From NCBI RefSeq assembly GCF_023973145.1, contig NZ_CP099546.1, positions 3,038,001-3,102,000 of the forward strand: 64,000 bases of DNA, read 5' to 3'. Under the pieces are notes generated by a model that was given only the letters and a program-made list of their open reading frames with translations, ran no database searches and was not told the origin of the DNA. The stretch is from Natronosalvus vescus (GTDB lineage Archaea; Halobacteriota; Halobacteria; Halobacteriales; Natrialbaceae). Shown here in pieces: positions 1 to 64,000 of this stretch (the stretch's first letter is position 1; every line of letters begins with the position of its first letter). The position numbers and the translations under genes were made by a program.

Positions 1-683
1 CTGAACAGCCACGGAACGACGCCGCCAGACAGCAGCGGCACGAGCGCAAGGATCGCTACCGCAAGCCACCAGAGGATCTGCTCGATCTTCTCGTCTTCCG
101 ATCTCGAGTATCCGATCGTAAGCACCGAGTACAGCGGCGAGAAGACAGTGGGGAGTCGGTCTCGGAAGGCAGCTATCTCCGCTCTAAGTGAGAGACACAA
201 ATACGTCAGACTCAGCACGAGGTACAGCGTAATCACAGCGATGTCCCAGGCCAGCGGCGAGTGGTGTACGGTGGCTGGCCACCAGAGGATCGTGTTGAAT
301 ATCCTGTCGGGGCGACCCATGCTCAACACGATATTGAACGCGGCCATGCTGAGCGCAAGCACCGTCAATACCTCCGATACTCGAGCGATGGGGGCGAACC
401 GGTCGATATCGATCACTCGTACGGCAGCCGAGATGGCGATGCCCCCGTGTGCTAGACCGACCCACCAGACGAACCCGCCGATGTACAGTCCCCAGGGAAC
501 CCCTCCGGAGATCCCCCAGTCACCGATGCCAGTCACCGCCCAGACGCCGGCGTTGAGCTGGTACGCCCATGCGATCAGGAACAATACCGTCCCGAGTAAA
601 AAGATCACGAGAAGCGCGTAGTACCGTTTCGATGTGTGCTCTAACGGGTACAGGATCCTGTCCTCGAAGACGTCAGTACTCAT
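1..683 (-). CDS. NrfD/PsrC-family membrane subunit of a respiratory oxidoreductase, 3' end cut by window
   Basis: Translating the minus strand from the ATG at 683 gives an open frame to the window edge (about 227 residues, no stop), so the gene is partial. It begins MSTDVFEDRILYPLEHTSKR and then shows hydrophobic helices with NrfD hallmarks: a W-G-I-S-G-G-V-P-W-G-L-Y stretch near residue 52 and R-P-D-R-I-F-N near residue 115. NrfD/PsrC proteins anchor Fe-S and molybdopterin subunits and exchange electrons with quinone. Its ATG overlaps the stop of the Fe-S subunit gene (ATGA), so the two are translationally coupled. The catalytic molybdenum subunit, if there is one, must lie outside the window. 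The family is clear; the substrate cannot be told from here. Confidence 0.88.
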   Translation of the reverse strand, partial: MSTDVFEDRILYPLEHTSKRYYALLVIFLLGTVLFLIAWAYQLNAGVWAVTGIGDWGISGGVPWGLYIGGFVWWVGLAHGGIAISAAVRVIDIDRFAPIARVSEVLTVLALSMAAFNIVLSMGRPDRIFNTILWWPATVHHSPLAWDIAVITLYLVLSLTYLCLSLRAEIAAFRDRLPTVFSPLYSVLTIGYSRSEDEKIEQILWWLAVAILALVPLLSGGVVPWLF

Positions 684-1939
684 TGATCCCCACCCCCATC
701 GTCCGCGAGCGTCTCCATGCCGAGATCTTCGTAGGTGAACGGTCCATCCGTCGGTGTTGCGTTCTTCGATGGCTCGTTACCTAGATAGACGACGTTCGGC
801 TCGTTTCCTTGTTCCTCGAGTAGCTTGAACCGGGATTGGTCTCGGTTCTCTCGAAGATACTGGCGGGGTTGGCTGTCCGCATCGTTCATGTCACCGAAGT
901 GGATCGCATCGACGGGGCAGTCGTCCTCACAGGCGGTCGTCCCCCGTTGAGCGCTGTCGTCCTGTCGGTGGACGCAGAAGGTACACTTGCCCATGACACC
1001 TGCGGGTGGCGGCCCGCCGACTCGTCGATCGTTCCTATCAGTGTCCGACCCGATAAAGCCGGGAGACTTGTCGGTCGGCTCATCCTTCCCGAGGAAGTTT
1101 ACACCGTACGGACAGGCGACCTCGCAGTACTTACAACCGATACATCGATCGTAGTCCGTGAGGACGATACCATCTTCCTGACGTTTGAACCGCGATTGGG
1201 TCGGACAGACGTACGTACACGACGGTTCGGAGCAGTGTTGGCACGGACGGGGCATCTGTCCCTCGCTCACGTCGTCGTACTCCGTTTCCTCGTATCGGAA
1301 GACGTGCATCCACTGGCTGCCGCGGTCGGTATCGTTCTCCCGTTTACAGGCTTCCGCACACTTCAAGCAGGCAATGCATTGATCCGTGTCAATCACCATC
1401 CCCAGCTGGACGTCATCCCCGTCGGAATCTGCCGTGCTCGCGGGTGTGTTAACTGCTCGGTCGAGACAACCGGCCACGCTCGTTGCCGCTCCCGCTACGG
1501 CCAACCCACCCATTGTCTTTAGCAATCCTCGCCGGGAAGGTACCGCGTCTCCTCCGACATCGGGAACACCGGGAAGCGCATCCCCGTCGTCGTCAGTTGT
1601 CGCTTTGACCGTTGTTTCGTACGTCGGCCGCAGATCGATCCCGAACTCCTCGAAGACTGCTTCGTGGTGTTTTTCGTGGAACGCGGCCTCGGTCATTTCT
1701 CCCCGTGCAAGGGCCATCGCGTCTCTACTGATCTCGATGCCCAGGTTCGTGTCGAACTCCACGGTCTCGAGTTTGGCCTCGGCGCGGGCTTCCCAGTCAT
1801 CATCGAGGTCATCAGGAGTCCATCCCTGACCGAGATCTGGTATCTCAGGCGCTGTTTCTGGCGATTCGTCGCTCTCATTTGACCCGGAACATGTCCCCGA
1901 ACCACAGGTACACCGGGACGGATCTATGTCGGAACTCAT
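680..1939 (-). CDS. Tat-exported 4Fe-4S ferredoxin subunit (DmsB/NrfC/PsrB-like) with long N-terminal extension
   Basis: A 419-residue electron-transfer subunit of DMSO-reductase-family type. Several 4Fe-4S cysteine groups are visible, including C-I-A-C-L-K-C near residue 190, C-Q-H-C near 232, C-I-G-C-K-Y-C near 270 and C-T-F-C near 320. A twin-arginine motif (SRRGLLKTMGG) with lipobox V-A-G-C sits at about residues 135-158, after an acidic, initially Cys-rich extension of some 130 residues (C-T-C-G-S-G-T-C near the start), which is unusual for a Tat signal. I chose the ATG at 1939 because GAGGG lies about 8 nt upstream; an in-frame ATG at 1960 is the alternative. It precedes and overlaps the NrfD-like gene, so the pair probably passes electrons between quinone and a partner enzyme outside the cytoplasm. 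Confidence 0.85.
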   Translation of the reverse strand: MSSDIDPSRCTCGSGTCSGSNESDESPETAPEIPDLGQGWTPDDLDDDWEARAEAKLETVEFDTNLGIEISRDAMALARGEMTEAAFHEKHHEAVFEEFGIDLRPTYETTVKATTDDDGDALPGVPDVGGDAVPSRRGLLKTMGGLAVAGAATSVAGCLDRAVNTPASTADSDGDDVQLGMVIDTDQCIACLKCAEACKRENDTDRGSQWMHVFRYEETEYDDVSEGQMPRPCQHCSEPSCTYVCPTQSRFKRQEDGIVLTDYDRCIGCKYCEVACPYGVNFLGKDEPTDKSPGFIGSDTDRNDRRVGGPPPAGVMGKCTFCVHRQDDSAQRGTTACEDDCPVDAIHFGDMNDADSQPRQYLRENRDQSRFKLLEEQGNEPNVVYLGNEPSKNATPTDGPFTYEDLGMETLADDGGGDQ

Positions 1940-2009
1940 ACCGATACCCTCATCATGCATATGGATCCCACCGGACTGCGGGTAGGGTTGCGTGTGGAAA
2001 TTACAGGAG

Positions 2010-2164
2010 TTTATATGCTCGACGGGGCGAACTGGTGCAGGCTCGTTTTTCTACCCGCTGGGGCGGAACGTCACGGCAGGTTACACGGAACCTGCATGTC
2101 GGGCGGAGCTCTTCAAACGGGCGTGACGGCCATACACAGGCGGGTGGATCGGGGAGTATAAAAA
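2010..2164. promoter_or_regulatory. Divergent promoter region with candidate operator palindrome
   Basis: On the plus strand TATAAAAA at 2157-2164 would start transcription near 2187, about 30 nt before the haem-domain gene. On the minus strand a CATATAAA box (2010-2017) would serve the Fe-S gene. Between them lies a perfect inverted repeat, GCAGGTT, six bases, AACCTGC, at 2076-2095. Its place between divergent promoters of related genes suggests a shared operator. Which protein binds it is unknown; the HTH-10 regulator at 6079-6711 is a natural candidate. Confidence 0.5.
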
Positions 2165-2217
2165 CCGCTGTATACTCCAGACCAATTCGAATCCCACCCA
2201 AGAGCCGAGTATTGCAT

Positions 2218-3786
2218 ATGACTGAGGAAACTCGAGGTCGATCGGACGACGAAATCGCGAACCTGAGTATCGATGAAGCCAGGGACGCTCTGAAAGGCGA
2301 AGCGGCGATTCCAATGCGGGCGTCTGGAACGCTTCGACGTCGGTTTCTATTAGCTATGGGCGCAACGGCAACGTTTGGCGCAAGCGCAGGATGTCTCGGT
2401 ATGTTTAGCGAGGATCCCGAGGCGGCAGGTAGTGAAGATGACGACATCGACTATTCGGAGATAGAGAAGTTCAAACTCGATTGGGTTCCCAAGCAGATTC
2501 TCAAGAACCTGAACGTCAAGATGGCGTTCAACAACGAACAGTTCTTCTTCCGATTCAACTGGGAACAGCCGAACGCTGGCGGTTGGTTCCACGATTATCT
2601 CATCTACCACGAAGACGAAGGAGAGTGGGTGCGCCACGCCAGCCCGGATCCGTGGGTGGCCGATCAGGATCATCCGGATCACATCGGCTTTTACGAGGAT
2701 CGCGTCACGTTCCTCTTAGACGACGGTTCCGTGAAGGGATTCGAGAACTTCGGCGGCTGGCTCACCGTACACATGGGAACTCGGAGTCTTCCGGGCGCTG
2801 CCACGTCGGAGGAGGTCGAGAACCATCCACATCTCGGTGACGACGGACTCGGGCGGAACGACGTCCGAAAGTTCCTCCCACAATCGCGCGAGGGCGAGTG
2901 GTGGGAATCCCCGTGGGACGATATTCGTTCACAGGAAGAACTGGATCAGCTGAAAGAAGACGGCGTCTTCGTCGATTTGCCGATGTTTCGCGCGCACCGG
3001 AGCAATCCGATGGGTTACGCCACGGATCATCACGTCCTCGAGTACCGGCACGGTGACGAGGGGAGCAACACATTCGGGTCACAGGGCTGGGATCCGGAGA
3101 CCGGGCCGGAGTACATGTTTGATCCGGACGTGGTCGAAAACGGTGCGCTCGATCACGAGCGGATGCTCGAGGGTGACTATCGCCAGGATCTGTTCTACGA
3201 CGATCGTGACGAGTGGCTCGGGGAGGAGGAACCCTACTATCTAGCCGACGAGTGGATGGTCGAGTTCGATCCGGAGGTCGCCGAACGGGATGGGGCAGCC
3301 ATTCCCCGTCGACCGCTCCAGCAACCCGAAGGAAGTGCCGCTGACTGGCAGTGTCGAGGCGTATGGGACGATGGTGAATGGACTGTGGATATGTGGAGAG
3401 ACCTCGAAACCGAGAACCCCCTGGACACCAAACAACTCGAATCCGGCAGGGTCTACGACTGGGCACCAGCCATCCACCATGGCTACAATGCACGGTGGCA
3501 CTGGGTGGCATACCCGTACAAGTTAGGGCTCGGGACGGGAACGGAAGCCGATTTCCACGCCGTACAGTTCGACGGCGATGCCCCCGATTGGGACGATATC
3601 CCGACCCACACGATACCGCTGATCTACCCCGGGCAGGTCGACTGGACGTGGCTCACCAGCAAGGAACACCGCGGATACATCCCAACTCGAAACGACGAAA
3701 TGTCGATCTGGGACGTCCACGAGAATCCGCGACGGATGGCGGCGATGGTGCTCGGCAAGGAAATCGGAGAAGATCCGCGGCGGTGA
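2218..3786 (+). CDS. Ethylbenzene-dehydrogenase/DMSO-reductase-like haem-binding domain Tat lipoprotein
   Basis: A 522-residue protein starting MTEETRGRSDDEIANLSIDE. A twin-arginine signal (LRRRFLLAMGATATFGASAGC) is at about residues 40-61 with lipobox S-A-G-C, so the mature protein is probably a lipid-anchored exported protein. The rest resembles the haem b-binding gamma subunit of type II DMSO-reductase-family enzymes (EbdC, DdhC, ClrC family): a D-L-P-M-F-R-A-H-R-S-N-P-M-G-Y block near residue 258, V-L-E-Y-R shortly after, and W-T-V-D-M-W-R-D-L near residue 390. It is more than twice the length of bacterial gamma subunits. It heads a plus-strand set with the next two genes, 1 nt before the GluTR-like ORF. 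The start at 2218 fits the TATA box at 2157; a longer upstream frame lacks support. Confidence 0.82.
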   Translation: MTEETRGRSDDEIANLSIDEARDALKGEAAIPMRASGTLRRRFLLAMGATATFGASAGCLGMFSEDPEAAGSEDDDIDYSEIEKFKLDWVPKQILKNLNVKMAFNNEQFFFRFNWEQPNAGGWFHDYLIYHEDEGEWVRHASPDPWVADQDHPDHIGFYEDRVTFLLDDGSVKGFENFGGWLTVHMGTRSLPGAATSEEVENHPHLGDDGLGRNDVRKFLPQSREGEWWESPWDDIRSQEELDQLKEDGVFVDLPMFRAHRSNPMGYATDHHVLEYRHGDEGSNTFGSQGWDPETGPEYMFDPDVVENGALDHERMLEGDYRQDLFYDDRDEWLGEEEPYYLADEWMVEFDPEVAERDGAAIPRRPLQQPEGSAADWQCRGVWDDGEWTVDMWRDLETENPLDTKQLESGRVYDWAPAIHHGYNARWHWVAYPYKLGLGTGTEADFHAVQFDGDAPDWDDIPTHTIPLIYPGQVDWTWLTSKEHRGYIPTRNDEMSIWDVHENPRRMAAMVLGKEIGEDPRR

Positions 3787-3787
3787 G

Positions 3788-4702
3788 ATGATGCAATTCG
3801 CGTTCGAATCGATCGCCTGCGTTCGTGTGTCCGTCACCCAAACGACGAACTCGATGACGATTCAGCGACGCGTCGGTGCGCTTCGAGACGCATTGATCGA
3901 CCGCGGTGGTCTCGAGGAGGTATTCGTCGTTGGAAACGCAGCCGTCCTTGACGCCTACGTCCGAGGTTCCGGGCCGGAGATCATCGACGAGCTTCGAGCG
4001 GAGGTCGAGATTCGGAACGGTACATTCCCGGGAATCCATAACGATGCTGTCCACCCCGTCGGTGACGTCGACGTGTTCGTTGGAATCGAAGCCGTCGACC
4101 GCCTGTTCGCTCGAGCAGCACGTACCGACACCCTCGACGCGACCAGCCACCGTTCGGCCGGGAGCATCCCCGAAGCATACGTCCAGGCGCGGCGATCAGG
4201 GAAGCTCACCGGGCCGCTGGCACGACTCGTCAGGTGCGCATGTCGTGTGCACCGGCGGGTTCGATCGGGAGCCAGTCCAGAACGCGTCGTTCACCGGGAA
4301 CGTGGTCGTCTTGTCGGCGAGTTTGAACCAACCGTACAGACGGCCGTCCTCGAGGACGTTCACGAGCACGCAGAAGAAGTCAAACGGCGCGAGGTCGAAC
4401 GGGCACGGCGGATGCTTACGGCGGCGGACGGCCTGACCTCCGAACAAGAACGCGTTCTCGAAGGACTCGCCGCTACGTTGGTTGATCGTCTCGTCACTGA
4501 GCGGCTTGCTTGCCACCTCGAGCGGAGCCCAGTGGGGAAGGTCGACGACGAACACTCGAGGACGTCGGGCAGGCCGAGAACACAGTTAAGCGAGTCGCTT
4601 GCGGCGATCTTCGAACTGTTCGAATTCGAGGTGAGCGAGGCCGACCGCGACCGCGAGTTCACGAACGATCACACGAGCAACCGGATAGAGGGGGAGTCGT
4701 GA
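3788..4702 (+). CDS. Degenerate glutamyl-tRNA reductase (HemA)-like protein lacking catalytic Cys and NADPH domain
   Basis: A 304-residue protein recognisable as a reduced GluTR. Residues 30-60 (A-L-I-D-R-G-G-L-E-E-V-F-V-V) align by eye with the segment that leads into the catalytic T-C-N-R motif, but that motif reads N-A-A-V (A51 in place of Cys). Residues 103-160 follow the family's second N-terminal part, ending A-C-R-V-H-R-R-V-R-S, although the conserved G-E-D-Q-I-L-G-Q motif is lost. The Rossmann NADPH domain, about 150 residues, is absent. Residues 178-240 (H-A-E-E-V-K-R-R-E-V-E-R-A, then L-T-S-E-Q-E-R-V-L-E-G-L) match the helical dimerisation domain. It cannot be an active reductase. 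It sits between the haem-domain lipoprotein and a membrane protein (GTGA overlap), suggesting a haem-related accessory role, which is inference. Confidence 0.72.
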   Translation: MMQFAFESIACVRVSVTQTTNSMTIQRRVGALRDALIDRGGLEEVFVVGNAAVLDAYVRGSGPEIIDELRAEVEIRNGTFPGIHNDAVHPVGDVDVFVGIEAVDRLFARAARTDTLDATSHRSAGSIPEAYVQARRSGKLTGPLARLVRCACRVHRRVRSGASPERVVHRERGRLVGEFEPTVQTAVLEDVHEHAEEVKRREVERARRMLTAADGLTSEQERVLEGLAATLVDRLVTERLACHLERSPVGKVDDEHSRTSGRPRTQLSESLAAIFELFEFEVSEADRDREFTNDHTSNRIEGES

Positions 4703-5388
4703 CCGGGTCGCCGTCGTCTACTCGTTGGGGGCACGGGTCGGTGCTCGCCGCCGCCGGAATCGTTCTACTCGCCCATCCGGCGTACGTGAGTTCCCTGTCG
4801 GTCTACCCGGGGACGGACTGGGGATTCCTCCCGCTGTTTCACGCCGCGTTCACCGCGCTCGGATTGCTCGCGGTCTCGGCTGGTGGGCTTCTCGTACGTC
4901 ACGGACGGATCGTTCCGCCAACGCGGGAACTACTCGTCGTCACAACAGTTACGGCCGTGGCCGTTCCGCTGTACGGCATCGTTCTCCTTCAGACGTACGG
5001 CACTAGTGGCCCCATCATGGAGGGGTACGGCATTAAACGAGCGTTCGTCGGCGGTCTTGTCGTGGGCTCGTTCCTCATCGGCTTCAGCCTCTCGAGTCGG
5101 CGATGGCGAGCGGCGGCGGCTGGTGGTGCCATCCCATCTGTTCCGGCTGCGTTCGTCGCCTTCGAGTGGGTACTCGTCGTTCTCGAGTATCGACCCGGTG
5201 CGCTTCTCGGCCCGGTCGTCGATGTCTGGTTTCTCTTGACAGCCGCACCCCTGCTCGAGATCCCGTACCTCGGGACGGGAATCCTTCTCGTTGCGGGGAC
5301 ACTCGGCTTCTGGATGGGCGTTCCGGCGAAACGTGCTACACCCGAGTCGAACCGTCGCGAGTCCGCATCCGGTAACGGCCACTCCTGA
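4699..5388 (+). CDS. Polytopic membrane protein of unknown function, last gene of the haem-domain operon
   Basis: The start is a GTG at 4699 overlapping the upstream TGA, giving 229 residues. Six to seven hydrophobic segments can be seen, for example around residues 10-30, 38-65, 75-95, 110-128, 135-160 and 165-205, and the tail is polar (residues 210-229). I recognise no family. Tight coupling to the GluTR-like gene and to the haem-domain protein suggests it belongs to the same respiratory system, perhaps as a membrane anchor or quinone-facing subunit, but no haem-ligating His pattern typical of cytochrome b is obvious. Confidence 0.7.
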   Translation: MTGSPSSTRWGHGSVLAAAGIVLLAHPAYVSSLSVYPGTDWGFLPLFHAAFTALGLLAVSAGGLLVRHGRIVPPTRELLVVTTVTAVAVPLYGIVLLQTYGTSGPIMEGYGIKRAFVGGLVVGSFLIGFSLSSRRWRAAAAGGAIPSVPAAFVAFEWVLVVLEYRPGALLGPVVDVWFLLTAAPLLEIPYLGTGILLVAGTLGFWMGVPAKRATPESNRRESASGNGHS

Positions 5389-5489
5389 CACGGACGCCAC
5401 GAGTCGTCACACTCCTTCCGTGAACCATCGGCCGTCTCCGATAGCTGCGGCGAATCCGAGAGGGTGAATAAAACGCGACCACTGTCAAT

Positions 5490-5807
5490 TCAACGGTCGG
5501 AGACGGTTGTCTCGGTGACGTCGGCGCCGTCACGGGTACCAATGGGGTCGGAGGTCTCCCTCTCGAGACGCTCGAACAGGTCGTCGTGGATTTCGGGTAC
5601 TTCGTCGGTTCCCTCCTCGTTCGGTACCTCGATACGGATCACGAACTGTATCGCATCGATGTACTCGCCACGATGAACCTGAAACAGTCTCGCACAGCCA
5701 CAGTCGAGCCACTCGAGCGCCCAGTCGATAAGCCAGGATTCGTGGTCGTACACCGGTTTTTGGTGTGTGTAGACCAGTTCGTACCGGTAGCTCCCGTGGG
5801 AATTCAT
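5490..5807 (-). CDS. Small conserved-looking hypothetical protein
   Basis: A 105-residue soluble protein starting MNSHGSYRYELVYTHQ. It has aromatic and acidic content typical of haloarchaeal proteins (S-W-L-I-D-W-A-L-E-W-L-D-C-G-C-A-R-L-F-Q in the first third) and an acidic tail. I do not recognise the family. An in-frame ATG at 5840 is possible; the 5807 start fits better with a TATA-like GATATAGC on the minus strand at about 5855-5862. It stands alone between the membrane protein gene and the HTH-10 regulator and points the opposite way to the former. Confidence 0.55.
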   Translation of the reverse strand: MNSHGSYRYELVYTHQKPVYDHESWLIDWALEWLDCGCARLFQVHRGEYIDAIQFVIRIEVPNEEGTDEVPEIHDDLFERLERETSDPIGTRDGADVTETTVSDR

Positions 5808-6078
5808 GGGAGTAATACTCCCCCTACCAGTATGGGCCACTCAACCGATGGATCGCTATATCGCGGTAAGACCATAATTATTTGCAGGTGACAGTAAGCA
5901 GTGAGTGTACCCCTCTATACTACACCCGTTTTTGTAGCGACCGCATCTACTCAAACGGATATCGAACGCGAGCAAACGTGCCCGAACCGTTAGACGTTGC
6001 CCTGTCGGTATCGATAGTCACCGCTCCAGTGGTCGCATCGATCGGGGAGGTTCACCCCTTCGACGGCTGGGGTTGGTC

Positions 6079-6711
6079 TCAGTCGCTCACGAGTGACCGA
6101 ACAAGCGTGACCTCGGCGGCGTTGAGACGTTGTGATACCGCAGACCGTGAGATGTCGAGACGATCTGCGAGTACCTCGAGGTCAGCCTGCCGCGGGCAGT
6201 CGTAATAGCCGAGTTCAACGGCGAGATCGACTGCCTCACGTTGTTTGTCCGTTATTTTGGAGGTGTTGATCTCGAATCGGCTTTCTTCATCAGTACAGGT
6301 TCTCGTGAGCCGTTCGAGATGAACGGATGCATCGATATCCCTGAGAGAGTTGACAATGTCGGTAAGTACCTCCCGTTCTTTGACGATAACCGAGACAACG
6401 AAGGAACCGTTCCGAACTGACGTGACCGTGAAGATGCACTCGTACTCGGAGGCCGCCGTACAGATGCACGAAGACTCCATCTCTGCGGAGATGAACGACG
6501 TCTGTTCGACCGCACGGTCTTCCGTACGCACTTCGCAGTAACAGGTGTGACACTCGGATTCGTCGCTCACGATGTTCTGTGAGATGATCGTTGAGTCGTT
6601 TGCTTCGCGGATGATCGGACAGAAAGAGTTGGCGGGCGGTTTGATCAGTAACGTGGCTCGAAGGGGGTTTACTTCTGTCTCGTGTAAAGAACCGGGAGCA
6701 GACTGACCCAT
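6079..6711 (-). CDS. Cys-rich HTH-10 (Bat/DmsR-type) transcriptional regulator
   Basis: A 210-residue protein. The C-terminal part from about residue 150 (T-D-K-Q-R-E-A-V-D-L-A-V-E-L-G-Y-Y, then L-A-D-R-L-D-I-S-R-S-A-V-S-Q-R-L) is the HTH-10 DNA-binding domain of bacterio-opsin-activator-type regulators, a family used in haloarchaea for oxygen- and electron-acceptor-responsive genes such as the DMSO reductase operon. The N-terminal part is rich in cysteine: C31, C54-x2-C57-x-C59, C82-x-C84 and C92, which suggests a metal, Fe-S or thiol-redox sensor. The start at 6711 is preferred over 6729, though both are possible. Its position beside the respiratory locus makes it a likely regulator of those genes; this is inference. 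Confidence 0.8.
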   Translation of the reverse strand: MGQSAPGSLHETEVNPLRATLLIKPPANSFCPIIREANDSTIISQNIVSDESECHTCYCEVRTEDRAVEQTSFISAEMESSCICTAASEYECIFTVTSVRNGSFVVSVIVKEREVLTDIVNSLRDIDASVHLERLTRTCTDEESRFEINTSKITDKQREAVDLAVELGYYDCPRQADLEVLADRLDISRSAVSQRLNAAEVTLVRSLVSD

Positions 6712-6732
6712 AGATAACGTTGTGCGCAAACT

Positions 6733-6966
6733 ATGGATATGTCTTCAGGGACGTTCCTACGACATGGGAATGATGCACAGATTCAGATCACCGATACGCA
6801 TCTGGAACGGGTGGCGTCAAGCTCGTGGGAGACCGTGTATGACGGGATCCTCCCAGCCGCACTCATGGGGTTCGTTGTAGTCTCTTACGTAACTGCTTCG
6901 CCGGCTACCAGGGATCGGGAGTCGTCGCCATTGTCATGCAGTTATTGGCGCTATCCCGAGGTATGA
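6733..6966 (+). pseudogene. Possible small membrane-protein gene, perhaps frameshifted
   Basis: The 77-codon frame begins with a plausible polar segment and one hydrophobic helix (I-L-P-A-A-L-M-G-F-V-V-V-S-Y-V). From about 6895 the +2 frame becomes the more protein-like one, with G-S-G-V-V-A-I-V-M-Q-L-L-A-L, and runs without a stop into the following gene. This pattern would fit a two-helix protein broken by a one-base indel, or simply a chance reading. I see no homology that decides it. Confidence 0.25.
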
Positions 6967-7340
6967 GTGAGCGTGAATGGGAAGGGACGCAGTCACGACC
7001 GACAGCGAAGCCGACCCCACGCGCGACCGTCGAGTACGGCCCGGACGGCGTGACCGTCCACGGGATGAGCGACCGGGTCGACGAAGACGACGCTCCCGTC
7101 GCCCTCGAGGTGTTCAAACAGGTGACGGGCCAGCGGTTGCCCGACAAGCCATTCGGAACCCATCGAGCGACGGTACATCAGTTCGAGCACGTCCTCGTCG
7201 TCCACTACCCCAACCAGGAAGACGCGGCGACTGCGGAAGCCGACGCACCGAAACGGGGGACCGTCGCGACGTTCGACGCGGAGGCAGCCGAGCAACCGTT
7301 GACGGCCCTCGTCGAGGCGACGGTTCGAGCGACTCGGTAG
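6963..7340 (+). CDS. Hypothetical haloarchaeal protein
   Basis: A 125-residue acidic protein starting MSEREWEGTQSRPTAKPTPR. An extended basic and proline-containing N-terminus leads to a compact domain with strands such as A-T-V-E-Y-G-P-D-G-V-T-V and H-V-L-V-V-H-Y, and a C-terminal helix. No membrane segment and no known motif were seen. The ATG at 6963 was chosen over one at 6936 because the upstream nine residues continue the hydrophobic frame of the possible broken gene before it. It lies 109 nt before fixA in the same direction, so it may be read with the fix operon, but a TATA-like GGTTTATC near 7406 suggests fixA has its own promoter. Confidence 0.6.
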   Translation: MSEREWEGTQSRPTAKPTPRATVEYGPDGVTVHGMSDRVDEDDAPVALEVFKQVTGQRLPDKPFGTHRATVHQFEHVLVVHYPNQEDAATAEADAPKRGTVATFDAEAAEQPLTALVEATVRATR

Positions 7341-7449
7341 CGATCAGCACGCTCCACGAATCCGGTGCCGGCTTCGAGGTGTTCCCAGGGCGTGGGAATC
7401 AACTGGGTTTATCATCGGTACGGGGACGCTATCTCCAGTCGGTGATCGG

Positions 7450-8226
7450 ATGACATGGACTATCGTCGTCGGCGTGAAGCAAGTTCCCGATGCGGCTGAG
7501 GTCGGGATCGATCCCGATACCGGGCGACTGGATCGGGCGAACGCTCCCGCCGTCATGAACCCGCCGGACAGAGACGCCCTCGAGGCAGCCCTCTCGATCA
7601 AAGATGAAGTAGACGCTCGCATCGTCGCGATGACGATGGGGCCACCGATGGCGACGCCCGTCCTCGAGGAAGCGATTGCGATGGGGTGTGACGACGCCGT
7701 GTTGATCACCGATCGCGCCTTCGCTGGCAGTGACACGTGGCCGACGAGCCTGACGCTCGCGAAAGCAGCCGAGAAACTCGGCGCCGACATCGTCCTCGCC
7801 GGTGAGGAAACGACTGACTCCTCGACGGGGCAGGTGCCCCCCGGGATCGCCGCCCACAACGGCTGGGCACAGCTCACCTACGTCGAAGCCATCGAGCCAC
7901 GACCCGAGGAGAACCGACTGGTCGCAACACGTGACGTCGAAGGCGGCTACGAACGTGTCGCTGCCGACCTCCCGGTGGTCGTCGCCGTCGCCTACGGCGA
8001 GTTCGAACCACGACCCGCCGGCCTCCACCGCAAGATCTACGCCGAGAACGACTTCGAGCCGATCGAGTGGACGGCCGAGGATCTGGGTATCGAGGACGAG
8101 GTCGGACTCGACGTCTCGCCGACCTCCGTCGGTGGCATGGAGACCGTCCAGCCGGTCGAACGCAAGGGCGAGGTAGTCGAGGAGATCGGCGATCTGGCCG
8201 ACCCAATTACGGAGGTGCTCTCATGA
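7450..8226 (+). CDS. fixA: Electron transfer flavoprotein beta subunit FixA/EtfB
   Basis: A 258-residue ETF beta subunit starting MTWTIVVGVKQVPDAAEVGI. V-G-V-K-Q-V-P-D, followed later by a D-A-A-V-L-I-T-D-like strand and the A-G-E-E-T-T-D-S-S-T-G-Q-V-P-P segment that binds nucleotide, marks the family. It is the first gene of a four-gene operon fixA-fixB-fixC-fixX with 4-nt ATGA overlaps between the first three. In FixABCX complexes the AB pair carries the bifurcating FAD and accepts electrons from NADH, sending one branch to ferredoxin or flavodoxin and the other through FixCX to quinone. Confidence 0.95.
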   Translation: MTWTIVVGVKQVPDAAEVGIDPDTGRLDRANAPAVMNPPDRDALEAALSIKDEVDARIVAMTMGPPMATPVLEEAIAMGCDDAVLITDRAFAGSDTWPTSLTLAKAAEKLGADIVLAGEETTDSSTGQVPPGIAAHNGWAQLTYVEAIEPRPEENRLVATRDVEGGYERVAADLPVVVAVAYGEFEPRPAGLHRKIYAENDFEPIEWTAEDLGIEDEVGLDVSPTSVGGMETVQPVERKGEVVEEIGDLADPITEVLS

Positions 8227-9272
8227 GCGAGCAGAACGACGCCGGAATCGACGTCGAGGAGTACGAAGACGTCTGGGTCTTCGTCGAAGAGCACGCTGGC
8301 GAGGTAATGCCCGTCTCCTGGGAACTCCTCGCGGAGGGCAAGAAGCTCACCGAGAAGACTGGCGAGAACCTCGTCGCCCTCGTCATCGGCGAGGATCTCG
8401 AGAACGTCGCCGAGGAGGCGCTCGAGCGCGGCGCTGACCGCGTGCTCGTCGCCGACGACCCGGTGTTCGAACCGTATCGGGCCGACCCCTACGGGGCGCA
8501 GTTTCGGGCGATGGTCGAGGAGCGAAAGCCCTCGATCGTCCTCATCGGCGGCACCCACACCGGCCGCGACTTCGCCGGCCGGGTCGCCGTCCCGACCCAC
8601 GCCGGTCTCACGGCGGACGTGACCGAGATCGACGTCGACGACGACGGGCTGTTGCAGGCCCGCCGACCCGCTTTCGGCGGCGACATCCTCGCGACGATTC
8701 TCTGTGAGGAACACCGGCCGCAGATGGCGACGATCCGACCTGGCGTCTTCGAGCCGGGTGAGTCCGACCCAGACGCCGACGACGGCCGAACGGCCGACGA
8801 CGAGGCGATCATCCCGGTCGACGTCGTCGTCGACGAAGCCGACACGATCAGCGAGGTGCTCGAGCGTGAGGTCGGCGACACGGCCGATATCACCGAAGCC
8901 GAGCGCATCGTCGCCGTCGGCGCCGGCGTCGAGGGCGACCTCGGGCCCGCGATCGAACTGGCCGAGGCGCTCGACGCCGAACTCGCCGCGAGCCGCGCGG
9001 CCGTGGACGAGGGCTGGGTCGACGGCTCGAGACAGGTCGGCCAGACGGGAAAAACCGTCCGACCGGAGCTGTACGTCGCTCTCGGCATCAGCGGGGCGAT
9101 TCAGCACATCGAGGGCATGAACAAATCGGGCACGGTGATCGCGGTCAACACCGACCCGAACGCGCCGATCTTCGAGCACGCGGACTACGGCATCGTCGGC
9201 GACTTCGCCGACGTCTGTCCAGAGCTCGCGGCAACGTTGGCTGACCGTGACCTGACGGAGGTGGTACAATGA
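8223..9272 (+). CDS. fixB: Electron transfer flavoprotein alpha subunit FixB/EtfA
   Basis: The ATG at 8223 overlaps the fixA stop (ATGA); an in-frame extension further upstream is inside fixA and is rejected. The 349-residue product has the N-terminal ETF domain (V-W-V-F-V-E-E-H-A-G-E-V-M-P) and the C-terminal FAD-binding half with G-Q-T-G-K-T-V-R-P-E-L-Y-V-A-L-G-I-S-G and A-V-N-T-D-P-N-A-P-I-F-E-H-A-D-Y-G-I-V-G-D. These are the conserved FAD motifs of EtfA/FixB. A long acidic linker (residues 175-210) separates the halves. It pairs with FixA. Confidence 0.96.
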   Translation: MSEQNDAGIDVEEYEDVWVFVEEHAGEVMPVSWELLAEGKKLTEKTGENLVALVIGEDLENVAEEALERGADRVLVADDPVFEPYRADPYGAQFRAMVEERKPSIVLIGGTHTGRDFAGRVAVPTHAGLTADVTEIDVDDDGLLQARRPAFGGDILATILCEEHRPQMATIRPGVFEPGESDPDADDGRTADDEAIIPVDVVVDEADTISEVLEREVGDTADITEAERIVAVGAGVEGDLGPAIELAEALDAELAASRAAVDEGWVDGSRQVGQTGKTVRPELYVALGISGAIQHIEGMNKSGTVIAVNTDPNAPIFEHADYGIVGDFADVCPELAATLADRDLTEVVQ

Positions 9273-10660
9273 CCGATCAACAACTCGCAGACGGCGCACA
9301 GCTCCTCGACGAGCGAGCGGGCGACGCCGCCCTCGAGGCACCGAACTACGACAACGACTTCGACGTGATCATCGTCGGGGCCGGCCTCGCCGGAACCGCC
9401 GCAGCCCTGACGCTGGCAAATCGGGGGCTCGAGCCCCTGCTCATCGAGCGCGGAACGTACCCGGGCGCGAAGAACGTCTTCGGCGGCGTGCTCTACACGC
9501 CGACCATTCGTGAACTGACGGATCTGGACTCGGCACCGCTCGAGCGCTACATCGCCGAGAAGCGCTTCAGCATGCTGAGCCACGACGACGAGACGGCCGT
9601 CTCCCTCAAACCGGGCGCGTGGAACCGCGAACCGCACAACGATTCCTACACGGTCTTGCGCGGAGACTTCGATCGGTGGTTCGCCGAGCAGGCCGTCGAG
9701 GCCGGCGCGACGCTCGTGACCGAAACGACGGTCACCGGCGTCGTCCGAGAGGGCGGCGGCATCGTCGGCGTCCAGACCGACCGACCCGACGGCGAGATCC
9801 GTGCTCCCTACGTCGTCCTCGCCGAGGGGGCGAACTCGCTGGTGAGCGAAGGCGCGAACCTCAAGGAGACCGAATCCCGGAAGAACATCGCTGTCGCCGC
9901 CAAGGAAGTCCTCGAGTTCCCGGGGAACGACACGGCCATCGAAGACCGGTTCCGACTGGTCGGCGACGCCGGTGTCTCCTACCACTACTTCGGCGAGGGG
10001 GCCGTCGGCGAAGCCTACGGTGGTGGTTTCATCTACACGAACGGCGACACGGTGAGCGTCGGGGTGGCCTACAGCCTCGACGACGCCGCGACAAAACGCC
10101 AGTCGCCAGAGTCGACGCTGAACCTGTTCAAGAGCCATCCGGCCGTGGCCCCACTGCTCAGGGGTGCGCGTACCGTGGAGTACAGCGCCAAGACGATTCC
10201 GGAAGGCGGCGCCGAGTCGATGCCCGACCTCGTCCACGACGGGGCCGTCATCGTCGGCGACGCCGCAGGGCTGGTACTCAACAACGGCGTCCACCTCGAG
10301 GGGACGAACATGGCCGTCGAGAGCGGCTACTACGCCGGTTCGGCCATCGCCGAGGCGGCACAGAAGGGGCAGACTGGTGCGGAAGCACTCGAGTCTTATC
10401 CCGACCGGCTCGAGAACTCCTTCGTCGTGCAGAACCTCGAGCGCTACGCCTGGCTCCAGGAGCGCGTCGAGGAGGATCGCGAACTCCTGTTCGAGCAGTT
10501 GCCCCGGGCGATTGCGGACGCGAGCACGGAGTACTTCAGGATGGATCGCTCGCCCAAAGCAACCCACGCGAACGCCGCCAAACAGCGGGTGTTCGACACC
10601 CTCGGCGGCTGGACGGGCGCAATGAAGCTGGCGCTGCGATACCGAAAACTGGTGAAATAA
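9269..10660 (+). CDS. fixC: FixC: ETF-quinone oxidoreductase-type flavoprotein
   Basis: A 463-residue FAD protein. The dinucleotide-binding motif D-V-I-I-V-G-A-G-L-A-G-T-A-A-A is at about residues 31-45, and a second FAD motif G-A-V-I-V-G-D-A-A-G appears near residue 325. The remainder follows geranylgeranyl-reductase/ETF-QO-type folds, ending with a helical region. In FixABCX it receives the high-potential electron from the ETF and, with FixX, reduces menaquinone. The ATG overlaps the fixB stop. The N-terminal 30 residues are polar and may be an assembly tail. Confidence 0.94.
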   Translation: MTDQQLADGAQLLDERAGDAALEAPNYDNDFDVIIVGAGLAGTAAALTLANRGLEPLLIERGTYPGAKNVFGGVLYTPTIRELTDLDSAPLERYIAEKRFSMLSHDDETAVSLKPGAWNREPHNDSYTVLRGDFDRWFAEQAVEAGATLVTETTVTGVVREGGGIVGVQTDRPDGEIRAPYVVLAEGANSLVSEGANLKETESRKNIAVAAKEVLEFPGNDTAIEDRFRLVGDAGVSYHYFGEGAVGEAYGGGFIYTNGDTVSVGVAYSLDDAATKRQSPESTLNLFKSHPAVAPLLRGARTVEYSAKTIPEGGAESMPDLVHDGAVIVGDAAGLVLNNGVHLEGTNMAVESGYYAGSAIAEAAQKGQTGAEALESYPDRLENSFVVQNLERYAWLQERVEEDRELLFEQLPRAIADASTEYFRMDRSPKATHANAAKQRVFDTLGGWTGAMKLALRYRKLVK

Positions 10661-10661
10661 G

Positions 10662-10976
10662 ATGAGTGTAACCCCACAGGTTCCCGAGATCGAGAACGCA
10701 TCGATGGAAGATCGCCTCTACACGGTCAAGTACGACGACCCGGGTGAGTCCCACCTCGACGTCAAAGTCCAGCGCATCTGTTCGGACTCGTGTGAGACCA
10801 GCGACTGCGTCTCCATCTGTCCGGCGGACGTCTGGCGACGCGAGGACGGCGAGGTGCCGACCATCGCCTACGAGAACTGCCTCGAGTGCTCGAGTTGCCG
10901 GTTCGCCTGCCCGTACGACAACGTTAGCTGGGAGTACCCCAAGACGGGGTCGGGTGTGACGTACAAACACGGGTGA
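10662..10976 (+). CDS. fixX: FixX ferredoxin-like protein
   Basis: A 104-residue ferredoxin-like subunit starting one base after the fixC stop. Cysteines appear as C-S-D-S-C-E-T-S-D-C-V-S-I-C-P in the middle and C-L-E-C-S-S-C-R-F-A-C-P-Y near residue 80, enough for a 4Fe-4S cluster plus a degenerate second site. It ends in an aromatic G-V-T-Y-K-H-G tail as in FixX. It is the electron relay between the FixC flavin and quinone. It closes the operon; no further gene follows in this direction within 230 nt. Confidence 0.93.
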   Translation: MSVTPQVPEIENASMEDRLYTVKYDDPGESHLDVKVQRICSDSCETSDCVSICPADVWRREDGEVPTIAYENCLECSSCRFACPYDNVSWEYPKTGSGVTYKHG

Positions 10977-11207
10977 CGGTTGTCCGTTTTCGGTGTCCAT
11001 ATTCCGTCCCCCGTGTCCCGTATTCCTCATTCCGTTTCATCCCACACTGCTCGAGGCGTGTCTTCGAACATTGATCCCGAATCTGAATTCGTATTTCTGT
11101 TCCCGTTCTCGCTTCTGTTCCTGTGATCGTTCCCGTTCCCGACCAGTGGGAACGATCGACCGTATACATGCGTGTGTGGGGCATACACACGATCGAGGGC
11201 CCCGACC
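10977..11207. other. Low-complexity CCGT/TTCC-rich intergenic tract
   Basis: The stretch between fixX and the next small gene is built from recurring short words such as TTCCGT, TTCCCG, GTTCC and CTTCTG, most densely from 10980 to 11140. No stop-free frame with haloarchaeal codon bias was found. It may be a slippage-derived spacer. No clear terminator hairpin was seen. Confidence 0.45.
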
Positions 11208-11441
11208 ATGACAGACACGCTCACATCCCGACCAGGAACGACACGCGTCGCCTCGATCGAACAGGCCGCAGTCGCCGCCTACGACGCGCTCCGTGCGGCT
11301 GGCTGCACGGCGATCGAAACCGAACTCCCACACCAGACCCGCGGCACCTGGATCGTTCCGGCGACGACCGACGAGGGACGTCGCCACGTCCACATCGATC
11401 CTCGGACGGGAACGACCCGCATCTCCACCTGTCGAGACTGA
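11208..11441 (+). CDS. Small hypothetical protein (77 aa)
   Basis: Begins MTDTLTSRPGTTRVASIEQA. A short helical region (A-V-A-A-Y-D-A-L-R-A-A-G-C-T-A-I-E-T-E-L) is followed by strands with a T-W-I-V-P-A-T-T-D-E-G-R-R-H-V-H-I-D-P sequence. It has haloarchaeal codon bias and a sensible start. The family is not recognised. An upstream in-frame start at 11172 would add 12 unconvincing residues. Confidence 0.55.
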   Translation: MTDTLTSRPGTTRVASIEQAAVAAYDALRAAGCTAIETELPHQTRGTWIVPATTDEGRRHVHIDPRTGTTRISTCRD

Positions 11442-11685
11442 CTGACAGGCGTCGGCGCTGGTGGCGTTTTCAGTGATCGCTTCTTCTACTCCCGTCCGAA
11501 TCGGCTCGAGCGCTGCCGGCTGTTTTGAAAAATACTCGAGCGAGCCCGCTCCAGAGCGGCGCTGATTCGCTGATTCCGATGAAACCGTCGTTGATCAGGG
11601 GAAGAAATATGTCGTGACTGCCGACACGACGGCTCGGCCGCGGCACGTATCAACAGTTATCGGGATGGCCCACGGCCGTACAGGT

Positions 11686-12807
11686 ATGGCGGAGTTTTCC
11701 ACTCGCGTCGAGGCAGTATCGATCAGCGGCATCCGCGAAGTGTTCGAGGCGGCCGGCGAGGATGCCATCAACCTCGGCATCGGCCAGCCGGATTTCCCGA
11801 CCCCCGAACACGCACGGCAGGCGGCGATCGACGCCATCGAGTCGGGAAAAACCGACGCCTACACCTCCAACAAGGGCATTCTCCCCCTTCGAGAGGCGAT
11901 CTCGGCAAAGTACGACCACGACTACGGCATCGACGTCGATCCCGGCGACGCCATCGTGACCGCCGGCGGGAGCGAAGCCCTTCACCTGGCGCTCGAGGCC
12001 CACGTCGATCCCGGCCAGGAGGTCATCTTCCCCGATCCTGGCTTCGTCGCCTACGATGCGCTGACGAAACTCGCCGGCGGGACGCCGAAGCCGGTCGACC
12101 TCCGCGAGGATCTGACCCTCGATCCGGCCGCCGTCGAGGAGGCGATTACCGAGGACACGGCGGTTTTCATCGTGAACAGTCCCGGCAACCCGACGGGCGC
12201 CGTCCAGAGCGAGGCCGACGTCCGCGAGTTCGCCCGCATTGCGGACGAACACGACGTGCTCTGTCTCTCCGACGAGGTGTACGAACACATCGTCTTCGAC
12301 GGTGAGCACCACTCGCCGCTGGCGTACGCGAACACGGACAACGTCGTCGTCGTCAGCGCCTGCTCGAAGACGTACTCGATGACCGGCTGGCGACTCGGCT
12401 GGGTGATCGGCGCTAACTCACGGATCGAGCGCATGCTTCGCGTCCACCAGTACTGCCAGGCCTGTGCCTCCGCGCCGGCCCAGTACGCGGCCGAAGCCGC
12501 CCTCTCGGGCCCCCAGGACTGCGTCACCGAGATGCGCGACTCGTTCGAACGCCGTCGAGACGTCGTCCTCGAGGGCCTCGAGGCGGCCGGTCTCGAGGTG
12601 CCGACCCCCCAGGGGGCGTTCTACGCGATGCCGAAGGTGCCCGAGGGCTGGTGTGACGAGGTGCTCTCCCGTGGCGTCGTCGTCGTCCCCGGCGAGGCGT
12701 TCGGCGCGAACGGCGAGGGGTACGCCCGACTCTCGTACGCGACGGGCATGGACGACCTCGAGGAGGCGCTCGAGATCATGCAGGCGGCGACGGACGCGGT
12801 TCGATAG
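11686..12807 (+). CDS. Class I/II pyridoxal-phosphate aminotransferase (aspartate aminotransferase family)
   Basis: A 373-residue fold-type I aminotransferase starting MAEFSTRVEAVSISGIREVF. Family landmarks are G-I-G-Q-P-D-F-P-T-P near residue 30, N-S-P-G-N-P-T-G (substrate carboxylate region) near 165, S-D-E-V-Y-E-H-I near 195, and S-A-C-S-K-T-Y-S-M-T-G-W-R-L-G-W with the Schiff-base lysine near 228. Arg of the R-L-S-Y-A segment near the C-terminus is the second carboxylate-binding residue. It catalyses amino-group transfer between an amino acid and a 2-oxo acid; aspartate or an aromatic acid is likely but not decidable. Two upstream in-frame ATGs are less likely because the conserved N-terminus begins at 11686. 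Confidence 0.92.
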   Translation: MAEFSTRVEAVSISGIREVFEAAGEDAINLGIGQPDFPTPEHARQAAIDAIESGKTDAYTSNKGILPLREAISAKYDHDYGIDVDPGDAIVTAGGSEALHLALEAHVDPGQEVIFPDPGFVAYDALTKLAGGTPKPVDLREDLTLDPAAVEEAITEDTAVFIVNSPGNPTGAVQSEADVREFARIADEHDVLCLSDEVYEHIVFDGEHHSPLAYANTDNVVVVSACSKTYSMTGWRLGWVIGANSRIERMLRVHQYCQACASAPAQYAAEAALSGPQDCVTEMRDSFERRRDVVLEGLEAAGLEVPTPQGAFYAMPKVPEGWCDEVLSRGVVVVPGEAFGANGEGYARLSYATGMDDLEEALEIMQAATDAVR

Positions 12808-12934
12808 GCAAAACTACAGCTTCTGCTGTTTTTTACGCTACTTTCTATACCATTTTACTATAGCATTCATAGCTAAGGCGTGGGATGCGCTCGAGGCCGT
12901 CGATGCCAGGACTGACGGAGTCCGGACAGGCCGC

Positions 12935-13240
12935 TCACTCCGCGTCCTCGAGCACGTCCCGACACCGTTCGCGGGCAGCCGCGAGGTGTTCGTCGGCGTC
13001 GTCGTGGCCCGTTTCGTCGGCTTCCGCGAGCAGGTGCTCGACCTGTCGGATGCGTTTGCGGATCGTCGCCTCGTCGAGGTCGTTTTCGGCAGCGTCGCGG
13101 GCGACCGCCTCCGCCTCGCCGAGCCAGCGGTTCGTTCGGTGATCGATCGGAAGTTCGGCCGTCGCCTCGAGGTGGCGATAGATTGCATCGACGTGTGTCG
13201 TGAGGTCGTCCGTCTCGTCGCCGTTCGACGGTGGCGTCAT
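12935..13240 (-). CDS. Hypothetical small acidic helical protein
   Basis: A 101-residue protein starting MTPPSNGDETDDLTTHVDAI, almost wholly predicted helix with heptad-like spacing (L-E-A-T-A-E-L-P-I-D, E-A-E-A-V-A-R-D-A-A-E-N-D, R-I-R-Q-V-E-H-L-L-A-E-A). Conserved-looking centre H-R-T-N-R-W-L-G-E-A-E. No catalytic motif. An upstream start at 13312 would add an unlikely basic leader. It is convergent with the aminotransferase; between them (12808-12934) lies AT-rich sequence typical of a terminator and nothing more. Confidence 0.6.
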   Translation of the reverse strand: MTPPSNGDETDDLTTHVDAIYRHLEATAELPIDHRTNRWLGEAEAVARDAAENDLDEATIRKRIRQVEHLLAEADETGHDDADEHLAAARERCRDVLEDAE

Positions 13241-13366
13241 ACCCCCGTCTACAGTGGCCAAACCTGTGGCTGTTCGGGTTCGCTGGCCGGGGCTCGAGGT
13301 GCGTGAACCCAAAAAACGTGAGGTGAGGAGTTCGAAGGGAGAGGTGCGATAGAGTCGTCTCGCCAG

Positions 13367-14647
13367 TTATAGCAACCGGTCGACCGTCTCGAGCGCGTTC
13401 GTCCGACCGGCGCCGAAGTCGGGGTCGCTGCGGCCGTCCGTTCCCTCTGCGCCTCGGGCAATAGCACCCTCGACCCGCCGGGCGTTGCTCTCTGGCTCGA
13501 GTTCCCGGACGAGCGCGGCGAGTCCGGTTACCTGCGGGGCGGCCATCGAGGTGCCTGCTGCCCAGCCGTAGCTGCCGGGAACCGTCGAGTAGACGAGGTT
13601 GAGCGGGTAGGGCCACTCCACTTCGTCGGGATCTTCGATGAGCGTCTTCTCCTCGGTCTCGTACCCGCCTCCGGGTGCGCCGACGTCGATTTCGTTCGTT
13701 CCGTAGTTCGAGTAGAACGCTCGCTCGTCGTTCGGCGCGGTCGCGCTCACCGAGAGGACGCCCGAGAGGCTGTTCGGGAGGGTGAAAAAGCCCTCTTGCT
13801 GGAGGTTCGCGTCGGAGTTCCCGGCGGAGCCGACGAGGAGCGTTCCCGCACGCGTGACCGACTGTGCAACCGGTTCCATGATCCGTCGATACTGATCGGC
13901 GTTCGCCGCCGGCGGAATCGGTGCCGTGCCGATGCTCATGTTGGCGGCGTCGGAACCGATCGCGGCGGCGTACTCCATCCCGATGAGAATGTCACCGAAG
14001 GCCGCGCCACCCTCGTCGCCGAAGACGCGAATAGAGACGATGGTCGCGTCGGGGGCCGTCCCCAGCATTCCAACGCTGCCGTTGGCGGCGGCCGTTCCGG
14101 CGACGTGCGTGCCGTGAAAATCGACGTCACCTATGTGTTCGCTGATCGCGCCGCCGATGACCGAGACGCTCGCGTCTGTGTCGACCGTGAGATCCGGATG
14201 CGTATCGTCGACCCCGGTGTCGATGATGGCGACGGTTCGCCCGGCACCGGTCGCGTGGTCGTGGGCCTCGCGAACCTGCTGTACCTGCTTGTCCCAGAGA
14301 AATTCGTCGTACACCTGATCGATGCTGGATGTGCCGACGTCGGCCGACGCCTCAAGCGCCGGCGTCTCGAGTTCGAAGGCAAGATCCGGAAGGGCGAGGG
14401 AAACGCCCTGAACGGTCTCGAGGTCGGCGGCGGCATCCGCCGGGCCGTCGACGAGGAGCACTCGTCCGTCGGCGAGTTCCCATCGTACGTCGAATCCGGC
14501 AGCGGAAACGTTGTCCGCCGCATCCCCGTTCGTTCTGGTCAAATAGCGTGCCCGACCGTCGGACGCGCTCGCCAGTCCAGCGAACGTCATCGTTGCACCC
14601 AGTGCGCCAAGTCCCTGCAAAACAGATCGTCTGTTCGTGAATGTCAT
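13367..14647 (-). CDS. Secreted S8 subtilisin-like serine protease (halolysin type)
   Basis: A 426-residue exported protease. The signal peptide is Tat-like (N-R-R-S-V-L-Q-G-L-G-A-L-G-A-T then A-x-A), as in halolysins, which fold before export. A propeptide-like region (about residues 30-115) precedes the catalytic domain. The triad is visible: Asp in V-A-I-I-D-T-G-V-D-D-T-H-P-D, His in H-G-T-H-V-A-G-T, Ser in G-T-S-M-A-A-P-Q-V-T-G. The Asn of S-A-G-N-S-D serves the oxyanion hole. No C-terminal domain follows the catalytic domain, which is shorter than classical halolysins. Minus-strand TATA sequence lies near 14693-14705. An ATG at 14662 is an alternative start. Confidence 0.93.
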   Translation of the reverse strand: MTFTNRRSVLQGLGALGATMTFAGLASASDGRARYLTRTNGDAADNVSAAGFDVRWELADGRVLLVDGPADAAADLETVQGVSLALPDLAFELETPALEASADVGTSSIDQVYDEFLWDKQVQQVREAHDHATGAGRTVAIIDTGVDDTHPDLTVDTDASVSVIGGAISEHIGDVDFHGTHVAGTAAANGSVGMLGTAPDATIVSIRVFGDEGGAAFGDILIGMEYAAAIGSDAANMSIGTAPIPPAANADQYRRIMEPVAQSVTRAGTLLVGSAGNSDANLQQEGFFTLPNSLSGVLSVSATAPNDERAFYSNYGTNEIDVGAPGGGYETEEKTLIEDPDEVEWPYPLNLVYSTVPGSYGWAAGTSMAAPQVTGLAALVRELEPESNARRVEGAIARGAEGTDGRSDPDFGAGRTNALETVDRLL

Positions 14648-14893
14648 GTGTGTGAATCCCAACCGCGGGATGGTTCAAACGGGTCGACAATCACTATATA
14701 ATTTATTACTTTACTCACGAAATGACTGGTATCAACAGGCGTAAGTAAGTGTCGAACACTCAGCACCGAAGGGGGTTCATCGCCCGCTGGTGCGTTCTCG
14801 CTGGTGTGGCGATACGAACCAGCCAGTGATGCCGTAATCAAATCCCTTGCCGGTTGTCAGACCTTTTCGTCACTCGAGCGATACGACTCCTGT

Positions 14894-15808
14894 ATGGCCG
14901 ATCAGTTACTGGTACTCAACAAGGATTCGGATACGATGTCGGTGCTCGACGCCGACACCGGCGAGACCGAGACCGTCGTCGAAACGGACTTCAACCCCCA
15001 CGAGATCACCGTAACGCCGGACGGCGAGAAGACGTACGTCACCTGCTCGCTCGGCGGGTCGCTGCTCGTCTTCGACACCGACTCCTGGGAACTGTTCGAG
15101 CGCATCGAACACGAGGAGTTCGACTTCCCGCACGGACTCGCGATCCGCGAGGAGGCGGGCGAACTCTGGCTCGCTTCGACCTACAGCTCGCGGGTGTACG
15201 TTATCGACGTCGAGACCGACGAGATCCTCGAGCACTTCCCGACCCATCAGGACAAATCGCACATGGTGGCAATCACGCCCGACGAGGAACGGGCTTTCGT
15301 CGCCAACATCGGTAGTGAGAACGTGACGGCGATCGACTGTGAGACACGACGAATCCTGGGCGACCCGATGGTCGGTGAGGAGCCCGAAGGGATCGAGGTA
15401 CACCCCGAAGCTGGACTCCTGGTGGCGAATCAGGAAGACGGCTTGCTTTCGGTACTCGATCCGGACAGTCTCGAGACGACCGGCCGGGCGCTCCTCGGTG
15501 AGAACCCGATCCGAGTCGTCTCCTCCCCCGACGGGCGACACGTGCTCGTTCCGAACCGCGAAGGCAACGACGTCTCGTTGATCGACACCCAGCACGTACG
15601 CGACGGCGAACGACGACCGTGGGAGATCGCCCGCATCCCGGTGGGCATCTGGCCCGGAGGCACGGTGTTCGCCCCCGATGGTGAACGGGCGTTCGTCGCC
15701 AACAACAAGACCAACGATGTGAGCGTCATCGACTGCGAATCCTGGTCGGAGGTCGAACGCTACGATACCGAGGTACACCCCGACGGGATTGCCTACCTCA
15801 ACCGGTGA
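14894..15808 (+). CDS. YVTN/YncE-type seven-bladed beta-propeller protein
   Basis: A 304-residue protein made of repeats of about 42 residues, each with strands such as L-L-V-L-N-K-D-S-D-T-M-S-V-L-D, V-T-P-D-G-E-K-T-Y-V-T, A-F-V-A-N-I-G-S-E-N-V-T-A-I-D and A-F-V-A-N-N-K-T-N-D-V-S-V-I-D. This is the YVTN propeller pattern. No signal peptide is seen from the ATG at 14894; an in-frame start at 14804 gives an unconvincing leader. Such proteins act as binding or scaffolding surfaces; the ligand here is unknown. Confidence 0.88.
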   Translation: MADQLLVLNKDSDTMSVLDADTGETETVVETDFNPHEITVTPDGEKTYVTCSLGGSLLVFDTDSWELFERIEHEEFDFPHGLAIREEAGELWLASTYSSRVYVIDVETDEILEHFPTHQDKSHMVAITPDEERAFVANIGSENVTAIDCETRRILGDPMVGEEPEGIEVHPEAGLLVANQEDGLLSVLDPDSLETTGRALLGENPIRVVSSPDGRHVLVPNREGNDVSLIDTQHVRDGERRPWEIARIPVGIWPGGTVFAPDGERAFVANNKTNDVSVIDCESWSEVERYDTEVHPDGIAYLNR

Positions 15809-16101
15809 CGACGGCTGAACGCTCCGTCTCGAGGACTGAACGCTCCGGTTCGGGTAACCGATTCAAGTTCTCCGCTTCGTGGCGGTTCGTCCGGAGATGA
15901 CTGCAGGGACGTCTCCTCACTACGTGCGACATCGACACTGTTCTCGAAGCGCTGGCCACACTGGACAGGCTGGAACGCACGCGTGTAGTCGGCACGAGAC
16001 GCTCGAACGACCTCGAACGGTTACGTCGATACTCGAGACCCGTTCCTCGTTCCCAGCAACCGGGCTGCAGTATTATGTGTCACGTCGTCGACTAACCATC
16101 T
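15809..16101. other. Intergenic region with a short direct repeat
   Basis: The word CTGAACGCTCCG occurs twice, at about 15815-15826 and 15836-15847. From about 15905 to 16085 one plus-strand frame stays open with good codon bias (reading C-D-I-D-T-V-L-E-A-L-A-T-L-D-R-L-E) but has no start codon and could be a gene remnant. Otherwise nothing was recognised. Confidence 0.35.
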
Positions 16102-16971
16102 ATGGCACTGGCGAGACACGGCTCCGGACTCGAGGTGACAGGTCGAGCGTATCTCTCACAGGTACACCCAGTCTTCATGTTGCCCCCGCTCGCCGCCTCG
16201 CTGTTCGGCGGGATTCTGGTCGGCTCCCTCGAGCCGGTAGTAGCCTCGGTTCACGTCCTCGCGATGTTCGCCGCGGTCTACACCGCCCACGTCAAAGACG
16301 GCTACGTCGACTTTCACGTGCGCGGGGAGGACGACGACCACCCCCTCACGGTCGCCGGCTGTCGACTCGGGCTGGTGGCGTCGACCGCGCTCTTTGTCGC
16401 GTGTTGTCTGGCCCTGTTCGCGCTCGTCGGCTGGGGTGCCGTCGCGGTGACCGTCCCGACCTGGCTGATCGCGTATCTCCACGCCCCACAGCTAGATATG
16501 CACCCCGTGACGGCGACCGCGGGGTACCCGGCAGGGATCGCCCTCAGCCTCCTCGGGGGCTACTACGTACAGGCGACGGCACTCGACGTGTTGCCGATCG
16601 GGTTCGCGCTCGTCTTTCTGACGTTGCTGTCGGGGATCAAGGTGATCGACGACGCCAAAGACTACGACTACGATCGCTCCATCGACAAGCGAACCGTCGC
16701 CGTGGTTCTCGGCCCCGCTCGAGCCACGACCGTCGCCTATGGGCTGATGGTCACCGGGCTGGCCGTCGTCGGTCTGCTCGCACTGACTGGCACCTTCCCG
16801 CTGGGGGCGCTCCTCGCGATCGTCGCCTTCGGGGTCGTCGCCCTCTTCGCGCGACGGGCACCGCCTCGGCTCGCGACCATGCTCCTTATTCGGGGCACGT
16901 ATCTGTTTTTGGCCGTACTCGTCGCTGCCGTCTGGTTCGAGCCGCTGGCGACGGTGGGCGCGATAGTGTAA
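16102..16971 (+). CDS. UbiA-family membrane prenyltransferase
   Basis: A 289-residue integral membrane protein with about eight hydrophobic helices. Both Mg-diphosphate-binding Asp motifs of UbiA enzymes are recognisable in altered form: K-D-G-Y-V-D-F-H-V-R-G-E-D-D near residue 72 and D-D-A-K-D-Y-D-Y-D-R-S-I-D-K-R-T near residue 185. The family attaches a polyprenyl chain to an aromatic or glycerol-phosphate acceptor; in haloarchaea members make menaquinone, archaeol lipids or modified carotenoids. The first motif differs from the common N-D-x-x-D form, so the substrate is open. Confidence 0.85.
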   Translation: MALARHGSGLEVTGRAYLSQVHPVFMLPPLAASLFGGILVGSLEPVVASVHVLAMFAAVYTAHVKDGYVDFHVRGEDDDHPLTVAGCRLGLVASTALFVACCLALFALVGWGAVAVTVPTWLIAYLHAPQLDMHPVTATAGYPAGIALSLLGGYYVQATALDVLPIGFALVFLTLLSGIKVIDDAKDYDYDRSIDKRTVAVVLGPARATTVAYGLMVTGLAVVGLLALTGTFPLGALLAIVAFGVVALFARRAPPRLATMLLIRGTYLFLAVLVAAVWFEPLATVGAIV

Positions 16972-16976
16972 CTGTG

Positions 16977-18362
16977 CTACAACACGGATTCTTCGACCGT
17001 CGGACTCATGCTGCCGGTGTGAGCGTAGACGCCGACGACGAGGATGAGGCCCGCGAGGAGGGCGATCCCGGCGCTGATCGCGTACATGATCGAGAAGCCG
17101 ATGGTCTCGGCCAGCGGCAGCGAGATGAGCGGGCCGAGGCCGCCGCCGACGTCCCCCAAAATGTTGTTCGTTCCCATCGCCCGCCCCATCCGCTCCTCGG
17201 CGGTGAGGTCGGCTAACAGCGCGGTGAGCGGGCCGCCGACCCCGCCCTGGCCAGCACCGATGAGGATGCAGCCGACGACGACCGAGAAAAATGATCCGGC
17301 GAGAGTGAGCACCAGAAATCCGATGCAGTTGAGCACGAGAAAAAAGACCAGAACGGGCACTCGAGCCCCGACGGAGTCGCTGAGGACGCCGCCTGAGATC
17401 GTGAAGATCGCGCCCATCAGGACGGTGATGGCCATCAGCATGCCCGAGGTGCCCTGTTCGCCGAAGACGACCGCGTAGCCGAGTATCTCCGTCGAGATCG
17501 TAAGCGATTCGACCCGCAGGTAGATCACCAGCGTCGAAAACAACACGCCGACGTACGCGAAGTAGAGCCCGAAGTTGACGAAGCCGACCGTCAGCGCGGG
17601 GACGGTCAACTCGAGATCCCAGGGTTTGACCGAGGTATCCGTCTCCTCGACGTGGGTCTCAGGCACGACGACGAAGGCAATGACGCTCGCCAGGCCGGCG
17701 AATGCTGCGGCGAGGACGAAGGCCGCGGAGTTGCCGTACAGTTCGCTGACTATTCCTCCGAGCACCAGTCCCGCGGGAAAGCCGAAGGTGATGCCTGCCC
17801 GGACGATCCCCATGCTCGTCCCACGGGAGTCGGCGTCGCTCACGTCGGCGGTAATCGTGTAGGCGGTCGCGAAGACGAGTGCGCTCCCGAGCCCCCAGAG
17901 GACGCGAGCGAGCAGGAACCAGACCTCCGGATTGGGGGATACGAGACCGACGGCCCCGCCGAGGAAGGTGTCGGGTCGCGACGCGTAGATCGCCAGCACG
18001 TAGCCGAACGTTGCGACGCCCTCGATGGCGAGGCCGACGACGAACGGCTTCCGGGTGCCGATCCGATCGACCAGGATGCCCGCGGGGGCGTTCGCGACGA
18101 GCCTCGTCCATCGGTTCGCGGCGAGAATCAGGCCGACCATCGCCGCCGAGATACCGAGCACCTCCCCAAGGTTCGGCAGGATGGGGAAGATCACGCCGCC
18201 ACCGAACCCGACGAAGAAGGTGCTCACGACGACGGCGAGCACGATCCGGCGAGGGGTGTGGTCAGGGTTCGAATCGGACACGGCGATCGGCTCGTTATTT
18301 CGTTTCGATACACTCGATTTTTCGGCGAGGGATTTGGCTCTTGTGAAGTGAGCAAACGCCAC
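16977..18362 (-). CDS. Major facilitator superfamily transporter
   Basis: A 461-residue carrier with twelve hydrophobic segments. Loop 2-3 carries G-I-L-V-D-R-I-G-T-R-K-P, the MFS motif A, and the mirror loop in the second half reads G-G-V-L-S-D-S-V-G-A-R-V-P. It resembles drug or multi-solute efflux carriers, though substrate cannot be assigned. The stop lies 5 nt from the stop of the UbiA gene, so the two are convergent. A GTG at 18281 (V-S-D-S-N-P-D-H) is an alternative, more typical start, since the first 27 residues are basic and unlike MFS N-termini. Confidence 0.88.
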   Translation of the reverse strand: MAFAHFTRAKSLAEKSSVSKRNNEPIAVSDSNPDHTPRRIVLAVVVSTFFVGFGGGVIFPILPNLGEVLGISAAMVGLILAANRWTRLVANAPAGILVDRIGTRKPFVVGLAIEGVATFGYVLAIYASRPDTFLGGAVGLVSPNPEVWFLLARVLWGLGSALVFATAYTITADVSDADSRGTSMGIVRAGITFGFPAGLVLGGIVSELYGNSAAFVLAAAFAGLASVIAFVVVPETHVEETDTSVKPWDLELTVPALTVGFVNFGLYFAYVGVLFSTLVIYLRVESLTISTEILGYAVVFGEQGTSGMLMAITVLMGAIFTISGGVLSDSVGARVPVLVFFLVLNCIGFLVLTLAGSFFSVVVGCILIGAGQGGVGGPLTALLADLTAEERMGRAMGTNNILGDVGGGLGPLISLPLAETIGFSIMYAISAGIALLAGLILVVGVYAHTGSMSPTVEESVL

Positions 18363-18479
18363 GATCAGAGAAACGGGTTCGATCCGGTTGCCTGCTCGAG
18401 GCGAGCGGGCGAATACTGCTGGCTGTTTCAGGCTCGAGAACGACCAATTGCGCGATAAGCGGAAGACGCAAATCCCGCG

Positions 18480-19685
18480 TCAAAACGTGTCGAGTTCGCC
18501 GTCGATCACACGCTTGGTGATGTCGGTGACGTTCGCCAAGCCGTCGTCGACGATGGCTTCGATCTCGTCGTGAACGTCCTCGAGGTTGACGCCCTCTTCG
18601 GTGACGACGTGGACGTCGGCGACGTGGGGTTCGTCGATCGGGCGACCAATCTGGCTCAGGAGACGAACGCGCAGGTCGCGGATCCCGTCGACCTCGCTCA
18701 CGACGGATTCGGCGATGTCGGTCGAGAGCAGGTTGTAGATCTTGCCGATGTGGTTGACGGGGTTCTTTCCGCTGGTGGCTTCCATCGACATCGACCGGTT
18801 TGGCGTGATCAGGCCGTTCGCACGGTTACCGCGACCGACTGAGCCATCGTCGCCCTGTTCGGCGGAGGTGCCGGTGACGGTGAGGTAGATCGAGCCCGAT
18901 TCGACGTCGTCGGCGGTGTTGACGTAGACCGAGACGTTGCGGTCGGTGTACTCTGTGGCGACGTCGGCTACGAATTCCCGAACGGAATCGACGGCGTCGA
19001 CGTAGCTATTCATGTCTGGGACGTGCTCGTCGATCATCGCCGCGGCGACAGTGACGTCGATCTGATCGCCTTCGCGTTTACCCATGATCTTGACGTCCGA
19101 GCCGAGGTACGGGTTCTCGGCGGCGAACTCGGTGTTCAGCCGCTGTTCGGCGTTGTAGACGATCTGCTCGGTCTCCGAGAGTGGCGCGTGACCGACGCCA
19201 AAACTGGTGTCGTTCGCCATCGGTACCTGTACTTCGTCCTCGCCGAAAACGTCCTGGAGGTCGCCGCTTCCCTCACCAAGTTTGACGTCGACGACGATAT
19301 CCTCGCCGAATGTAAGTTCCGGAATCTCGGCCTCGAGGTACTCGCGAGCGGCCGTCAGCGCGATGCGCTCGGTGGGGATCGTCTGGCCCCCGTAGTGTTT
19401 GGTCGCCCGGCCGACAATTAGGAGGTAGATGGGATCGACGACTTCGCCGCCGCCGAAGGCTGGTGCGGCTTCGCCGGCGACGAGCTGTGTCTCGTCGGTG
19501 TTGAAGTGGAGAACCTTGCCGACGCGGTCGAGGTACTCGCGTGCGAGTGCCCCCGCGACGCTCTCGGCGATGCCGTCACTGATGGAATCGGGGTGGCCGA
19601 TCCCCTTTCGTTCGACGATTTCGACCTCCTGATCCTCGACGGCTCGGCGGTCGATCGGTTCGACCCTGATGTTCCGTTCGCTCAT
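18480..19685 (-). CDS. mat: Archaeal S-adenosylmethionine synthetase
   Basis: A 401-residue archaeal-type methionine adenosyltransferase starting [20 protein letters not shown]. Family motifs are [17 protein letters not shown] near residue 28, N-T-D-E-T-Q near 64, and a glycine-rich [10 protein letters not shown] near 285. It makes AdoMet from methionine and ATP. Minus-strand TATA (CAAGTTATAG, 19711-19720) lies about 27 nt upstream of the ATG, indicating a leaderless transcript; an ATG at 19700 is therefore rejected. Confidence 0.95.
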
Positions 19686-19768
19686 TACCCGACATTTCAC
19701 TGGGGTGGTTCTATAACTTGCGAAAACGTTGGTGCGACGAAAGATAACTTGAGGTAATATTGGCGCAG

Positions 19769-20386
19769 TCAGGACTCGAGTACCAGCTCGAGATAGGACG
19801 TCCTGATCTGCTCGTCCGGGTCGAGGTCGAGGCGTTCGAGGAGTCGCTGTGCCCCCTCGCGAACCGATTCGACGTCGGCTTCGGTTTCGGCCTCGGCTTC
19901 GACCTCGAGGAACTCGCCAGCGCCGTCGACCGTATCCAAGGTGATCGTATACCCCTCGAGGGCGTATCGCTCGCGACGTTTGCGTACCGTCGCCGCCGGT
20001 TCGAATCCGAGCGTCGTCAGGGCGGCGTCCATCGCTTCGTCGTCGCCGACCGTGGTCTCGTGTTCGATTCGGGTCTTCGACTCGGCCTCGAGCAGCGGGC
20101 CCTTGTAGGTGAGTCTGCTGTCGGTGTCGCTCGCTCCGTGTGCGCCTGACTCGCCCGATGTCGGGCCGTTCGATTCCTGTGCACCCACCGTCGGTGGACT
20201 GGAGTCACGGACAGCCGACTCGCGACGAATTCGAAGTGCCTCGTCCGTCTCTGGAAACGAACGATGGGGCGCGTCGTAGTACGTATCCTCCTGGAGCAGG
20301 GTCGACTCGTGGTCGGCTCCCGCGGCCTCGAGCCGTTTCCGAACGTCGTCGAGGACGGCGGGCACCTTGAGTTCGACTTCGTACAT
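19769..20386 (-). CDS. CYTH-domain protein (class IV adenylate cyclase/CyaB-like)
   Basis: A 205-residue protein starting MYEVELKVPAVLDDVRKRLE. The E-x-E-x-K signature is present as E-V-E-L-K, followed by Q-E-D-T-Y-Y-D-A-P and A-L-R-I-R-R-E, then T-Y-K-G-P, the ring of charged residues lining the CYTH tunnel, and a C-terminal E-V-E-A-E. CYTH proteins bind triphosphorylated substrates and are cyclases or tripolyphosphatases. A polar low-complexity insert (residues 60-95) is haloarchaeal. Which activity applies is unknown. Confidence 0.85.
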   Translation of the reverse strand: MYEVELKVPAVLDDVRKRLEAAGADHESTLLQEDTYYDAPHRSFPETDEALRIRRESAVRDSSPPTVGAQESNGPTSGESGAHGASDTDSRLTYKGPLLEAESKTRIEHETTVGDDEAMDAALTTLGFEPAATVRKRRERYALEGYTITLDTVDGAGEFLEVEAEAETEADVESVREGAQRLLERLDLDPDEQIRTSYLELVLES

Positions 20387-20508
20387 GTCTCGTTGAACGA
20401 ACGGCCGCCATACGAACGTGTCGCTCCTCGATTCACCGTCTCGACGCCGATTCGCGACGCTCGACCAAAAACGTCGGTCTTAAATGCAGACAGCGGGTCG
20501 TATCACGT

Positions 20509-21495
20509 ATGACTGAGGATCAGGAGGCCGAGTCCGAAGCACCGGCCGATGACGTTGAAGCGGACGTCGAAGACACCGATGATGCAGCAAACGGGCTACA
20601 GGACGGCGATTTCGTCAAGATTGCCTACACCGCTCGCACCGTCGACGGCGATCAGCTCGTCGACACGACCGACCCCGAGGTCGCCGAAGAGGAAGGCGTC
20701 GACCAGCAGGATCGAGAGTTCGCCCCGCGAACGATCGTCCTGGGCGAGGGTCACATCTTCGGTGACGTCGAAGACGCGATTCTCGGCAAGGAAGTCGGCA
20801 CGGAAGGCGAGGTCACCATCTCAGCCGTCGACGCCTTCGGCGAGTACGACCCCGACGACGTCGAGACGATCAGCGCAGAGAAGATCGACGAGGACGACCG
20901 CTACCCTGGCGCGCACGTCCACGTCGACGGCCAGCACGGCTACGTGAGTACCATCATCGGCGGTCGTGCCCGCGTCGACTTTAACCACCCGCTGGCCGGT
21001 GAGGACGTCGAGTACACCTACGAGGTGCTCGAGGTCGTCGACGACCGTGCACAGCAGGCTGCGGGCCTGTTCGAGATGTACCTCGACGTCGAACCAGAAC
21101 TCCACATCGAGACCGACGAGGTCGAAGAGGAGGTTCCCGTCGAGTCGGATGACGATGACGACGAGGACGAAGACGCCGAACCCGAGTTCGAAACCGAAAT
21201 CGTCGAAAAGGAGACCCTCTACGTCGAGTCGACGCCACAGCTGACGATGAACCAGCAGTGGATGTTCTCCAAACAACAGATCGCCCAGGACGTCATCGAC
21301 AAGGTCGGCGTCGACCGCGTCATCGTCCAGGAGGTCATCGACGGCATGGGTGGCATGGGCATGCCCGGCATGATGGGCGGCATGGGCGGCATGGGCGGCG
21401 GCGAGGAAGCCGACCTCGAGGCCGCACTTGAGGACGCCGACGTCGACGCCGACGAGATCGTCGAGGAGCTCGAAGCCGAAGCCGACGACGAGTAA
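20509..21495 (+). CDS. FKBP-type peptidyl-prolyl isomerase (SlyD-like) with Met/Gly-rich tail
   Basis: A 328-residue protein. After an acidic start comes the FKBP domain (G-D-F-V-K-I-A-Y-T-A-R-T-V-D-G near residue 32) interrupted by the chaperone insert, then R-V-D-F-N-H-P-L-A-G and E-Y-T-Y-E-V, as in archaeal SlyD-type isomerases. A C-terminal extension includes an acidic block near residues 210-225, strands, and a repetitive G-M stretch (about residues 276-297) followed by an acidic helix. The Met-rich tail may bind soft metals, as SlyD tails do with His or Cys; this is inference. TATA (TCTTAAAT, 20478-20485) lies about 27 nt before the ATG. Confidence 0.92.
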   Translation: MTEDQEAESEAPADDVEADVEDTDDAANGLQDGDFVKIAYTARTVDGDQLVDTTDPEVAEEEGVDQQDREFAPRTIVLGEGHIFGDVEDAILGKEVGTEGEVTISAVDAFGEYDPDDVETISAEKIDEDDRYPGAHVHVDGQHGYVSTIIGGRARVDFNHPLAGEDVEYTYEVLEVVDDRAQQAAGLFEMYLDVEPELHIETDEVEEEVPVESDDDDDEDEDAEPEFETEIVEKETLYVESTPQLTMNQQWMFSKQQIAQDVIDKVGVDRVIVQEVIDGMGGMGMPGMMGGMGGMGGGEEADLEAALEDADVDADEIVEELEAEADDE

Positions 21496-21534
21496 GCACC
21501 AGTTTTCGCGTTTTACGCCGTGGTCGGAAAGAAA

Positions 21535-21618
21535 TATAGTAGCTACAGCAAGCCAGTGTACACCTGATCGCCAGACGTGTCGGCGATCAGTGTGTACATC
21601 GTTACAGTTGTTACTATA
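21535..21618. repeat. 84-bp palindromic repeat element, copy A
   Basis: The element runs from TATAGTAGCTACAGC to GTTGTTACTATA, with imperfect terminal inverted repeats of about 18 bp and an inner dyad GATCGCC, nine bases, GGCGATC. A second copy of the same length in reverse orientation lies at 58860-58943. Together they look like a non-coding mobile repeat (MITE-like) or a structured regulatory element. It follows the FKBP gene directly and could also act as its terminator. Confidence 0.75.
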
Positions 21619-21707
21619 CTCCCAACTCAGGTCACCCCCAACCAATGGCTTCGAGCCGAAGTCACACCCCTAGTAACTTGGCCAACAGTGTAATGGTAGT
21701 TCATTTC

Positions 21708-22790
21708 ATGCTTAAAGTAATGCGACAGTTTTTCCGAACACGTTCGGCCGTCGACGGTCGAACCGTTGTGATGGCACTCGGCGCTAGCTACGTCGGACTG
21801 GCGTTGCTTTTTGCCGCGTTCCCAACTGTCGACGACCTCTCTTCGGCAGCTATTGTAATCGTCGTGTTGTTTACCGCTTTTCCGGGTACAGTCCTCCTGT
21901 ACGGCGGCTATCGGTTGACTCGAGCGGACATCCATGCCGCGTTATACGAACGTATCGCCGGCTGGGTGCTCGGTTCCATCGGTCTCATGGCACTTATCCT
22001 GTTCCTTTCGCAACTGGCGAGCGAAGTCGCCGGACTCGTTCCGAACCTGCTGATTCTCACCGCCCTCGCTAGCCTTGCTGGCTTCGGGATGGGTCTCTAC
22101 GACGCTCAGGCGAGGACGCGAGCACGCGAAGCCGAACAGCGAAGTCGCGAACTCGCCTACCAGAACAATCGACTGGAGGGATTCGCTGGCGTGCTCGCAC
22201 ACGAACTCCGAAATCCGCTCGCGATCGCCAGGGGCTACCACGAGCAGTTAGATCCCCGAAACGAGGAGGCATCACGGGAGGTTGCCCTCGCCCACGACCG
22301 GATCGAGGAGATGATCGACATCCTCCTCATTATCGTCCGCGGGTCGGCCACGGACGCTGACGACGAGCCGATCGATCTCGCCGTTCTGGCCGATCAGGCG
22401 TGGAACGGGATTGACGATGGGACTGGATCGGAAACGCTCGAGGTCGCCACCAACGGCGCGATCCGGGGCGACGTCGTTCACGTCCACCACTTGCTGGTGA
22501 ATCTCTTCCAGAATAGCGTCGAACACGCCCAGGCGGACGTGACCGTCCGTATTGGGGATCTCGAGGATGGATTTTTCGTCGAGGACGACGGCCCGGGTAT
22601 CCCCGTAGAGCGACACGACGAGGTCGTCGAACCAGGCGTGACGACGAGTTCGCGCGGGACGGGGCTCGGATTGATGCTCGTCACGCAACTCGCCAGCCTG
22701 TACGACTGGGAGTGGACGCTCACCGAGAGCAGGGATGGCGGAACGCGCTTCGAGTTTACCGGTGTCGACCTCGTCGGGGACGCGAACTGA
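21708..22790 (+). CDS. Membrane-bound sensor histidine kinase
   Basis: A 360-residue kinase starting MLKVMRQFFRTRSAVDGRTV. Four hydrophobic segments (about residues 22-40, 48-70, 85-105, 110-130) precede a coiled linker. The HisKA domain carries the phospho-acceptor in A-H-E-L-R-N-P near residue 165; the ATPase domain has N-L-F-Q-N-S-V-E-H-A (N box), D-D-G-P-G-I-P (G1) and G-T-G-L-G-L-M-L-V (G2). No separate sensory domain such as PAS is present, so the signal is probably sensed in the membrane. No response regulator lies nearby. Upstream in-frame ATGs at 21645 and 21693 are possible. Confidence 0.9.
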   Translation: MLKVMRQFFRTRSAVDGRTVVMALGASYVGLALLFAAFPTVDDLSSAAIVIVVLFTAFPGTVLLYGGYRLTRADIHAALYERIAGWVLGSIGLMALILFLSQLASEVAGLVPNLLILTALASLAGFGMGLYDAQARTRAREAEQRSRELAYQNNRLEGFAGVLAHELRNPLAIARGYHEQLDPRNEEASREVALAHDRIEEMIDILLIIVRGSATDADDEPIDLAVLADQAWNGIDDGTGSETLEVATNGAIRGDVVHVHHLLVNLFQNSVEHAQADVTVRIGDLEDGFFVEDDGPGIPVERHDEVVEPGVTTSSRGTGLGLMLVTQLASLYDWEWTLTESRDGGTRFEFTGVDLVGDAN

Positions 22791-22847
22791 CACCGATCCA
22801 GTCGCTCAAGGGGGCTGTCGTCAGTACCAGAGCACGTATCGCCCACC

Positions 22848-23474
22848 TCAGGCGATATCCCGACTCGTATCGATCTCGACCTGCTCGGTCAACTGGAGCT
22901 TGATGATCTCAGTCGGCGACCCGCCGCCACGGAACTTCGGAATCGCGAGGTGGTTTTCGATCTCGGTTCCCTCGAGTGACGTTCGTAGGTCGAACACCGC
23001 ATCGGCGACGTGTTCCGTCGTGGGCCGGTTCGCGGGCGGATTCGGCCGCTTCAGACAATGGAGCACGGCGATGCTTCCCGTCTCGAGCATGTGGGATTTG
23101 AGGCCGTTGAGGAACTCGAGATAGCTGTCGGCGTCAGCCTGCTCGAGGACGTCCATCGTGTCGATGATAAGGTTCGCCCCGTCCGGCAGGGCGCTGATGA
23201 GTCGGTCGGCCTCCTCGAGCGGGTCGGCTTCGTTGACGTGGCGAACGGTGGGGCTGCCGACGCGGCTCCGGGAGGATTCGATGGCGTGGCGAACGACGTC
23301 GTCGGTGCGTTCGGTGGTCAGATAGAGCGTTCCCCGTGCGGCGGTCAGTTCGTAGAGCAGGAGTTCAGACTGGCTGGCGGGACTGGCGGTGTAGGCGACC
23401 ATACAGCCGGGTGGCAATCCACCGTCTAACTTCCGATCCAGCACGTCGATTCCCGTTTCCAGCCGACCAACCAT
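22848..23474 (-). CDS. RecA/KaiC-like ATPase-fold protein with degenerate Walker A
   Basis: A 208-residue protein starting MVGRLETGIDVLDRKLDGGL. G-I-D-V-L-D-R-K-L-D-G-G-L-P-P-G is the usual KaiC/RAD55 entry, but the P-loop that follows reads Y-T-A-S-P-A-S-Q-S-E-L-L, without G-K-[ST]. The Walker B region, N-L-I-I-D-T-M-D-V-L, remains. It probably does not hydrolyse ATP and may act in signalling or DNA-related regulation. It is one of two such proteins here, the other at 25923-26765. It lies convergent with the histidine kinase and divergent from sucC. Confidence 0.78.
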   Translation of the reverse strand: MVGRLETGIDVLDRKLDGGLPPGCMVAYTASPASQSELLLYELTAARGTLYLTTERTDDVVRHAIESSRSRVGSPTVRHVNEADPLEEADRLISALPDGANLIIDTMDVLEQADADSYLEFLNGLKSHMLETGSIAVLHCLKRPNPPANRPTTEHVADAVFDLRTSLEGTEIENHLAIPKFRGGGSPTEIIKLQLTEQVEIDTSRDIA

Positions 23475-23664
23475 GCGATTGATGTGAATTCTCACAGCGC
23501 CTGCATAACTCTTTGGCCCGGTTGCAGGGTGAGTAGGCGCTCGAGCCGTTTGAACGTGGCTGGCAGTCCACCGCTCTCGGAACCAACCGTGTCAGCCAAC
23601 ATACGAATCACGGACGCAAACTGCCATGTTTTAAGCAAGCCCGGCACTGCGTTTCAGATGCCCA

Positions 23665-24813
23665 ATGAAACTTCACGAGTATCAGGCGAAGCAGGTGTTC
23701 GCCGACGCCGGGATTCCCACGCCCGACTCGACGCTCGCGTCCGACGTCGACGGCGTGGTGGCGGCGGCCGAGGAAATCGGCTACCCTGTCGCGATCAAAG
23801 CACAGGTACAGGTCGGCGGCCGGGGGAAAGCCGGGGGGATCAAACTCGCCGACGACGAGGCAGAAGCCCGCGAGGCAGCCGACGCGATTCTCGGCATGGA
23901 TCTCAAAGGCTACCACGTTGAACAGGTACTGGTCGAGCAGGCCGTCGACTTCACCGACGAACTGTACGTCGGCGTCACGATGGATCGCGGCGCTGGCAAA
24001 CCCGTCGCGATGGTCTCGACGAAAGGCGGCGTCGACATCGAGGCCGTCGCCGAGGAAACCCCGGAAGCAATCGCTTCCGAGCACATCGACCCGGCCTTCG
24101 GCATGCACCCCTATCAGGCCCGCAAGGCCGTCTACGATGCCGGTGTCGACCGTGACCTGGCGCGTGACGTCTCGAGCGTCCTGACCACACTCTATCAGCT
24201 CTGGGACGACAGGGATGGCGCCGACGCCGAGATCAATCCGTTGATGGTCACGAGCGATAACGAGGTCATCGCGGCCGACGCCGTGATGAACATCGACGAG
24301 GACGCCCTGTTCCGCCAGCCCGAGCTCGCGGAAATGGAAGCGGACGCTGCGAGCGGCGACGCCCTCGAGCAGAAAGCCGACGAGTACGACTTCGACTACG
24401 TTCGCCTCGAGGGGAACGTCGGCATCATCGGCAACGGTGCCGGACTCGTGATGACGACGCTCGACCTGGTCGACCACTACGGTGGCGAACCCGCGAACTT
24501 CCTGGACGTCGGTGGCGGCGCAAAGGCCGCTCGAATCGCGAACGCGCTGGACATGGTGTTCTCCGACGACAACGTTGACAGCGTCGTCTTCAACATCTTC
24601 GGGGGGATCACCCGCGGCGACGAGGTCGCCAAGGGGATCAACGAGGCGCTCGGTCAGTTCGAAGAGATTCCAAAGCCGGTCGTCGTTCGCCTGGCTGGGA
24701 CGAATTGGGAGGAAGGCATGGAGATTCTGAACGAAGACCTCGTGACGGTCGAACAGACTCTCGAGGACGCAGTCCAGCGTGCTGTTTCCTACGCTGATGA
24801 GGTGAACCAATGA
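23665..24813 (+). CDS. sucC: Succinate-CoA ligase beta subunit
   Basis: A 382-residue ADP-forming ligase beta subunit starting [20 protein letters not shown]. It has the ATP-grasp fold with [18 protein letters not shown] near residue 43, E-I-N-P-L near 190, and the CoA-ligase domain with [10 protein letters not shown] near 252 and N-I-F-G-G-I-T-R near 310. It converts succinyl-CoA, ADP and Pi to succinate and ATP in the citric acid cycle. It overlaps sucD by ATGA. Confidence 0.96.
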
Positions 24814-25679
24814 GCGTACTCGTCGACGACGACACCCGCGTTGTGGTACAGGGAATCACCGGCGGGGAGGGTAAGTTCCACGCCGGCCAGATGATCGAAT
24901 ACGGGACGAACGTCGTGGCCGGAGCCGTCCCGGGGAAGGGCGGCCAGGAGGTTCACGGCGTACCCGTCTACGACACGGTCAACGAGGCGGTCGAAGCGGA
25001 GAACGCCGACGCATCGGTCGTCTTCGTCCCGCCTGCGTTCGCGGGCGACGCGATGTTCGAGGCCCTCGATACGGATCTTGACCTCGTCGTGGCGATCACC
25101 GAAGGTGTCCCGACCCAGGACATGGCGCGCGTGAAGCGTCGCCTGGACGAGACCAACACCTACCTGATCGGCCCGAACTGTCCCGGCCTGATCACGCCCG
25201 GCGAGGCGAAACTCGGCATCCTCCCTGGCAACATCTTCGCCTCCGGCGAGGTCGGCCTCGTCTCTCGTTCGGGTACTCTGACCTACCAGGTTGTCGACAA
25301 TCTCACCCAGCGCGGGATCGGTCAGACCACCGCTATCGGTATCGGTGGCGACCCGATCATCGGCACGAGCTTCATCGACGCCCTCGAGCTGTTCGAGAAC
25401 GACCCGGACACGAAAGCGATCGCCATGTGTGGTGAGATCGGTGGCGAGGACGAAGAGGAGGCCGCGGCCTACATCGACGAGCACGTCGACACGCCGGTCG
25501 CAGGCTTCATCGCCGGTCGGACGGCCCCGCCAGGAAAGCGGATGGGCCACGCCGGCGCAATCGTCTCCGGTTCCGGAACCGGCACCGCGGAGAGCAAGAT
25601 CAACGCCCTCAACGACGCGGGCGTCCCCGTCGGCGACACGCCCGAGGAAGTCGCCGATCACATCGAGAGCTTCCTCTAG
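24810..25679 (+). CDS. sucD: Succinate-CoA ligase alpha subunit
   Basis: A 289-residue alpha subunit. The CoA-binding Rossmann domain begins [14 protein letters not shown]; the catalytic phospho-histidine lies in G-H-A-G-A-I-V near residue 248, and G-P-N-C-P-G marks the family. It is translationally coupled to sucC. Nothing else follows it in this direction for about 240 nt; 25680-25922 holds no gene that I can support. Confidence 0.96.
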
Positions 25680-25922
25680 GGTCGCTACCTGTTTCCCCGT
25701 TCTGGTGATCGACTTTTCGTCGTGATGCTCACTGGCGAAGTGGACACTCGAGTGCCAATACTACTCTTTTTGTATCAATGGATTAGATGACCCGAATCGA
25801 GAGGGTTCAGTACGGAGACGCGCTGGTCTCGAGTCACGGGCCACCGGTGTGATCCTGCTCATCATGTCCGTTGTACACCGCCTGCCACAACACGTAAGCG
25901 AATCGCCTGCGACGCTCGCGGT

Positions 25923-26765
25923 ATGGAGCGAATGCCACTCGGAATCTCGCGGTTCGATGCGATGATCGGTGGCGGAGCCCCGGCCGGAAGCGTCGTCCTC
26001 CTCGCCAGCGAATCCGGGGCGGGCGGACGGGAGTTCGCCTACACAGCGACGGCGATGAACGGGCTCGCCCACGCCGACGCCGACCTGTTCGAGTTCTACT
26101 ACGGCGACCTCGAGCCCGGCGTCGCCCTCCCCGAGGCTGTCCACTACATTTCCTTTACCGGCGAGCGATCGGCCCTCGTCGACGAGATGGGCTTCGTCCT
26201 CGAGGACGACCTGGTCGAACGCGGCACCGACCCCGTCTCTTTTCGTGACCTCTCGACGGAGTACTTTCAGCTCACGCCGGTGCCGACCGACTGGTACAGC
26301 GAGACGCGTACCGATATCAGAAACTTAGGCAAGAGTACGAATCGGCGGGACGTCCTCGAGGCACTGGGCGATTATCTGACGACCCACGCCGCCGGGAATC
26401 TGGTCGTGATCGACTCAGCCACTGATTTGCTCGCCGCGGCCGGGAGCACTGATCGACTGGCTCGAACGGACCTCACGGTACTTCTGAAGGGGCTGAAACG
26501 GGCCTCCTACCACTGGGGCGGTATCGTCCTGTTGCTCGTGAACGTCGAAACGTTGACCGATCGGGAGTTCGGCCGCCTCAAAGAAGCCACCGACGGGACG
26601 CTCCGATTCGAGTGGGAGAGCGGCGGCTCAGAACGCGACCGCACGCTCGTCGTCGAGGAGTTCCGGGGCGTCCTCTCGCGGCTCGAGGACGAGAACATCG
26701 TCCGATTCGAGACAGAGATTCGGGACAGCGGCTTCGATATTAGCAACGTGCGCAAGATCCGGTGA
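25923..26765 (+). CDS. HTR-like RecA-superfamily protein with degenerate Walker A
   Basis: A 280-residue protein starting MERMPLGISRFDAMIGGGAP. The start I-S-R-F-D-A-M-I-G-G-G-A-P-A-G-S-V-V-L-L is typical of KaiC-like proteins, but the P-loop reads A-S-E-S-G-A-G-G-R-E-F instead of G-x-x-G-x-G-K-[ST]. A Walker B-like L-V-V-I-D-S-A-T-D-L-L is near residue 160. It is known as an HTR-like protein in haloarchaea, function undetermined. Similar organisation to the protein at 22848-23474 on the other side of sucCD suggests an old duplication or functional pairing. Confidence 0.75.
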   Translation: MERMPLGISRFDAMIGGGAPAGSVVLLASESGAGGREFAYTATAMNGLAHADADLFEFYYGDLEPGVALPEAVHYISFTGERSALVDEMGFVLEDDLVERGTDPVSFRDLSTEYFQLTPVPTDWYSETRTDIRNLGKSTNRRDVLEALGDYLTTHAAGNLVVIDSATDLLAAAGSTDRLARTDLTVLLKGLKRASYHWGGIVLLLVNVETLTDREFGRLKEATDGTLRFEWESGGSERDRTLVVEEFRGVLSRLEDENIVRFETEIRDSGFDISNVRKIR

Positions 26766-26891
26766 TAAGGGACGTTGCACCAGTGTACCGCCAACCACCG
26801 ACGCGGGATCGGCGATCGGCGGTACGCGCGTACAACGATCCCTGTAAAACTGCCACAACCCCTAAGAGTCCATCGTTCCAATCGGTGGTAG

Positions 26892-27773
26892 ATGGCGAGC
26901 GAGGATCACGAGGACGGAGCGGTTTCGGTTGCCCTCCCTGCCGACCTCGAGGACTGGCTCGAGGCGGAAGCGGCCCAACGCGGCGTCTCCCGCAACCAGT
27001 TCTGCCAGCAGCTCCTCTCCGCGATGCGGACGGCTGACGACGATACCGAGTTCGAACCCGCCGACGTCGCCGCCCTCGAGTCCCTCCGTACGGATCTCGA
27101 GAGCCAGCGCCGGGAGTTCATCGACCACGTCGAGGACGTCCGTGACCGCGTGATCCAGGTCAAAGGAGAAGCTGACGGGAAGGCGCCCGTCGATCACGAC
27201 CACGACGACTACGCCGGCGAGGAGGCAGTCGAGACGCTCGAGGCTCGACTCACCGCTCTCGAGGATCAGGCGGATCAACTCGAGCAACTCGGCGAAACGG
27301 TCGATTCGGGGTTCGAAAACTTCGAGACTGTTCTCGAACACGTCCTCGAGACGACGGACGAACTCGACCGTCGGTCGACGACGCTCGCAAAGGCCGTCCT
27401 CGACCTCCGCGAACAGCGTGATTCCCTCGCGTCTCGGGAGCGACGGCGCTCGGAGGTCGACGAGCTCAGACTGGCGGCGAACCGCCTCGGCGTTCGGACG
27501 GCGACCTGTGAATCGTGTGCGGCCGCCGTCGACATCGCGCTGTTGACTGAACCGCGCTGCCCCCACTGCGGGAGCGCGGTTGCCGACGTCAGCGCGAAGA
27601 CGTCCTTCTTCGGCTCGAACCGACTCGAGACCGGCGAGCCACCGGCATTAGCGCCCGGTGCTGAAGCCGCGGTCGAGACATCGGACGATGGATCCCTGTT
27701 CGAGACGGTCGAGGAGGATGCCGACGACTCGGCGACAGAACACGATGTAAACCCGGGTGAGAGAGATGCCTGA
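26892..27773 (+). CDS. Coiled-coil protein with N-terminal RHH-like segment and C-terminal zinc ribbon
   Basis: A 293-residue protein. Residues 10-45 (V-S-V-A-L-P-A-D-L-E-D-W-L-E-A-E-A, then G-V-S-R-N-Q-F) resemble a ribbon-helix-helix DNA-binding segment. Residues 60-190 form a long coiled coil, with repeated L-E-S-L/L-E-D-Q-A-D-Q-L-E heptads. Near residue 205 a zinc ribbon appears as C-E-S-C and C-P-H-C. The tail is acidic. It overlaps the next gene by 8 nt, and both end in zinc ribbons, so they probably work together. Possible DNA-organising or transcriptional role; inference. Confidence 0.72.
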   Translation: MASEDHEDGAVSVALPADLEDWLEAEAAQRGVSRNQFCQQLLSAMRTADDDTEFEPADVAALESLRTDLESQRREFIDHVEDVRDRVIQVKGEADGKAPVDHDHDDYAGEEAVETLEARLTALEDQADQLEQLGETVDSGFENFETVLEHVLETTDELDRRSTTLAKAVLDLREQRDSLASRERRRSEVDELRLAANRLGVRTATCESCAAAVDIALLTEPRCPHCGSAVADVSAKTSFFGSNRLETGEPPALAPGAEAAVETSDDGSLFETVEEDADDSATEHDVNPGERDA

Positions 27774-28329
27774 AGACGGTACATCGGAGGACGGAGACGC
27801 GTCGGATGCGGAGGGCGCCCGCTCCCCCCGTTCCGAATCGAGCGAGGTCGGCGACGACCACGACGAGTCCACGTCCGTCGCGTTCGACGAACGCGCGCTC
27901 GAGGCCGCCCCCGAGGACGGTGAGCCGACGGCAGCACGAGCACTCGAGGCTGCCTCCGAGGACGAGTCGGCGACAGATCCCCTCGCCGGCCTCGCCGACC
28001 GGGTTGTCGAGCACGGAGCCGAAACGGACGACCACGTCGCCGAGGAGTTGTTCGACCGCGAAGACGTGACCGAACTCGACAGCGACCTCCTCTGGGAGGA
28101 ACTCGAAGGCGACGCCGACGCAGGCATCGACCCGGATCGAGACGACCGCGAGTACCGGACGATCTCGAAACGGAAGTACTGCCACCAGTGTGAACATTTC
28201 GCCGCCCCACCCGAGGTTGGGTGTACGAACGAGGGTACCGAGATCATCGAACTGACGTCGATGGACTCGTTCCGGGTCGTCGACTGTCCGGTAGTGCTCG
28301 AGGACGAGGCGCTCGAGAAGACGCACTAG
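27766..28329 (+). CDS. Acidic protein with C-terminal zinc-ribbon-like Cys cluster
   Basis: A 187-residue protein starting MPEDGTSEDGDASDAEGARS. The first 120 residues are highly acidic and low in complexity, probably disordered apart from a short helix (L-A-D-R-V-V-E-H-G). The last 55 contain R-K-Y-C-H-Q-C-E-H-F, then G-C-T-N-E-G-T and V-D-C-P-V-V, four cysteines that may bind zinc. The ATG overlaps the end of the coiled-coil gene. A GTG at 27757 is an alternative start. Function unknown. Confidence 0.68.
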   Translation: MPEDGTSEDGDASDAEGARSPRSESSEVGDDHDESTSVAFDERALEAAPEDGEPTAARALEAASEDESATDPLAGLADRVVEHGAETDDHVAEELFDREDVTELDSDLLWEELEGDADAGIDPDRDDREYRTISKRKYCHQCEHFAAPPEVGCTNEGTEIIELTSMDSFRVVDCPVVLEDEALEKTH

Positions 28330-28419
28330 GACGGTGAGCGACACGAATGCGGTGAGAGTCACGAAGGCGCTCTCCCCCAGTACGGATCGTTTTTGTCACT
28401 CGAGCGAGTAACCGGACGT

Positions 28420-28749
28420 ATGCAGTTCTGTGGCGACTGTGGCTCGATGATGAAAGCCGACGGTGAGCACATGGTGTGTACGAACGACGACTGCGGAGCC
28501 ACGATGGCTCGCGACAAAGAGCAGGAAGCGTCGTTCGTCACGACGGAATCCCAGACGTTCGACGACGTCATCGAGACGGACGAGAGCGCGAACTTCGAAG
28601 GGAAGCCGATCGCCTCGGATGTTCGATGTGACGACTGTGGCAACGAGGAAGCCTGGTATACGATCAAGCAGACGGCCTCGGCCGACGAGCCACCGACGCG
28701 ATTTTTCAAGTGCACCGAGTGTGGCTATCGCTGGCGAGAGTACAATTGA
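28420..28749 (+). CDS. tfs: Transcription elongation/cleavage factor TFS (RNA polymerase subunit M family)
   Basis: A 109-residue protein starting MQFCGDCGSMMKADGEHMVC with an N-terminal zinc ribbon (C-G-D-C and C-T-N-D-D-C) and a C-terminal one (C-D-D-C-G and C-T-E-C-G-Y-R-W-R-E-Y). The catalytic acidic loop D-E residues appear in T-A-S-A-D-E-P-P-T-R. TFS binds RNA polymerase and stimulates cleavage of backtracked transcripts. The start was set at the residues that begin the zinc ribbon. Confidence 0.93.
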   Translation: MQFCGDCGSMMKADGEHMVCTNDDCGATMARDKEQEASFVTTESQTFDDVIETDESANFEGKPIASDVRCDDCGNEEAWYTIKQTASADEPPTRFFKCTECGYRWREYN

Positions 28750-28880
28750 TGTCGACTCGAGGGTTGTAGAGGCCGTGACTCAGGGAACGTCCAGTCAGTG
28801 ACTCGAGCGAACACTCACAGCCACCCGTGGACTATCCGCTCATCAGAAAGCATTTATGACAAAACTACAACTAAATAGCT

Positions 28881-29498
28881 ATGCCGCCCACGACCCCCCT
28901 CCGCCGGCCAGCAGCCTATTTCGAGCAAACATCCCAGTCTCGTGTATCCGGCACCCTCGTATTCGTCGCCCACCTCATCGTCGACCTCGCCGCCGTGTTT
29001 TCCATCGTGTGGCTCCTATTTCGCCAGATCGACAACCCACCGGCAGGGCTCCAGAGCGAACTGTTCAGCCAGCTCGTCGGACTCGCCGTTTTCGGTGCGA
29101 TCGTGTACGCCATCGCCTGGCTCCTCGTTAGTGCACTCATGCACGTTCTGAGCGGCGGTTCAGGCACTGATGGGACGTTTTGGGACGCAATGGACGTTGC
29201 CGGCTGGGCCTACGCACCGGAGATCGTGACAGCACCGCTGTTGCTCGCACTGGCCTGGAACTCGATCCGAGGGCTCACACTCGATGGGTCGGATCCACAG
29301 CGCCTTGTCGCACAACTCGAGACCCTCGAGAGCGCCGCACATCATCCGGTCAGCCTTCTCGTCGTCGCCATCGTCGTCGCCTGGAGCGTGTACATCCTCG
29401 CGAAGGGAACCGCAGCGACCCACGACGTCTCGACCGACAAGACGCTCCCGCCGGCAATCATCGTCGGCATCGGTGCGTTTCTGTTTGCCCTCGTCTGA
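28881..29498 (+). CDS. Yip1-domain membrane protein
   Basis: A 205-residue membrane protein starting MPPTTPLRRPAAYFEQTSQS. About five hydrophobic helices. The P-x-x-Y-F-E-Q start and a central W-A-Y-A-P-E-I-V segment are typical of archaeal Yip1 proteins. TATA (ATTTATGA, 28852-28859) lies about 27 nt upstream of the ATG, suggesting a leaderless transcript. A second Yip1-type protein is at 42477. Function in archaea is not known. Confidence 0.75.
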   Translation: MPPTTPLRRPAAYFEQTSQSRVSGTLVFVAHLIVDLAAVFSIVWLLFRQIDNPPAGLQSELFSQLVGLAVFGAIVYAIAWLLVSALMHVLSGGSGTDGTFWDAMDVAGWAYAPEIVTAPLLLALAWNSIRGLTLDGSDPQRLVAQLETLESAAHHPVSLLVVAIVVAWSVYILAKGTAATHDVSTDKTLPPAIIVGIGAFLFALV

Positions 29499-29600
29499 GC
29501 AGCGACCTGGGGTCCAGCGACTCGATGTCGGATCTCGACGTGCAATGGGTCGCTCGAGTACTGTGGTGATATCGTGGCTCGAGATCGGCGCTTCGGTGTA

Positions 29601-29659
29601 GGACAGGATTCGAACCACGGTCGGAGCAAGCTCCTCCCTGGTTCGAATCCTTCGTCGCA
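29601..29659. repeat. Inverted tRNA 3'-end fragments beside tRNA-Leu
   Basis: Read on the minus strand, 29601-29616 repeats 16 bases of the T-arm and acceptor side of the tRNA-Leu gene next door (GGTTCGAATCCTGTCC). Read on the plus strand, 29640-29659 carries GGTTCGAATCC followed by TTCGTCGCA, like a different tRNA's 3' end. The two form a perfect 12-bp inverted repeat (29606-29617 and 29639-29650), with a small GGAG-CAAG-CTCC hairpin between. These could be att-site leftovers from integration events at tRNA genes. Confidence 0.65.
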
Positions 29660-29693
29660 CATACACGTCTCTCACGTGCATTCGAGATGTTAG

Positions 29694-29775
29694 TGCGCGG
29701 GACAGGATTCGAACCTGCGGACGCCTACGCGACAGCGTCCTAAGCGCTGCGCCGTTACCACTTGGCTACCCGCGC
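29694..29775 (-). tRNA. tRNA-Leu (anticodon UAG)
   Basis: The minus strand folds to a class II tRNA: acceptor GCGCGGG pairs with CCCGCGC, discriminator A, D-arm with A-GTGGTAA, anticodon stem CAGCG/CGCTG with loop CTTAGGA (anticodon TAG), a long variable arm, and T-arm GCAGG-TTCGAAT-CCTGT. The long variable arm and anticodon fix it as leucine, reading CUA and possibly other CUN codons. CCA is not encoded. Confidence 0.95.
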
Positions 29776-29832
29776 TCGTTCTCGAGTAGTTTCTGACACG
29801 GCAAAGAAGGTATCGGTCTGATTGTCCCGTTA

Positions 29833-30003
29833 TTACTGGGTCACCGGCTCTTCCGGTGACCAGTCCGGGGGCACGATGAACGTGATGTGTTCTGCGTCCC
29901 GTAGCTGGTGGAGCTCGGCCGCTTGTTCCGCCAGCGCCCGGTCTCGATACGGCATCTCGAGCCCGCAGCCAGTACAGACGAGTTTACAGGTTGGTTCGTT
30001 CAT
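29833..30003 (-). CDS. Small Cys-containing protein (56 aa)
   Basis: A short gene starting MNEPTCKLVCTGCGLEMPYR. It encodes a CKLVCTGC cluster followed by a helix (R-A-L-A-E-Q-A-A-E-L-H) and an extended T-F-I-V-P-P-D-W tail. With three cysteines it might bind metal as a dimer or with the flanking residues. Codon bias is good over the whole length and the stop TAA is clear. I do not recognise the family. Confidence 0.6.
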   Translation of the reverse strand: MNEPTCKLVCTGCGLEMPYRDRALAEQAAELHQLRDAEHITFIVPPDWSPEEPVTQ

Positions 30004-30255
30004 GAGTGGACGCCCCCGCCAGTCGCGTCACTGGTGCTTGGGAAGGGATGTGCTTTAGTAAGTGTGACCTAGTGAAATCGGACGCGAACGGCCAGTTTTT
30101 CGACGGGTTCGTAGCTGTGCGTTGTCTTGCGTAGCACGATATTGCTGTGAGTGTCTCAGTGCCCCCACACTCCGTTATGACGATACGACGATCGCGCCAC
30201 AGCAACAGCCTCAATCAACCGTGTACTTATGAGCGATCACCACGGTATAACGGGT

Positions 30256-30564
30256 ATGTACAACGCCAGCGCTCGCATCGAACACGAGTCCTGGCTCGAG
30301 GAACTCGAGCGAATCGCCGACCGGCTCGAACTCTCGAGTGAGGCGCGGTCGACGGCCGCAGATCTATTTCTCGCGAACGTCCCTGAATCGGATCGCTCGA
30401 AACGAGCGATGCTAGCGGCAAGCGTGTACGCCGGCTCACTCGTCGCCAGCGACGGCCGTACCCAGTGTGCCGTCGCCGACGCCGCCGATGTCTCCCGACT
30501 CTCGATCCAGCAGCGGTGGAAAGACCTGCTCGAGGACGCCGGTCTCGAGCCGCCGAAGTGGTAA
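30256..30564 (+). CDS. Small TFIIB-related cyclin-fold protein
   Basis: A 102-residue protein starting MYNASARIEHESWLEELERI. It resembles one cyclin repeat of TFB, with A-S-V-Y-A-G-S-L-V-A-S and V-A-D-A-A-D-V-S-R-L-S-I-Q-Q-R-W-K-D-L, lacking the zinc ribbon and the second repeat. Haloarchaea carry such single-repeat TFB-like proteins, of unknown role. The ATG at 30256 lies about 27 nt from a TACTTATG box (30223-30230), so I prefer it to 30229. Confidence 0.72.
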   Translation: MYNASARIEHESWLEELERIADRLELSSEARSTAADLFLANVPESDRSKRAMLAASVYAGSLVASDGRTQCAVADAADVSRLSIQQRWKDLLEDAGLEPPKW

Positions 30565-30875
30565 CGGATATCCCATGTGAATCGATTTACACATCGATCG
30601 CTGACTCGTCGTGTGACTGGGTGTGACTGCGACTTGCGATGGCTCCACTAGTCGGTCGCGAGGGCAGTCACTGAACGAATAACGTATCCCCGTGAGTGAC
30701 TGTTTCGACGAATCCTCTGGCTGTAAGCGGCCACTACGCCACTGAAATCAGAAGAAGCGGAGATTACTGGTCGGAAAGGATGCCGAACGAACGGTGTTTG
30801 AGAGGGGTCGTCGTGACAGAGCGCCGATTGACGAGACCGACGCTCTCGATCAGGACGTCGGCTGACTCGAGCCCA
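30565..30875. other. Intergenic stretch, no gene seen
   Basis: 311 bases between the TFB-like gene and the amylase stop, convergent. It includes the dyad GTGAATCGATTTACAC at about 30579-30594 close after the TFB-like stop, which may take part in termination. No frame with haloarchaeal codon bias was found. Confidence 0.45.
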
Positions 30876-33800
30876 CTATTCTTCGTCAGACTCCTCGACG
30901 CGACCGAGACGCTTCGCCGCAAGTGCGGCACCGCCGGCGATTCCTGCCGCACCGACCGCTGCCCCAAACCCGGGCATGCCGTCGTCGGTGTCGTCGGACG
31001 TCCCGTCACTGTCATCAGTTTCGGTGTCGTCGGAATCGTCGTCGGTGTCGACGCCGTCGCCATCATCCTCGCCACCGTCATCGTCGCCGGGATCGTCCGC
31101 ATCTGAACCCTCGTCCTCGTCGCTCGAGTCGTCATCATCCGGTGCATCCACGTCGCCGGCATCCGGGAGATCGACGTCGCCGAGGGCGACGAACGGCAGT
31201 TGCGGGAGCGAGTCGTCTGAATCGGCGAGCAACTCGGTGCGGTCGACGCCCTCGGGGGTTACCATGTCCATGACCCGTGGATCCGTCGATCCAGAGCCGC
31301 CGCCGATGACGTACTCGTCGGCCTCGGGGGCAATCCCCCGGATGTTCCCCTCACCGAAGCCGTCGAACGGTGCCACGAGTGCCGACATACCAATGGCGCC
31401 GTCGGCGTCGCCGTCCCAGCCAATCGAGTCGGCAGGAACGCGAATCGAAACGGTTCGTCCCTCGACGTTCGTTTCGACGTCGGACGTGACAGTGTCGCCG
31501 TCGGCGTCCTCGACGCTCTCGTTCGATTCGCCGTTGACGACGATTCGGTAGTGATACGGCGAGGCCATATTGGCGTGGAGACCGGAGCGTCCCTCGACGG
31601 CTTCGGGGCCGTCAGCGTCCGGATCGTAGACGTAGATCTGGTAGAACTGGTGGGAGAACGGTCGCGGGAGTCCCCACGGGTTCTCGACCTCGGTGGCCAT
31701 CGTGAACGCGAACTCGACGTGATCACGCGAGGCCGAGACCGTCAGTTCGTCGATGTCCCAGGCTCCCTCGTAGAAGTCGTCACTGGTCGGGTACTCGTAG
31801 GTGCCCGGCCCATACGGTTCGCCCGTTGTCTCGTCGAACCGGGCCACCTCCTCGAGCGCCGTCGCGAGCGGGACGTACGGAATGGTCGCGAGCGTGCCGT
31901 CGCTGTAGGCGAGCGCCTGGAACTGCGGGACGTCCCCCGGCGTCGTCACGTCGATGACGTTCGGGGCGGAGTCGTTCTGTGCGCCGCCGAAGGTCGTCTC
32001 CGTCGAATCGTCGGTAACCTGTCTGACGTTCCCCGGCGCGTCCGGATCGTAGCCCAGCATGAGGACGGCTAGTTCCATCGACTCGAGGGCGGTGTCGAAC
32101 GCATCCTTGGGAACGTCGATCAGGATTGAATCGTCCGCAGGATTGGCCGCGAGGTCGCCCTCGACGAGGAGCGTCCCGTCTGGTGCTTCGACGCGAGTGC
32201 CGTGTTCGCCATCGACGACGACCCGGTACTGGTAGGCCTTCTCGAACGTCGCTTTGACGCCTTCTCGGGCGTCTGTGTCGCCGTCCTTCGTGCCGTCGTG
32301 CAGGTAGACCTGCAGGTGTTGTTCCGAGAAGCCGCCGTCGTAGTCCGCGTGATTCTCGAGGTCGCCACCGATTTCGGCGCGGAACTGGTAGGTGTCGCCG
32401 CCGTCGTGGACGCTGAGGCTCGTGAGATCGAAAATGCCGTGGGAGAACCGGTCGCTAGTGGGATACCGGTACCGGCCATCCCCGTCGTCCGTTCCGGGCG
32501 CGACAGCGAGGTTGGCGATACGGTCGCCGGTTGCGAAGAACGTCGGCGTCTCGAGGATGGCGACCGAATCGACCTCAACGGTCAGGCGCTCCTCGCTGGT
32601 GGACACAGAGACGTCCTCGCCGGTGAAGGCGTCCGTCTCGTGGACGTCGCCGCGCAGGTCGACCGTCGCCGGGTCGTCGGGTTCGAAGTTGACGATGACG
32701 ACCGCTCGTTCGGGCCCGGCGACGTCCTCGAGGTGGCTGGCGTCGCGACCGAAGACGAGCACGCGGTCGTCGGACTCGTACCACTCGCCCACGAGCGCCG
32801 CGTCGTTCTTCAGGACGTCGAGGTCGTGGTAGGTCGCGATCAGTTCCCTGTAGAACTCGAGGTGTTCCTCGTCGTAGGCGTCCCAGTTCATGAACGCACG
32901 CTGGCGGCCGCCGGGGCGGACGTCGGAGCCAGTGTCGATGGAGCCGTCGGCACCGACGCCGCGCGGGTCGTCCTCTCCCAGGTGTCGCCCCTCGCCGTAG
33001 CGGCTGATCTGGCGCTCCTGGCCGTAGTAGACGAACGGGACGCCGGGGAGGGTGACGCCGGCAGCCCAGCACGCCCGCTGGATCGCCGCGCCGCGATCCC
33101 ACTCCTCGTCGTCGACTGCGTTGTGGTCGGGGTCGTGCATGTCGACGACGGTCTGGTTGAGCAGTCGGACCTCGTCGTGGTTTTCGACGGCGTTGAGGAG
33201 GAGGGAGTAGTCGGGGAACCCGTCAGTTTGCCGGGCGCGGACGTCGTCGTAGAGGTTGCTCGGCGAGGCGAGTCCGTTGGCGACGTCGTGAGTCGTCGTC
33301 GTGAATCCGTCGGTGTCGAAGTGCATGTCGAACTCGTTCTCGGAGAACGCCGGATCCTTCGGGATCGCCTCGTCGAGCATGAGGAACTCGCTGTTGTTCG
33401 AACGAACGACCTCACGAACGTCCTTCCAGATGCTGTGGGGCGCTCCCCAGGCAATGTCACACCGGAAGCCGTCGACGCCGACCTCACCCGACCAGAACTC
33501 GGCGATCGAGAGGATGTGTTCGCGGACGGCGACGTTGTCGAGGTTCCAGTTGGGCATGACGCGCAGCCCCCAGAAGCCGGTGGTCTGTGGGGCGGGGTCG
33601 ACGATCTCGCCGTCGAGCGTGACGGGAGCCTCGAGGCGATCCCACCAGTCGAAGTACTTCGAGTCCTCGTCCCAGGCGTGGACGGGGGGATACTCCCAGT
33701 CTGGGGCTGGCGATTCGGTGCCCTGCTCGGCGATGGTGTCCTGGAAGAACGGGTGTCCGCGACCGGCGTGGTTGATCACCAGGTCAAAGACGACCCGGAT

Positions 33801-34979
33801 GTCGCGGTCGTGGCAGGCGTCGACGAAGGCCGTGTACGCCTCGACGGGATCCATCCCGTCTGGGGTCAGATCCTCGGCGATGCCGAAGTAATCGTTCGTG
33901 TCGTAGCCGTGAGGGCCACCGCCCGGCAACTCGTCCTCCTGGAAGCCCGAGCGGTTGTCGTGGCCGAATAGCTTGTCGACGCTCTCGGCGGGGACGACCG
34001 GCGTCAACCACACCGCGTCGACCCCGAGATCGTCGAGATACTCGACGCCGTCGATGAGGTCGTCGAACGTCGTTTCGCCCCGCTGACCGGCCCATGATCG
34101 GGGGAAGATCTGGTACATCACGCCGTCTTCCATCCACTCCGGGGCGCGATTCGGGAGTGAAACTTCGCCCTCCGGGTCGAGTTCGATCGAATCGACCATG
34201 CTCTGTGTGGAACCGTCGTATGCGACGGCGTGGACGCGTGCGGACTCCCCCTCGAGCGCGTCGACGGGAACGCGGCCGGTCAGGCCATCGACCTCGATGG
34301 CTTCGGTCTCGAGGGCGTCCCGGTCGTCGGCGAGGAAGACGACCTCGAGGTCGTCGCGTGTTGCCTGGCTGTTGGGCGCGAGCTGGGCGTTCGTCTCGAT
34401 AACGTAGGTGTCGTCTTCGAAATGCCCGTCGAGTGCGAGGCGCGGCGACCCACCTGATGCCGCCTCCGATTCTGGAAACGCGTGGATCGTGAGTTCGTGG
34501 ATGCCGTCGGGCGCCTCGAGCGAGAGGACGTACGTCCCGGGCACGTCGGCTTCGAACTCGGTGACGTTGTCCCGGCCCTCGTTGTACCGGGGTCGCTCGG
34601 GATCGAGCGAGGACTGGTAGGTGAGTTCAGCCTCGCTGCCCTCGGGTGCCTCGAGGATCGACCAGGCGAAGTCGTCGGCGTCGTAGCCGTCCGGGTCGGG
34701 CGTCGCTTCAGGGACGCGGGGGGCGAGGTTGTCCCGGCCACCGATGAGTTCGGGGCCGACGAACGCCGAGTTCCAGAGCTTCTCGCCGGCCGTAACGAAC
34801 CGGGGATGGCCGGGGTGGTAGGAGTCGATGCCGCTCGCGGTCAGATCGTCCGGCACGCTGGCAGTGACTGAGCCGCTCAGGCCAGTCAGTAGCCCAAGTG
34901 CGCCCAGGCCCGCCATGCCGCCGAGTACCGTTCGTCTGCGGAGCGCCGTCAGGTCGTCGTCGCGTGTGTGATCGCTCAT
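30876..34979 (-). CDS. Large secreted GH13 alpha-amylase with two C-terminal glucodextranase-type modules and PGF-CTERM-like tail
   Basis: A 1367-residue exported glycosidase starting MSDHTRDDDLTALRRRTVLG. A Tat signal (R-R-R-T-V-L-G-G-M-A) is at residues 14-40. Residues 40-280 form an N-terminal beta-rich region. GH13 barrel from about 283 (V-M-Y-Q-I-F-P-R-S-W) with catalytic Asp in D-G-F-R-C-D-I-A-W, Glu in L-M-L-D-E-A-I-P and Asp in V-E-N-H-D-E-V. Two related modules (about 825-1020 and 1050-1265; both contain Y-x-Y-P-T-S-D and a Q-x-Y-x-Y-D/H-D element) resemble the C-terminal binding module of glucodextranase. An acidic Asp/Ser/Thr linker ends in P-G-F-G-A-A-V-G and a hydrophobic stretch, like an archaeosortase PGF-CTERM signal. 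It breaks down alpha-glucans outside the cell. An ATG at 35096 is rejected since the Tat signal would lie too deep. Confidence 0.93.
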   Translation of the reverse strand: MSDHTRDDDLTALRRRTVLGGMAGLGALGLLTGLSGSVTASVPDDLTASGIDSYHPGHPRFVTAGEKLWNSAFVGPELIGGRDNLAPRVPEATPDPDGYDADDFAWSILEAPEGSEAELTYQSSLDPERPRYNEGRDNVTEFEADVPGTYVLSLEAPDGIHELTIHAFPESEAASGGSPRLALDGHFEDDTYVIETNAQLAPNSQATRDDLEVVFLADDRDALETEAIEVDGLTGRVPVDALEGESARVHAVAYDGSTQSMVDSIELDPEGEVSLPNRAPEWMEDGVMYQIFPRSWAGQRGETTFDDLIDGVEYLDDLGVDAVWLTPVVPAESVDKLFGHDNRSGFQEDELPGGGPHGYDTNDYFGIAEDLTPDGMDPVEAYTAFVDACHDRDIRVVFDLVINHAGRGHPFFQDTIAEQGTESPAPDWEYPPVHAWDEDSKYFDWWDRLEAPVTLDGEIVDPAPQTTGFWGLRVMPNWNLDNVAVREHILSIAEFWSGEVGVDGFRCDIAWGAPHSIWKDVREVVRSNNSEFLMLDEAIPKDPAFSENEFDMHFDTDGFTTTTHDVANGLASPSNLYDDVRARQTDGFPDYSLLLNAVENHDEVRLLNQTVVDMHDPDHNAVDDEEWDRGAAIQRACWAAGVTLPGVPFVYYGQERQISRYGEGRHLGEDDPRGVGADGSIDTGSDVRPGGRQRAFMNWDAYDEEHLEFYRELIATYHDLDVLKNDAALVGEWYESDDRVLVFGRDASHLEDVAGPERAVVIVNFEPDDPATVDLRGDVHETDAFTGEDVSVSTSEERLTVEVDSVAILETPTFFATGDRIANLAVAPGTDDGDGRYRYPTSDRFSHGIFDLTSLSVHDGGDTYQFRAEIGGDLENHADYDGGFSEQHLQVYLHDGTKDGDTDAREGVKATFEKAYQYRVVVDGEHGTRVEAPDGTLLVEGDLAANPADDSILIDVPKDAFDTALESMELAVLMLGYDPDAPGNVRQVTDDSTETTFGGAQNDSAPNVIDVTTPGDVPQFQALAYSDGTLATIPYVPLATALEEVARFDETTGEPYGPGTYEYPTSDDFYEGAWDIDELTVSASRDHVEFAFTMATEVENPWGLPRPFSHQFYQIYVYDPDADGPEAVEGRSGLHANMASPYHYRIVVNGESNESVEDADGDTVTSDVETNVEGRTVSIRVPADSIGWDGDADGAIGMSALVAPFDGFGEGNIRGIAPEADEYVIGGGSGSTDPRVMDMVTPEGVDRTELLADSDDSLPQLPFVALGDVDLPDAGDVDAPDDDDSSDEDEGSDADDPGDDDGGEDDGDGVDTDDDSDDTETDDSDGTSDDTDDGMPGFGAAVGAAGIAGGAALAAKRLGRVEESDEE

Positions 34980-35346
34980 GGATGGGGTGGCTGTTCCGTC
35001 CGCTTGTCGATGACGTGGGTCTGTGTTGGCGTGTCCCGTGTCACCTCGCCGAACGGAATGTGCAAGTAGGGTGTAATTATTCACCACACTTAGCACTATT
35101 TACAATCTTTTTGATATAAAGTGGTGATTCCTCTCGAGAGACTAATCGGTGAAATCAGTGCGTTCCGCCGACAGCAGCACAGAATCGTGAAAGGAGCAGC
35201 CGACAGGGGGTGCACGAGGAACGCTACGCGCTCGATACTCGCGTTGTACCCTGGAACTTCACCGTTTCATCGACTTGCAGAAAAACACCGACCCGCCAGA
35301 CGAACGGAGACGCCTGGTGGGCGACGTGGAACCGACGGTTCGACAG
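34980..35346. other. Amylase upstream region (promoter) and spacer after coaD
   Basis: 367 bases. The part nearest the amylase is AT-rich (about 35070-35130) with several TATA-like words on the minus strand, for example TTGTAAATAG near 35095-35104 and TTATATCAAA near 35109-35119, which would leave a long leader. Nothing coding was recognised in the rest, down to the coaD stop at 35347. Confidence 0.45.
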
Positions 35347-35841
35347 CTATTCGGGACGCTTCGCGTTCCGCCCTTCTCGATCGGGCGTCAGGTTGCCGTG
35401 TTCGTCGATTTCGCCGTTGACGATGCGGGTGCTCGAGATGATGTCCTCGTCCTCGGCGAGCACGTGTGGAACGACGACGACCTCGAGGGGGTCGTGGCCC
35501 TTCTCGCGACGGATTTCGTTGATTCGTTTCCCGCCGTCGACGGTCTCGGGGGAGACGATGAGGTAATCGAACTGGGATTCGGTCGCGATCCCCGTTGGCT
35601 CGGTCAGCGTCCGGATTTCGAACGAGCGATCGTACTCCGCGGCGAGGGTTTCGAGTTCGGCCGCGAGGTCGCGCTTTCGCTCTTCGTACGGTCGTACGTA
35701 ACGATCGACGTGTCGAGTCTTCGGTGCGAGTTCGTCGCTGGTCAACCCCACAGTCACGTCTCCGAGTTCGAACGCCCGTTCGAACAGCTGTCGGTGGCCG
35801 TCGTGAACGGGGTCGAACGTCCCACCAAGCGCGACGTCCAT
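35347..35841 (-). CDS. coaD: Phosphopantetheine adenylyltransferase (archaeal CoaD)
   Basis: A 164-residue nucleotidyltransferase starting MDVALGGTFDPVHDGHRQLF. The G-G-T-F-D-P-V-H-D-G-H motif (the family's T-x-x-x-H signature) binds ATP, and I-S-S-T-R near residue 140 is the second nucleotide motif. It adds AMP to 4'-phosphopantetheine to give dephospho-CoA. An ATG four codons upstream (35853) is less likely. It sits divergent from the malic enzyme gene. Confidence 0.9.
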   Translation of the reverse strand: MDVALGGTFDPVHDGHRQLFERAFELGDVTVGLTSDELAPKTRHVDRYVRPYEERKRDLAAELETLAAEYDRSFEIRTLTEPTGIATESQFDYLIVSPETVDGGKRINEIRREKGHDPLEVVVVPHVLAEDEDIISSTRIVNGEIDEHGNLTPDREGRNAKRPE

Positions 35842-35974
35842 ACTGCATGGCACTGGTGGGGTGCGTATAAAAGGGTCGAATCGTCCGTTCCACCCCCAGT
35901 GCCAACCCTGACTTCGACGATCGTCGAAATCCCTCTTCGCATCGTTTTTTGTACTGGACGTTCCTCCATCCGAT

Positions 35975-38230
35975 ATGGGACTTGACGAAGACGCTCTGGA
36001 CTACCACCGAACCGATCCACCGGGGAAAGTCGAGATTTCGACGACGAAACCGACGAATACCCAGCGTGACCTCTCGCTCGCCTACTCGCCAGGCGTCGCC
36101 GCGCCGTGTATGGAGATCCACGAGGACGAAACCGATGCCTACACCTACACGGCGAAGGGGAATCTCGTCGGCGTCGTCTCGAACGGCTCTGCGGTGCTCG
36201 GTCTGGGCAACATTGGCGCGCAGGCGTCGAAACCCGTCATGGAGGGCAAAGGCGTCCTGTTCAAACGCTTCGCCGATATCGACGTCTTCGACATCGAACT
36301 CGAGGAGGATGATCCGCACAAACTCGTCGAGGCGATCAAGATGATGGAGCCGACGTTCGGCGGGATCAACCTCGAGGACATCAAAGCGCCCGAGTGTTTC
36401 ACCGTCGAGGAACGCCTCCGAGAGGAGGTCGACATTCCCGTCTTCCACGACGATCAGCACGGAACGGCGATCATCTCCGGGGCCGCACTCGTCAACGCCG
36501 CCGAAATCGCCGGCAAGGAACTCGAGGATCTCGAGATCGTCTTCTCGGGCGCGGGTGCGAGCGCCCTCGCGACCGCCCGGTTTTACGTCTCTCTCGGTGC
36601 GCGCAAGGAGAACATCCTCATGTGTGACTCCTCGGGGATCATCACGACAGCCAGAGCTGAGGCTGGTGACGTCAACGAGTACAAACGTGAGTTCGCCCGG
36701 GACGTCCCGGAGGGAGACCTCGCGGACGCGATGAACGGTGCGGACGTGTTCGTCGGCCTCTCGATCGGCGGAATCGTCTCCCAGGAGATGGTTCGTTCGA
36801 TGGGCGACAACCCGATTATCTTCGCGATGGCGAATCCCGATCCCGAAATTAGCTACCACGACGCCAAAGACGCCCGCGACGACGACGTGATCATGGCGAC
36901 CGGTCGCTCGGATTACCCAAACCAGGTCAACAACGTCCTCGGGTTCCCGTTCATTTTCCGCGGTGCCCTCGACGTTCGAGCGACCGAGATCAACGAGGCG
37001 ATGAAGGTCGCCGCCGCACGCGCACTCGCCGACCTCGCCCGCCAAGACGTTCCCGACGCCGTCGTCAAAGCCTACGGCGACCAGCCGATCCAGTTCGGCC
37101 CTGACTACATCATCCCCAAGCCGGTCGATCCACGGGTGCTGTTCCGGGTCGCCCCGGCGGTCGCCCAGGCAGCGATCGACTCCGGGGCCGCCCGCACGGC
37201 CCTTGACACTGCCGAGTACGAGGCCCAGCTCGAGGCTCGCCTCGGCAAGTCCCGCGAGATGATGCGCGTGGTGCTCAACAAGGCGAAGAGCGATCCAAAG
37301 CGCGTCGCTCTGGCCGAAGGTGAGGACGAGAAGATGATCCGCGCAGCCTATCAGATGCAAGAACAGGGCATTGCGGATCCGATCCTCATCGGCGACCAGA
37401 ACACGATCACCCGAACGGCGACGAACCTCGGCCTCGAGTTCACGCCGACGGTGGCTGACCCCACCACGGGGGAGTACGACTCCTACGCCGACCGGCTGTA
37501 CGACCTTCGCCAGCGAAAGGGCATCACCCGCTCGGAGGCGACCGACCTGGTTCGCCGGGACACCAACTACTTCGGCAGCGTGATGGTCGAGGAAGGGGAC
37601 GCCGACGCCCTCCTGACGGGGCTCACGCACCACTACCCGTCGGCGCTGCGCCCGCCGCTACAGGTTATCGGCACGGCCGAGGACGTCGAGTACGCCGCCG
37701 GGGTCTACCTGCTGACGTTCAAGAACCGGATCGTCTTCTGTGCGGACGCGACGGTGAATCAGGATCCCGACGAGGAGGTGCTCGCGGAGGTCACGAAACA
37801 GACCGCGAAACTCGCTCGCCGGTTCAACGTCGAACCGCGGGCAGCGCTGCTCTCGTACTCGAACTTTGGCAGCGTCAACAACGAGGGAACCCGGAAACCC
37901 CGTCGGGCCGCCGCGATGTTGCAAGCGGATCCCGAGATCGACTTCCCGGTCGACGGGGAGATGCAGGCAGATACTGCCGTCGTCGAGGACATCCTCACCG
38001 GCACCTACGAGTTCTCCGAACTCGAGGAGGCCGCGAACGTGCTCGTCTTCCCGAACCTCGAGTCGGGCAACATCGGCTACAAACTCCTCCAGCGTCTGGG
38101 CGGCGCCGAGGCCATCGGACCGATGCTGGTCGGGATGGACAAGCCGGTACACGTGCTCCAGCGCGGGGACGAGGTCAAAGACATCGTGAACCTGGCGGGT
38201 GTGGCAGTCGTCGACGCTCAACAGGACTGA
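35975..38230 (+). CDS. maeB: NADP-type malic enzyme with C-terminal phosphotransacetylase-like domain
   Basis: A 751-residue protein starting [20 protein letters not shown]. The malic enzyme part (residues 1-430) has Y-S-P-G-V-A-A-P, the Lys-containing [21 protein letters not shown], and the NAD(P) motif F-S-G-A-G-A-S-A. Residues 430-751 are a phosphotransacetylase-like domain without evident catalytic role, as in MaeB. It decarboxylates malate to pyruvate with NAD(P)H. The 751-residue length matches the family. Confidence 0.94.
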
Positions 38231-38400
38231 GGCGCTCAAATCGCTTTTTGGAACGGTTGCATACCGATCGGCGGTCGGGGAATCGTGGCCTACTACTCGA
38301 GGAACGAGCACTCGAGACGAACGCGTTCGGGCAGATTATCGACCTCGGCAATACTCACCCCTCTGCGTAGCCTCATGGCTCGAGGCTCGTAGTCGTGTGT

Positions 38401-39699
38401 ATGAGCGACGAACCCGAGAATTCGCTGTCGACAGATTCCGTCCACGCCGGACAGGAACCCGATCCCGCGACGGGTGCCCGAGCGCCGCCACTGTACCAGA
38501 CCACCTCCTACGTGTTCGAGGACGCCGACGACGCCGCGTCCCAGTTCGCCCTCGAGGAGCCGGGATACATCTACTCGCGACTGATGAACCCGACCCTCGA
38601 GACGCTGCAGGAACGACTGGCAACGCTCGAGGGCGGGGTCGGCGCGGCCGTCACTGCCTCCGGGATGGCCGCCCTCGATCTGACGACGTTCCTGCTCGCC
38701 GAGGCGGGAGACAACATCGTGAGCGCGTCCTCATTGTACGGGGGGACGTACACCTACCTGACTCACTCCGTCGAACGTCGCGGGATCACGACGCGGTTCG
38801 TCGACACGCTCGAGTACGACGCCTACGCCGACGCAATCGACGACGACACCGCGTACGTCCACCTCGAGACGATCGGGAATCCGGCACTCGACACGCCGGA
38901 CATCGAACGGATCGCCGACATCGCCCACGACAACGGTGTGCCGCTGGTCGTCGACAACACGTTCGCGACGCCGGCGCTATGCCGACCGCTCGAGCACGGC
39001 GCGGACATCGTCTGGAACTCGACGACGAAGTGGCTCCATGGCTCCGGGACGACCGTCGGCGGCGTCGTCGTCGACGGGGGATCGTTCCCGTGGGCCGATT
39101 ACCCCGATAAGTACTCCGAACTGGCCGCGGACAATCCCGCCTATCACGGCGTAAACTTCGCGGAGACCTTCGGCGACGCTGCCTTCACCTACGCGGCCAT
39201 CGCTCGCGGCCTGCGCGACCTCGGGAATCAGCAGTCACCGTTCGACGCCTGGCAGACGATACAGGGCCTCGAGACGCTTCCCCTTCGCATGGAGCGCCAC
39301 TGCGAGAACGCCATGGCCGTCGCTGAGTTCCTCGAGTCCCACGACGCCGTCTCCTGGGTGAACTACCCGGGACTCGACTCCCATCCCACCCACGACAACG
39401 CGAGCGAGTACCTCGAGGGCGGCTACGGCGGTATGATCACGTTCGGTCTCGAGGCGGGCTACGAGGCCGCCCGGAAGACGGTCGAATCGACCAACCTCGC
39501 GAGTTTGCTGGCGAACGTGGGGGATGCGAAGACGCTCATCATCCACCCGGCCAGCACGACCCATCAGCAACTGAGCGACGAGGAGAAGGAAGCCTCGGGG
39601 GTCACCGACGACCTCGTCCGACTGTCGGTCGGGATCGAGGATCCGGGCAACATCATCGCCGATCTCGAGCAAGCGATCGACGAAGCGACCTCGAGCTAG
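38401..39699 (+). CDS. O-acetylhomoserine sulfhydrylase / Cys-Met metabolism PLP enzyme
   Basis: A 432-residue member of the Cys/Met metabolism PLP family starting MSDEPENSLSTDSVHAGQEP. Landmarks: Y-Q-T-T-S-Y-V-F near residue 33, Y-S-R-L-M-N-P-T near 59, S-G-M-A-A near 90, V-V-D-N-T-F-A-T-P near 180, and the Schiff-base Lys in S-T-T-K-W-L-H-G. Its size and a Y-x-G-V-N-F segment resemble O-acetylhomoserine aminocarboxypropyltransferase (MetY) more than the shorter gamma-synthases. It forms homocysteine from O-acetylhomoserine and sulfide. An in-frame start at 38395 adds two residues only. Confidence 0.88.
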   Translation: MSDEPENSLSTDSVHAGQEPDPATGARAPPLYQTTSYVFEDADDAASQFALEEPGYIYSRLMNPTLETLQERLATLEGGVGAAVTASGMAALDLTTFLLAEAGDNIVSASSLYGGTYTYLTHSVERRGITTRFVDTLEYDAYADAIDDDTAYVHLETIGNPALDTPDIERIADIAHDNGVPLVVDNTFATPALCRPLEHGADIVWNSTTKWLHGSGTTVGGVVVDGGSFPWADYPDKYSELAADNPAYHGVNFAETFGDAAFTYAAIARGLRDLGNQQSPFDAWQTIQGLETLPLRMERHCENAMAVAEFLESHDAVSWVNYPGLDSHPTHDNASEYLEGGYGGMITFGLEAGYEAARKTVESTNLASLLANVGDAKTLIIHPASTTHQQLSDEEKEASGVTDDLVRLSVGIEDPGNIIADLEQAIDEATSS

Positions 39700-39722
39700 A
39701 ACTGGTTTTGGACAATAAAACC

Positions 39723-40420
39723 GGTCGTGTTTAGTTTGTCTCATTGTGCCAGCGGGTGAAGGCTTGGAGCCACGAATTAGCCGTCTCTGGATAGACGTGA
39801 CTGAACAAGTTTGAGAACGAAGACGTTCGTCGTTTTACCTCTCTGTAGACACGTTCAACACTGTTGCAGTCACCGTGACGCTCGTACCGAAACTCGAGGC
39901 CACGCCGGTGGAGTGCAGCTTTCAACCAGGCAGCCGAATCAATCAGGAAGACGGCGTCTTCGACGTCGTGTTTCTCCATAAGTTCCGCGAGAAACATCTC
40001 GGTGAGAGCGGTTGTACGTGCGGAATACAGCCGAACGCACAAGAATCGGTTGGTCGCTGGATCGACCACTGCATACAGCCAGTATTGGTGTCCATCGATC
40101 CAGATCACGGTCTCGTCGAGGGCGACGTGGGTCGGACTGGCACCGTCTTTCGGCGCAAGATCGGCTTTGTGAACCTAGTCATGAACCGCCTTCCGACTCC
40201 GTTCGACACCGTATTTCTCGAGTTCTCGAACGGTATTCGAAAGTGACAGTCCGCCCAAGTGGAGGCGAATACCGAGCACCATCAGCTCGCGCGGTGTCCG
40301 CTCGCGTTGCACAAATTCCAAGTCGATCCATCCACTAGATTCTCTGAGGCTGGCAGTTTTCGGCATAGGCACCAAAGACTGCCACCGCCTCACCACTTCA
40401 TACTCAAACTAAACATCGCC
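39723..40420 (-). mobile_element. Complete IS6-type insertion sequence, 698 bp, with 8-bp target duplication
   Basis: The left end reads GGTCGTGTTTAGTTTG and the right end, inverted, GGCGATGTTTAGTTTG (13 of 16 identical), which are short terminal inverted repeats. Outside them the same 8 bases, ATAAAACC, stand at 39715-39722 and 40421-40428, a target duplication of the IS6-family size. The only gene inside is a transposase on the minus strand, broken by a stop codon. The perfect duplication indicates a fairly recent or undisturbed insertion. Confidence 0.9.
39731..40366 (-). pseudogene. IS6-family DDE transposase with in-frame amber codon
   Basis: The reading frame starts MPKTASLRESSGWIDLEFVQ and runs in one frame to the stop at 39731, except for a TAG at 40175-40177 (minus strand) where the family has Trp in the H-N-W-V-H-K-A-D segment. 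Both halves keep the family sequence, so this is a single nonsense change (TGG to TAG), not a frameshift. Asp of A-L-D-E-T-V, Asp of F-L-I-D-S and Glu of V-E-R-V-Y-R-E form the DDE triad. The product would be truncated after 63 residues, so movement would need a transposase in trans. Confidence 0.88.
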
Positions 40421-40432
40421 ATAAAACCGGCC

Positions 40433-40444
40433 GCAACTTTTTAA
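40433..40444 (+). promoter_or_regulatory. Core promoter of the FMN reductase gene
   Basis: CGCAAC followed by TTTTTAA (40438-40444) is a BRE/TATA pair centred 27 nt before the ATG at 40468, so the transcript is probably leaderless. The IS target duplication ends at 40428, four bases upstream of the BRE, so the insertion has replaced or displaced any upstream activator site. Confidence 0.55.
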
Positions 40445-40467
40445 GACGAGACGGTGTCGAATTTCGC

Positions 40468-41046
40468 ATGACTGACGTGCAGGTGCTTGCAGTCTGTGGA
40501 AGCCTTCGCGACGAGAGCTACACGCGCGTGACTCTCGAGCGGGCGCTCGAGGAAGCGGCCCAAGCTGGTGCGGAGACGGAACTCCTCGACCTCCGAACGT
40601 ACGACCTCCCGCTGTTCGACGCCGACGTCGACCGGGAAGACGCCGGCGATGCCGAGACGGTCGCCCGACAGATCCGTGACGCCGACGCCATCATCCTCGG
40701 CTCGCCGATGTACCACGGCTCGTACTCCTCGACGCTGAAAACGGCCCTCGACTACTGCGGGTTCGACGAGTTCGAGGACAAGACCGTCGGCCTGGTGGGC
40801 GTGGCAGGTGGCTCGTTTCCGATAACGACACTCGAGCACCTCCGAACGGTGTGTCGAGCACTCAACACCTGGGTACTCCCCCACCAGGTCGCCGTCCCCC
40901 GCGCCCACAGCGTGATCGACGCCGGTGAGTTCGTCGACGAGAACCTCGAAGAGCGGGTCGCGACGCTCGGTCGCCGGGCGGTGCAGTACGCCAGAATCGA
41001 GCCCGATCCGAGTTCGTTCGAAGGGGATCACAACGTCGGTGCGTGA
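40468..41046 (+). CDS. NADPH-dependent FMN reductase family flavoprotein
   Basis: A 192-residue flavodoxin-fold protein starting MTDVQVLAVCGSLRDESYTR. G-S-L-R-x-x-S is the FMN phosphate-binding loop; G-S-P-M-Y-H-G-S-Y-S-S-T-L-K near residue 72 and G-G-S-F-P near 112 complete the flavin site. Related proteins reduce FMN, quinones, chromate or azo compounds. Its promoter lies just next to an IS insertion. It is convergent with the following minus-strand gene, with no bases between the two stops. Confidence 0.9.
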   Translation: MTDVQVLAVCGSLRDESYTRVTLERALEEAAQAGAETELLDLRTYDLPLFDADVDREDAGDAETVARQIRDADAIILGSPMYHGSYSSTLKTALDYCGFDEFEDKTVGLVGVAGGSFPITTLEHLRTVCRALNTWVLPHQVAVPRAHSVIDAGEFVDENLEERVATLGRRAVQYARIEPDPSSFEGDHNVGA

Positions 41047-41694
41047 TCAGGGCTCGAGCGTCTGTTGAAACCGACGCTGGTGGGCCAGAAACGCGAACGC
41101 ACCGAAGACGAGGATGCCGAGCTGGTAGGCCTCGATGCGGAATATGAGGGCGGTGTCACCGACGACGAACGGTTCTGTCAGCACCGTCCAGTTCGTAAAC
41201 CAGGCCGAGGCGAGGAGAATCGATGCGCCGAGAGCGACGAGTCCACCCGCCAGTGCCGCGGTGGCGTAACACCGGCGCGACTCGGGGAGCCGGAAGACCC
41301 GGCACTCGAGGACGAACTGCACGGTCAGTACCAGCCCGAGGAGGATTCCAGCAACAGTGAGGCCAAGGACACCATCGATCCGTTCGGCCAGAAGGATCCA
41401 CAGCGGCCAGGCAGCAACGAGCGTCAGCATCGTCGCGATCCGTCGTGGCGTCAACAGCACCTGCACGGGCGCCGTCGCCGCCCCGAAGATGCCGAGCCGC
41501 AAGAGCGCGCCACAGAAGAGAATCCCCAGTCCTGCGAGGGCCGCCGCTGCCGTTCGCGTTTCGACGACCACGAGCGTAAACCACAGGCCGACGGCAACCG
41601 CCTCGAGCGTCGCCGCACCCGCGGCTGCCGTCACGCCGACGACGCGCCGGCGCGTGTGTCGGCCGAACAGGCCGGGCTGGCGAATGACGCTCAT
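41047..41694 (-). CDS. Six- to seven-helix membrane protein of unknown function
   Basis: A 215-residue protein starting MSVIRQPGLFGRHTRRRVVG. A positively charged N-terminus precedes hydrophobic segments at about residues 18-40, 45-65, 70-100, 105-130, 140-165 and 175-205. No motif of a known carrier family. The ATG at 41694 begins the codon-biased region; an upstream frame to 41841 is rejected because it overlaps the promoter region of tdk. It is divergent from thymidine kinase. Confidence 0.7.
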   Translation of the reverse strand: MSVIRQPGLFGRHTRRRVVGVTAAAGAATLEAVAVGLWFTLVVVETRTAAAALAGLGILFCGALLRLGIFGAATAPVQVLLTPRRIATMLTLVAAWPLWILLAERIDGVLGLTVAGILLGLVLTVQFVLECRVFRLPESRRCYATAALAGGLVALGASILLASAWFTNWTVLTEPFVVGDTALIFRIEAYQLGILVFGAFAFLAHQRRFQQTLEP

Positions 41695-41835
41695 ACCCCT
41701 CGTATGTGTTTGACACCTTTCGTTATGGGATGCGTTAGCCGCTCTCGAGCCGCTCGCGAGAGACCCGAAACGAGCGGGGATCGCGCCGAGCGAATTGGAA
41801 ATCGATTTAACCTCGGGTTTCCCCGCTTTTATCCG

Positions 41836-42420
41836 ATGCATGCGATCACGAACAGTGGGTGGATCGAAGTCGTCACCGGCAGCATGTTCTCCGGGAAAAC
41901 CGAGGAACTCCTGCGACGGCTCCGGCGCGCAGAAATCGCGGGCCAGGATGTAGCGGTCTTTACACCGGCGCTCGACGACCGCTACGGCGAAGACTACATC
42001 GGTTCACACGATGGCCGTCGCTGGGAAGCGACTGCTTTGGATCCCGACGGCGACCTCGAGCGGGCGTTCGACGTGCTCAACGGCGAACAGGTGGTCGCGT
42101 TCGACGAGGCGAACTTCTTCACGGAGTCGCTGGTCGACATCTGTGAGCGGTTGGCTGCCAACGGCCGCCGCGTCATCGTCAGCGGCACCGACCAGACCTT
42201 TCGTGGCGAGCCGTTTCACCCGCTGCCCGACCTGATCGCGGTCGCCGAGTACGTCGAGAAGTTCCGGGCTATCTGTGCCTGCTGTGGCGAGCCAGCCACG
42301 CGCAATCAGCGCCTGGTGGACGGTCGCCCGGCACACGTCGACGATCCGACCATCCTGGTTGGTGCTGCGGAGTCCTACGAGGCACGGTGTCGGCACTGTC
42401 ACACGCTTCGAACCGACTGA
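41836..42420 (+). CDS. tdk: Thymidine kinase
   Basis: A 194-residue type II thymidine kinase starting MHAITNSGWIEVVTGSMFSG. P-loop G-S-M-F-S-G-K-T near residue 15, the Walker B-like V-V-A-F-D-E-A-N-F-F near 88, and a zinc-binding set C-A-C-C near 146 with C-R-H-C at the C-terminus. It phosphorylates thymidine for dTMP salvage. A much longer upstream frame exists but is antisense to the membrane protein gene and is rejected. Confidence 0.94.
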   Translation: MHAITNSGWIEVVTGSMFSGKTEELLRRLRRAEIAGQDVAVFTPALDDRYGEDYIGSHDGRRWEATALDPDGDLERAFDVLNGEQVVAFDEANFFTESLVDICERLAANGRRVIVSGTDQTFRGEPFHPLPDLIAVAEYVEKFRAICACCGEPATRNQRLVDGRPAHVDDPTILVGAAESYEARCRHCHTLRTD

Positions 42421-42476
42421 CGGCATTTCGGGTGACACGGAACGCACGAACGGATAAACGCACACAACAAAACGAC

Positions 42477-43076
42477 ATGACCCAGTGGATCGACGACCCT
42501 CACGGCGGACGCGACCGCGGCCCGCGAGCGCTCGCTCGAGCGTGGTTCGAGGTGCTCGTTCGACCGCAGCGGTTCTTCCGGACGGGCGTCGCACCGGGCG
42601 ATCAGGCCCCGGGCCTGACGTTTCTGCTGACCGTCGTGCTGGTCGTCGCTTCGTCGCGATATCTGCTCACGCCAGAGGTCTACCCATCGATCCCGGTCTC
42701 GCCCGTGCTCGAGGGCCTATTCTGGATCAGTCTTCTCGTCTTCCTCGTCGCCCCGCTCGGCCTCCACCTCCTCGCGGCGATTCAGACGCTCTTCTTGATG
42801 ATTGTTGCTCGCGAGCGCGCCGGAATCAGCCAGACGGTGCAAGTCATCGCCTATGCGACGGCTCCGTGTGTCTTCGTCGGCCTCCCGATTCCTGCCGTTC
42901 GTCTTCTCGCCTGTTGGTACGGTACGGTGTTGCTGATCGCTGGGCTCCGAATCGTCCACGAACTCTCGGTTGTCCGGGCTATTCTCGCCGGTGCGATTCC
43001 CGCAGCTCTCGTCTTTGGATACGGTTTCGGTGGCTTCACAGCGCTCGAGGCGGTCACGAGTAGCCTGCCCGTCTGA
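42477..43076 (+). CDS. Yip1-family membrane protein
   Basis: A 199-residue protein starting MTQWIDDPHGGRDRGPRALA. A W-F-E-V-L-V-R-P-Q-R-F-F motif opens the Yip1 domain, followed by about five helices and an A-Y-A-T-A-P-C-V-F segment. The start at 42477 is where codon bias and family sequence begin. It follows tdk by 56 nt and may be co-transcribed. Function unknown. Confidence 0.78.
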   Translation: MTQWIDDPHGGRDRGPRALARAWFEVLVRPQRFFRTGVAPGDQAPGLTFLLTVVLVVASSRYLLTPEVYPSIPVSPVLEGLFWISLLVFLVAPLGLHLLAAIQTLFLMIVARERAGISQTVQVIAYATAPCVFVGLPIPAVRLLACWYGTVLLIAGLRIVHELSVVRAILAGAIPAALVFGYGFGGFTALEAVTSSLPV

Positions 43077-43197
43077 GTCCAGTAATCCCGTATTGCTCGC
43101 TTTCGCCGCCAGTAGGCTCCGCCTACCGCTACACGCGACTATATCGTATTCGAAAACGTGGCACAGAACTATTTACCGGGATGTTGTCGGCTGTCGT

Positions 43198-43821
43198 ATG
43201 CCCAAGCGAGAATCAGAGCAAGCGCCACTCTCAGAGCGCGTCGTGAAAGAAGCCGTCGGCGTCGGGATGGACACGCCGATGCGTGAACCCATTCTCGAGG
43301 CCGTCAAGGAGGCCGAAGGAACGAGTCCGCCAGCGAAGCGTGCCATCCCGGCGGTAGGGTTGTTCGGAATCGGAACCGCCATCGGGTACCTCCTCGGTCA
43401 GTCGGGGGTGCTCGAGTCCGCGGGCGAAGACGGCGACGGAACGGATCTGGACATCACGTCGGCTGTCGAATCGGAGGCTGAGGAGGAACCGGAGTCGATG
43501 GACGAAGCCGAAGCCGAAGGCGAGGGCGAAGACCAGAAATCGGGTGGAATGGCCGGCCGTCTGCTCGTGCTCCTCGGAATCGCCGTCGGGGCCGTGTTGG
43601 TGTGGCGTCGACGGCAGGCCGAGGGAGACGAGTGGGAACCCATCGAGGAGTTCGAACCCGCGGTCGATGCGGTGACGATGGACGAAGACGAGGAAGACGA
43701 GAGCGAGGAAGCAGCTGAAGCTGACGAGGACATGGGAGACGACATGGACATGGACGAGGAAGAGGCCGGCGGGGACGACGGCGAGCAGGACGACGGCGAA
43801 GAAGCCGAAGCCGAGTCCTGA
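43198..43821 (+). CDS. Acidic two-helix membrane-associated hypothetical protein
   Basis: A 207-residue protein starting MPKRESEQAPLSERVVKEAV. It has two hydrophobic segments (A-I-P-A-V-G-L-F-G-I-G-T-A-I-G-Y-L-L near residue 48 and L-L-V-L-L-G-I-A-V-G-A-V-L-V near residue 123), each flanked by very acidic sequence; the last 50 residues are almost all Asp, Glu, Ala, Gly. The two helices suggest a hairpin anchor. It ends convergent with the pst genes. Family not recognised. Confidence 0.65.
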   Translation: MPKRESEQAPLSERVVKEAVGVGMDTPMREPILEAVKEAEGTSPPAKRAIPAVGLFGIGTAIGYLLGQSGVLESAGEDGDGTDLDITSAVESEAEEEPESMDEAEAEGEGEDQKSGGMAGRLLVLLGIAVGAVLVWRRRQAEGDEWEPIEEFEPAVDAVTMDEDEEDESEEAAEADEDMGDDMDMDEEEAGGDDGEQDDGEEAEAES

Positions 43822-43954
43822 GCGTCGACGCGCTACCCCAGCGTATTCTTGCGGTTCGGACGGTGATCGACGACCTCGAGCGACAGGTGGTTCCTCCGAA
43901 CAGAAGCGTGTTCAGGATTGTGTGGGACACGACGTGTTCATCCTCGAGTGGGGG

Positions 43955-44032
43955 TGTAATTGTCGTCATGGATGTGAGGAATGACTGTCGTCACGGAAGT
44001 GAAGGAGTGACCGTCGTCATCGAGTGCGACGA
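43955..44032. repeat. Three tandem 26-bp imperfect repeats after pstA
   Basis: Units at 43955-43980, 43981-44006 and 44007-44032 share a core of TGTCGTCA or CGTCGTCA followed by GGA and GTG, for example ATGACTGTCGTCACGGAAGT in unit 2. There is no spacer between them, so it is not a CRISPR. It lies 50 nt downstream of the pstA stop, in the place where pstB would be expected. It may be a binding array or decayed sequence. Confidence 0.6.
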
Positions 44033-44081
44033 GCAACCGCCGCCCTCGAGTGACAATATCGTGAACGGATCCGGTTCCGGA

Positions 44082-44993
44082 TCAGGATCGCGGATCGTAC
44101 TTGTTCCGAATGAAGATCGCGATGGCGTTCATCAGGAGCAGTATCGTCAACAGGACGACGATCCCCGCCGCGGCGACGTGCTGGAATCCGGCCTGTGGCA
44201 GGGTGGCCCACTCGAAGATCATCATCGGCATCGCGCTGAACGGGCTGGTCAACCCATCCGGAGCGATAAACATCGAGGTCGCCGCCCCGATCATCAGGAT
44301 CGGTGCGGTCTCGCCGATCGCTCGAGACAGCGAGAGGATCGTCCCGGTCATGATCCCCGGTAGCGCACGGGGTAAGACGACGTCCCGGGTGACCTGCCAT
44401 TGCGTCGCCCCCACGCCGTAGGCCGCCTGTCGCTGTGAGTCGGGCACTGCGCGCAGGGCCTCCTGGGTCGAGACGATCACGATCGGGAGGATGAGCAGGG
44501 TGAGCGTGAGCGCCCCGGCGATGAGACTCGAGCCCAGTTGCATGGCCCGGACGAAGATCGCGAGGCCGAGCAGGCCGTAGACGATGGAGGGGACGCCCGC
44601 GAGGTTGGCGATGTTGGCCTCGATGAACGATTTGAGCCGGCTCTCGGGGGCGTACTCCTCGAGGTAGACGGCCGCGCCGACGCCGAGGAAGATGGTGAAC
44701 ACTGCGGTCAGGGCGATCAGGAAGATCGACCCGATCAGCGCGGGATATATTCCGGCCCCGCGACCGCCCGGCAGGTAGTTCTCGATCGACTGGGACGGCG
44801 GATAGGTGAGGAACTCCCAGGTGACCCATCCCCAGGACTCGTAGATGACGTCGGCGATCAGGGCGATGAGCGCGACGATGCCGACGAGTGTCGAGGCGAA
44901 ACAGATCGCCACGAAGAGGCGTCCGATCTGTCGTTTTCGCTCGATCTGACCAGATTCGTCCGTGAACGGGGATCGTGCGGTGTCGGTGCTCAT
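44082..44993 (-). CDS. pstA: Phosphate ABC transporter permease PstA
   Basis: A 303-residue permease starting [20 protein letters not shown] with six transmembrane helices. The PstA segments [16 protein letters not shown] near residue 130 and the EAA-like loop [10 protein letters not shown] with S-R-A-I-G-E-T-A-P near residue 230 are clear. With PstC it forms the membrane channel for phosphate uptake. Its start overlaps the pstC stop. No pstB follows: the next gene downstream points the other way. Confidence 0.95.
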
Positions 44994-45913
44994 TGGTACT
45001 CCTCCCGGTAGCGCGATTTGATCCACATGCTAAACAGGTTCATCGAGAGCGTCATCACGAACAGCGTCATCCCGACCGCGAACAGACTCTTGTACCCGAT
45101 CGAGTCCACCGAGACGTCGCTGATGCCGATCTGCACCATGTACGCCGTCATCGTCTGAATCGGCTCGAGCGGGTCGAACGTGATTTGGGGGTGCATCCCG
45201 GCGGCGAGCGTGACGGCCATCGTCTCGCCAATTGCCCGCGACAGCGCGAGAATATAGGAGGCGATGACGCCAGAGAGGGATGCCGGGACGACGACGGTCG
45301 TCGACACTTCGAACTTCGTTGCGCCGAGGCCGTAGGCCGCGTTACGCAGGTCGTCCGGTACCGCCGACATGGCGTCCTCGGAGAGCGAGGAGACCATCGG
45401 GATGATCATGATGCCCACAACGATGGCTCCCGCCGCGGCGTTGAACGTTCCCGTTTGCGGAAACACGCCCTGTAACAGCGGCGTGATGAACGAGAGGGCG
45501 AAAAAGCCGTAGACGATCGTCGGCACCCCCGCGAGGATCTCGAGGGTCGGTTTGATCGTTCGGCGGACACGGGGGCTGGCATACTCCGAGAGGTAGATCG
45601 CCGTCAGCGTCCCGACCGGGATCGCGATGATCGCGGAGCCGACCGTGATGAGCAAGGTTCCCCAGATCAACGGCAGGACGCCGTAACTGTGGGGGCGGAT
45701 GACGGGCGACCAGTTCGTCCCCGTCAGGTACTCGACGATCGACACCTCCGCGAAGAACTCGGCTGAGCCCTGGACGAGAACCAGAATTATGCCGAGAGTC
45801 GTGAGAATCGTGACGAGCGCACACGAGAAGAAAACGTACCGGACGAAGCCGTTTTTCCGGTTGTCGATGTCGCTTCCCTGATTCGTGATGTCGACGGCTG
45901 AGTCGACGCTCAT
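44990..45913 (-). CDS. pstC: Phosphate ABC transporter permease PstC
   Basis: A 307-residue permease. Family motifs are [16 protein letters not shown] near residue 125, [10 protein letters not shown] near 190 and [10 protein letters not shown] near 225. Six helices. It is the partner of PstA, and its ATG overlaps the pstS stop (ATGA). Confidence 0.96.
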
Positions 45914-46980
45914 TCGACCACCGCCTCGAGCGCTTCTCGCAGTCGGTCGTGGTTCTCCTCGAGGCGGCCGTCACCGAGCGCGTAGAACCCGGCCCGGCGA
46001 GCAGACCACTGCGTCCAGGTGAGCGTTTCGTCGTCGCCAACTATGTCGGCCTCGGTGGCCTCGCCGTCGATCTCCTCGAAGTAGAATTCGGCGAACCGTC
46101 TGACCTCCCTCCGATCGAACGCGCCCGTTCGGAAGTACGCGTACAACGGGCGCGTCAACGGCGAATACGCTTCGCTCTCGATGTGTTCCTGATATGGCCG
46201 ATAGTATTCCCCGGGTTCCTCGTCGCTTTCAACCGCGATCAGTTTGAGATCGTCCTCGTTTTCCTGGTAGTAGCCGGCACCGCCGAACCCGAGCCCGTAT
46301 TGGCTCCCGCGTACGCCGCGGACGATGACGTTCGTATCGGCGCTCGCGGAGTAATCCGATCGAATCGCTCCAAGCTCACCGGTAATCGCCTTCGTGAAGA
46401 AATCGAACGTACCCGAGGCCGGGTCGCGGCCGTACAGCTCGATTTCCTCGTCGGGCCAGTCCGGATCGTCCGGGCGGACGTCGCTCCAGGTCTGGACGTC
46501 CGAGCCGGGTTCCCAGATCCGCTCGAGTTCCTCGAGCGAGAGTTCGTCACACCAGGTGTTATCCGGATGAGTGAAAACGGCGATACCGTCGAGGGCGACG
46601 TCGAGTTCGACGTAGTCGACGCCGTTTGCCGAACAGAGGCTCCCCTCGTCGGTCGGGTCACCCTCGTCGATGATCTGGCGGCTCGCGTTCTGTACCTGCG
46701 TTTCTCCGCGACAGAAGCGTTGGAAGCCCGCACCGGTGCCAGAACCTCGTACGGGGACTATGACGCGATTGTTTCGCCACTGGAACTCCTCCGAGACGAT
46801 GGCGCTGTGGGGTAAGACGGTGTTGCTGCCGTCGATACGGATCTCGCCGGAGAGGTCGCTGGATTCGCCGCGAACGAGACAGCCAGCCAATCCGGAGAGC
46901 GCCGTACCGGCCACACCGAGTGTGAAGCGACGACGGGAAAGAGTGGTGTCGTCGCCCCTAGAAGCCGGTTCGTTTCCCAT
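45910..46980 (-). CDS. pstS: Phosphate-binding lipoprotein PstS (Tat-exported)
   Basis: A 356-residue phosphate-binding protein. The signal R-R-R-F-T-L-G-V-A-G-T-A-L ending in lipobox L-A-G-C marks a Tat-exported, lipid-anchored protein. The core opens I-R-I-D-G-S-N-T-V-L-P, with R-G-S-G-T-G-A-G-F-Q-R-F near residue 80 and G-R-D-P-A-S-G-T-F-D-F-F near residue 175, residues that surround phosphate in PstS proteins. It delivers phosphate to PstCA. It is the first gene of the operon. Confidence 0.95.
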   Translation of the reverse strand: MGNEPASRGDDTTLSRRRFTLGVAGTALSGLAGCLVRGESSDLSGEIRIDGSNTVLPHSAIVSEEFQWRNNRVIVPVRGSGTGAGFQRFCRGETQVQNASRQIIDEGDPTDEGSLCSANGVDYVELDVALDGIAVFTHPDNTWCDELSLEELERIWEPGSDVQTWSDVRPDDPDWPDEEIELYGRDPASGTFDFFTKAITGELGAIRSDYSASADTNVIVRGVRGSQYGLGFGGAGYYQENEDDLKLIAVESDEEPGEYYRPYQEHIESEAYSPLTRPLYAYFRTGAFDRREVRRFAEFYFEEIDGEATEADIVGDDETLTWTQWSARRAGFYALGDGRLEENHDRLREALEAVVE

Positions 46981-47000
46981 TAGTGTGATATGAGCTGAGT

Positions 47001-47036
47001 ACTATCTAAATACCCTACTATGATGACTATATAGGG
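47001..47036 (-). promoter_or_regulatory. pstS promoter with upstream CCCTA/TAGGG dyad
   Basis: On the minus strand TATTTAGATAGT (47001-47012) is centred about 27 nt from the pstS ATG, consistent with a leaderless transcript. Directly upstream, at 47013-47036, an imperfect dyad with CCCTA and TAGGG arms stands where a phosphate-responsive regulator could bind. The phoU side has its own box, TTTATATT (47160-47167), 26 nt from the phoU ATG at 47189. Confidence 0.5.
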
Positions 47037-47188
47037 CTATGTTGTGAACCAGTCACTTGGTGCGTTTGTGGGATCAATACGTTCGAAATACTCGAGAAAA
47101 TCGTGGTGTAGGATCGACTTTCTCTGCCAGGTTGCCGTCGCTCTATAGATTGCAGTGGATTTATATTGTGCTGAGTAAATCACCCTCC

Positions 47189-48184
47189 ATGGAAACCCGA
47201 AAGGTGCAGGTCACCGGCGGCTCGACGTATACCGTCTCGCTCCCGAAAACGTGGGCGACTGACAACGACGTCAGCGCCGGCACCACCGTCGAGTTCTACC
47301 CCGATGACGATGCACTCTTGCTCACCCCACAGAGCGATACGCATCGACAAAAAGGAACTCTCGACGTGACGAACCTCGAGGGCGAACGGCTCACGCGGGC
47401 GGTGATGACGATGTACGTCAGCGGCTTCGACATCATCGCGCTGGAAGCCAACCGGATCACGACCGATCAACGCCGAGCGATTCGAAGCGCCACGCAAGGA
47501 CTGGTCGGTGTGGAGGTGCTCGAGGAGACGACCGACAGCGTCGTGATCCAGGATCTGCTCGACTCCTCGGAGCTGTCTATCGTCAACGCAGTCACGCGAA
47601 TGCGCCTGATCGCGGCCTCGATGCTCAGGGACGCTGTCGAAGCCCTCATCGAGAACGACGACGACATCGCGCGGGACGTCATCGAACGCGACGACGACGT
47701 CGACCGCCTCTGGCTCGTCGTCTCGCGTACGTTCCGGGCGACGCTGCGCTCACCGCGGGCCTCGGAGGAACTGGGCGTCTCCCGTGAGGACTGCTTCGAC
47801 TACCACTCGAGTGCGCGCCAGCTCGAACGGGTGGCCGACCACGCTGCAAAGATCAGCAAACTCGCGCTCAAACTCGAGGCGATTCCCGAGGGCGTCGCCG
47901 ATGCACTCGAGGATCTCCTGGGCGACACGTTCGACGTGTTCGAGAAGTCGATGGACGCGCTGTTCGCCGAGGACAGCGCCGAGGCGACCGAACTCGGCCA
48001 CGCCGCCCTCGAATCCGTACTCGAGATCGACGAGCACACCCGCACGATCGACGACATGCTTCGCGACCTCGACTCCGTTCAGGCGCAGTCGCTGGGGCTC
48101 ATCGTCGACTCGCTCTCGCGAAGCGCCGACTACGGCGGCAACATCGCGGAGACGGCGTTGCAGAAGGCCGCGCCGCGGCCATAG
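47189..48184 (+). CDS. PhoU-like phosphate regulator with N-terminal AbrB/SpoVT domain
   Basis: A 331-residue protein. Residues 1-48 (METRKVQVTGGSTYTVSLPK) are a SpoVT/AbrB-like swapped-hairpin DNA-binding domain, and two PhoU helical repeats follow, with D-C-F-D-Y-H-S-S-A-R-Q-L-E-R-V-A-D-H-A and E-D-S-A-E-A-T-E-L-G-H-A. PhoU proteins modulate phosphate uptake and signalling, and in archaea the added DNA-binding domain suggests direct regulation. It is divergent from pstS, so it may control it. TATA at 47160 supports this start. Confidence 0.88.
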   Translation: METRKVQVTGGSTYTVSLPKTWATDNDVSAGTTVEFYPDDDALLLTPQSDTHRQKGTLDVTNLEGERLTRAVMTMYVSGFDIIALEANRITTDQRRAIRSATQGLVGVEVLEETTDSVVIQDLLDSSELSIVNAVTRMRLIAASMLRDAVEALIENDDDIARDVIERDDDVDRLWLVVSRTFRATLRSPRASEELGVSREDCFDYHSSARQLERVADHAAKISKLALKLEAIPEGVADALEDLLGDTFDVFEKSMDALFAEDSAEATELGHAALESVLEIDEHTRTIDDMLRDLDSVQAQSLGLIVDSLSRSADYGGNIAETALQKAAPRP

Positions 48185-48342
48185 TCCGTCTCTCTTGAGC
48201 GGATCAGTTCCTCAACACGAGCAATTCCGCACAAAGCCGGTTTGTGTACGGCATGAGACTCCGAATGCGACAGCCCCAGCGACATCGCTCACAGGTGGAA
48301 TAACGAAACCGCGAATCGACCAGCCTCCAAACGGGGCGGTCG

Positions 48343-48714
48343 TTACTCGAGCAGGACGGCGTTGACCTGTCCGGTCTGACCGGGGCGGGAGGTGACGCGG
48401 GCCGTGCCTTCGCTCGTGTCGATGAGGGCACCTTTCGTGATGATGTTCCGGCGGACGTAGTTCGGGTTGGCGTCGTTCTCGAGGACGTCCGTGATCTCGG
48501 CGGTGACGGTCTCCTCACCCGTGCTCACGCTGGCGACGTCGGTCGCGAGCGCGCGGGTCTTCTCGCCGTTGCCGCGGACGTCGATCGTCCGGAAGCGGGG
48601 CTCGCCGACCTGCGTCTCGGTTGGGTGTCGGCCGAGTTCGTGTTTGCGTCGGTTGTTAAACGGCTTCAGTCGGCCGCCGGTGCGCTTGCGCGTAGAGCGT
48701 CCATGGTCTTGCAT
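48343..48714 (-). CDS. rps8e: Ribosomal protein S8e
   Basis: A 123-residue archaeal/eukaryotic-type small subunit protein starting MQDHGRSTRKRTGGRLKPFN. The basic N-terminus G-R-S-x-R-K-x-T-G-G-R, the R-R-K-H-E-L-G-R-H-P-T-E-T stretch and the ending N-A-V-L-L-E match the family. Length is standard. It stands alone, without other ribosomal genes nearby. Confidence 0.96.
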   Translation of the reverse strand: MQDHGRSTRKRTGGRLKPFNNRRKHELGRHPTETQVGEPRFRTIDVRGNGEKTRALATDVASVSTGEETVTAEITDVLENDANPNYVRRNIITKGALIDTSEGTARVTSRPGQTGQVNAVLLE

Positions 48715-48870
48715 ACCCGCACGAAGTCGTGGCGCATACTTGAATGCACCTCTTCGGATCGGCCTCCGAGTAGGAGACGATCACGGCGTTGCGAACGCGA
48801 GTTGTGCCCTACACACAATTGCCCGGACGAATCTGCCTCGAAATCGAGCACCGCTTCATCACTCCGAGGG

Positions 48871-49794
48871 TTAACTCCTGGCCAGCGACCGGATGTGCCC
48901 AAACTCCTCCCTGAGCGCTCGGCGTTTGACCAGCACGAACCCGAACGCGATGAGGGCAAACCCGAACACCGTTGCGACGTCGATCACTTCGCCGAGCCAC
49001 AGCCAGCCGAAGATGGCGGCGAACACTGGCGCGACGTAGGAGACCATGTTGATCTCGACGGCTCCCAGGCGCTCGAGCAGGTCGAAGTACACCAGGAAGC
49101 CGAACGCGCTGGCGACGAGGGCGAGATAGCCGAGGGCGAAGAGGGCTTCGGCCTCGAGCCAGGTGGACGGCTCGATGGGTTCCCGGAGGCCGAGACTGAG
49201 GAGGTGCATGAGGAAGGCGCCGCCGAGCATCGACCAGGCCTCCATCGTTTCGATGGGCATGGTGCCTTCGATTCGTCGGGTGAGGACGCTCCCGAACGCG
49301 AAGGAAGCCGCGGCCAGAAAGACCAGCAGTGTGGCGACGGCGTTGGTCGCCAGCAGATCGTTTGGATCGGGTTGAGCGATGACGATGACTCCGAGCAGTC
49401 CGAAGCCAACGCCGACGATTCCCACCGTCGAGAGGGCATCGGAGGGGACGAGCTGTCGGGCGAACCCGGTCGTCAGGACTGGTGAGAGGCTGACGACGAT
49501 AGCTGCCGCGGCGGCCGTGGTGTGTTGCTGGCCGACGAACAGAAACGCGTGGTAGGCGGCGATCAGGAACACCGAGCCGATGGTGACCAGCAGCCACTGG
49601 TCGCGTCCTCGAGGAAGGACGTCACCGACGGCGTAAGCCGCGTAGGCGAGCATGATGACGCCCGCGATGTCGTATCGGATTGCTGCAAACAACACCGGGG
49701 GGAAGTACTCGAGACCGGCGCCGATGGCCACGAACGCGGTTCCCCAGACGGCGGCGAGCGCCAGGAAGAGGACGAAGTTACGGTACCTGCTCAC
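48871..49794 (-). CDS. EamA/DMT-superfamily transporter
   Basis: A 307-residue membrane protein starting MSRYRNFVLFLALAAVWGTA with ten hydrophobic helices in two EamA halves. V-W-G-T-A-F-V-A-I-G opens the first half, and Y-V-A-P-V-F-A-A-I-F-G-W-L-W-L-G-E near residue 250 the last helices. These carriers export metabolites or amino acids. The substrate is not known. Confidence 0.88.
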   Translation of the reverse strand: MSRYRNFVLFLALAAVWGTAFVAIGAGLEYFPPVLFAAIRYDIAGVIMLAYAAYAVGDVLPRGRDQWLLVTIGSVFLIAAYHAFLFVGQQHTTAAAAAIVVSLSPVLTTGFARQLVPSDALSTVGIVGVGFGLLGVIVIAQPDPNDLLATNAVATLLVFLAAASFAFGSVLTRRIEGTMPIETMEAWSMLGGAFLMHLLSLGLREPIEPSTWLEAEALFALGYLALVASAFGFLVYFDLLERLGAVEINMVSYVAPVFAAIFGWLWLGEVIDVATVFGFALIAFGFVLVKRRALREEFGHIRSLARS

Positions 49795-50064
49795 GGCTAC
49801 CTGTTCGTCGAAGACGACCTATGGGTTTCGATCCGAAGGTCGGCAATTGGGTTCAACTCGCCCTCAAGTCTGGAACGGTGACGCCAAACGCCGGATTTAC
49901 CGGCTACCCCGACGGGTTCGAGGCCGAGTTCACGGACAAGCCCCACCCTCAAAGCGCCGAAGGCGCTTAGGGTGGGGTAGTTGACATGTCGGTACCGTCG
50001 CTCGAGATACAGCATTCGAGTACGGTACCGGGACACGGTGCTCGAAACCCGGTACTGAGAGACG
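49795..50064. other. Intergenic region with a solo IS200/605-type end hairpin
   Basis: A long perfect-arm hairpin lies at 49941-49977: CCCCACCCT and AAGCGCC pair with GGCGCTT and AGGGTGGGG around a GAA loop, followed by TAGTTGAC. This is the kind of sequence found at the 3' end of haloarchaeal tnpB/IS1341 elements, where the guide RNA scaffold ends. No transposase remains; the flank upstream is not coding in a convincing way. It may be a solo end or a decayed element, or a strong terminator for neighbouring genes. Confidence 0.5.
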
Positions 50065-50886
50065 TCACTCGAGGCTGAGTCCTGCGTGCCAGCGGTCGAC
50101 GCCCGCCTCGCGTTTGACGGCGTCCATCTTCGCCAGCAGGTGGGTCGCCAGCGAGGCTGTTTCGGCGGCTCGAGACTCCCCTTCGGTGCGGAACTCGCCG
50201 GTGATGCGGTTGGCGTAGACGGAACAGATGGCCCCGGCGCGGAGGCCGTAGACGTTCGCGATGGTGAGGATGGCGCTGGCTTCCATCTCGATGTTCGCGA
50301 CGTTGGCCGCGGTGAGTTCGTCGACCAGGTCGTCTGCACCGGCAGCCTCGAATCCCTCGAATCCGGGTCGGCCCTGGCCGGCGTAGAAGGAGTCGGCGCT
50401 CATCGTGATCCCCGTGTGGTAGTCGTAGCCCAGCCGTTCGGCCGCGGCGACGAGTGCGCTCACGACCTCGTAGTCGGCCGTCGCCGGGTAGTCCTCGCGG
50501 ACGTACTCGTCGCTGGTGCCCTCCTGGCGAACCCCGCCGGTGGTGATCACGAGGTCGCCGACGTCCATCTCGGGTTGGATCGCCCCGCAGGAGCCGACCC
50601 GGATGAACGTCTCACAGCCGACGCGGGCGAGTTCTTCGAGCGCGATGGCGGCGGAGGGGCCTCCGATCCCCGTCGAGGTGACCGAGATCGGCGTCCCGTC
50701 GTATGCGCCCGTTGCCGTCCGGTACTCGCGGTGGTGTGCGCGTTCCTCGTGGTCGTCCCAGTGGGCGACGATCTTCTCGACGCGTTCGGGATTCCCCGGG
50801 AGGAGCACGGTGTCGGCCACGTCGTCGGCCCCGACCTCGAGGTGGTACTGTACGTCGGCGTTCGGATCTTCGCTGTCGCCGGTCAT
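50065..50886 (-). CDS. Nucleoside phosphorylase (uridine/purine nucleoside phosphorylase family)
   Basis: A 273-residue enzyme starting MTGDSEDPNADVQYHLEVGA. Motifs: L-L-P-G-N-P-E-R-V near residue 27, T-G-I-G-G-P-S-A-A-I near 75, R-V-G-S-C-G near 95 and the E-M-E-A-S near 200 that binds the ribose. These mark the PNP/UDP family 1, with uridine phosphorylase the closest guess. It cleaves nucleosides to base and ribose 1-phosphate. A frame extending to 51336 overlaps the DUF488 gene and is rejected. Confidence 0.92.
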   Translation of the reverse strand: MTGDSEDPNADVQYHLEVGADDVADTVLLPGNPERVEKIVAHWDDHEERAHHREYRTATGAYDGTPISVTSTGIGGPSAAIALEELARVGCETFIRVGSCGAIQPEMDVGDLVITTGGVRQEGTSDEYVREDYPATADYEVVSALVAAAERLGYDYHTGITMSADSFYAGQGRPGFEGFEAAGADDLVDELTAANVANIEMEASAILTIANVYGLRAGAICSVYANRITGEFRTEGESRAAETASLATHLLAKMDAVKREAGVDRWHAGLSLE

Positions 50887-50946
50887 TGAGACCGGAAAGT
50901 TCGTCCCGCCATCGTATATAAATGCTGGACGGCCGTGGATGGACGT

Positions 50947-51486
50947 ATGGGCAGGGATCAGTCCGCAGAGGACTCGAGCGAGTCGGGACACCGAACCTCG
51001 AGCGCCAGTGATCAGAGCGGCTCGAGCCCCGGGGAACAGCGAGGGCCGGATGATGACACAGCGCCGGGGGCGCTCACGGACACCTACGCCGCTGCCATCC
51101 AGCACGATCTGGTCGACCTCGAGCCCGAGACGACGCTCATCGGCGTCGTCCGACAACCCCCACCGTGGTTTCACGCCGCTGTCGAGGAGAACGTGCGGGA
51201 ACTCGGGCCACCGTCGTCGTTGCTCGAGGAGACGAAAACAGCCGAGGAGGAGTTGAAGATGCAGGGGCTGTGTGCGGAAGGAGCCCACAACGCCGCCTGG
51301 GAGCAGGTAGACTTCGTGAGTCGATATCGAACTCACCTCGAGACCGACGCGGACGCCCAGGATGCACTCACGAGATTACGGGAGCGACTCGAGAGCGGCG
51401 AATCGATCGCGCTGGTGTGTTTCGAGAACACGAACAAAAAGTGCTGTCACCGGACGGTGCTTCGGGAGGTACTCGAGGGAGAGTAG
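50947..51486 (+). CDS. DUF488-family protein
   Basis: A 179-residue protein starting MGRDQSAEDSSESGHRTSSA. A disordered acidic N-terminus (first 45 residues) precedes a domain with T-Y-A-A-A-I-Q-H-D-L, H-A-A-V-E-E-N-V-R-E-L-G and, at the end, I-A-L-V-C-F-E-N-T-N-K-K-C-C-H-R-T-V-L. The C-E-x-x-x-x-x-C-H-R signature belongs to DUF488, whose function is not known. Divergent from the nucleoside phosphorylase. Confidence 0.78.
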   Translation: MGRDQSAEDSSESGHRTSSASDQSGSSPGEQRGPDDDTAPGALTDTYAAAIQHDLVDLEPETTLIGVVRQPPPWFHAAVEENVRELGPPSSLLEETKTAEEELKMQGLCAEGAHNAAWEQVDFVSRYRTHLETDADAQDALTRLRERLESGESIALVCFENTNKKCCHRTVLREVLEGE

Positions 51487-51508
51487 CGCGTTCGGTCACC
51501 GTCGACTG

Positions 51509-51805
51509 TCACGTCGCCTGGTCGGCTCGACTGTCATCCACATTTTCCGGTTCGTCACACGACGCCGACACCACCCGGCCAGCGAGTCGGTCGTCGACGA
51601 CCCGACCCAGGATTTCGACCTCGATCGGCCCCGCCGGTGGCACCTCTTCGAGTTCCTCGAGTCCTTCACAGACGAGGACGTTCATGGGGCTGGTCGCGGA
51701 TGGATGCTCGGCGAGTAGCCGTCCGTCCTCGTCGACGGACACCTCGAGGCAGTATCGGTGGCCAACCTTCAGGGAACCGCTGACGAGGTCACGGATGGAT
51801 GTCAT
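51509..51805 (-). CDS. Small hypothetical protein
   Basis: A 98-residue soluble protein starting MTSIRDLVSGSLKVGHRYCL with alternating strands (Y-C-L-E-V-S-V-D-E-D-G-R-L-L, M-N-V-L-V-C-E-G-L-E-E-L) and an acidic tail. The family is not recognised. It follows the zinc-binding gene on the same strand by a few bases, so the two are probably one transcript. Confidence 0.6.
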   Translation of the reverse strand: MTSIRDLVSGSLKVGHRYCLEVSVDEDGRLLAEHPSATSPMNVLVCEGLEELEEVPPAGPIEVEILGRVVDDRLAGRVVSASCDEPENVDDSRADQAT

Positions 51806-51810
51806 TGAAG

Positions 51811-51987
51811 TCAGAACCGGTGAATATCCACGTCCTCTGGATCGGCCGGGTTGAGTTCGGTCGCACAGTCCGCACAGAGGCTCGAGCCCCGGTCGTAGTG
51901 GGTGTGACAGACGAGTGAACCGCAGTTGTCACATCGCTCCTGTGCTGGCCGACTCTCGCAGATCTGACACAGGCCGCTGACGCTCAT
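51811..51987 (-). CDS. Small zinc-binding protein (58 aa, HIT/B-box-like)
   Basis: A 58-residue protein starting MSVSGLCQICESRPAQERCD. It has Cys pairs C-Q-I-C, C-D-N-C, C-H-T-H and C-A-D-C, enough for two interleaved zinc sites as in HIT-type or B-box fingers. The first gene of a two-gene set with the protein at 51509-51805. Likely a protein- or nucleic-acid-binding module; role unknown. Confidence 0.7.
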   Translation of the reverse strand: MSVSGLCQICESRPAQERCDNCGSLVCHTHYDRGSSLCADCATELNPADPEDVDIHRF

Positions 51988-52207
51988 ACCGGGTGTACGA
52001 CCTCGAGTGGCTTAACTCGCGGGTCGTCAGATGGGTCGTGAAGTGTGGTCGGGTGATCGTTCATCCCGGCAAATGCTATGATTACTATATCTATTTACTC
52101 TAAAGGGTGTAGTTTCATGCACAAAACAGTGCTCTGAGTGCCTCCTCGAGCGTCGATCAATCCACGGTTGGCGCATCCTTTAGGAGGTTCGAGGCATTAG
52201 TTCAGGT

Positions 52208-52750
52208 GTGCAGCAGTCTCCGCTCGTGCTGGTCATCGCCGCGCTCTTTGCGGGTATGACGGCGTTGCTCGTCATCGGCTCGGTCGTCTCCGGGTCGCCG
52301 GTCGCGTTCCTCGCGGCGCTCCCGCTCGGAGCGACGGCGTACTTCATGTACTACCACGGGAGCGGGAAGCTCCTCGAGCGGGTGTATCGCCGGGAGGCCC
52401 GGCGTCGTCGCATGGATAGCCAACAGCGACAGCGTGGCGGCTTCGGCGCTGGCCCCCGTGCCCGCGGTGATCCCCGTACGAGGGCCGAACGGGAGGCACG
52501 ATTCGGCGGCAGTCGGAACTGGACTCGAGGCACTTCATCCCGATACGACCCTCGAGACCGAGCGCCGCCGCCCTCGAGCGGGCCGACGCGGGCCGAAGCC
52601 CGGTCGGTGCTCGGCGTCGACCCGACGGCCGAACAGGCGACGATCAAGCGGGCCTACCGCGAACGGGTCAAGGATGTCCACCCGGATCGGGGCGGCGACG
52701 AAGCCGAGTTCAAGGCAGTGACGGCTGCTTACGAGCGATTGAGCGACTAG
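52208..52750 (+). CDS. Membrane-anchored J-domain protein
   Basis: A 180-residue protein beginning at a GTG. Two hydrophobic helices occupy residues 5-50, an Arg/Gly-rich linker residues 60-125, and a J-domain residues 127-180 with A-R-S-V-L-G-V-D, A-Y-R-E-R-V-K-D-V-H-P-D-R-G-G and A-Y-E-R-L. The H-P-D tripeptide is intact, so it can stimulate DnaK. The topology resembles DjlA-like or TIM14-like membrane co-chaperones. The 220 nt before it (51988-52207) hold an AT-rich patch but no gene. Confidence 0.86.
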   Translation: MQQSPLVLVIAALFAGMTALLVIGSVVSGSPVAFLAALPLGATAYFMYYHGSGKLLERVYRREARRRRMDSQQRQRGGFGAGPRARGDPRTRAEREARFGGSRNWTRGTSSRYDPRDRAPPPSSGPTRAEARSVLGVDPTAEQATIKRAYRERVKDVHPDRGGDEAEFKAVTAAYERLSD

Positions 52751-52780
52751 TCGACGTCGGCGCCGAGAGGGATTTAACCA

Positions 52781-54481
52781 CTACCGCTCGAGCTCCGGGA
52801 CATTCGGCCCGAACTTGCCGACGATACCCGAATCGGAAACCCGATCGCGAAGCAGTCGACGGTTCTCTTGTCGTAGCTGTTCGGGAGCAGCATCGTCGAT
52901 GAGCAGCCGTGAGAGAGTCTCGCCGAACTGCTCGCTGGCGAGGAAATCGGTGACGTTGACGTACGTCGCACCAGCATCGATGAGTTCGACGGCGGCGGCG
53001 GTGTCGTCGGCCCGAAGCAAAACGTCTGCATCGGTCTCAGTCGAGAGCACGTACTCGGAGAGTGACTGCTGTGGCGGCGTCGACACGATCAGCTCTGCCT
53101 CGGCGGGGTTGCAGAGATCCCACGCGACGTCGCTCATCGCGTCACCGAAGACACAGACCTCGTGGTACTCTCTCGCGAGTTCGAACCGATCCGGGTCGTT
53201 CTCGATGACCACCACCGGCTTGTCGAGTTCGCGACAGACCGTGACGACGCTGCTCCCAAGTTTGCCGTAGCCGATGACGACAACGTGATCGGACAGCGGT
53301 TCGTCCGGAAGGGCGCTCCGGGAGCGAATTGTGTCCTCGGTCGCCCCGAATATCCCGGTTCGCTCGAGCAGTCGGTAGAGTTCGTCCTCGTAGGTGTAGG
53401 TCAGTGTGGACGTGACCATCGTCGCCGCCGCAGCGAGCAATATGGCGTCGAACAGCGATTGGGTGATTTGGCCGGCCAGCAGGCCGCTGATGGCGAGAAT
53501 CAGTGAAAATTCGCTGATCTGGTCGAGGCTAAAACTCGTGAGCGCGGCCGTCCGCGTATCGTAGCCCTGATACACCAGCCCCCAGATCGTCACCACCGGT
53601 TTGACGAGAACGATGCCCACGATGAGCACGCCGGCCATGACGAACACGTCAGCCGACGGCCGCACGACGAGGCTGCCGAGCGTGACGAAGAAAATCGCCG
53701 TAAAGAAGTCCTCGATCGACTCGAGCGCCGATAGGAGTGCGAGATTGTACTCGAAGTCCTGTGTAATCGAGAGGCCGGCGGCGAACGCGCCGACGACGAT
53801 CGACACTTCAAGGATCTCTGCAAGGGCGAGAAAGCCGATGAGCAGTCCGATTCCCGTTAGCATAATCAACTCGTCGGAGTCTCCCGAAAGGGTGACCAGC
53901 ATTCCGAACAGGTAGATCCGGATTACGACCGCCGCAGCCAACAGTAACACGCCATAGCCGAGCTGGAGTGCGATCCCGTCGACGGAGAACGTCGCGGCTC
54001 CGAAGATGAGGATGATTCCGACGGCGAACAGATCCTGGACGAAGTGAATCGACTCGGTCAGCCGCCCGTGAATCAAGTCGAGGCGGATTTCGCCCTGGGC
54101 GAGTTCCCGGCCGACGAGTGACGAACTCAGCGCCGCCGCCGTTGCGAAGTAGGCCGCGGACAGCTGATCGAGGCCGAGCAACAGTGCGATACCGAACCCG
54201 GTGGCACCGACGACGAGAATCTGGATGGCGGCGACGTGTTCGCTATCGCGGGCAACTGAGAGAAACCGACGCGGTTCGGCGTGAACCCCGAAGACGAAAA
54301 CGAGGAAGGCGATGCCGAGTTGGGCTAGCTCCAGCGTAATTCCCCGACCGATGAGCGGACTCACGCCGATTCCGACGAGGATGTACAGTGGTACCGATGG
54401 AATCGGATACCTGGTTGCGAGCAACAACACGACTGCGGCCGTGATGAAGATAATCGCCAGCGGCTCGATCAACTCAGACAT
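52781..54481 (-). CDS. Cation:proton antiporter (CPA2/Kef type) with RCK domain, second of two
   Basis: A 566-residue protein starting MSELIEPLAIIFITAAVVLL. Ten to twelve helices fill residues 1-380; the cytoplasmic RCK-N domain follows with V-V-V-I-G-Y-G-K-L-G-S-S-V near residue 400 and V-I-E-N-D-P-D-R, a nucleotide-binding Rossmann fold. It probably exchanges K+ or Na+ for protons under nucleotide control. The start overlaps the end of the preceding antiporter gene by 8 nt. Confidence 0.9.
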   Translation of the reverse strand: MSELIEPLAIIFITAAVVLLLATRYPIPSVPLYILVGIGVSPLIGRGITLELAQLGIAFLVFVFGVHAEPRRFLSVARDSEHVAAIQILVVGATGFGIALLLGLDQLSAAYFATAAALSSSLVGRELAQGEIRLDLIHGRLTESIHFVQDLFAVGIILIFGAATFSVDGIALQLGYGVLLLAAAVVIRIYLFGMLVTLSGDSDELIMLTGIGLLIGFLALAEILEVSIVVGAFAAGLSITQDFEYNLALLSALESIEDFFTAIFFVTLGSLVVRPSADVFVMAGVLIVGIVLVKPVVTIWGLVYQGYDTRTAALTSFSLDQISEFSLILAISGLLAGQITQSLFDAILLAAAATMVTSTLTYTYEDELYRLLERTGIFGATEDTIRSRSALPDEPLSDHVVVIGYGKLGSSVVTVCRELDKPVVVIENDPDRFELAREYHEVCVFGDAMSDVAWDLCNPAEAELIVSTPPQQSLSEYVLSTETDADVLLRADDTAAAVELIDAGATYVNVTDFLASEQFGETLSRLLIDDAAPEQLRQENRRLLRDRVSDSGIVGKFGPNVPELER

Positions 54482-56216
54482 TCGACTCACCTCCACGGTC
54501 GGAATCGCTCGAGTCGGCCTCTCCGGGAGCCGTTACTTCGACCGCCGATCGAAGGTGGTCGATGTCCGTTTCGACGGCGCTCAGGAACGCCTGGCGATCC
54601 GTGAGATACCGGGTGAGGTACCGTCGGATCTTGAGCCCGGCCAGAACGGTCGGCAGGGTCACGTAGTGGGCTCCCTCGTCGTACAGGTCGAGTGCCTGTT
54701 CGACGCTATCGGCTTCGACGATAACGATCGCCTCGTCGGCCGATTCGCGGATAGCGAGTTCGTTGATGTCGGTCTGTACCGACGACGACATCACGACCGA
54801 CGCCCGGCTGAGACCCGCTTCCTTGCGAAGTTCGCCGTGTTTGAAGTCACCGTAGATGACGTCGTAGGGGGTATCCGCAAAGCGGTCAGATGTGGCCGGG
54901 TTTCGATCGACGATGACGACGTCCCCGACTGTCTCGTGCAGCACCGGAAGCACTGGCTCGGTCACGTCGTCGACACCGACCACGACCGCGTGGTCGGCGT
55001 ACGTTTTCAGTTCGACGTCCCGTTTATCGTCGCTCTCGAAGCGGCTCCACAGCGGTTTCGTCAGGGCGTACAGCTGATGGTTGTACTTGATGAGGTACGT
55101 CGAGAGGCTCATCGTGACGATCGCCATCAGGCTCAGATAGCCGAGAATCGGCTCGCCGATGAACCCCTGTGTGACGGCCAGTGCGCCGACGACGAGCGAG
55201 AACTCGCTGACCTGCACCATGTTGAGGCTGCCGAGAAACGACGTCTCGGGGGTGAAGTTTTCGTAGTCGATGAGCGCGAACATGATGAGGAAGTTTCCGA
55301 CCATGAGCACTGCCGACGCGATGAGCGCTTCCTGCCAGAAGGCAAAGAGGTCGTCGGCGGCGATTCGAAGGCCGATGCTCGAGAAGAACACCACCATGAA
55401 CAGATCCGTCAGCGGGCGAATGCGCTCGGTGAGTTCGCTGGTGTACTGCACCTGTGCGAGGCTCAGCCCTGCGAGGAAGGCCCCAACCTCGATGGAGAGG
55501 TTCATCTCCATCGAACCGTAGATGAAGAGGAACGCCCAGGCGATGCCGACGATGAAAAACGCCTCTTGGTCGCCCGCCACGGCGCGAAAGAGCTGGGGGA
55601 GGAAGTACCGGGCGGCGACGTACGAAAAGACCCCAATCGCGGCCATCAGGACGAAAATTCGCCCGATGTTGATCGCGATGGTCGTCGGGTCGGCGAACGA
55701 TTCGGCGCTCAGGATTGCGAGGAGCACGACGAGATAGATGTCCTGGATGATCAACACGCCGACGTCGATCTTGCCGGGCAGCGACGTGAGTTCGTCTTTG
55801 TCCGCAAGTACTTTGACGATGATCGGAGTCGCCCCGAACACGGTTGCGAGGGCGATGATCGTCGTCTGCAGCAGATCGAATCCCAGCGCGTAGGCGACCC
55901 CGAAGGCGAGCGCCGTCTGTAGAATCGTCTGCCAGATTGCGATGTTGATTACCGGTCGAAGAATCTCGCGGATATCGTCTATACGAAGCTTGAGCCCGAG
56001 TAAAAAGAGGAGAAATCCCAGTCCGAGTTCCGCCATCAACTCGACCAATTCGCCCTCGGTGATGACGTCGAGAAAAACCGGCCCAAGGACGATCCCGGTA
56101 AAAATGTACGCGACGATCGTCGGCTGTCCCGACAGCCGGAAGAGATAGCCAAGGGTGACCGCTGTCAGCATGATCAGCGCGAAATCAGCAGCAATCGTGA
56201 CTGTTCCCTCGACCAT
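54474..56216 (-). CDS. Cation:proton antiporter (CPA2/Kef type) with RCK domain, first of two
   Basis: A 580-residue protein starting MVEGTVTIAADFALIMLTAV. The membrane domain has F-R-L-S-G-Q-P-T-I-V-A-Y-I-F-T-G-I-V-L-G-P and L-G-L-G-F-L-L-F-L-L-G-L-K-L, typical of KefB/KefC. The RCK domain includes H-A-V-V-V-G-V-D-D-V near residue 400, where the glycine-rich loop is degenerate (G-V-D-D-V-T in place of G-x-G-x-x-G). With the adjacent antiporter it may form a heteromeric pair. It sits downstream of a regulatory subunit gene. Confidence 0.9.
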   Translation of the reverse strand: MVEGTVTIAADFALIMLTAVTLGYLFRLSGQPTIVAYIFTGIVLGPVFLDVITEGELVELMAELGLGFLLFLLGLKLRIDDIREILRPVINIAIWQTILQTALAFGVAYALGFDLLQTTIIALATVFGATPIIVKVLADKDELTSLPGKIDVGVLIIQDIYLVVLLAILSAESFADPTTIAINIGRIFVLMAAIGVFSYVAARYFLPQLFRAVAGDQEAFFIVGIAWAFLFIYGSMEMNLSIEVGAFLAGLSLAQVQYTSELTERIRPLTDLFMVVFFSSIGLRIAADDLFAFWQEALIASAVLMVGNFLIMFALIDYENFTPETSFLGSLNMVQVSEFSLVVGALAVTQGFIGEPILGYLSLMAIVTMSLSTYLIKYNHQLYALTKPLWSRFESDDKRDVELKTYADHAVVVGVDDVTEPVLPVLHETVGDVVIVDRNPATSDRFADTPYDVIYGDFKHGELRKEAGLSRASVVMSSSVQTDINELAIRESADEAIVIVEADSVEQALDLYDEGAHYVTLPTVLAGLKIRRYLTRYLTDRQAFLSAVETDIDHLRSAVEVTAPGEADSSDSDRGGESNV

Positions 56217-56386
56217 TGATCAGTACTGGTGCATTTGCGGACGGTACTTTTGAGGTTGGTGGTTCACCGTGTTGTAGGCTGGTACGACGCTCGATTGGTG
56301 ATTGCGGGTGACGATTCTCGAGGTCGGTTTCGGCCGAGCGAACAGCAGCCAGGGCGGTGATCAATTCGAACCCGACGTCTCGATTG

Positions 56387-56878
56387 CTATGAAATCCGTT
56401 CCAACAACGATTCTAACTCGTCGTGGGCCTCCGGCGTGCCAATTACGATGAGCCGATCGCCGACTTCGAAGACGACATTGTTCTCGATCACCGATCTCAC
56501 CTCCCCCTCGCGCTCGAGCCCGAGCAGTGTCGTATCAGTTTTCGCTTCGATCACGACTTCGTCCTCCCTAACCCCAGCGAGCCCCGAATCCTCGGTCACG
56601 GAGTACCATTGGATGAGTTCCCCGCTACTCGATTGCTCGGTGAGTTGTCCAGCGATTGGCTGGTAGTACGCGCCGACCAGAAAGAGGCCGAACGCCCGCG
56701 CTTGCGCGTCGGTCAGCTCGACGATTTCTTCGTAGTCATTGTTGGTGTGCTCCCGATAGAAGAGCTGTCGTTCACCCGAGGGTCGGATCACTACTGCGAG
56801 ACTTTGGTGTGGATCGAGGTACAACTCGTACCGCTTTCCGATGCCCGGGAGGATGGTTTCCTTGACTTCGAACGGCAT
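56387..56878 (-). CDS. Antiporter regulatory subunit with RCK-C (TrkA-C) domain, KhtT-like
   Basis: A 163-residue protein starting MPFEVKETILPGIGKRYELY. The first half (L-P-G-I-G-K-R-Y, E-R-Q-L-F-Y-R) matches the KhtT N-terminal domain, and the second half, L-A-G-V-R-E-D-E-V-V-I-E-A to G-D-R-L-I-V-I-G-T, is the RCK-C fold. KhtT-type subunits gate the KhtU antiporter in response to pH and nucleotides. A minus-strand AGGTATAAG box at about 56899-56909 lies about 27 nt from the ATG. Confidence 0.87.
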   Translation of the reverse strand: MPFEVKETILPGIGKRYELYLDPHQSLAVVIRPSGERQLFYREHTNNDYEEIVELTDAQARAFGLFLVGAYYQPIAGQLTEQSSSGELIQWYSVTEDSGLAGVREDEVVIEAKTDTTLLGLEREGEVRSVIENNVVFEVGDRLIVIGTPEAHDELESLLERIS

Positions 56879-57138
56879 ACCTGCATAGTGGGGGACGCTT
56901 CACTTATACCTCCCTTCGCTTTCACCGCTGTGTCGGAGTCGTCATCGGATACTCGGCGGACTGCCCAATCGCCGAACGCGGTTTTCGAGTGGGCACGATG
57001 ACCGAAGCACTGTACCTCAAGCGGTACCCCGTTTCGACGACGTCCACGGACTGTATGGAGCTGTGAAGCCGCCACCACCGTGCCACATGCTGGCATCCGA
57101 CGGGAAGGCTTTTGCCGTGTGACTTGCTATCAGCGCAT

Positions 57139-58740
57139 ATGAGCCGTGACCGGGCTCTCCTCGAGCGAGCCCTGGAACGTGGCGAACAGGACGGTGGGAA
57201 CGTCGAGTTCAAGGAACGACTCATCGAGTCAGTTCACCTCGAGGGGGGCCGCCGAGAGAGTCTGGCGGCACAACTTCGCCACCGCGTGTTGTCGGGTGAC
57301 GGCGAAGCGACCTACGTCGTCGGCGTGACCGACGACGGCGGCCTTGCCGGCATCGACGCCGAAACGTTTTCTGAGTCGATGGACGTCCTCTCGTTGCTCG
57401 CCGAGGAAGCCGAGTGTCACATCGAAGACGTCCAGACCTGGGGGATCAACGACGGCCTGGTCGGCGTCGCCCTCGTCGAGGAGGGTGCCGTCCTCGAGAC
57501 CGACGACGATCACGTCGTCATCGGAACGGCCGGGCACGTCGACCACGGGAAGAGTACGCTCGTCGGGTCGCTCGTCACCGGTCGTCCGGACGATGGCGAC
57601 GGGGCGACTCGAGCATTCCTCGACGTCCAGCCACACGAAGTCGAACGTGGGCTGTCGGCCGATCTCTCCTACGCCGTCTACGGCTTCGACGACGATGGGC
57701 CGGTACACGTCACCAACCCGAATCGCAAGCAAGATCGCGCGCAGGTCGTCGAGAACGCCGACCGTCTCGTCTCGTTCGTCGATACTGTGGGTCACGAGCC
57801 CTGGCTTCGAACGACGATCCGCGGGCTCGTCGGACAGAAACTCGACTACGGCCTGCTCGTCGTCGCCGCCGACGACGGCCCGACACGGACGACTCGTGAA
57901 CACCTCGGCGTGCTCCTCGCGACCGAACTCCCGACCATCGTCGCGCTCACGAAGACCGACACCGTCGACGACGACCGTATCGAAGACGTGACGCTCGAGG
58001 TCGAGCGCCTGCTCCGTGACGTGGGTAAGTCGCCGCTTCGGATCGAACGCCACGGCGTCGACGCCGCCGTCGAGGAGATCGGTGATACCGTCGTGCCCAT
58101 CGCCGAAACCAGTGCCATCACCATGGAGGGACTCGACGTGCTGGACGAACTGTTCGATCGACTCCCGAAAACCTCGCGCAACGAGGGCGACTTCCGGATG
58201 TACATCGATCGCAGTTACTCCGTGACCGGCGTCGGGGCCGTCGCCTCGGGCACCGTCATGAGCGGCGAGGTCGAAGCCGGCGACACCCTCCTGCTTGGGC
58301 CGATGGCCGATGGCACCTTCCAACAGGTCGACGTCCGCTCGATCGAGATGCACTACCATCGGGTCGATCAGGCCCAGGCCGGTCGCATCGTCGGCATCGC
58401 CCTCAAGGGAGTTCACGAACGGGACATCGAGCGCGGGATGGTGTTACTGCCCGGCGACGCCGACCCCACTCCAGTGCGAGAGTTCGAGGCCGAAGTGATG
58501 GTTCTCAACCACCCCACGCGGATCGGCGACGGCTACGAACCCGTCGTCCACCTCGAGACGATCGGTGAAGCCGCCGCTTTTTACCCCGAGGAGGGTCGCC
58601 TCCTGCCCGGTGATCGGGGTCGGACGCGGGTTCGGTTCAAGTTCCGCTCCTATCTCGTCGAGGAGGGTCAGAAGTTCGTCTTCCGGGAGGGTCACAGCAA
58701 GGGCGTCGGAACGGTTACGGATGTGTATCCGGCGGACTGA
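57139..58740 (+). CDS. GTPBP1-like translational GTPase
   Basis: A 533-residue protein starting MSRDRALLERALERGEQDGG. The N-terminal domain, with G-N-V-E-F-K-E-R-L and G-E-A-T-Y-V-V-G-V-T-D-D-G, matches the N-terminal part of eukaryotic GTPBP1/2. The GTPase domain has G1 G-H-V-D-H-G-K-S-T near residue 138, G3 D-T-V-G-H-E near 215 and G4 T-K-T-D near 270, followed by EF-Tu-type beta-barrel domains. GTPBP1 proteins resemble EF1A and may act in translation or RNA decay. The start follows the conserved domain. Confidence 0.9.
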   Translation: MSRDRALLERALERGEQDGGNVEFKERLIESVHLEGGRRESLAAQLRHRVLSGDGEATYVVGVTDDGGLAGIDAETFSESMDVLSLLAEEAECHIEDVQTWGINDGLVGVALVEEGAVLETDDDHVVIGTAGHVDHGKSTLVGSLVTGRPDDGDGATRAFLDVQPHEVERGLSADLSYAVYGFDDDGPVHVTNPNRKQDRAQVVENADRLVSFVDTVGHEPWLRTTIRGLVGQKLDYGLLVVAADDGPTRTTREHLGVLLATELPTIVALTKTDTVDDDRIEDVTLEVERLLRDVGKSPLRIERHGVDAAVEEIGDTVVPIAETSAITMEGLDVLDELFDRLPKTSRNEGDFRMYIDRSYSVTGVGAVASGTVMSGEVEAGDTLLLGPMADGTFQQVDVRSIEMHYHRVDQAQAGRIVGIALKGVHERDIERGMVLLPGDADPTPVREFEAEVMVLNHPTRIGDGYEPVVHLETIGEAAAFYPEEGRLLPGDRGRTRVRFKFRSYLVEEGQKFVFREGHSKGVGTVTDVYPAD

Positions 58741-58800
58741 GTGGTTTCTTTATCCGTTTGACTGTGTGGGAGGGAGTCGGTTCCTCAGAGTCACGTGATC

Positions 58801-58820
58801 CGAGAGAGCGTTCTCTCTCG
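58801..58820. terminator. Perfect hairpin after the GTPase gene
   Basis: CGAGAGA, GCGTTC, TCTCTCG form a 7-bp perfect-arm palindrome 60 nt past the stop of the GTPBP1-like gene. No T-run follows directly. It may stop or protect the transcript; a protein-binding site is the alternative. Confidence 0.4.
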
Positions 58821-58859
58821 CCATCACGGGAGATTTCGAATTTCACGACCTGCTCGAGA

Positions 58860-58943
58860 AATAGTACTAGCTGCAACGAATTACACATTGATCGCCGATA
58901 CGTCTGGCGATCAGGTGTGCATTGACTTGCAGTGGCTACTATA
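58860..58943. repeat. 84-bp palindromic repeat element, copy B
   Basis: Inverted relative to copy A at 21535-21618 and the same length. Its reverse complement shares about four fifths of the bases with copy A by eye, with the central GATCGCCAGACG-T-TCGGCGATC kept and the ends TATAGTAG and (here reversed) AATAGTAC conserved. It lies between the GTPase gene and the ArsR gene. Confidence 0.75.
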
Positions 58944-59069
58944 GTCCCACGAGACAAGCACACCGACCATCCCTCACTGACCGTATTCGTGAGAGTCGGC
59001 TATTCGAGGAGGCATGGAAAGCGTACTGCTCGACGCATGCGTACGTGTTGGTGCACCCCATTCAATGAA

Positions 59070-59114
59070 ATGGTTAAATAATGGGCCGTCGTATGTTCAA
59101 CCGGATGGTTAAAC
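59070..59114 (+). promoter_or_regulatory. ArsR gene promoter and candidate operator
   Basis: GGTTAAATAAT (59072-59082) is a TATA box centred about 29 nt before the ATG at 59105. The dyad GTTCAACC, GGAT, GGTTAAAC at 59095-59114 (7 of 8 arm bases pair) spans the start. ATGGTTAAA also occurs at 59070. Placement over the transcription start fits autorepression by the encoded ArsR protein. Confidence 0.5.
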
Positions 59115-59548
59115 GACAGTCGAACGGACTCGATACCGATTCAGGCGATACCGGATCCGATCGAACCATCGATGCGGATCCTGGATCCGAACCCGACTTC
59201 GATGCGATCTTCGGCGCGCTGGCACACCCGATCCGTCGAGCGCTCATCGAGCAACTCGCGGGAGGCCCCGAGAGCGTTGGCGAACTCGCCGAACCGCACG
59301 ACGTGTCCCTTGCGGCGGTCTCGAAGCACCTGCAGATCCTGACGGACGCGGGACTCATCGAAGTCGAGAAGGATGGTCGCGTTCGCCGGTGTCATCTCGA
59401 CGCCGCGCCGCTCAGCGACGCCTTCGGCTGGTTGACCCGATATCGGATCTTCTGGGAGGATCGATTCGACGCCCTCGAAGACCATCTGAAGAGGAATGAC
59501 AATGACAGACGACAACACGACCGCGAAGACGGTGACCGAAGCACGTGA
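59105..59548 (+). CDS. ArsR-family winged-helix regulator
   Basis: A 147-residue protein starting MVKRQSNGLDTDSGDTGSDR. After an acidic N-terminus, F-D-A-I-F-G-A-L-A-H-P-I-R-R-A-L-I-E-Q-L near residue 45 and V-S-L-A-A-V-S-K-H-L-Q-I-L near residue 82 are the helix-turn-helix. No metal-binding cysteines are present. ArsR genes paired with SRPBCC (AHSA1) genes are common and this one overlaps the SRPBCC gene by 47 nt. In-frame ATGs at 59081 and 59093 are possible starts; 59105 fits the TATA box. Confidence 0.88.
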   Translation: MVKRQSNGLDTDSGDTGSDRTIDADPGSEPDFDAIFGALAHPIRRALIEQLAGGPESVGELAEPHDVSLAAVSKHLQILTDAGLIEVEKDGRVRRCHLDAAPLSDAFGWLTRYRIFWEDRFDALEDHLKRNDNDRRQHDREDGDRST

Positions 59549-60839
59549 GGAGCAACTGACGATACGGCGAACCGTCGATGCACCTCGTGATCGCGTGTGG
59601 CGGGCGTTCACCGATCCGGACGAACTGGAGCAATGGTTCGTTCCCGACGGAATGACCGCCGAGGTTCGCGCCAACGAGCTGGAGGCGAACGGCGAGATGA
59701 TCATCAGCTGGATCGGCGACGACCAGCGCATCGACAACGAGGGGTACTACGTCGAGGTCGTCGAGCCCGAACGACTCGTTTCAGGCGAGGAGACCGAGGA
59801 CGGGGAGCTACGAGTTACCTACGAGTTCAGAGACGTCGACGGCGGGACGGAGATCGTGATCACCCAGGAGTTCCCCGAGTCAGTTCCCGACGGCGCAGCC
59901 GAGGGGTGGGCGGGTATGCTCGATCAACTGGTGGAGCTGCTCGAGGCGGCCGACCCTGTGGTCGAATCGACGGACACCTCGCTGACTATCCGCCGAACGT
60001 TCGACGCACCGATCGAACGCGTCTGGCGAGCGTTCACCGATCCGGACGAGATGGGACGGTGGTACGGAGCGGATCTGATGGCGGTCGAAATTCACGCACT
60101 CGAGGTCGAACCCGGCGGCTCGTTCTCGATCACGATGAACGAAGGCGACAGCACGTACGACATCGATGGCGAGTTTCTCGAGGTGGTCGAACCGAAGCGT
60201 CTCGTCCATACCTGGTACGTGGGTCGGATCACGGTCGAACTCGACGCTATCGGCGGCAAGACGGGGCTCGTGTTCACCCACACGGATCTTCCAGATCGCG
60301 AGACCACCGAGCAACACGTCGAGGGGTGGACGGCGGCGATCGAAACGCTGGCGACGACGGTGCGAGATTCGGACGCCGGGTTCGACCCGAGCGAGTACGA
60401 CCTGACGATCACTCGAACCTTCGACGCACCGCGCGAGGCTGTCTGGGCGGCCTGGGTCGATCCCGACCAGGTGGCAGCGTGGTGGGGCCCCGAGGGGTTC
60501 ACCGTCCCCCGCTGTGAACTGGACGTCCGACCGGGCGGATCCTTCCACGTCGACATGGAAGCACCGGACGGCACGATTTACCCGAACGCAGGCGAGATTC
60601 TCGAGGTCGACGAACCCGAGCGCCTCGTGCTTCGCAGTCACGTCTTCGAGGACGAAGACGGCGAGCCACAACTGGTAACGCAGAGCACCATCACGTTCGA
60701 CGCTGACGGAACCCGAACCTACCTCACGCTCGAGACGGCGGTGATCGAGGCGACGCCGATTGTCGAGGAGGCCCTCAGCGGGATGGAAGCCGGCTGGACC
60801 GGGAGCTTCGAGAAGCTCGAGGAACATCTCGAGGCGTGA
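59502..60839 (+). CDS. Triple SRPBCC/AHSA1-domain protein
   Basis: A 445-residue protein starting MTDDNTTAKTVTEAREEQLT. It contains three tandem AHSA1-type SRPBCC domains, opening at about residues 18, 150 and 298 with similar sequence (L-T-I-R-R-T-V-D-A-P-R-D-R-V-W-R-A-F; L-T-I-R-R-T-F-D-A-P-I-E-R-V-W; L-T-I-T-R-T-F-D-A-P-R-E-A-V-W). Each keeps the W-W/W-Y-G pocket element in the second and third copies, where the first has W-F-V-P. SRPBCC folds bind hydrophobic ligands. The usual partner is a single-domain protein. GAGG at 59491-59494 supports the start at 59502. Confidence 0.87.
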   Translation: MTDDNTTAKTVTEAREEQLTIRRTVDAPRDRVWRAFTDPDELEQWFVPDGMTAEVRANELEANGEMIISWIGDDQRIDNEGYYVEVVEPERLVSGEETEDGELRVTYEFRDVDGGTEIVITQEFPESVPDGAAEGWAGMLDQLVELLEAADPVVESTDTSLTIRRTFDAPIERVWRAFTDPDEMGRWYGADLMAVEIHALEVEPGGSFSITMNEGDSTYDIDGEFLEVVEPKRLVHTWYVGRITVELDAIGGKTGLVFTHTDLPDRETTEQHVEGWTAAIETLATTVRDSDAGFDPSEYDLTITRTFDAPREAVWAAWVDPDQVAAWWGPEGFTVPRCELDVRPGGSFHVDMEAPDGTIYPNAGEILEVDEPERLVLRSHVFEDEDGEPQLVTQSTITFDADGTRTYLTLETAVIEATPIVEEALSGMEAGWTGSFEKLEEHLEA

Positions 60840-61188
60840 ACGGCGAAATGACGGCAGCGGAACCGTTTCTCGAGCACCGTGATGACCGTCCGTACATCGC
60901 GGTCGCTGCCGGCTCCAATAGTACCAACTGACACGATTCACCCACTGTTGAAGTAGTGGGATTCTGTCTTCCGTCTGTATGCATAGGTGGGAAGGTTTTT
61001 ATTCTCTGTCCCAAAGTCACTAGTAGCAGTTCATCGCAACGCTCGACATCTTTGACCGGACGTTGGTGATCGGGTGACCGATCCTTCCTCAACACGCCGG
61101 CCAGTCAGTCTTCGATACGAAGCGCCTCAATGCCGAAACCCGTGTTATCGGTCGTGCTGTGATGGCGAGACAGCGAACGAGCACCTCT
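60840..61188. other. Intergenic stretch with one hairpin
   Basis: 349 bases with no frame of clear haloarchaeal codon bias. A hairpin CCCACT, eight bases, AGTGGG lies at 60941-60960, followed by ATTCTGTCTTCCG. A plausible TATA (GGTTTTTATTC, about 60994-61004) would leave a leader of about 160 nt before the nuclease gene. Confidence 0.4.
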
Positions 61189-63099
61189 ATGAGCGACACA
61201 ACGATTCATTCGGATGTACACGACCGCGTCGTCGAACAGGTTCCCCCACATTTGGATATTACCGACGTTCAGTTCGAAGGGCCGGATCTCGTCATCTATA
61301 CTGAGACTCCCCGTGAGTTCGCTGAAAACAGCGATACTCTCGGAAAGTTAGCACGATCTCTACAAAAGCGGGTGACGATTCGTCCAGCGCCGGGCACACA
61401 ATCGAGCCCGTCGGAAGCGGAGACGAAAATCCGTGAAATCGTTCCCGATGACGCCCACATACAGGATCTTGACTTTTATCCAACGATTGGAGAAGTGCTT
61501 ATCGAAGCAGAAAAACCGGGACTCGTCATCGGTCGAGGAGGAAGTACGATTCGGAAGATCACCCAGGAGGTCGGGTGGAACCCGGAGGTGGTTCGAACGC
61601 CGCCAATGGAGTCCTCCACGGTCAGTAACGTTCGAAACTTCCTGACCCAGGAACGTGGTGAGCGGCGTGAGTTCCTCACAACGGTCGGCGAGAAGATCCA
61701 CGGGGAACCCCAGAAGGACGTCGACTGGGTTCGGATAACGACGTTAGGCTGTTGCCGTGAAGTTGGCCGGGCAAGTTTCGTGCTTCACACGCCCAACACG
61801 CGAGTCCTCATCGACTGTGGAGACAAACCCGGTGCCGAGGGAGAAGTTCCTTACCTCCACGCCCCTGAAGCGATGCCACTGACGGGTCTCGATGCGGTCG
61901 TGTTGACACACGCCCATCTCGATCACAGTGCATTGCTGCCGTTACTGTTCAAATACGGGTACGATGGCCCGATATACACCACTGAGCCCACGCGGGACTT
62001 GATGGGCTTGCTCCAACTCGATTATCTCACCGTCGCCTCGAAGGAGGGTCGAACGCCGCCGTACGCCAGCGAACAGGTACGTCAGGCGATCAAGCACACC
62101 ATTCCGGTCGAATACGGCAACGTCACCGACATCGCGCCGGATATCAAACTGACGATGCACAATGCCGGACACATCCTGGGGAGCGCCTCCGCACACTTCC
62201 ACATTGGAGATGGCTTCTACAACGTTCTCTTTTCCGGTGACGTTCACTACGAGCCGACGCGGCTGTTCAACGGGGCCGTCAACGACTTCCCCCGTGTGGA
62301 GACGATGATAATGGAATCGACGTACGGTCGTCGTGGGGACTACCAGACCAACACCGAAGAGAGCGAGGGGAACGTCCACCAGATCATCAGGGAAACCTAC
62401 GAGCAAGACGGGATTACTGTTATCCCCGCGTTCGCCGTCGGACGGTCGCAGGAACTGATGCTCGTTCTCGAGGAGGCGATGCGTGAAGACACGATTCCGA
62501 CGATGCCCGTCTATCTCGACGGGATGATTCGAGAGGCGACCGCAATCCATACGGCGTATCCCGAGTATCTCCGCGACGGACTTCGCCAACGCATTCTCCA
62601 CGAAGATGAGAACCCGTTTATCGCCGACCAGTTCAGACAGGTAGATGGTGGACAGGAGATGCGCGAGGAGATTGCGAGCGGGGATCCCTGTATTATTCTC
62701 TCGACGTCCGGGATGGTGACTGGAGGCCCGATCATGTCCTGGCTCGAGTTACTCGGCCCAAACCCGGATAACACGCTCCTCTTCGTCGGGTATCAGGCGG
62801 AAGGAACGCTCGGGCGACGAATCCAGAGCGGCCACACGGAAGTGACAATGAACGGCGGGCGTGATCGGTCGAACCGACTCACGCTCGAGTTCAGGATCGA
62901 ATCAGTGAGCGGCTTCTCCGGCCACGCCGATCGAGCGGGGCTCGAGCAGTACGTCGGAGAGATGAATCCTCGCCCGGAATCGATTCTGTGTGTCCACGGT
63001 GACGAGCAGGCGACGGATCAACTCTCCTCTGCACTCTACCAGGAATACAACGTCAGGACGTATCAACCGAAAAATCTCGAGACGTTCCGATTCCCGTAG
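61189..63099 (+). CDS. Beta-CASP metallo-beta-lactamase ribonuclease, aCPSF1-type
   Basis: A 636-residue nuclease starting MSDTTIHSDVHDRVVEQVPP. Two KH-like domains fill residues 1-150 (G-L-V-I-G-R-G-G-S-T-I-R near residue 107 is the G-x-x-G loop). The catalytic domain has T-H-A-H-L-D-H-S near residue 228, H-N-A-G-H-I-L-G-S-A near 323, F-S-G-D-V-H-Y near 345, and G-F-S-G-H-A-D near 575 (the beta-CASP C motif). aCPSF1 cleaves RNA 3' ends and terminates transcription. GC content and acidity look lower than in neighbours, and it may be a second paralogue. A TnpB element follows. Confidence 0.9.
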   Translation: MSDTTIHSDVHDRVVEQVPPHLDITDVQFEGPDLVIYTETPREFAENSDTLGKLARSLQKRVTIRPAPGTQSSPSEAETKIREIVPDDAHIQDLDFYPTIGEVLIEAEKPGLVIGRGGSTIRKITQEVGWNPEVVRTPPMESSTVSNVRNFLTQERGERREFLTTVGEKIHGEPQKDVDWVRITTLGCCREVGRASFVLHTPNTRVLIDCGDKPGAEGEVPYLHAPEAMPLTGLDAVVLTHAHLDHSALLPLLFKYGYDGPIYTTEPTRDLMGLLQLDYLTVASKEGRTPPYASEQVRQAIKHTIPVEYGNVTDIAPDIKLTMHNAGHILGSASAHFHIGDGFYNVLFSGDVHYEPTRLFNGAVNDFPRVETMIMESTYGRRGDYQTNTEESEGNVHQIIRETYEQDGITVIPAFAVGRSQELMLVLEEAMREDTIPTMPVYLDGMIREATAIHTAYPEYLRDGLRQRILHEDENPFIADQFRQVDGGQEMREEIASGDPCIILSTSGMVTGGPIMSWLELLGPNPDNTLLFVGYQAEGTLGRRIQSGHTEVTMNGGRDRSNRLTLEFRIESVSGFSGHADRAGLEQYVGEMNPRPESILCVHGDEQATDQLSSALYQEYNVRTYQPKNLETFRFP

Positions 63100-63240
63100 C
63101 ACGATCCACCGCGCTTTTCGCTCCCATTTCACGGTTGGTAACGATTCTCCTGCAGTCGAATAACGAGAAGTGGCGATTCCTGGAGAGTCACTGTGTAGCG
63201 TTGGCCAGCGTTCAGAGCGATGGCAACCAAACGCTTTCTA

Positions 63241-63352
63241 CAGGCGGTTCAAGGCGAGTGCCTCGGGGCTTGACCCCGAGATGAAGCCGACAACGCCTAA
63301 CCTATCAACGCTAATCCATACCTTTACAACACCCGAGTCCGTCGATTAGGGT
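63241..63352 (+). mobile_element. Left end of a TnpB (IS1341-type) element
   Basis: The hairpin CTCGGGG, CTTGA, CCCCGAG at 63262-63280 lies about 70 nt before the tnpB start, as in the left ends of IS200/605-type elements. No tnpA lies upstream, so the element is of the TnpB-only kind. The right end is beyond the window. Confidence 0.6.
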
Positions 63353-64000
63353 ATGGAAAAGTCGCTTACGAAGACACTCGTCTTCCAACTTCAATCCGAT
63401 AACGGGCGACTTCTTTCCGAAGCGTACCACGAAGCGCGTTGGGTGTACAACCAGACCATCCAATTAGCGAAAAACGGGATGGACTGGGACGACATCTCAC
63501 CACGTCTTGAAGACGAGGCAGACCTCGTGAAGAACACCACGCAACGCATTGTCGCTAAAGCACTCGATGCACTTCAGCAGTCCTACAACCGCGACGACTA
63601 CAACACACCCAGTCACGAGAAAACTGGGCCATACCCGTTGCGAATGAACTTCACCGAGGGATACAATCTCACACGCAAAGACAACGGGATACACTACCGA
63701 ATCAGTGCCAAACCGTACAATCCGGTGAAAGGTACACTTCGTGGCGCACCAGACACCCTCGAACTTCTCGAACACGCCCTCGAACGTGACGACTGGCGTG
63801 TGGGAACCGCCGAAGCGATGACGCGCAACGGCAATCACGAACTGCACGTCAACGTCACTCATCTCGAAGCCACGGTTCAAGATAAACACGATGCTCAGAC
63901 TGTCGTCGGAGTAGACATCAACGAGAATTGCGTAGCCCTTTCAGCCCTTCGTGAAGACGGCATCGCTGATTCGGTGGTCATCGACTACCCTGAAATCAAG
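63353..64000 (+). CDS. tnpB: TnpB (IS1341-type RNA-guided nuclease), N-terminal part, cut by window end
   Basis: The frame starts MEKSLTKTLVFQLQSDNGRL and remains open to the window edge (216 codons). The opening, W-V-Y-N-Q-T-I-Q-L-A near residue 30, N-T-T-Q-R-I-V-A-K-A-L-D-A-L, and V-V-G-V-D-I-N-E-N near residue 184 are typical of haloarchaeal TnpB; the last begins the RuvC-like nuclease domain and includes its first Asp. Codon use is more AT-rich than in the window's core genes. TnpB proteins use the RNA made from the element's right end to cut DNA at target sites. Confidence 0.88.
   Translation, partial: MEKSLTKTLVFQLQSDNGRLLSEAYHEARWVYNQTIQLAKNGMDWDDISPRLEDEADLVKNTTQRIVAKALDALQQSYNRDDYNTPSHEKTGPYPLRMNFTEGYNLTRKDNGIHYRISAKPYNPVKGTLRGAPDTLELLEHALERDDWRVGTAEAMTRNGNHELHVNVTHLEATVQDKHDAQTVVGVDINENCVALSALREDGIADSVVIDYPEIK

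Follow-up and report, generated by a model that had tools for sequence, protein, structure and literature searches.

The gene at 3788..4702 lies in a respiratory operon of Natronosalvus vescus, and its product resembles glutamyl-tRNA reductase (GluTR, HemA), which catalyses the committed first step on the archaeal route to haem and cobalamin. Control of this step in archaea is poorly known. What is a relative of a haem-synthesis enzyme doing beside the genes of a respiratory complex, and is it still an enzyme? We refer to the protein as pseudo-GluTR, and to the whole stretch of 64,000 nucleotides that was analysed as the window. The gene and its parts are as follows.

3788..4702, + strand: pseudo-GluTR, a GluTR paralog of 304 aa that lacks the active site and the NADPH domain; ATG start
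3803..4267, + strand: residues 6-160, a degenerate version of the catalytic (N-terminal) domain of GluTR (E=4e-8 to HemA2 in hhalign; Foldseek/VIA match to 1GPJ)
3935..3946, + strand: N-A-A-V replacing the catalytic T-C-N-R (alignment)
4250..4273, + strand: junction, residues 155-162, site of the missing whole NADPH domain (the N alignment ends at 160, the C alignment begins at 155)
4340..4621, + strand: GluTR dimerisation domain, residues 185-278, with a conserved Leu-Phe at its end (PF00745, alignment, dN/dS)

The preliminary description of this gene proposed that both ends of the protein descend from GluTR, and profile comparisons agree. The Pfam dimerisation family (GlutR_dimer, PF00745) matches residues 185-237 with E=8e-5 and 23.3 bits, just over its gathering score of 22.9; in the genome search it scores 24.8 bits, which passes the curated cut-off. 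NCBIfam HemA models match weakly at both ends of the protein. Profile-profile comparison with haloarchaeal HemA aligns residues 155-290 to the spine and dimerisation domain (probability 95, E=1.7e-8), and residues 6-160 are colinear with the entire HemA N-domain. The N part scores 33.1 (E=5e-4) against canonical HemA and 58.4 (E=4e-8) against HemA2, our name for a full-length GluTR paralog linked to EB_dh, the lipoprotein encoded next to pseudo-GluTR. None of 200 column shuffles per comparison scored as high (mean 14.6 and maximum 24.5 for canonical HemA, mean 13.7 and maximum 23.8 for HemA2), so the resemblance is well beyond chance, and a chance origin is ruled out.

Structure prediction and structural alignment, which had been proposed as a check, also lead to GluTR. 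An AF2 model made with HemA relatives in the alignment has a pLDDT of 81, its top structural matches in the PDB are GluTR without exception, and its residues 6-181 match GluTR 1GPJ (chain 1-324) with a Z score of 14.1, unrelated folds reaching at most 7.2. Part of this agreement is built in: AF2 given the three orthologs alone returns an uninformative model with a pLDDT of 45. A PDB sequence search with a three-sequence pseudo-GluTR profile gave no match. The independent evidence for the ancestry of the N-domain is the shuffle test. A tree places the long form and HemA2 apart from 18 canonical HemA proteins (support 93/91), the branch to the long form being very long. Pseudo-GluTR derives from the full-length paralog HemA2, which has TCQR at the catalytic motif.

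Canonical HemA consists of PF05201, PF01488 and PF00745 (structure 1GPJ), and pseudo-GluTR has in common with it the fold of the N-domain, the spine helix and the dimerisation domain, in colinear order. Unlike HemA it lacks the catalytic Cys, the GED motif and the NADPH domain, and its gene is an additional copy next to a respiratory operon; the one ordinary HemA found in a search of the window genome has 446 aa and is encoded at another locus. In the residue-by-residue alignment the counterpart of TCNR reads NAAV in the window and TDEI in Natronoglomus, the catalytic Cys is gone and the GEDQ motif is lost. Among the HemA N-domain residues that are at least 95% conserved (n=30), pseudo-GluTR keeps 12 and HemA2 22. 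In the alignment the spine helix follows the N-domain directly, the NADPH domain being skipped, and Pfam finds no match to the NADPH-binding Rossmann domain (PF01488) in the protein. These losses, of the catalytic Cys and of the NADPH domain, had been read correctly from the letters, and the GluTR ancestry of both flanking parts and the repurposing of the protein are supported as well. Judged by its predicted protein, pseudo-GluTR has the N-terminal homology of a GluTR enzyme and neither of these two catalytic features.

An assembly error would be a trivial explanation for the missing domain. Among 61 genomes (its own and those of relatives) two orthologs were found, in Natronosalvus hydrolyticus (G004, same genus, 82% identity) and in Natronoglomus mannanivorans (G031, 45-46%); the remaining matches are ordinary HemA or short dimer-domain ORFs.

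L032:7978-8895 and L033:8445-9386: orthologs of pseudo-GluTR

The gene has the same position and length class in all three species, and an assembly error is excluded because the architecture is identical in their separate assemblies. A search of viral contigs for relatives found none.

The neighbouring genes indicate which system the protein belongs to.

1..683, beyond the window edge (L031:9379-10683), - strand: NrfD membrane subunit (PF03916, E=1.2e-16)
680..1960, - strand: multi-[4Fe-4S] ferredoxin subunit (FeS) with Tat signal, DsrO-like (Pfam Fer4; NF045797 160.9 bits, below the cut-off of 200)
2218..3786, + strand: EB_dh haem-b-domain lipoprotein (PF09459, E=5.8e-33, 115.3 bits; Tat signal RRRF at 2335; lipobox AGC)
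4699..5388, + strand: conserved multi-span membrane protein with about 6 hydrophobic segments (hydrophobicity); overlaps the pseudo-GluTR stop
5490..5840, - strand: small conserved protein with relatives in L154, L155 and L166
6079..6729, - strand: HTH_10 / DmsR-like regulator that is kept next to the operon (PF04967, PF24277)

A single base separates the EB_dh stop from the pseudo-GluTR ATG. EB_dh carries the conserved motif RWHWV.YPYKLGLG. The membrane protein at 4699-5388 has no Pfam family above the cut-off, is kept in L154, L155 and L156, and is conserved in four species that share the operon layout. The operon resembles NrfD, FeS and haem modules of the DsrMKJOP or Qrc type in its DsrO-like ferredoxin, and the NrfD protein of the related operon in G001 is DsrP-like (NF045798). 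DsrMKJOP has a c-type cytochrome at the place of EB_dh; unlike it, the window operon has a haem-b lipoprotein, and no other Dsr subunits were seen. Reading the ORFs of L031, L033 and L154-L156 gave no candidate for a molybdopterin catalytic subunit (type II DMSO-reductase, EbdABC, DdhABC), and no CGAA-N4-TTCG or denitrification motif was found upstream of the window EB_dh. Natronoglomus is reported to be obligately aerobic, and nitrate, sulfur, thiosulfate, DMSO and fumarate did not support its growth (PMC10963439).

EB_dh homologs were searched for in 341 haloarchaeal genomes and GTDB species contigs, and their surroundings were read. Beside EB_dh, genes of GluTR descent come in three forms. 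The first is the complete HemA2, with TCQR, GED and Rossmann domain, in G058, G169 and G285/SHR40.

L146:6569-7843, L148:10242-11516 and L163:11513-12847: HemA2

PF05201, PF01488 and PF00745 are all present in both distinct HemA2 sequences scanned. HemA2 shares the EB_dh neighbour with pseudo-GluTR and has the closest N-domain, but it is a complete three-domain enzyme, and it adjoins EB_dh at loci that have an RND transporter nearby in place of FeS and NrfD genes. The second form is the dead two-domain protein of the window, N. hydrolyticus and Natronoglomus. The third consists of proteins of 107-153 aa with only the dimerisation domain, in Natronococcus pandeyae, Halorubrum vacuolatum, Halorubrum spp., a Natrialbaceae MAG, and G001 and G003 of the window genus. 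The N. pandeyae gene immediately follows EB_dh, the place that pseudo-GluTR has in the window. This series beside EB_dh, from complete enzyme through dead two-domain protein to dimer domain alone, is a clear case of an enzyme turned non-catalytic partner.

Is the association specific to the haem-type lipoprotein? A GluTR-derived gene is present in 9 of 9 distinct loci that combine EB_dh, FeS and NrfD (the window, L154, L155, L156, L072, L165, L167, L168 and L169) and in none of 22 FeS(-NrfD) loci without EB_dh, one of which, L190, has FeS without NrfD. The probability of this split is about 5e-8 if the loci are independent, a value that is only a guide because the loci are related, although they include two different gene orders. 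In these related operons the gene thus depends on the haem-type lipoprotein, and the specific link that the preliminary description had drawn between the two proteins stands. The check that it had proposed, co-occurrence across haloarchaeal genomes, came out positive for the nine operons. EB_dh is not sufficient for the presence of a GluTR-derived gene: there is none at about 13 EB_dh loci of the ~420-aa type, most of which have MFS transporters, nor at the Tat-type loci L135, L149 and L166.

In several of the loci without EB_dh that were inspected, its position is taken by a halocyanin (L176, L179, L186) or a 2Fe-2S lipoprotein (L152, L153); at others a different gene precedes. The exported redox lipoprotein of haloarchaeal FeS-NrfD-small TM-Mrp cassettes is interchangeable (halocyanin, 2Fe-2S ferredoxin or haem-b EB_dh), and the window genome also has a halocyanin version of the cassette (L186).

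A dead duplicate might simply be decaying, without present function. Between the window and N. hydrolyticus the N-domain does evolve fast, with a dN/dS of 0.52 for residues 1-162, and the whole gene has 0.41 against 0.10 for NrfD and 0.16 for FeS. Yet the ORF is intact in three species, the gene is retained in every EB_dh, FeS and NrfD operon, and residues 163-245 have a dN/dS of 0.14 in the same pair, which makes decay very improbable. The contrast between dimer part and N-domain rests on this close pair because it is gone in the comparison with Natronoglomus (0.37 in each part). The strongest selection in pseudo-GluTR falls on the dimerisation domain, which is also the part that lineages keep.

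The protein had been proposed to carry haem to the lipoprotein. In favour of a haem carrier or chaperone for EB_dh, the gene always stands beside the haem-type lipoprotein in the EB_dh, FeS and NrfD operons, and all three long proteins have Cys11, His84 and His192. They are invariant only there: the family alignment contains no conserved His, Cys, Met or Tyr, and several relatives consist of the dimerisation helices without any N-domain. With no potential haem ligand conserved family-wide, this proposal was not borne out, and we consider it improbable.

GlutR_dimer modules also occur on their own in other haloarchaeal loci. They resemble pseudo-GluTR in the dimerisation domain and in a tetrapyrrole or haem neighbourhood (EB_dh/NrfD, NorZ/denitrification or a CbiC fusion), and differ in having no N-domain and in being 90-153 aa long or fused to CbiC. 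Stand-alone ORFs lie in NO-reductase or denitrification clusters of G041, G338, G269, G271, G184, G257, G340 and G055, many of which also contain NirJ/AhbC/AhbD-like radical SAM genes and DUF2249. Others are found beside a haem-copper oxidase and a CtaB-like gene (G337) and beside KatG (G223, G064). The genomes G055 and G064 were looked at once the pattern was already known, and both fit. In G318 a cobalamin operon encodes the domain as a fusion with CbiC (precorrin-8X methylmutase).

L078:6541-7518: GlutR_dimer-CbiC fusion

Sampling 97 non-haloarchaeal genomes of the phylum turned up ordinary HemA only, plus one doubtful match. Two matches were set aside, one that is probably a HEAT-repeat protein (G356) and a weak one with an internal stop and no tetrapyrrole context (G036). 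The denitrification clusters at L035, L073-L077, L080 and L196 combine GlutR_dimer-only genes with DUF2249 and radical SAM genes (TIGR04347/TIGR04053), and the radical SAM gene of L035 is apparently frame-shifted.

These relatives bear on the main rival to our reading, a structural role in which pseudo-GluTR would serve the EB_dh/FeS/NrfD complex as a helical subunit for assembly or structure, its old dimerisation helices serving as a coiled-coil scaffold with no link to tetrapyrrole synthesis left. Tight operon linkage, 1 bp after EB_dh, fits such a role, and dimer-only forms are enough in several lineages. The HemA-like PPT.SLR segment is lost from the NrfD-linked forms, with mostly TER in its place, which means that the dimer surface may have changed and which also counts against the adaptor reading given below. 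The rival does not readily account for the absence of the gene from the 22 loci without EB_dh, for HemA2 adjoining EB_dh where there is no FeS or NrfD gene, or for related modules in cobalamin and NO-reductase clusters. We regard it as rather unlikely, though less so than haem carriage.

Since relatives that keep the dimer part alone also stand beside haem systems, the pattern suggests that one respiratory complex has a private link to haem supply. Pseudo-GluTR may act in assembly or in coordinating that supply. We tentatively propose, with a probability of about 0.4, that this dead HemA2 descendant is a dedicated partner of EB_dh which ties ALA and haem supply to biogenesis of the haem complex, as a homodimer or by pairing with HemA. 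The protein has no evident signal peptide, and in the cytoplasm it would homodimerise or form mixed dimers with the housekeeping HemA. Dimerisation would change how active or stable ALA synthesis is, or where it takes place. Haem would thereby be on hand while the Tat-exported lipoprotein folds; we infer the partner, the direction of the effect and the loading before export. Tat substrates fold and are loaded with cofactors in the cytoplasm, so the Tat signal of EB_dh implies that it should fold and take up haem in the same compartment as pseudo-GluTR.

The region of the dimerisation domain of Arabidopsis GluTR has been solved on its own (4yvq), which we cite as a precedent for such an adaptor. 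In plants the partner proteins GBP and FLU control GluTR (review PMC9992760). Pseudo-GluTR differs from them in that the candidate partner is itself GluTR-derived. GBP and FLU have folds unrelated to GluTR, and 4yvq is presumably a complex with the regulator FLU. Neither stand-alone GlutR_dimer proteins nor the EB_dh/pseudo-GluTR operon were found described in the open-licence literature searched.

A wider version of the adaptor proposal, which we hold to be somewhat doubtful, is that the haloarchaeal GluTR dimerisation domain is a portable demand-signalling module, each haem- or cobalamin-dependent system having its own copy (alone, fused to CbiC or within a dead GluTR), which pairs with the housekeeping HemA and steers or tunes ALA synthesis for that system. 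Control would then be simple and work through shared subunits, with a dead paralog or a dimer-only relative assigned to each such tetrapyrrole-dependent system.

Two further observations concern single loci. L048 (G272) was considered as an EB_dh-linked HemA copy and rejected; L048:1342-2670 encodes a full-length HemA paralog of a third kind, with TCHR, and adjoins a CobT-like gene. The window EB_dh and its counterpart in N. hydrolyticus (L032:8897-10441) have a dS of 0.97 and 66% amino-acid identity, whereas their neighbours have a dS of about 0.2. The difference suggests that only EB_dh has undergone allele replacement.
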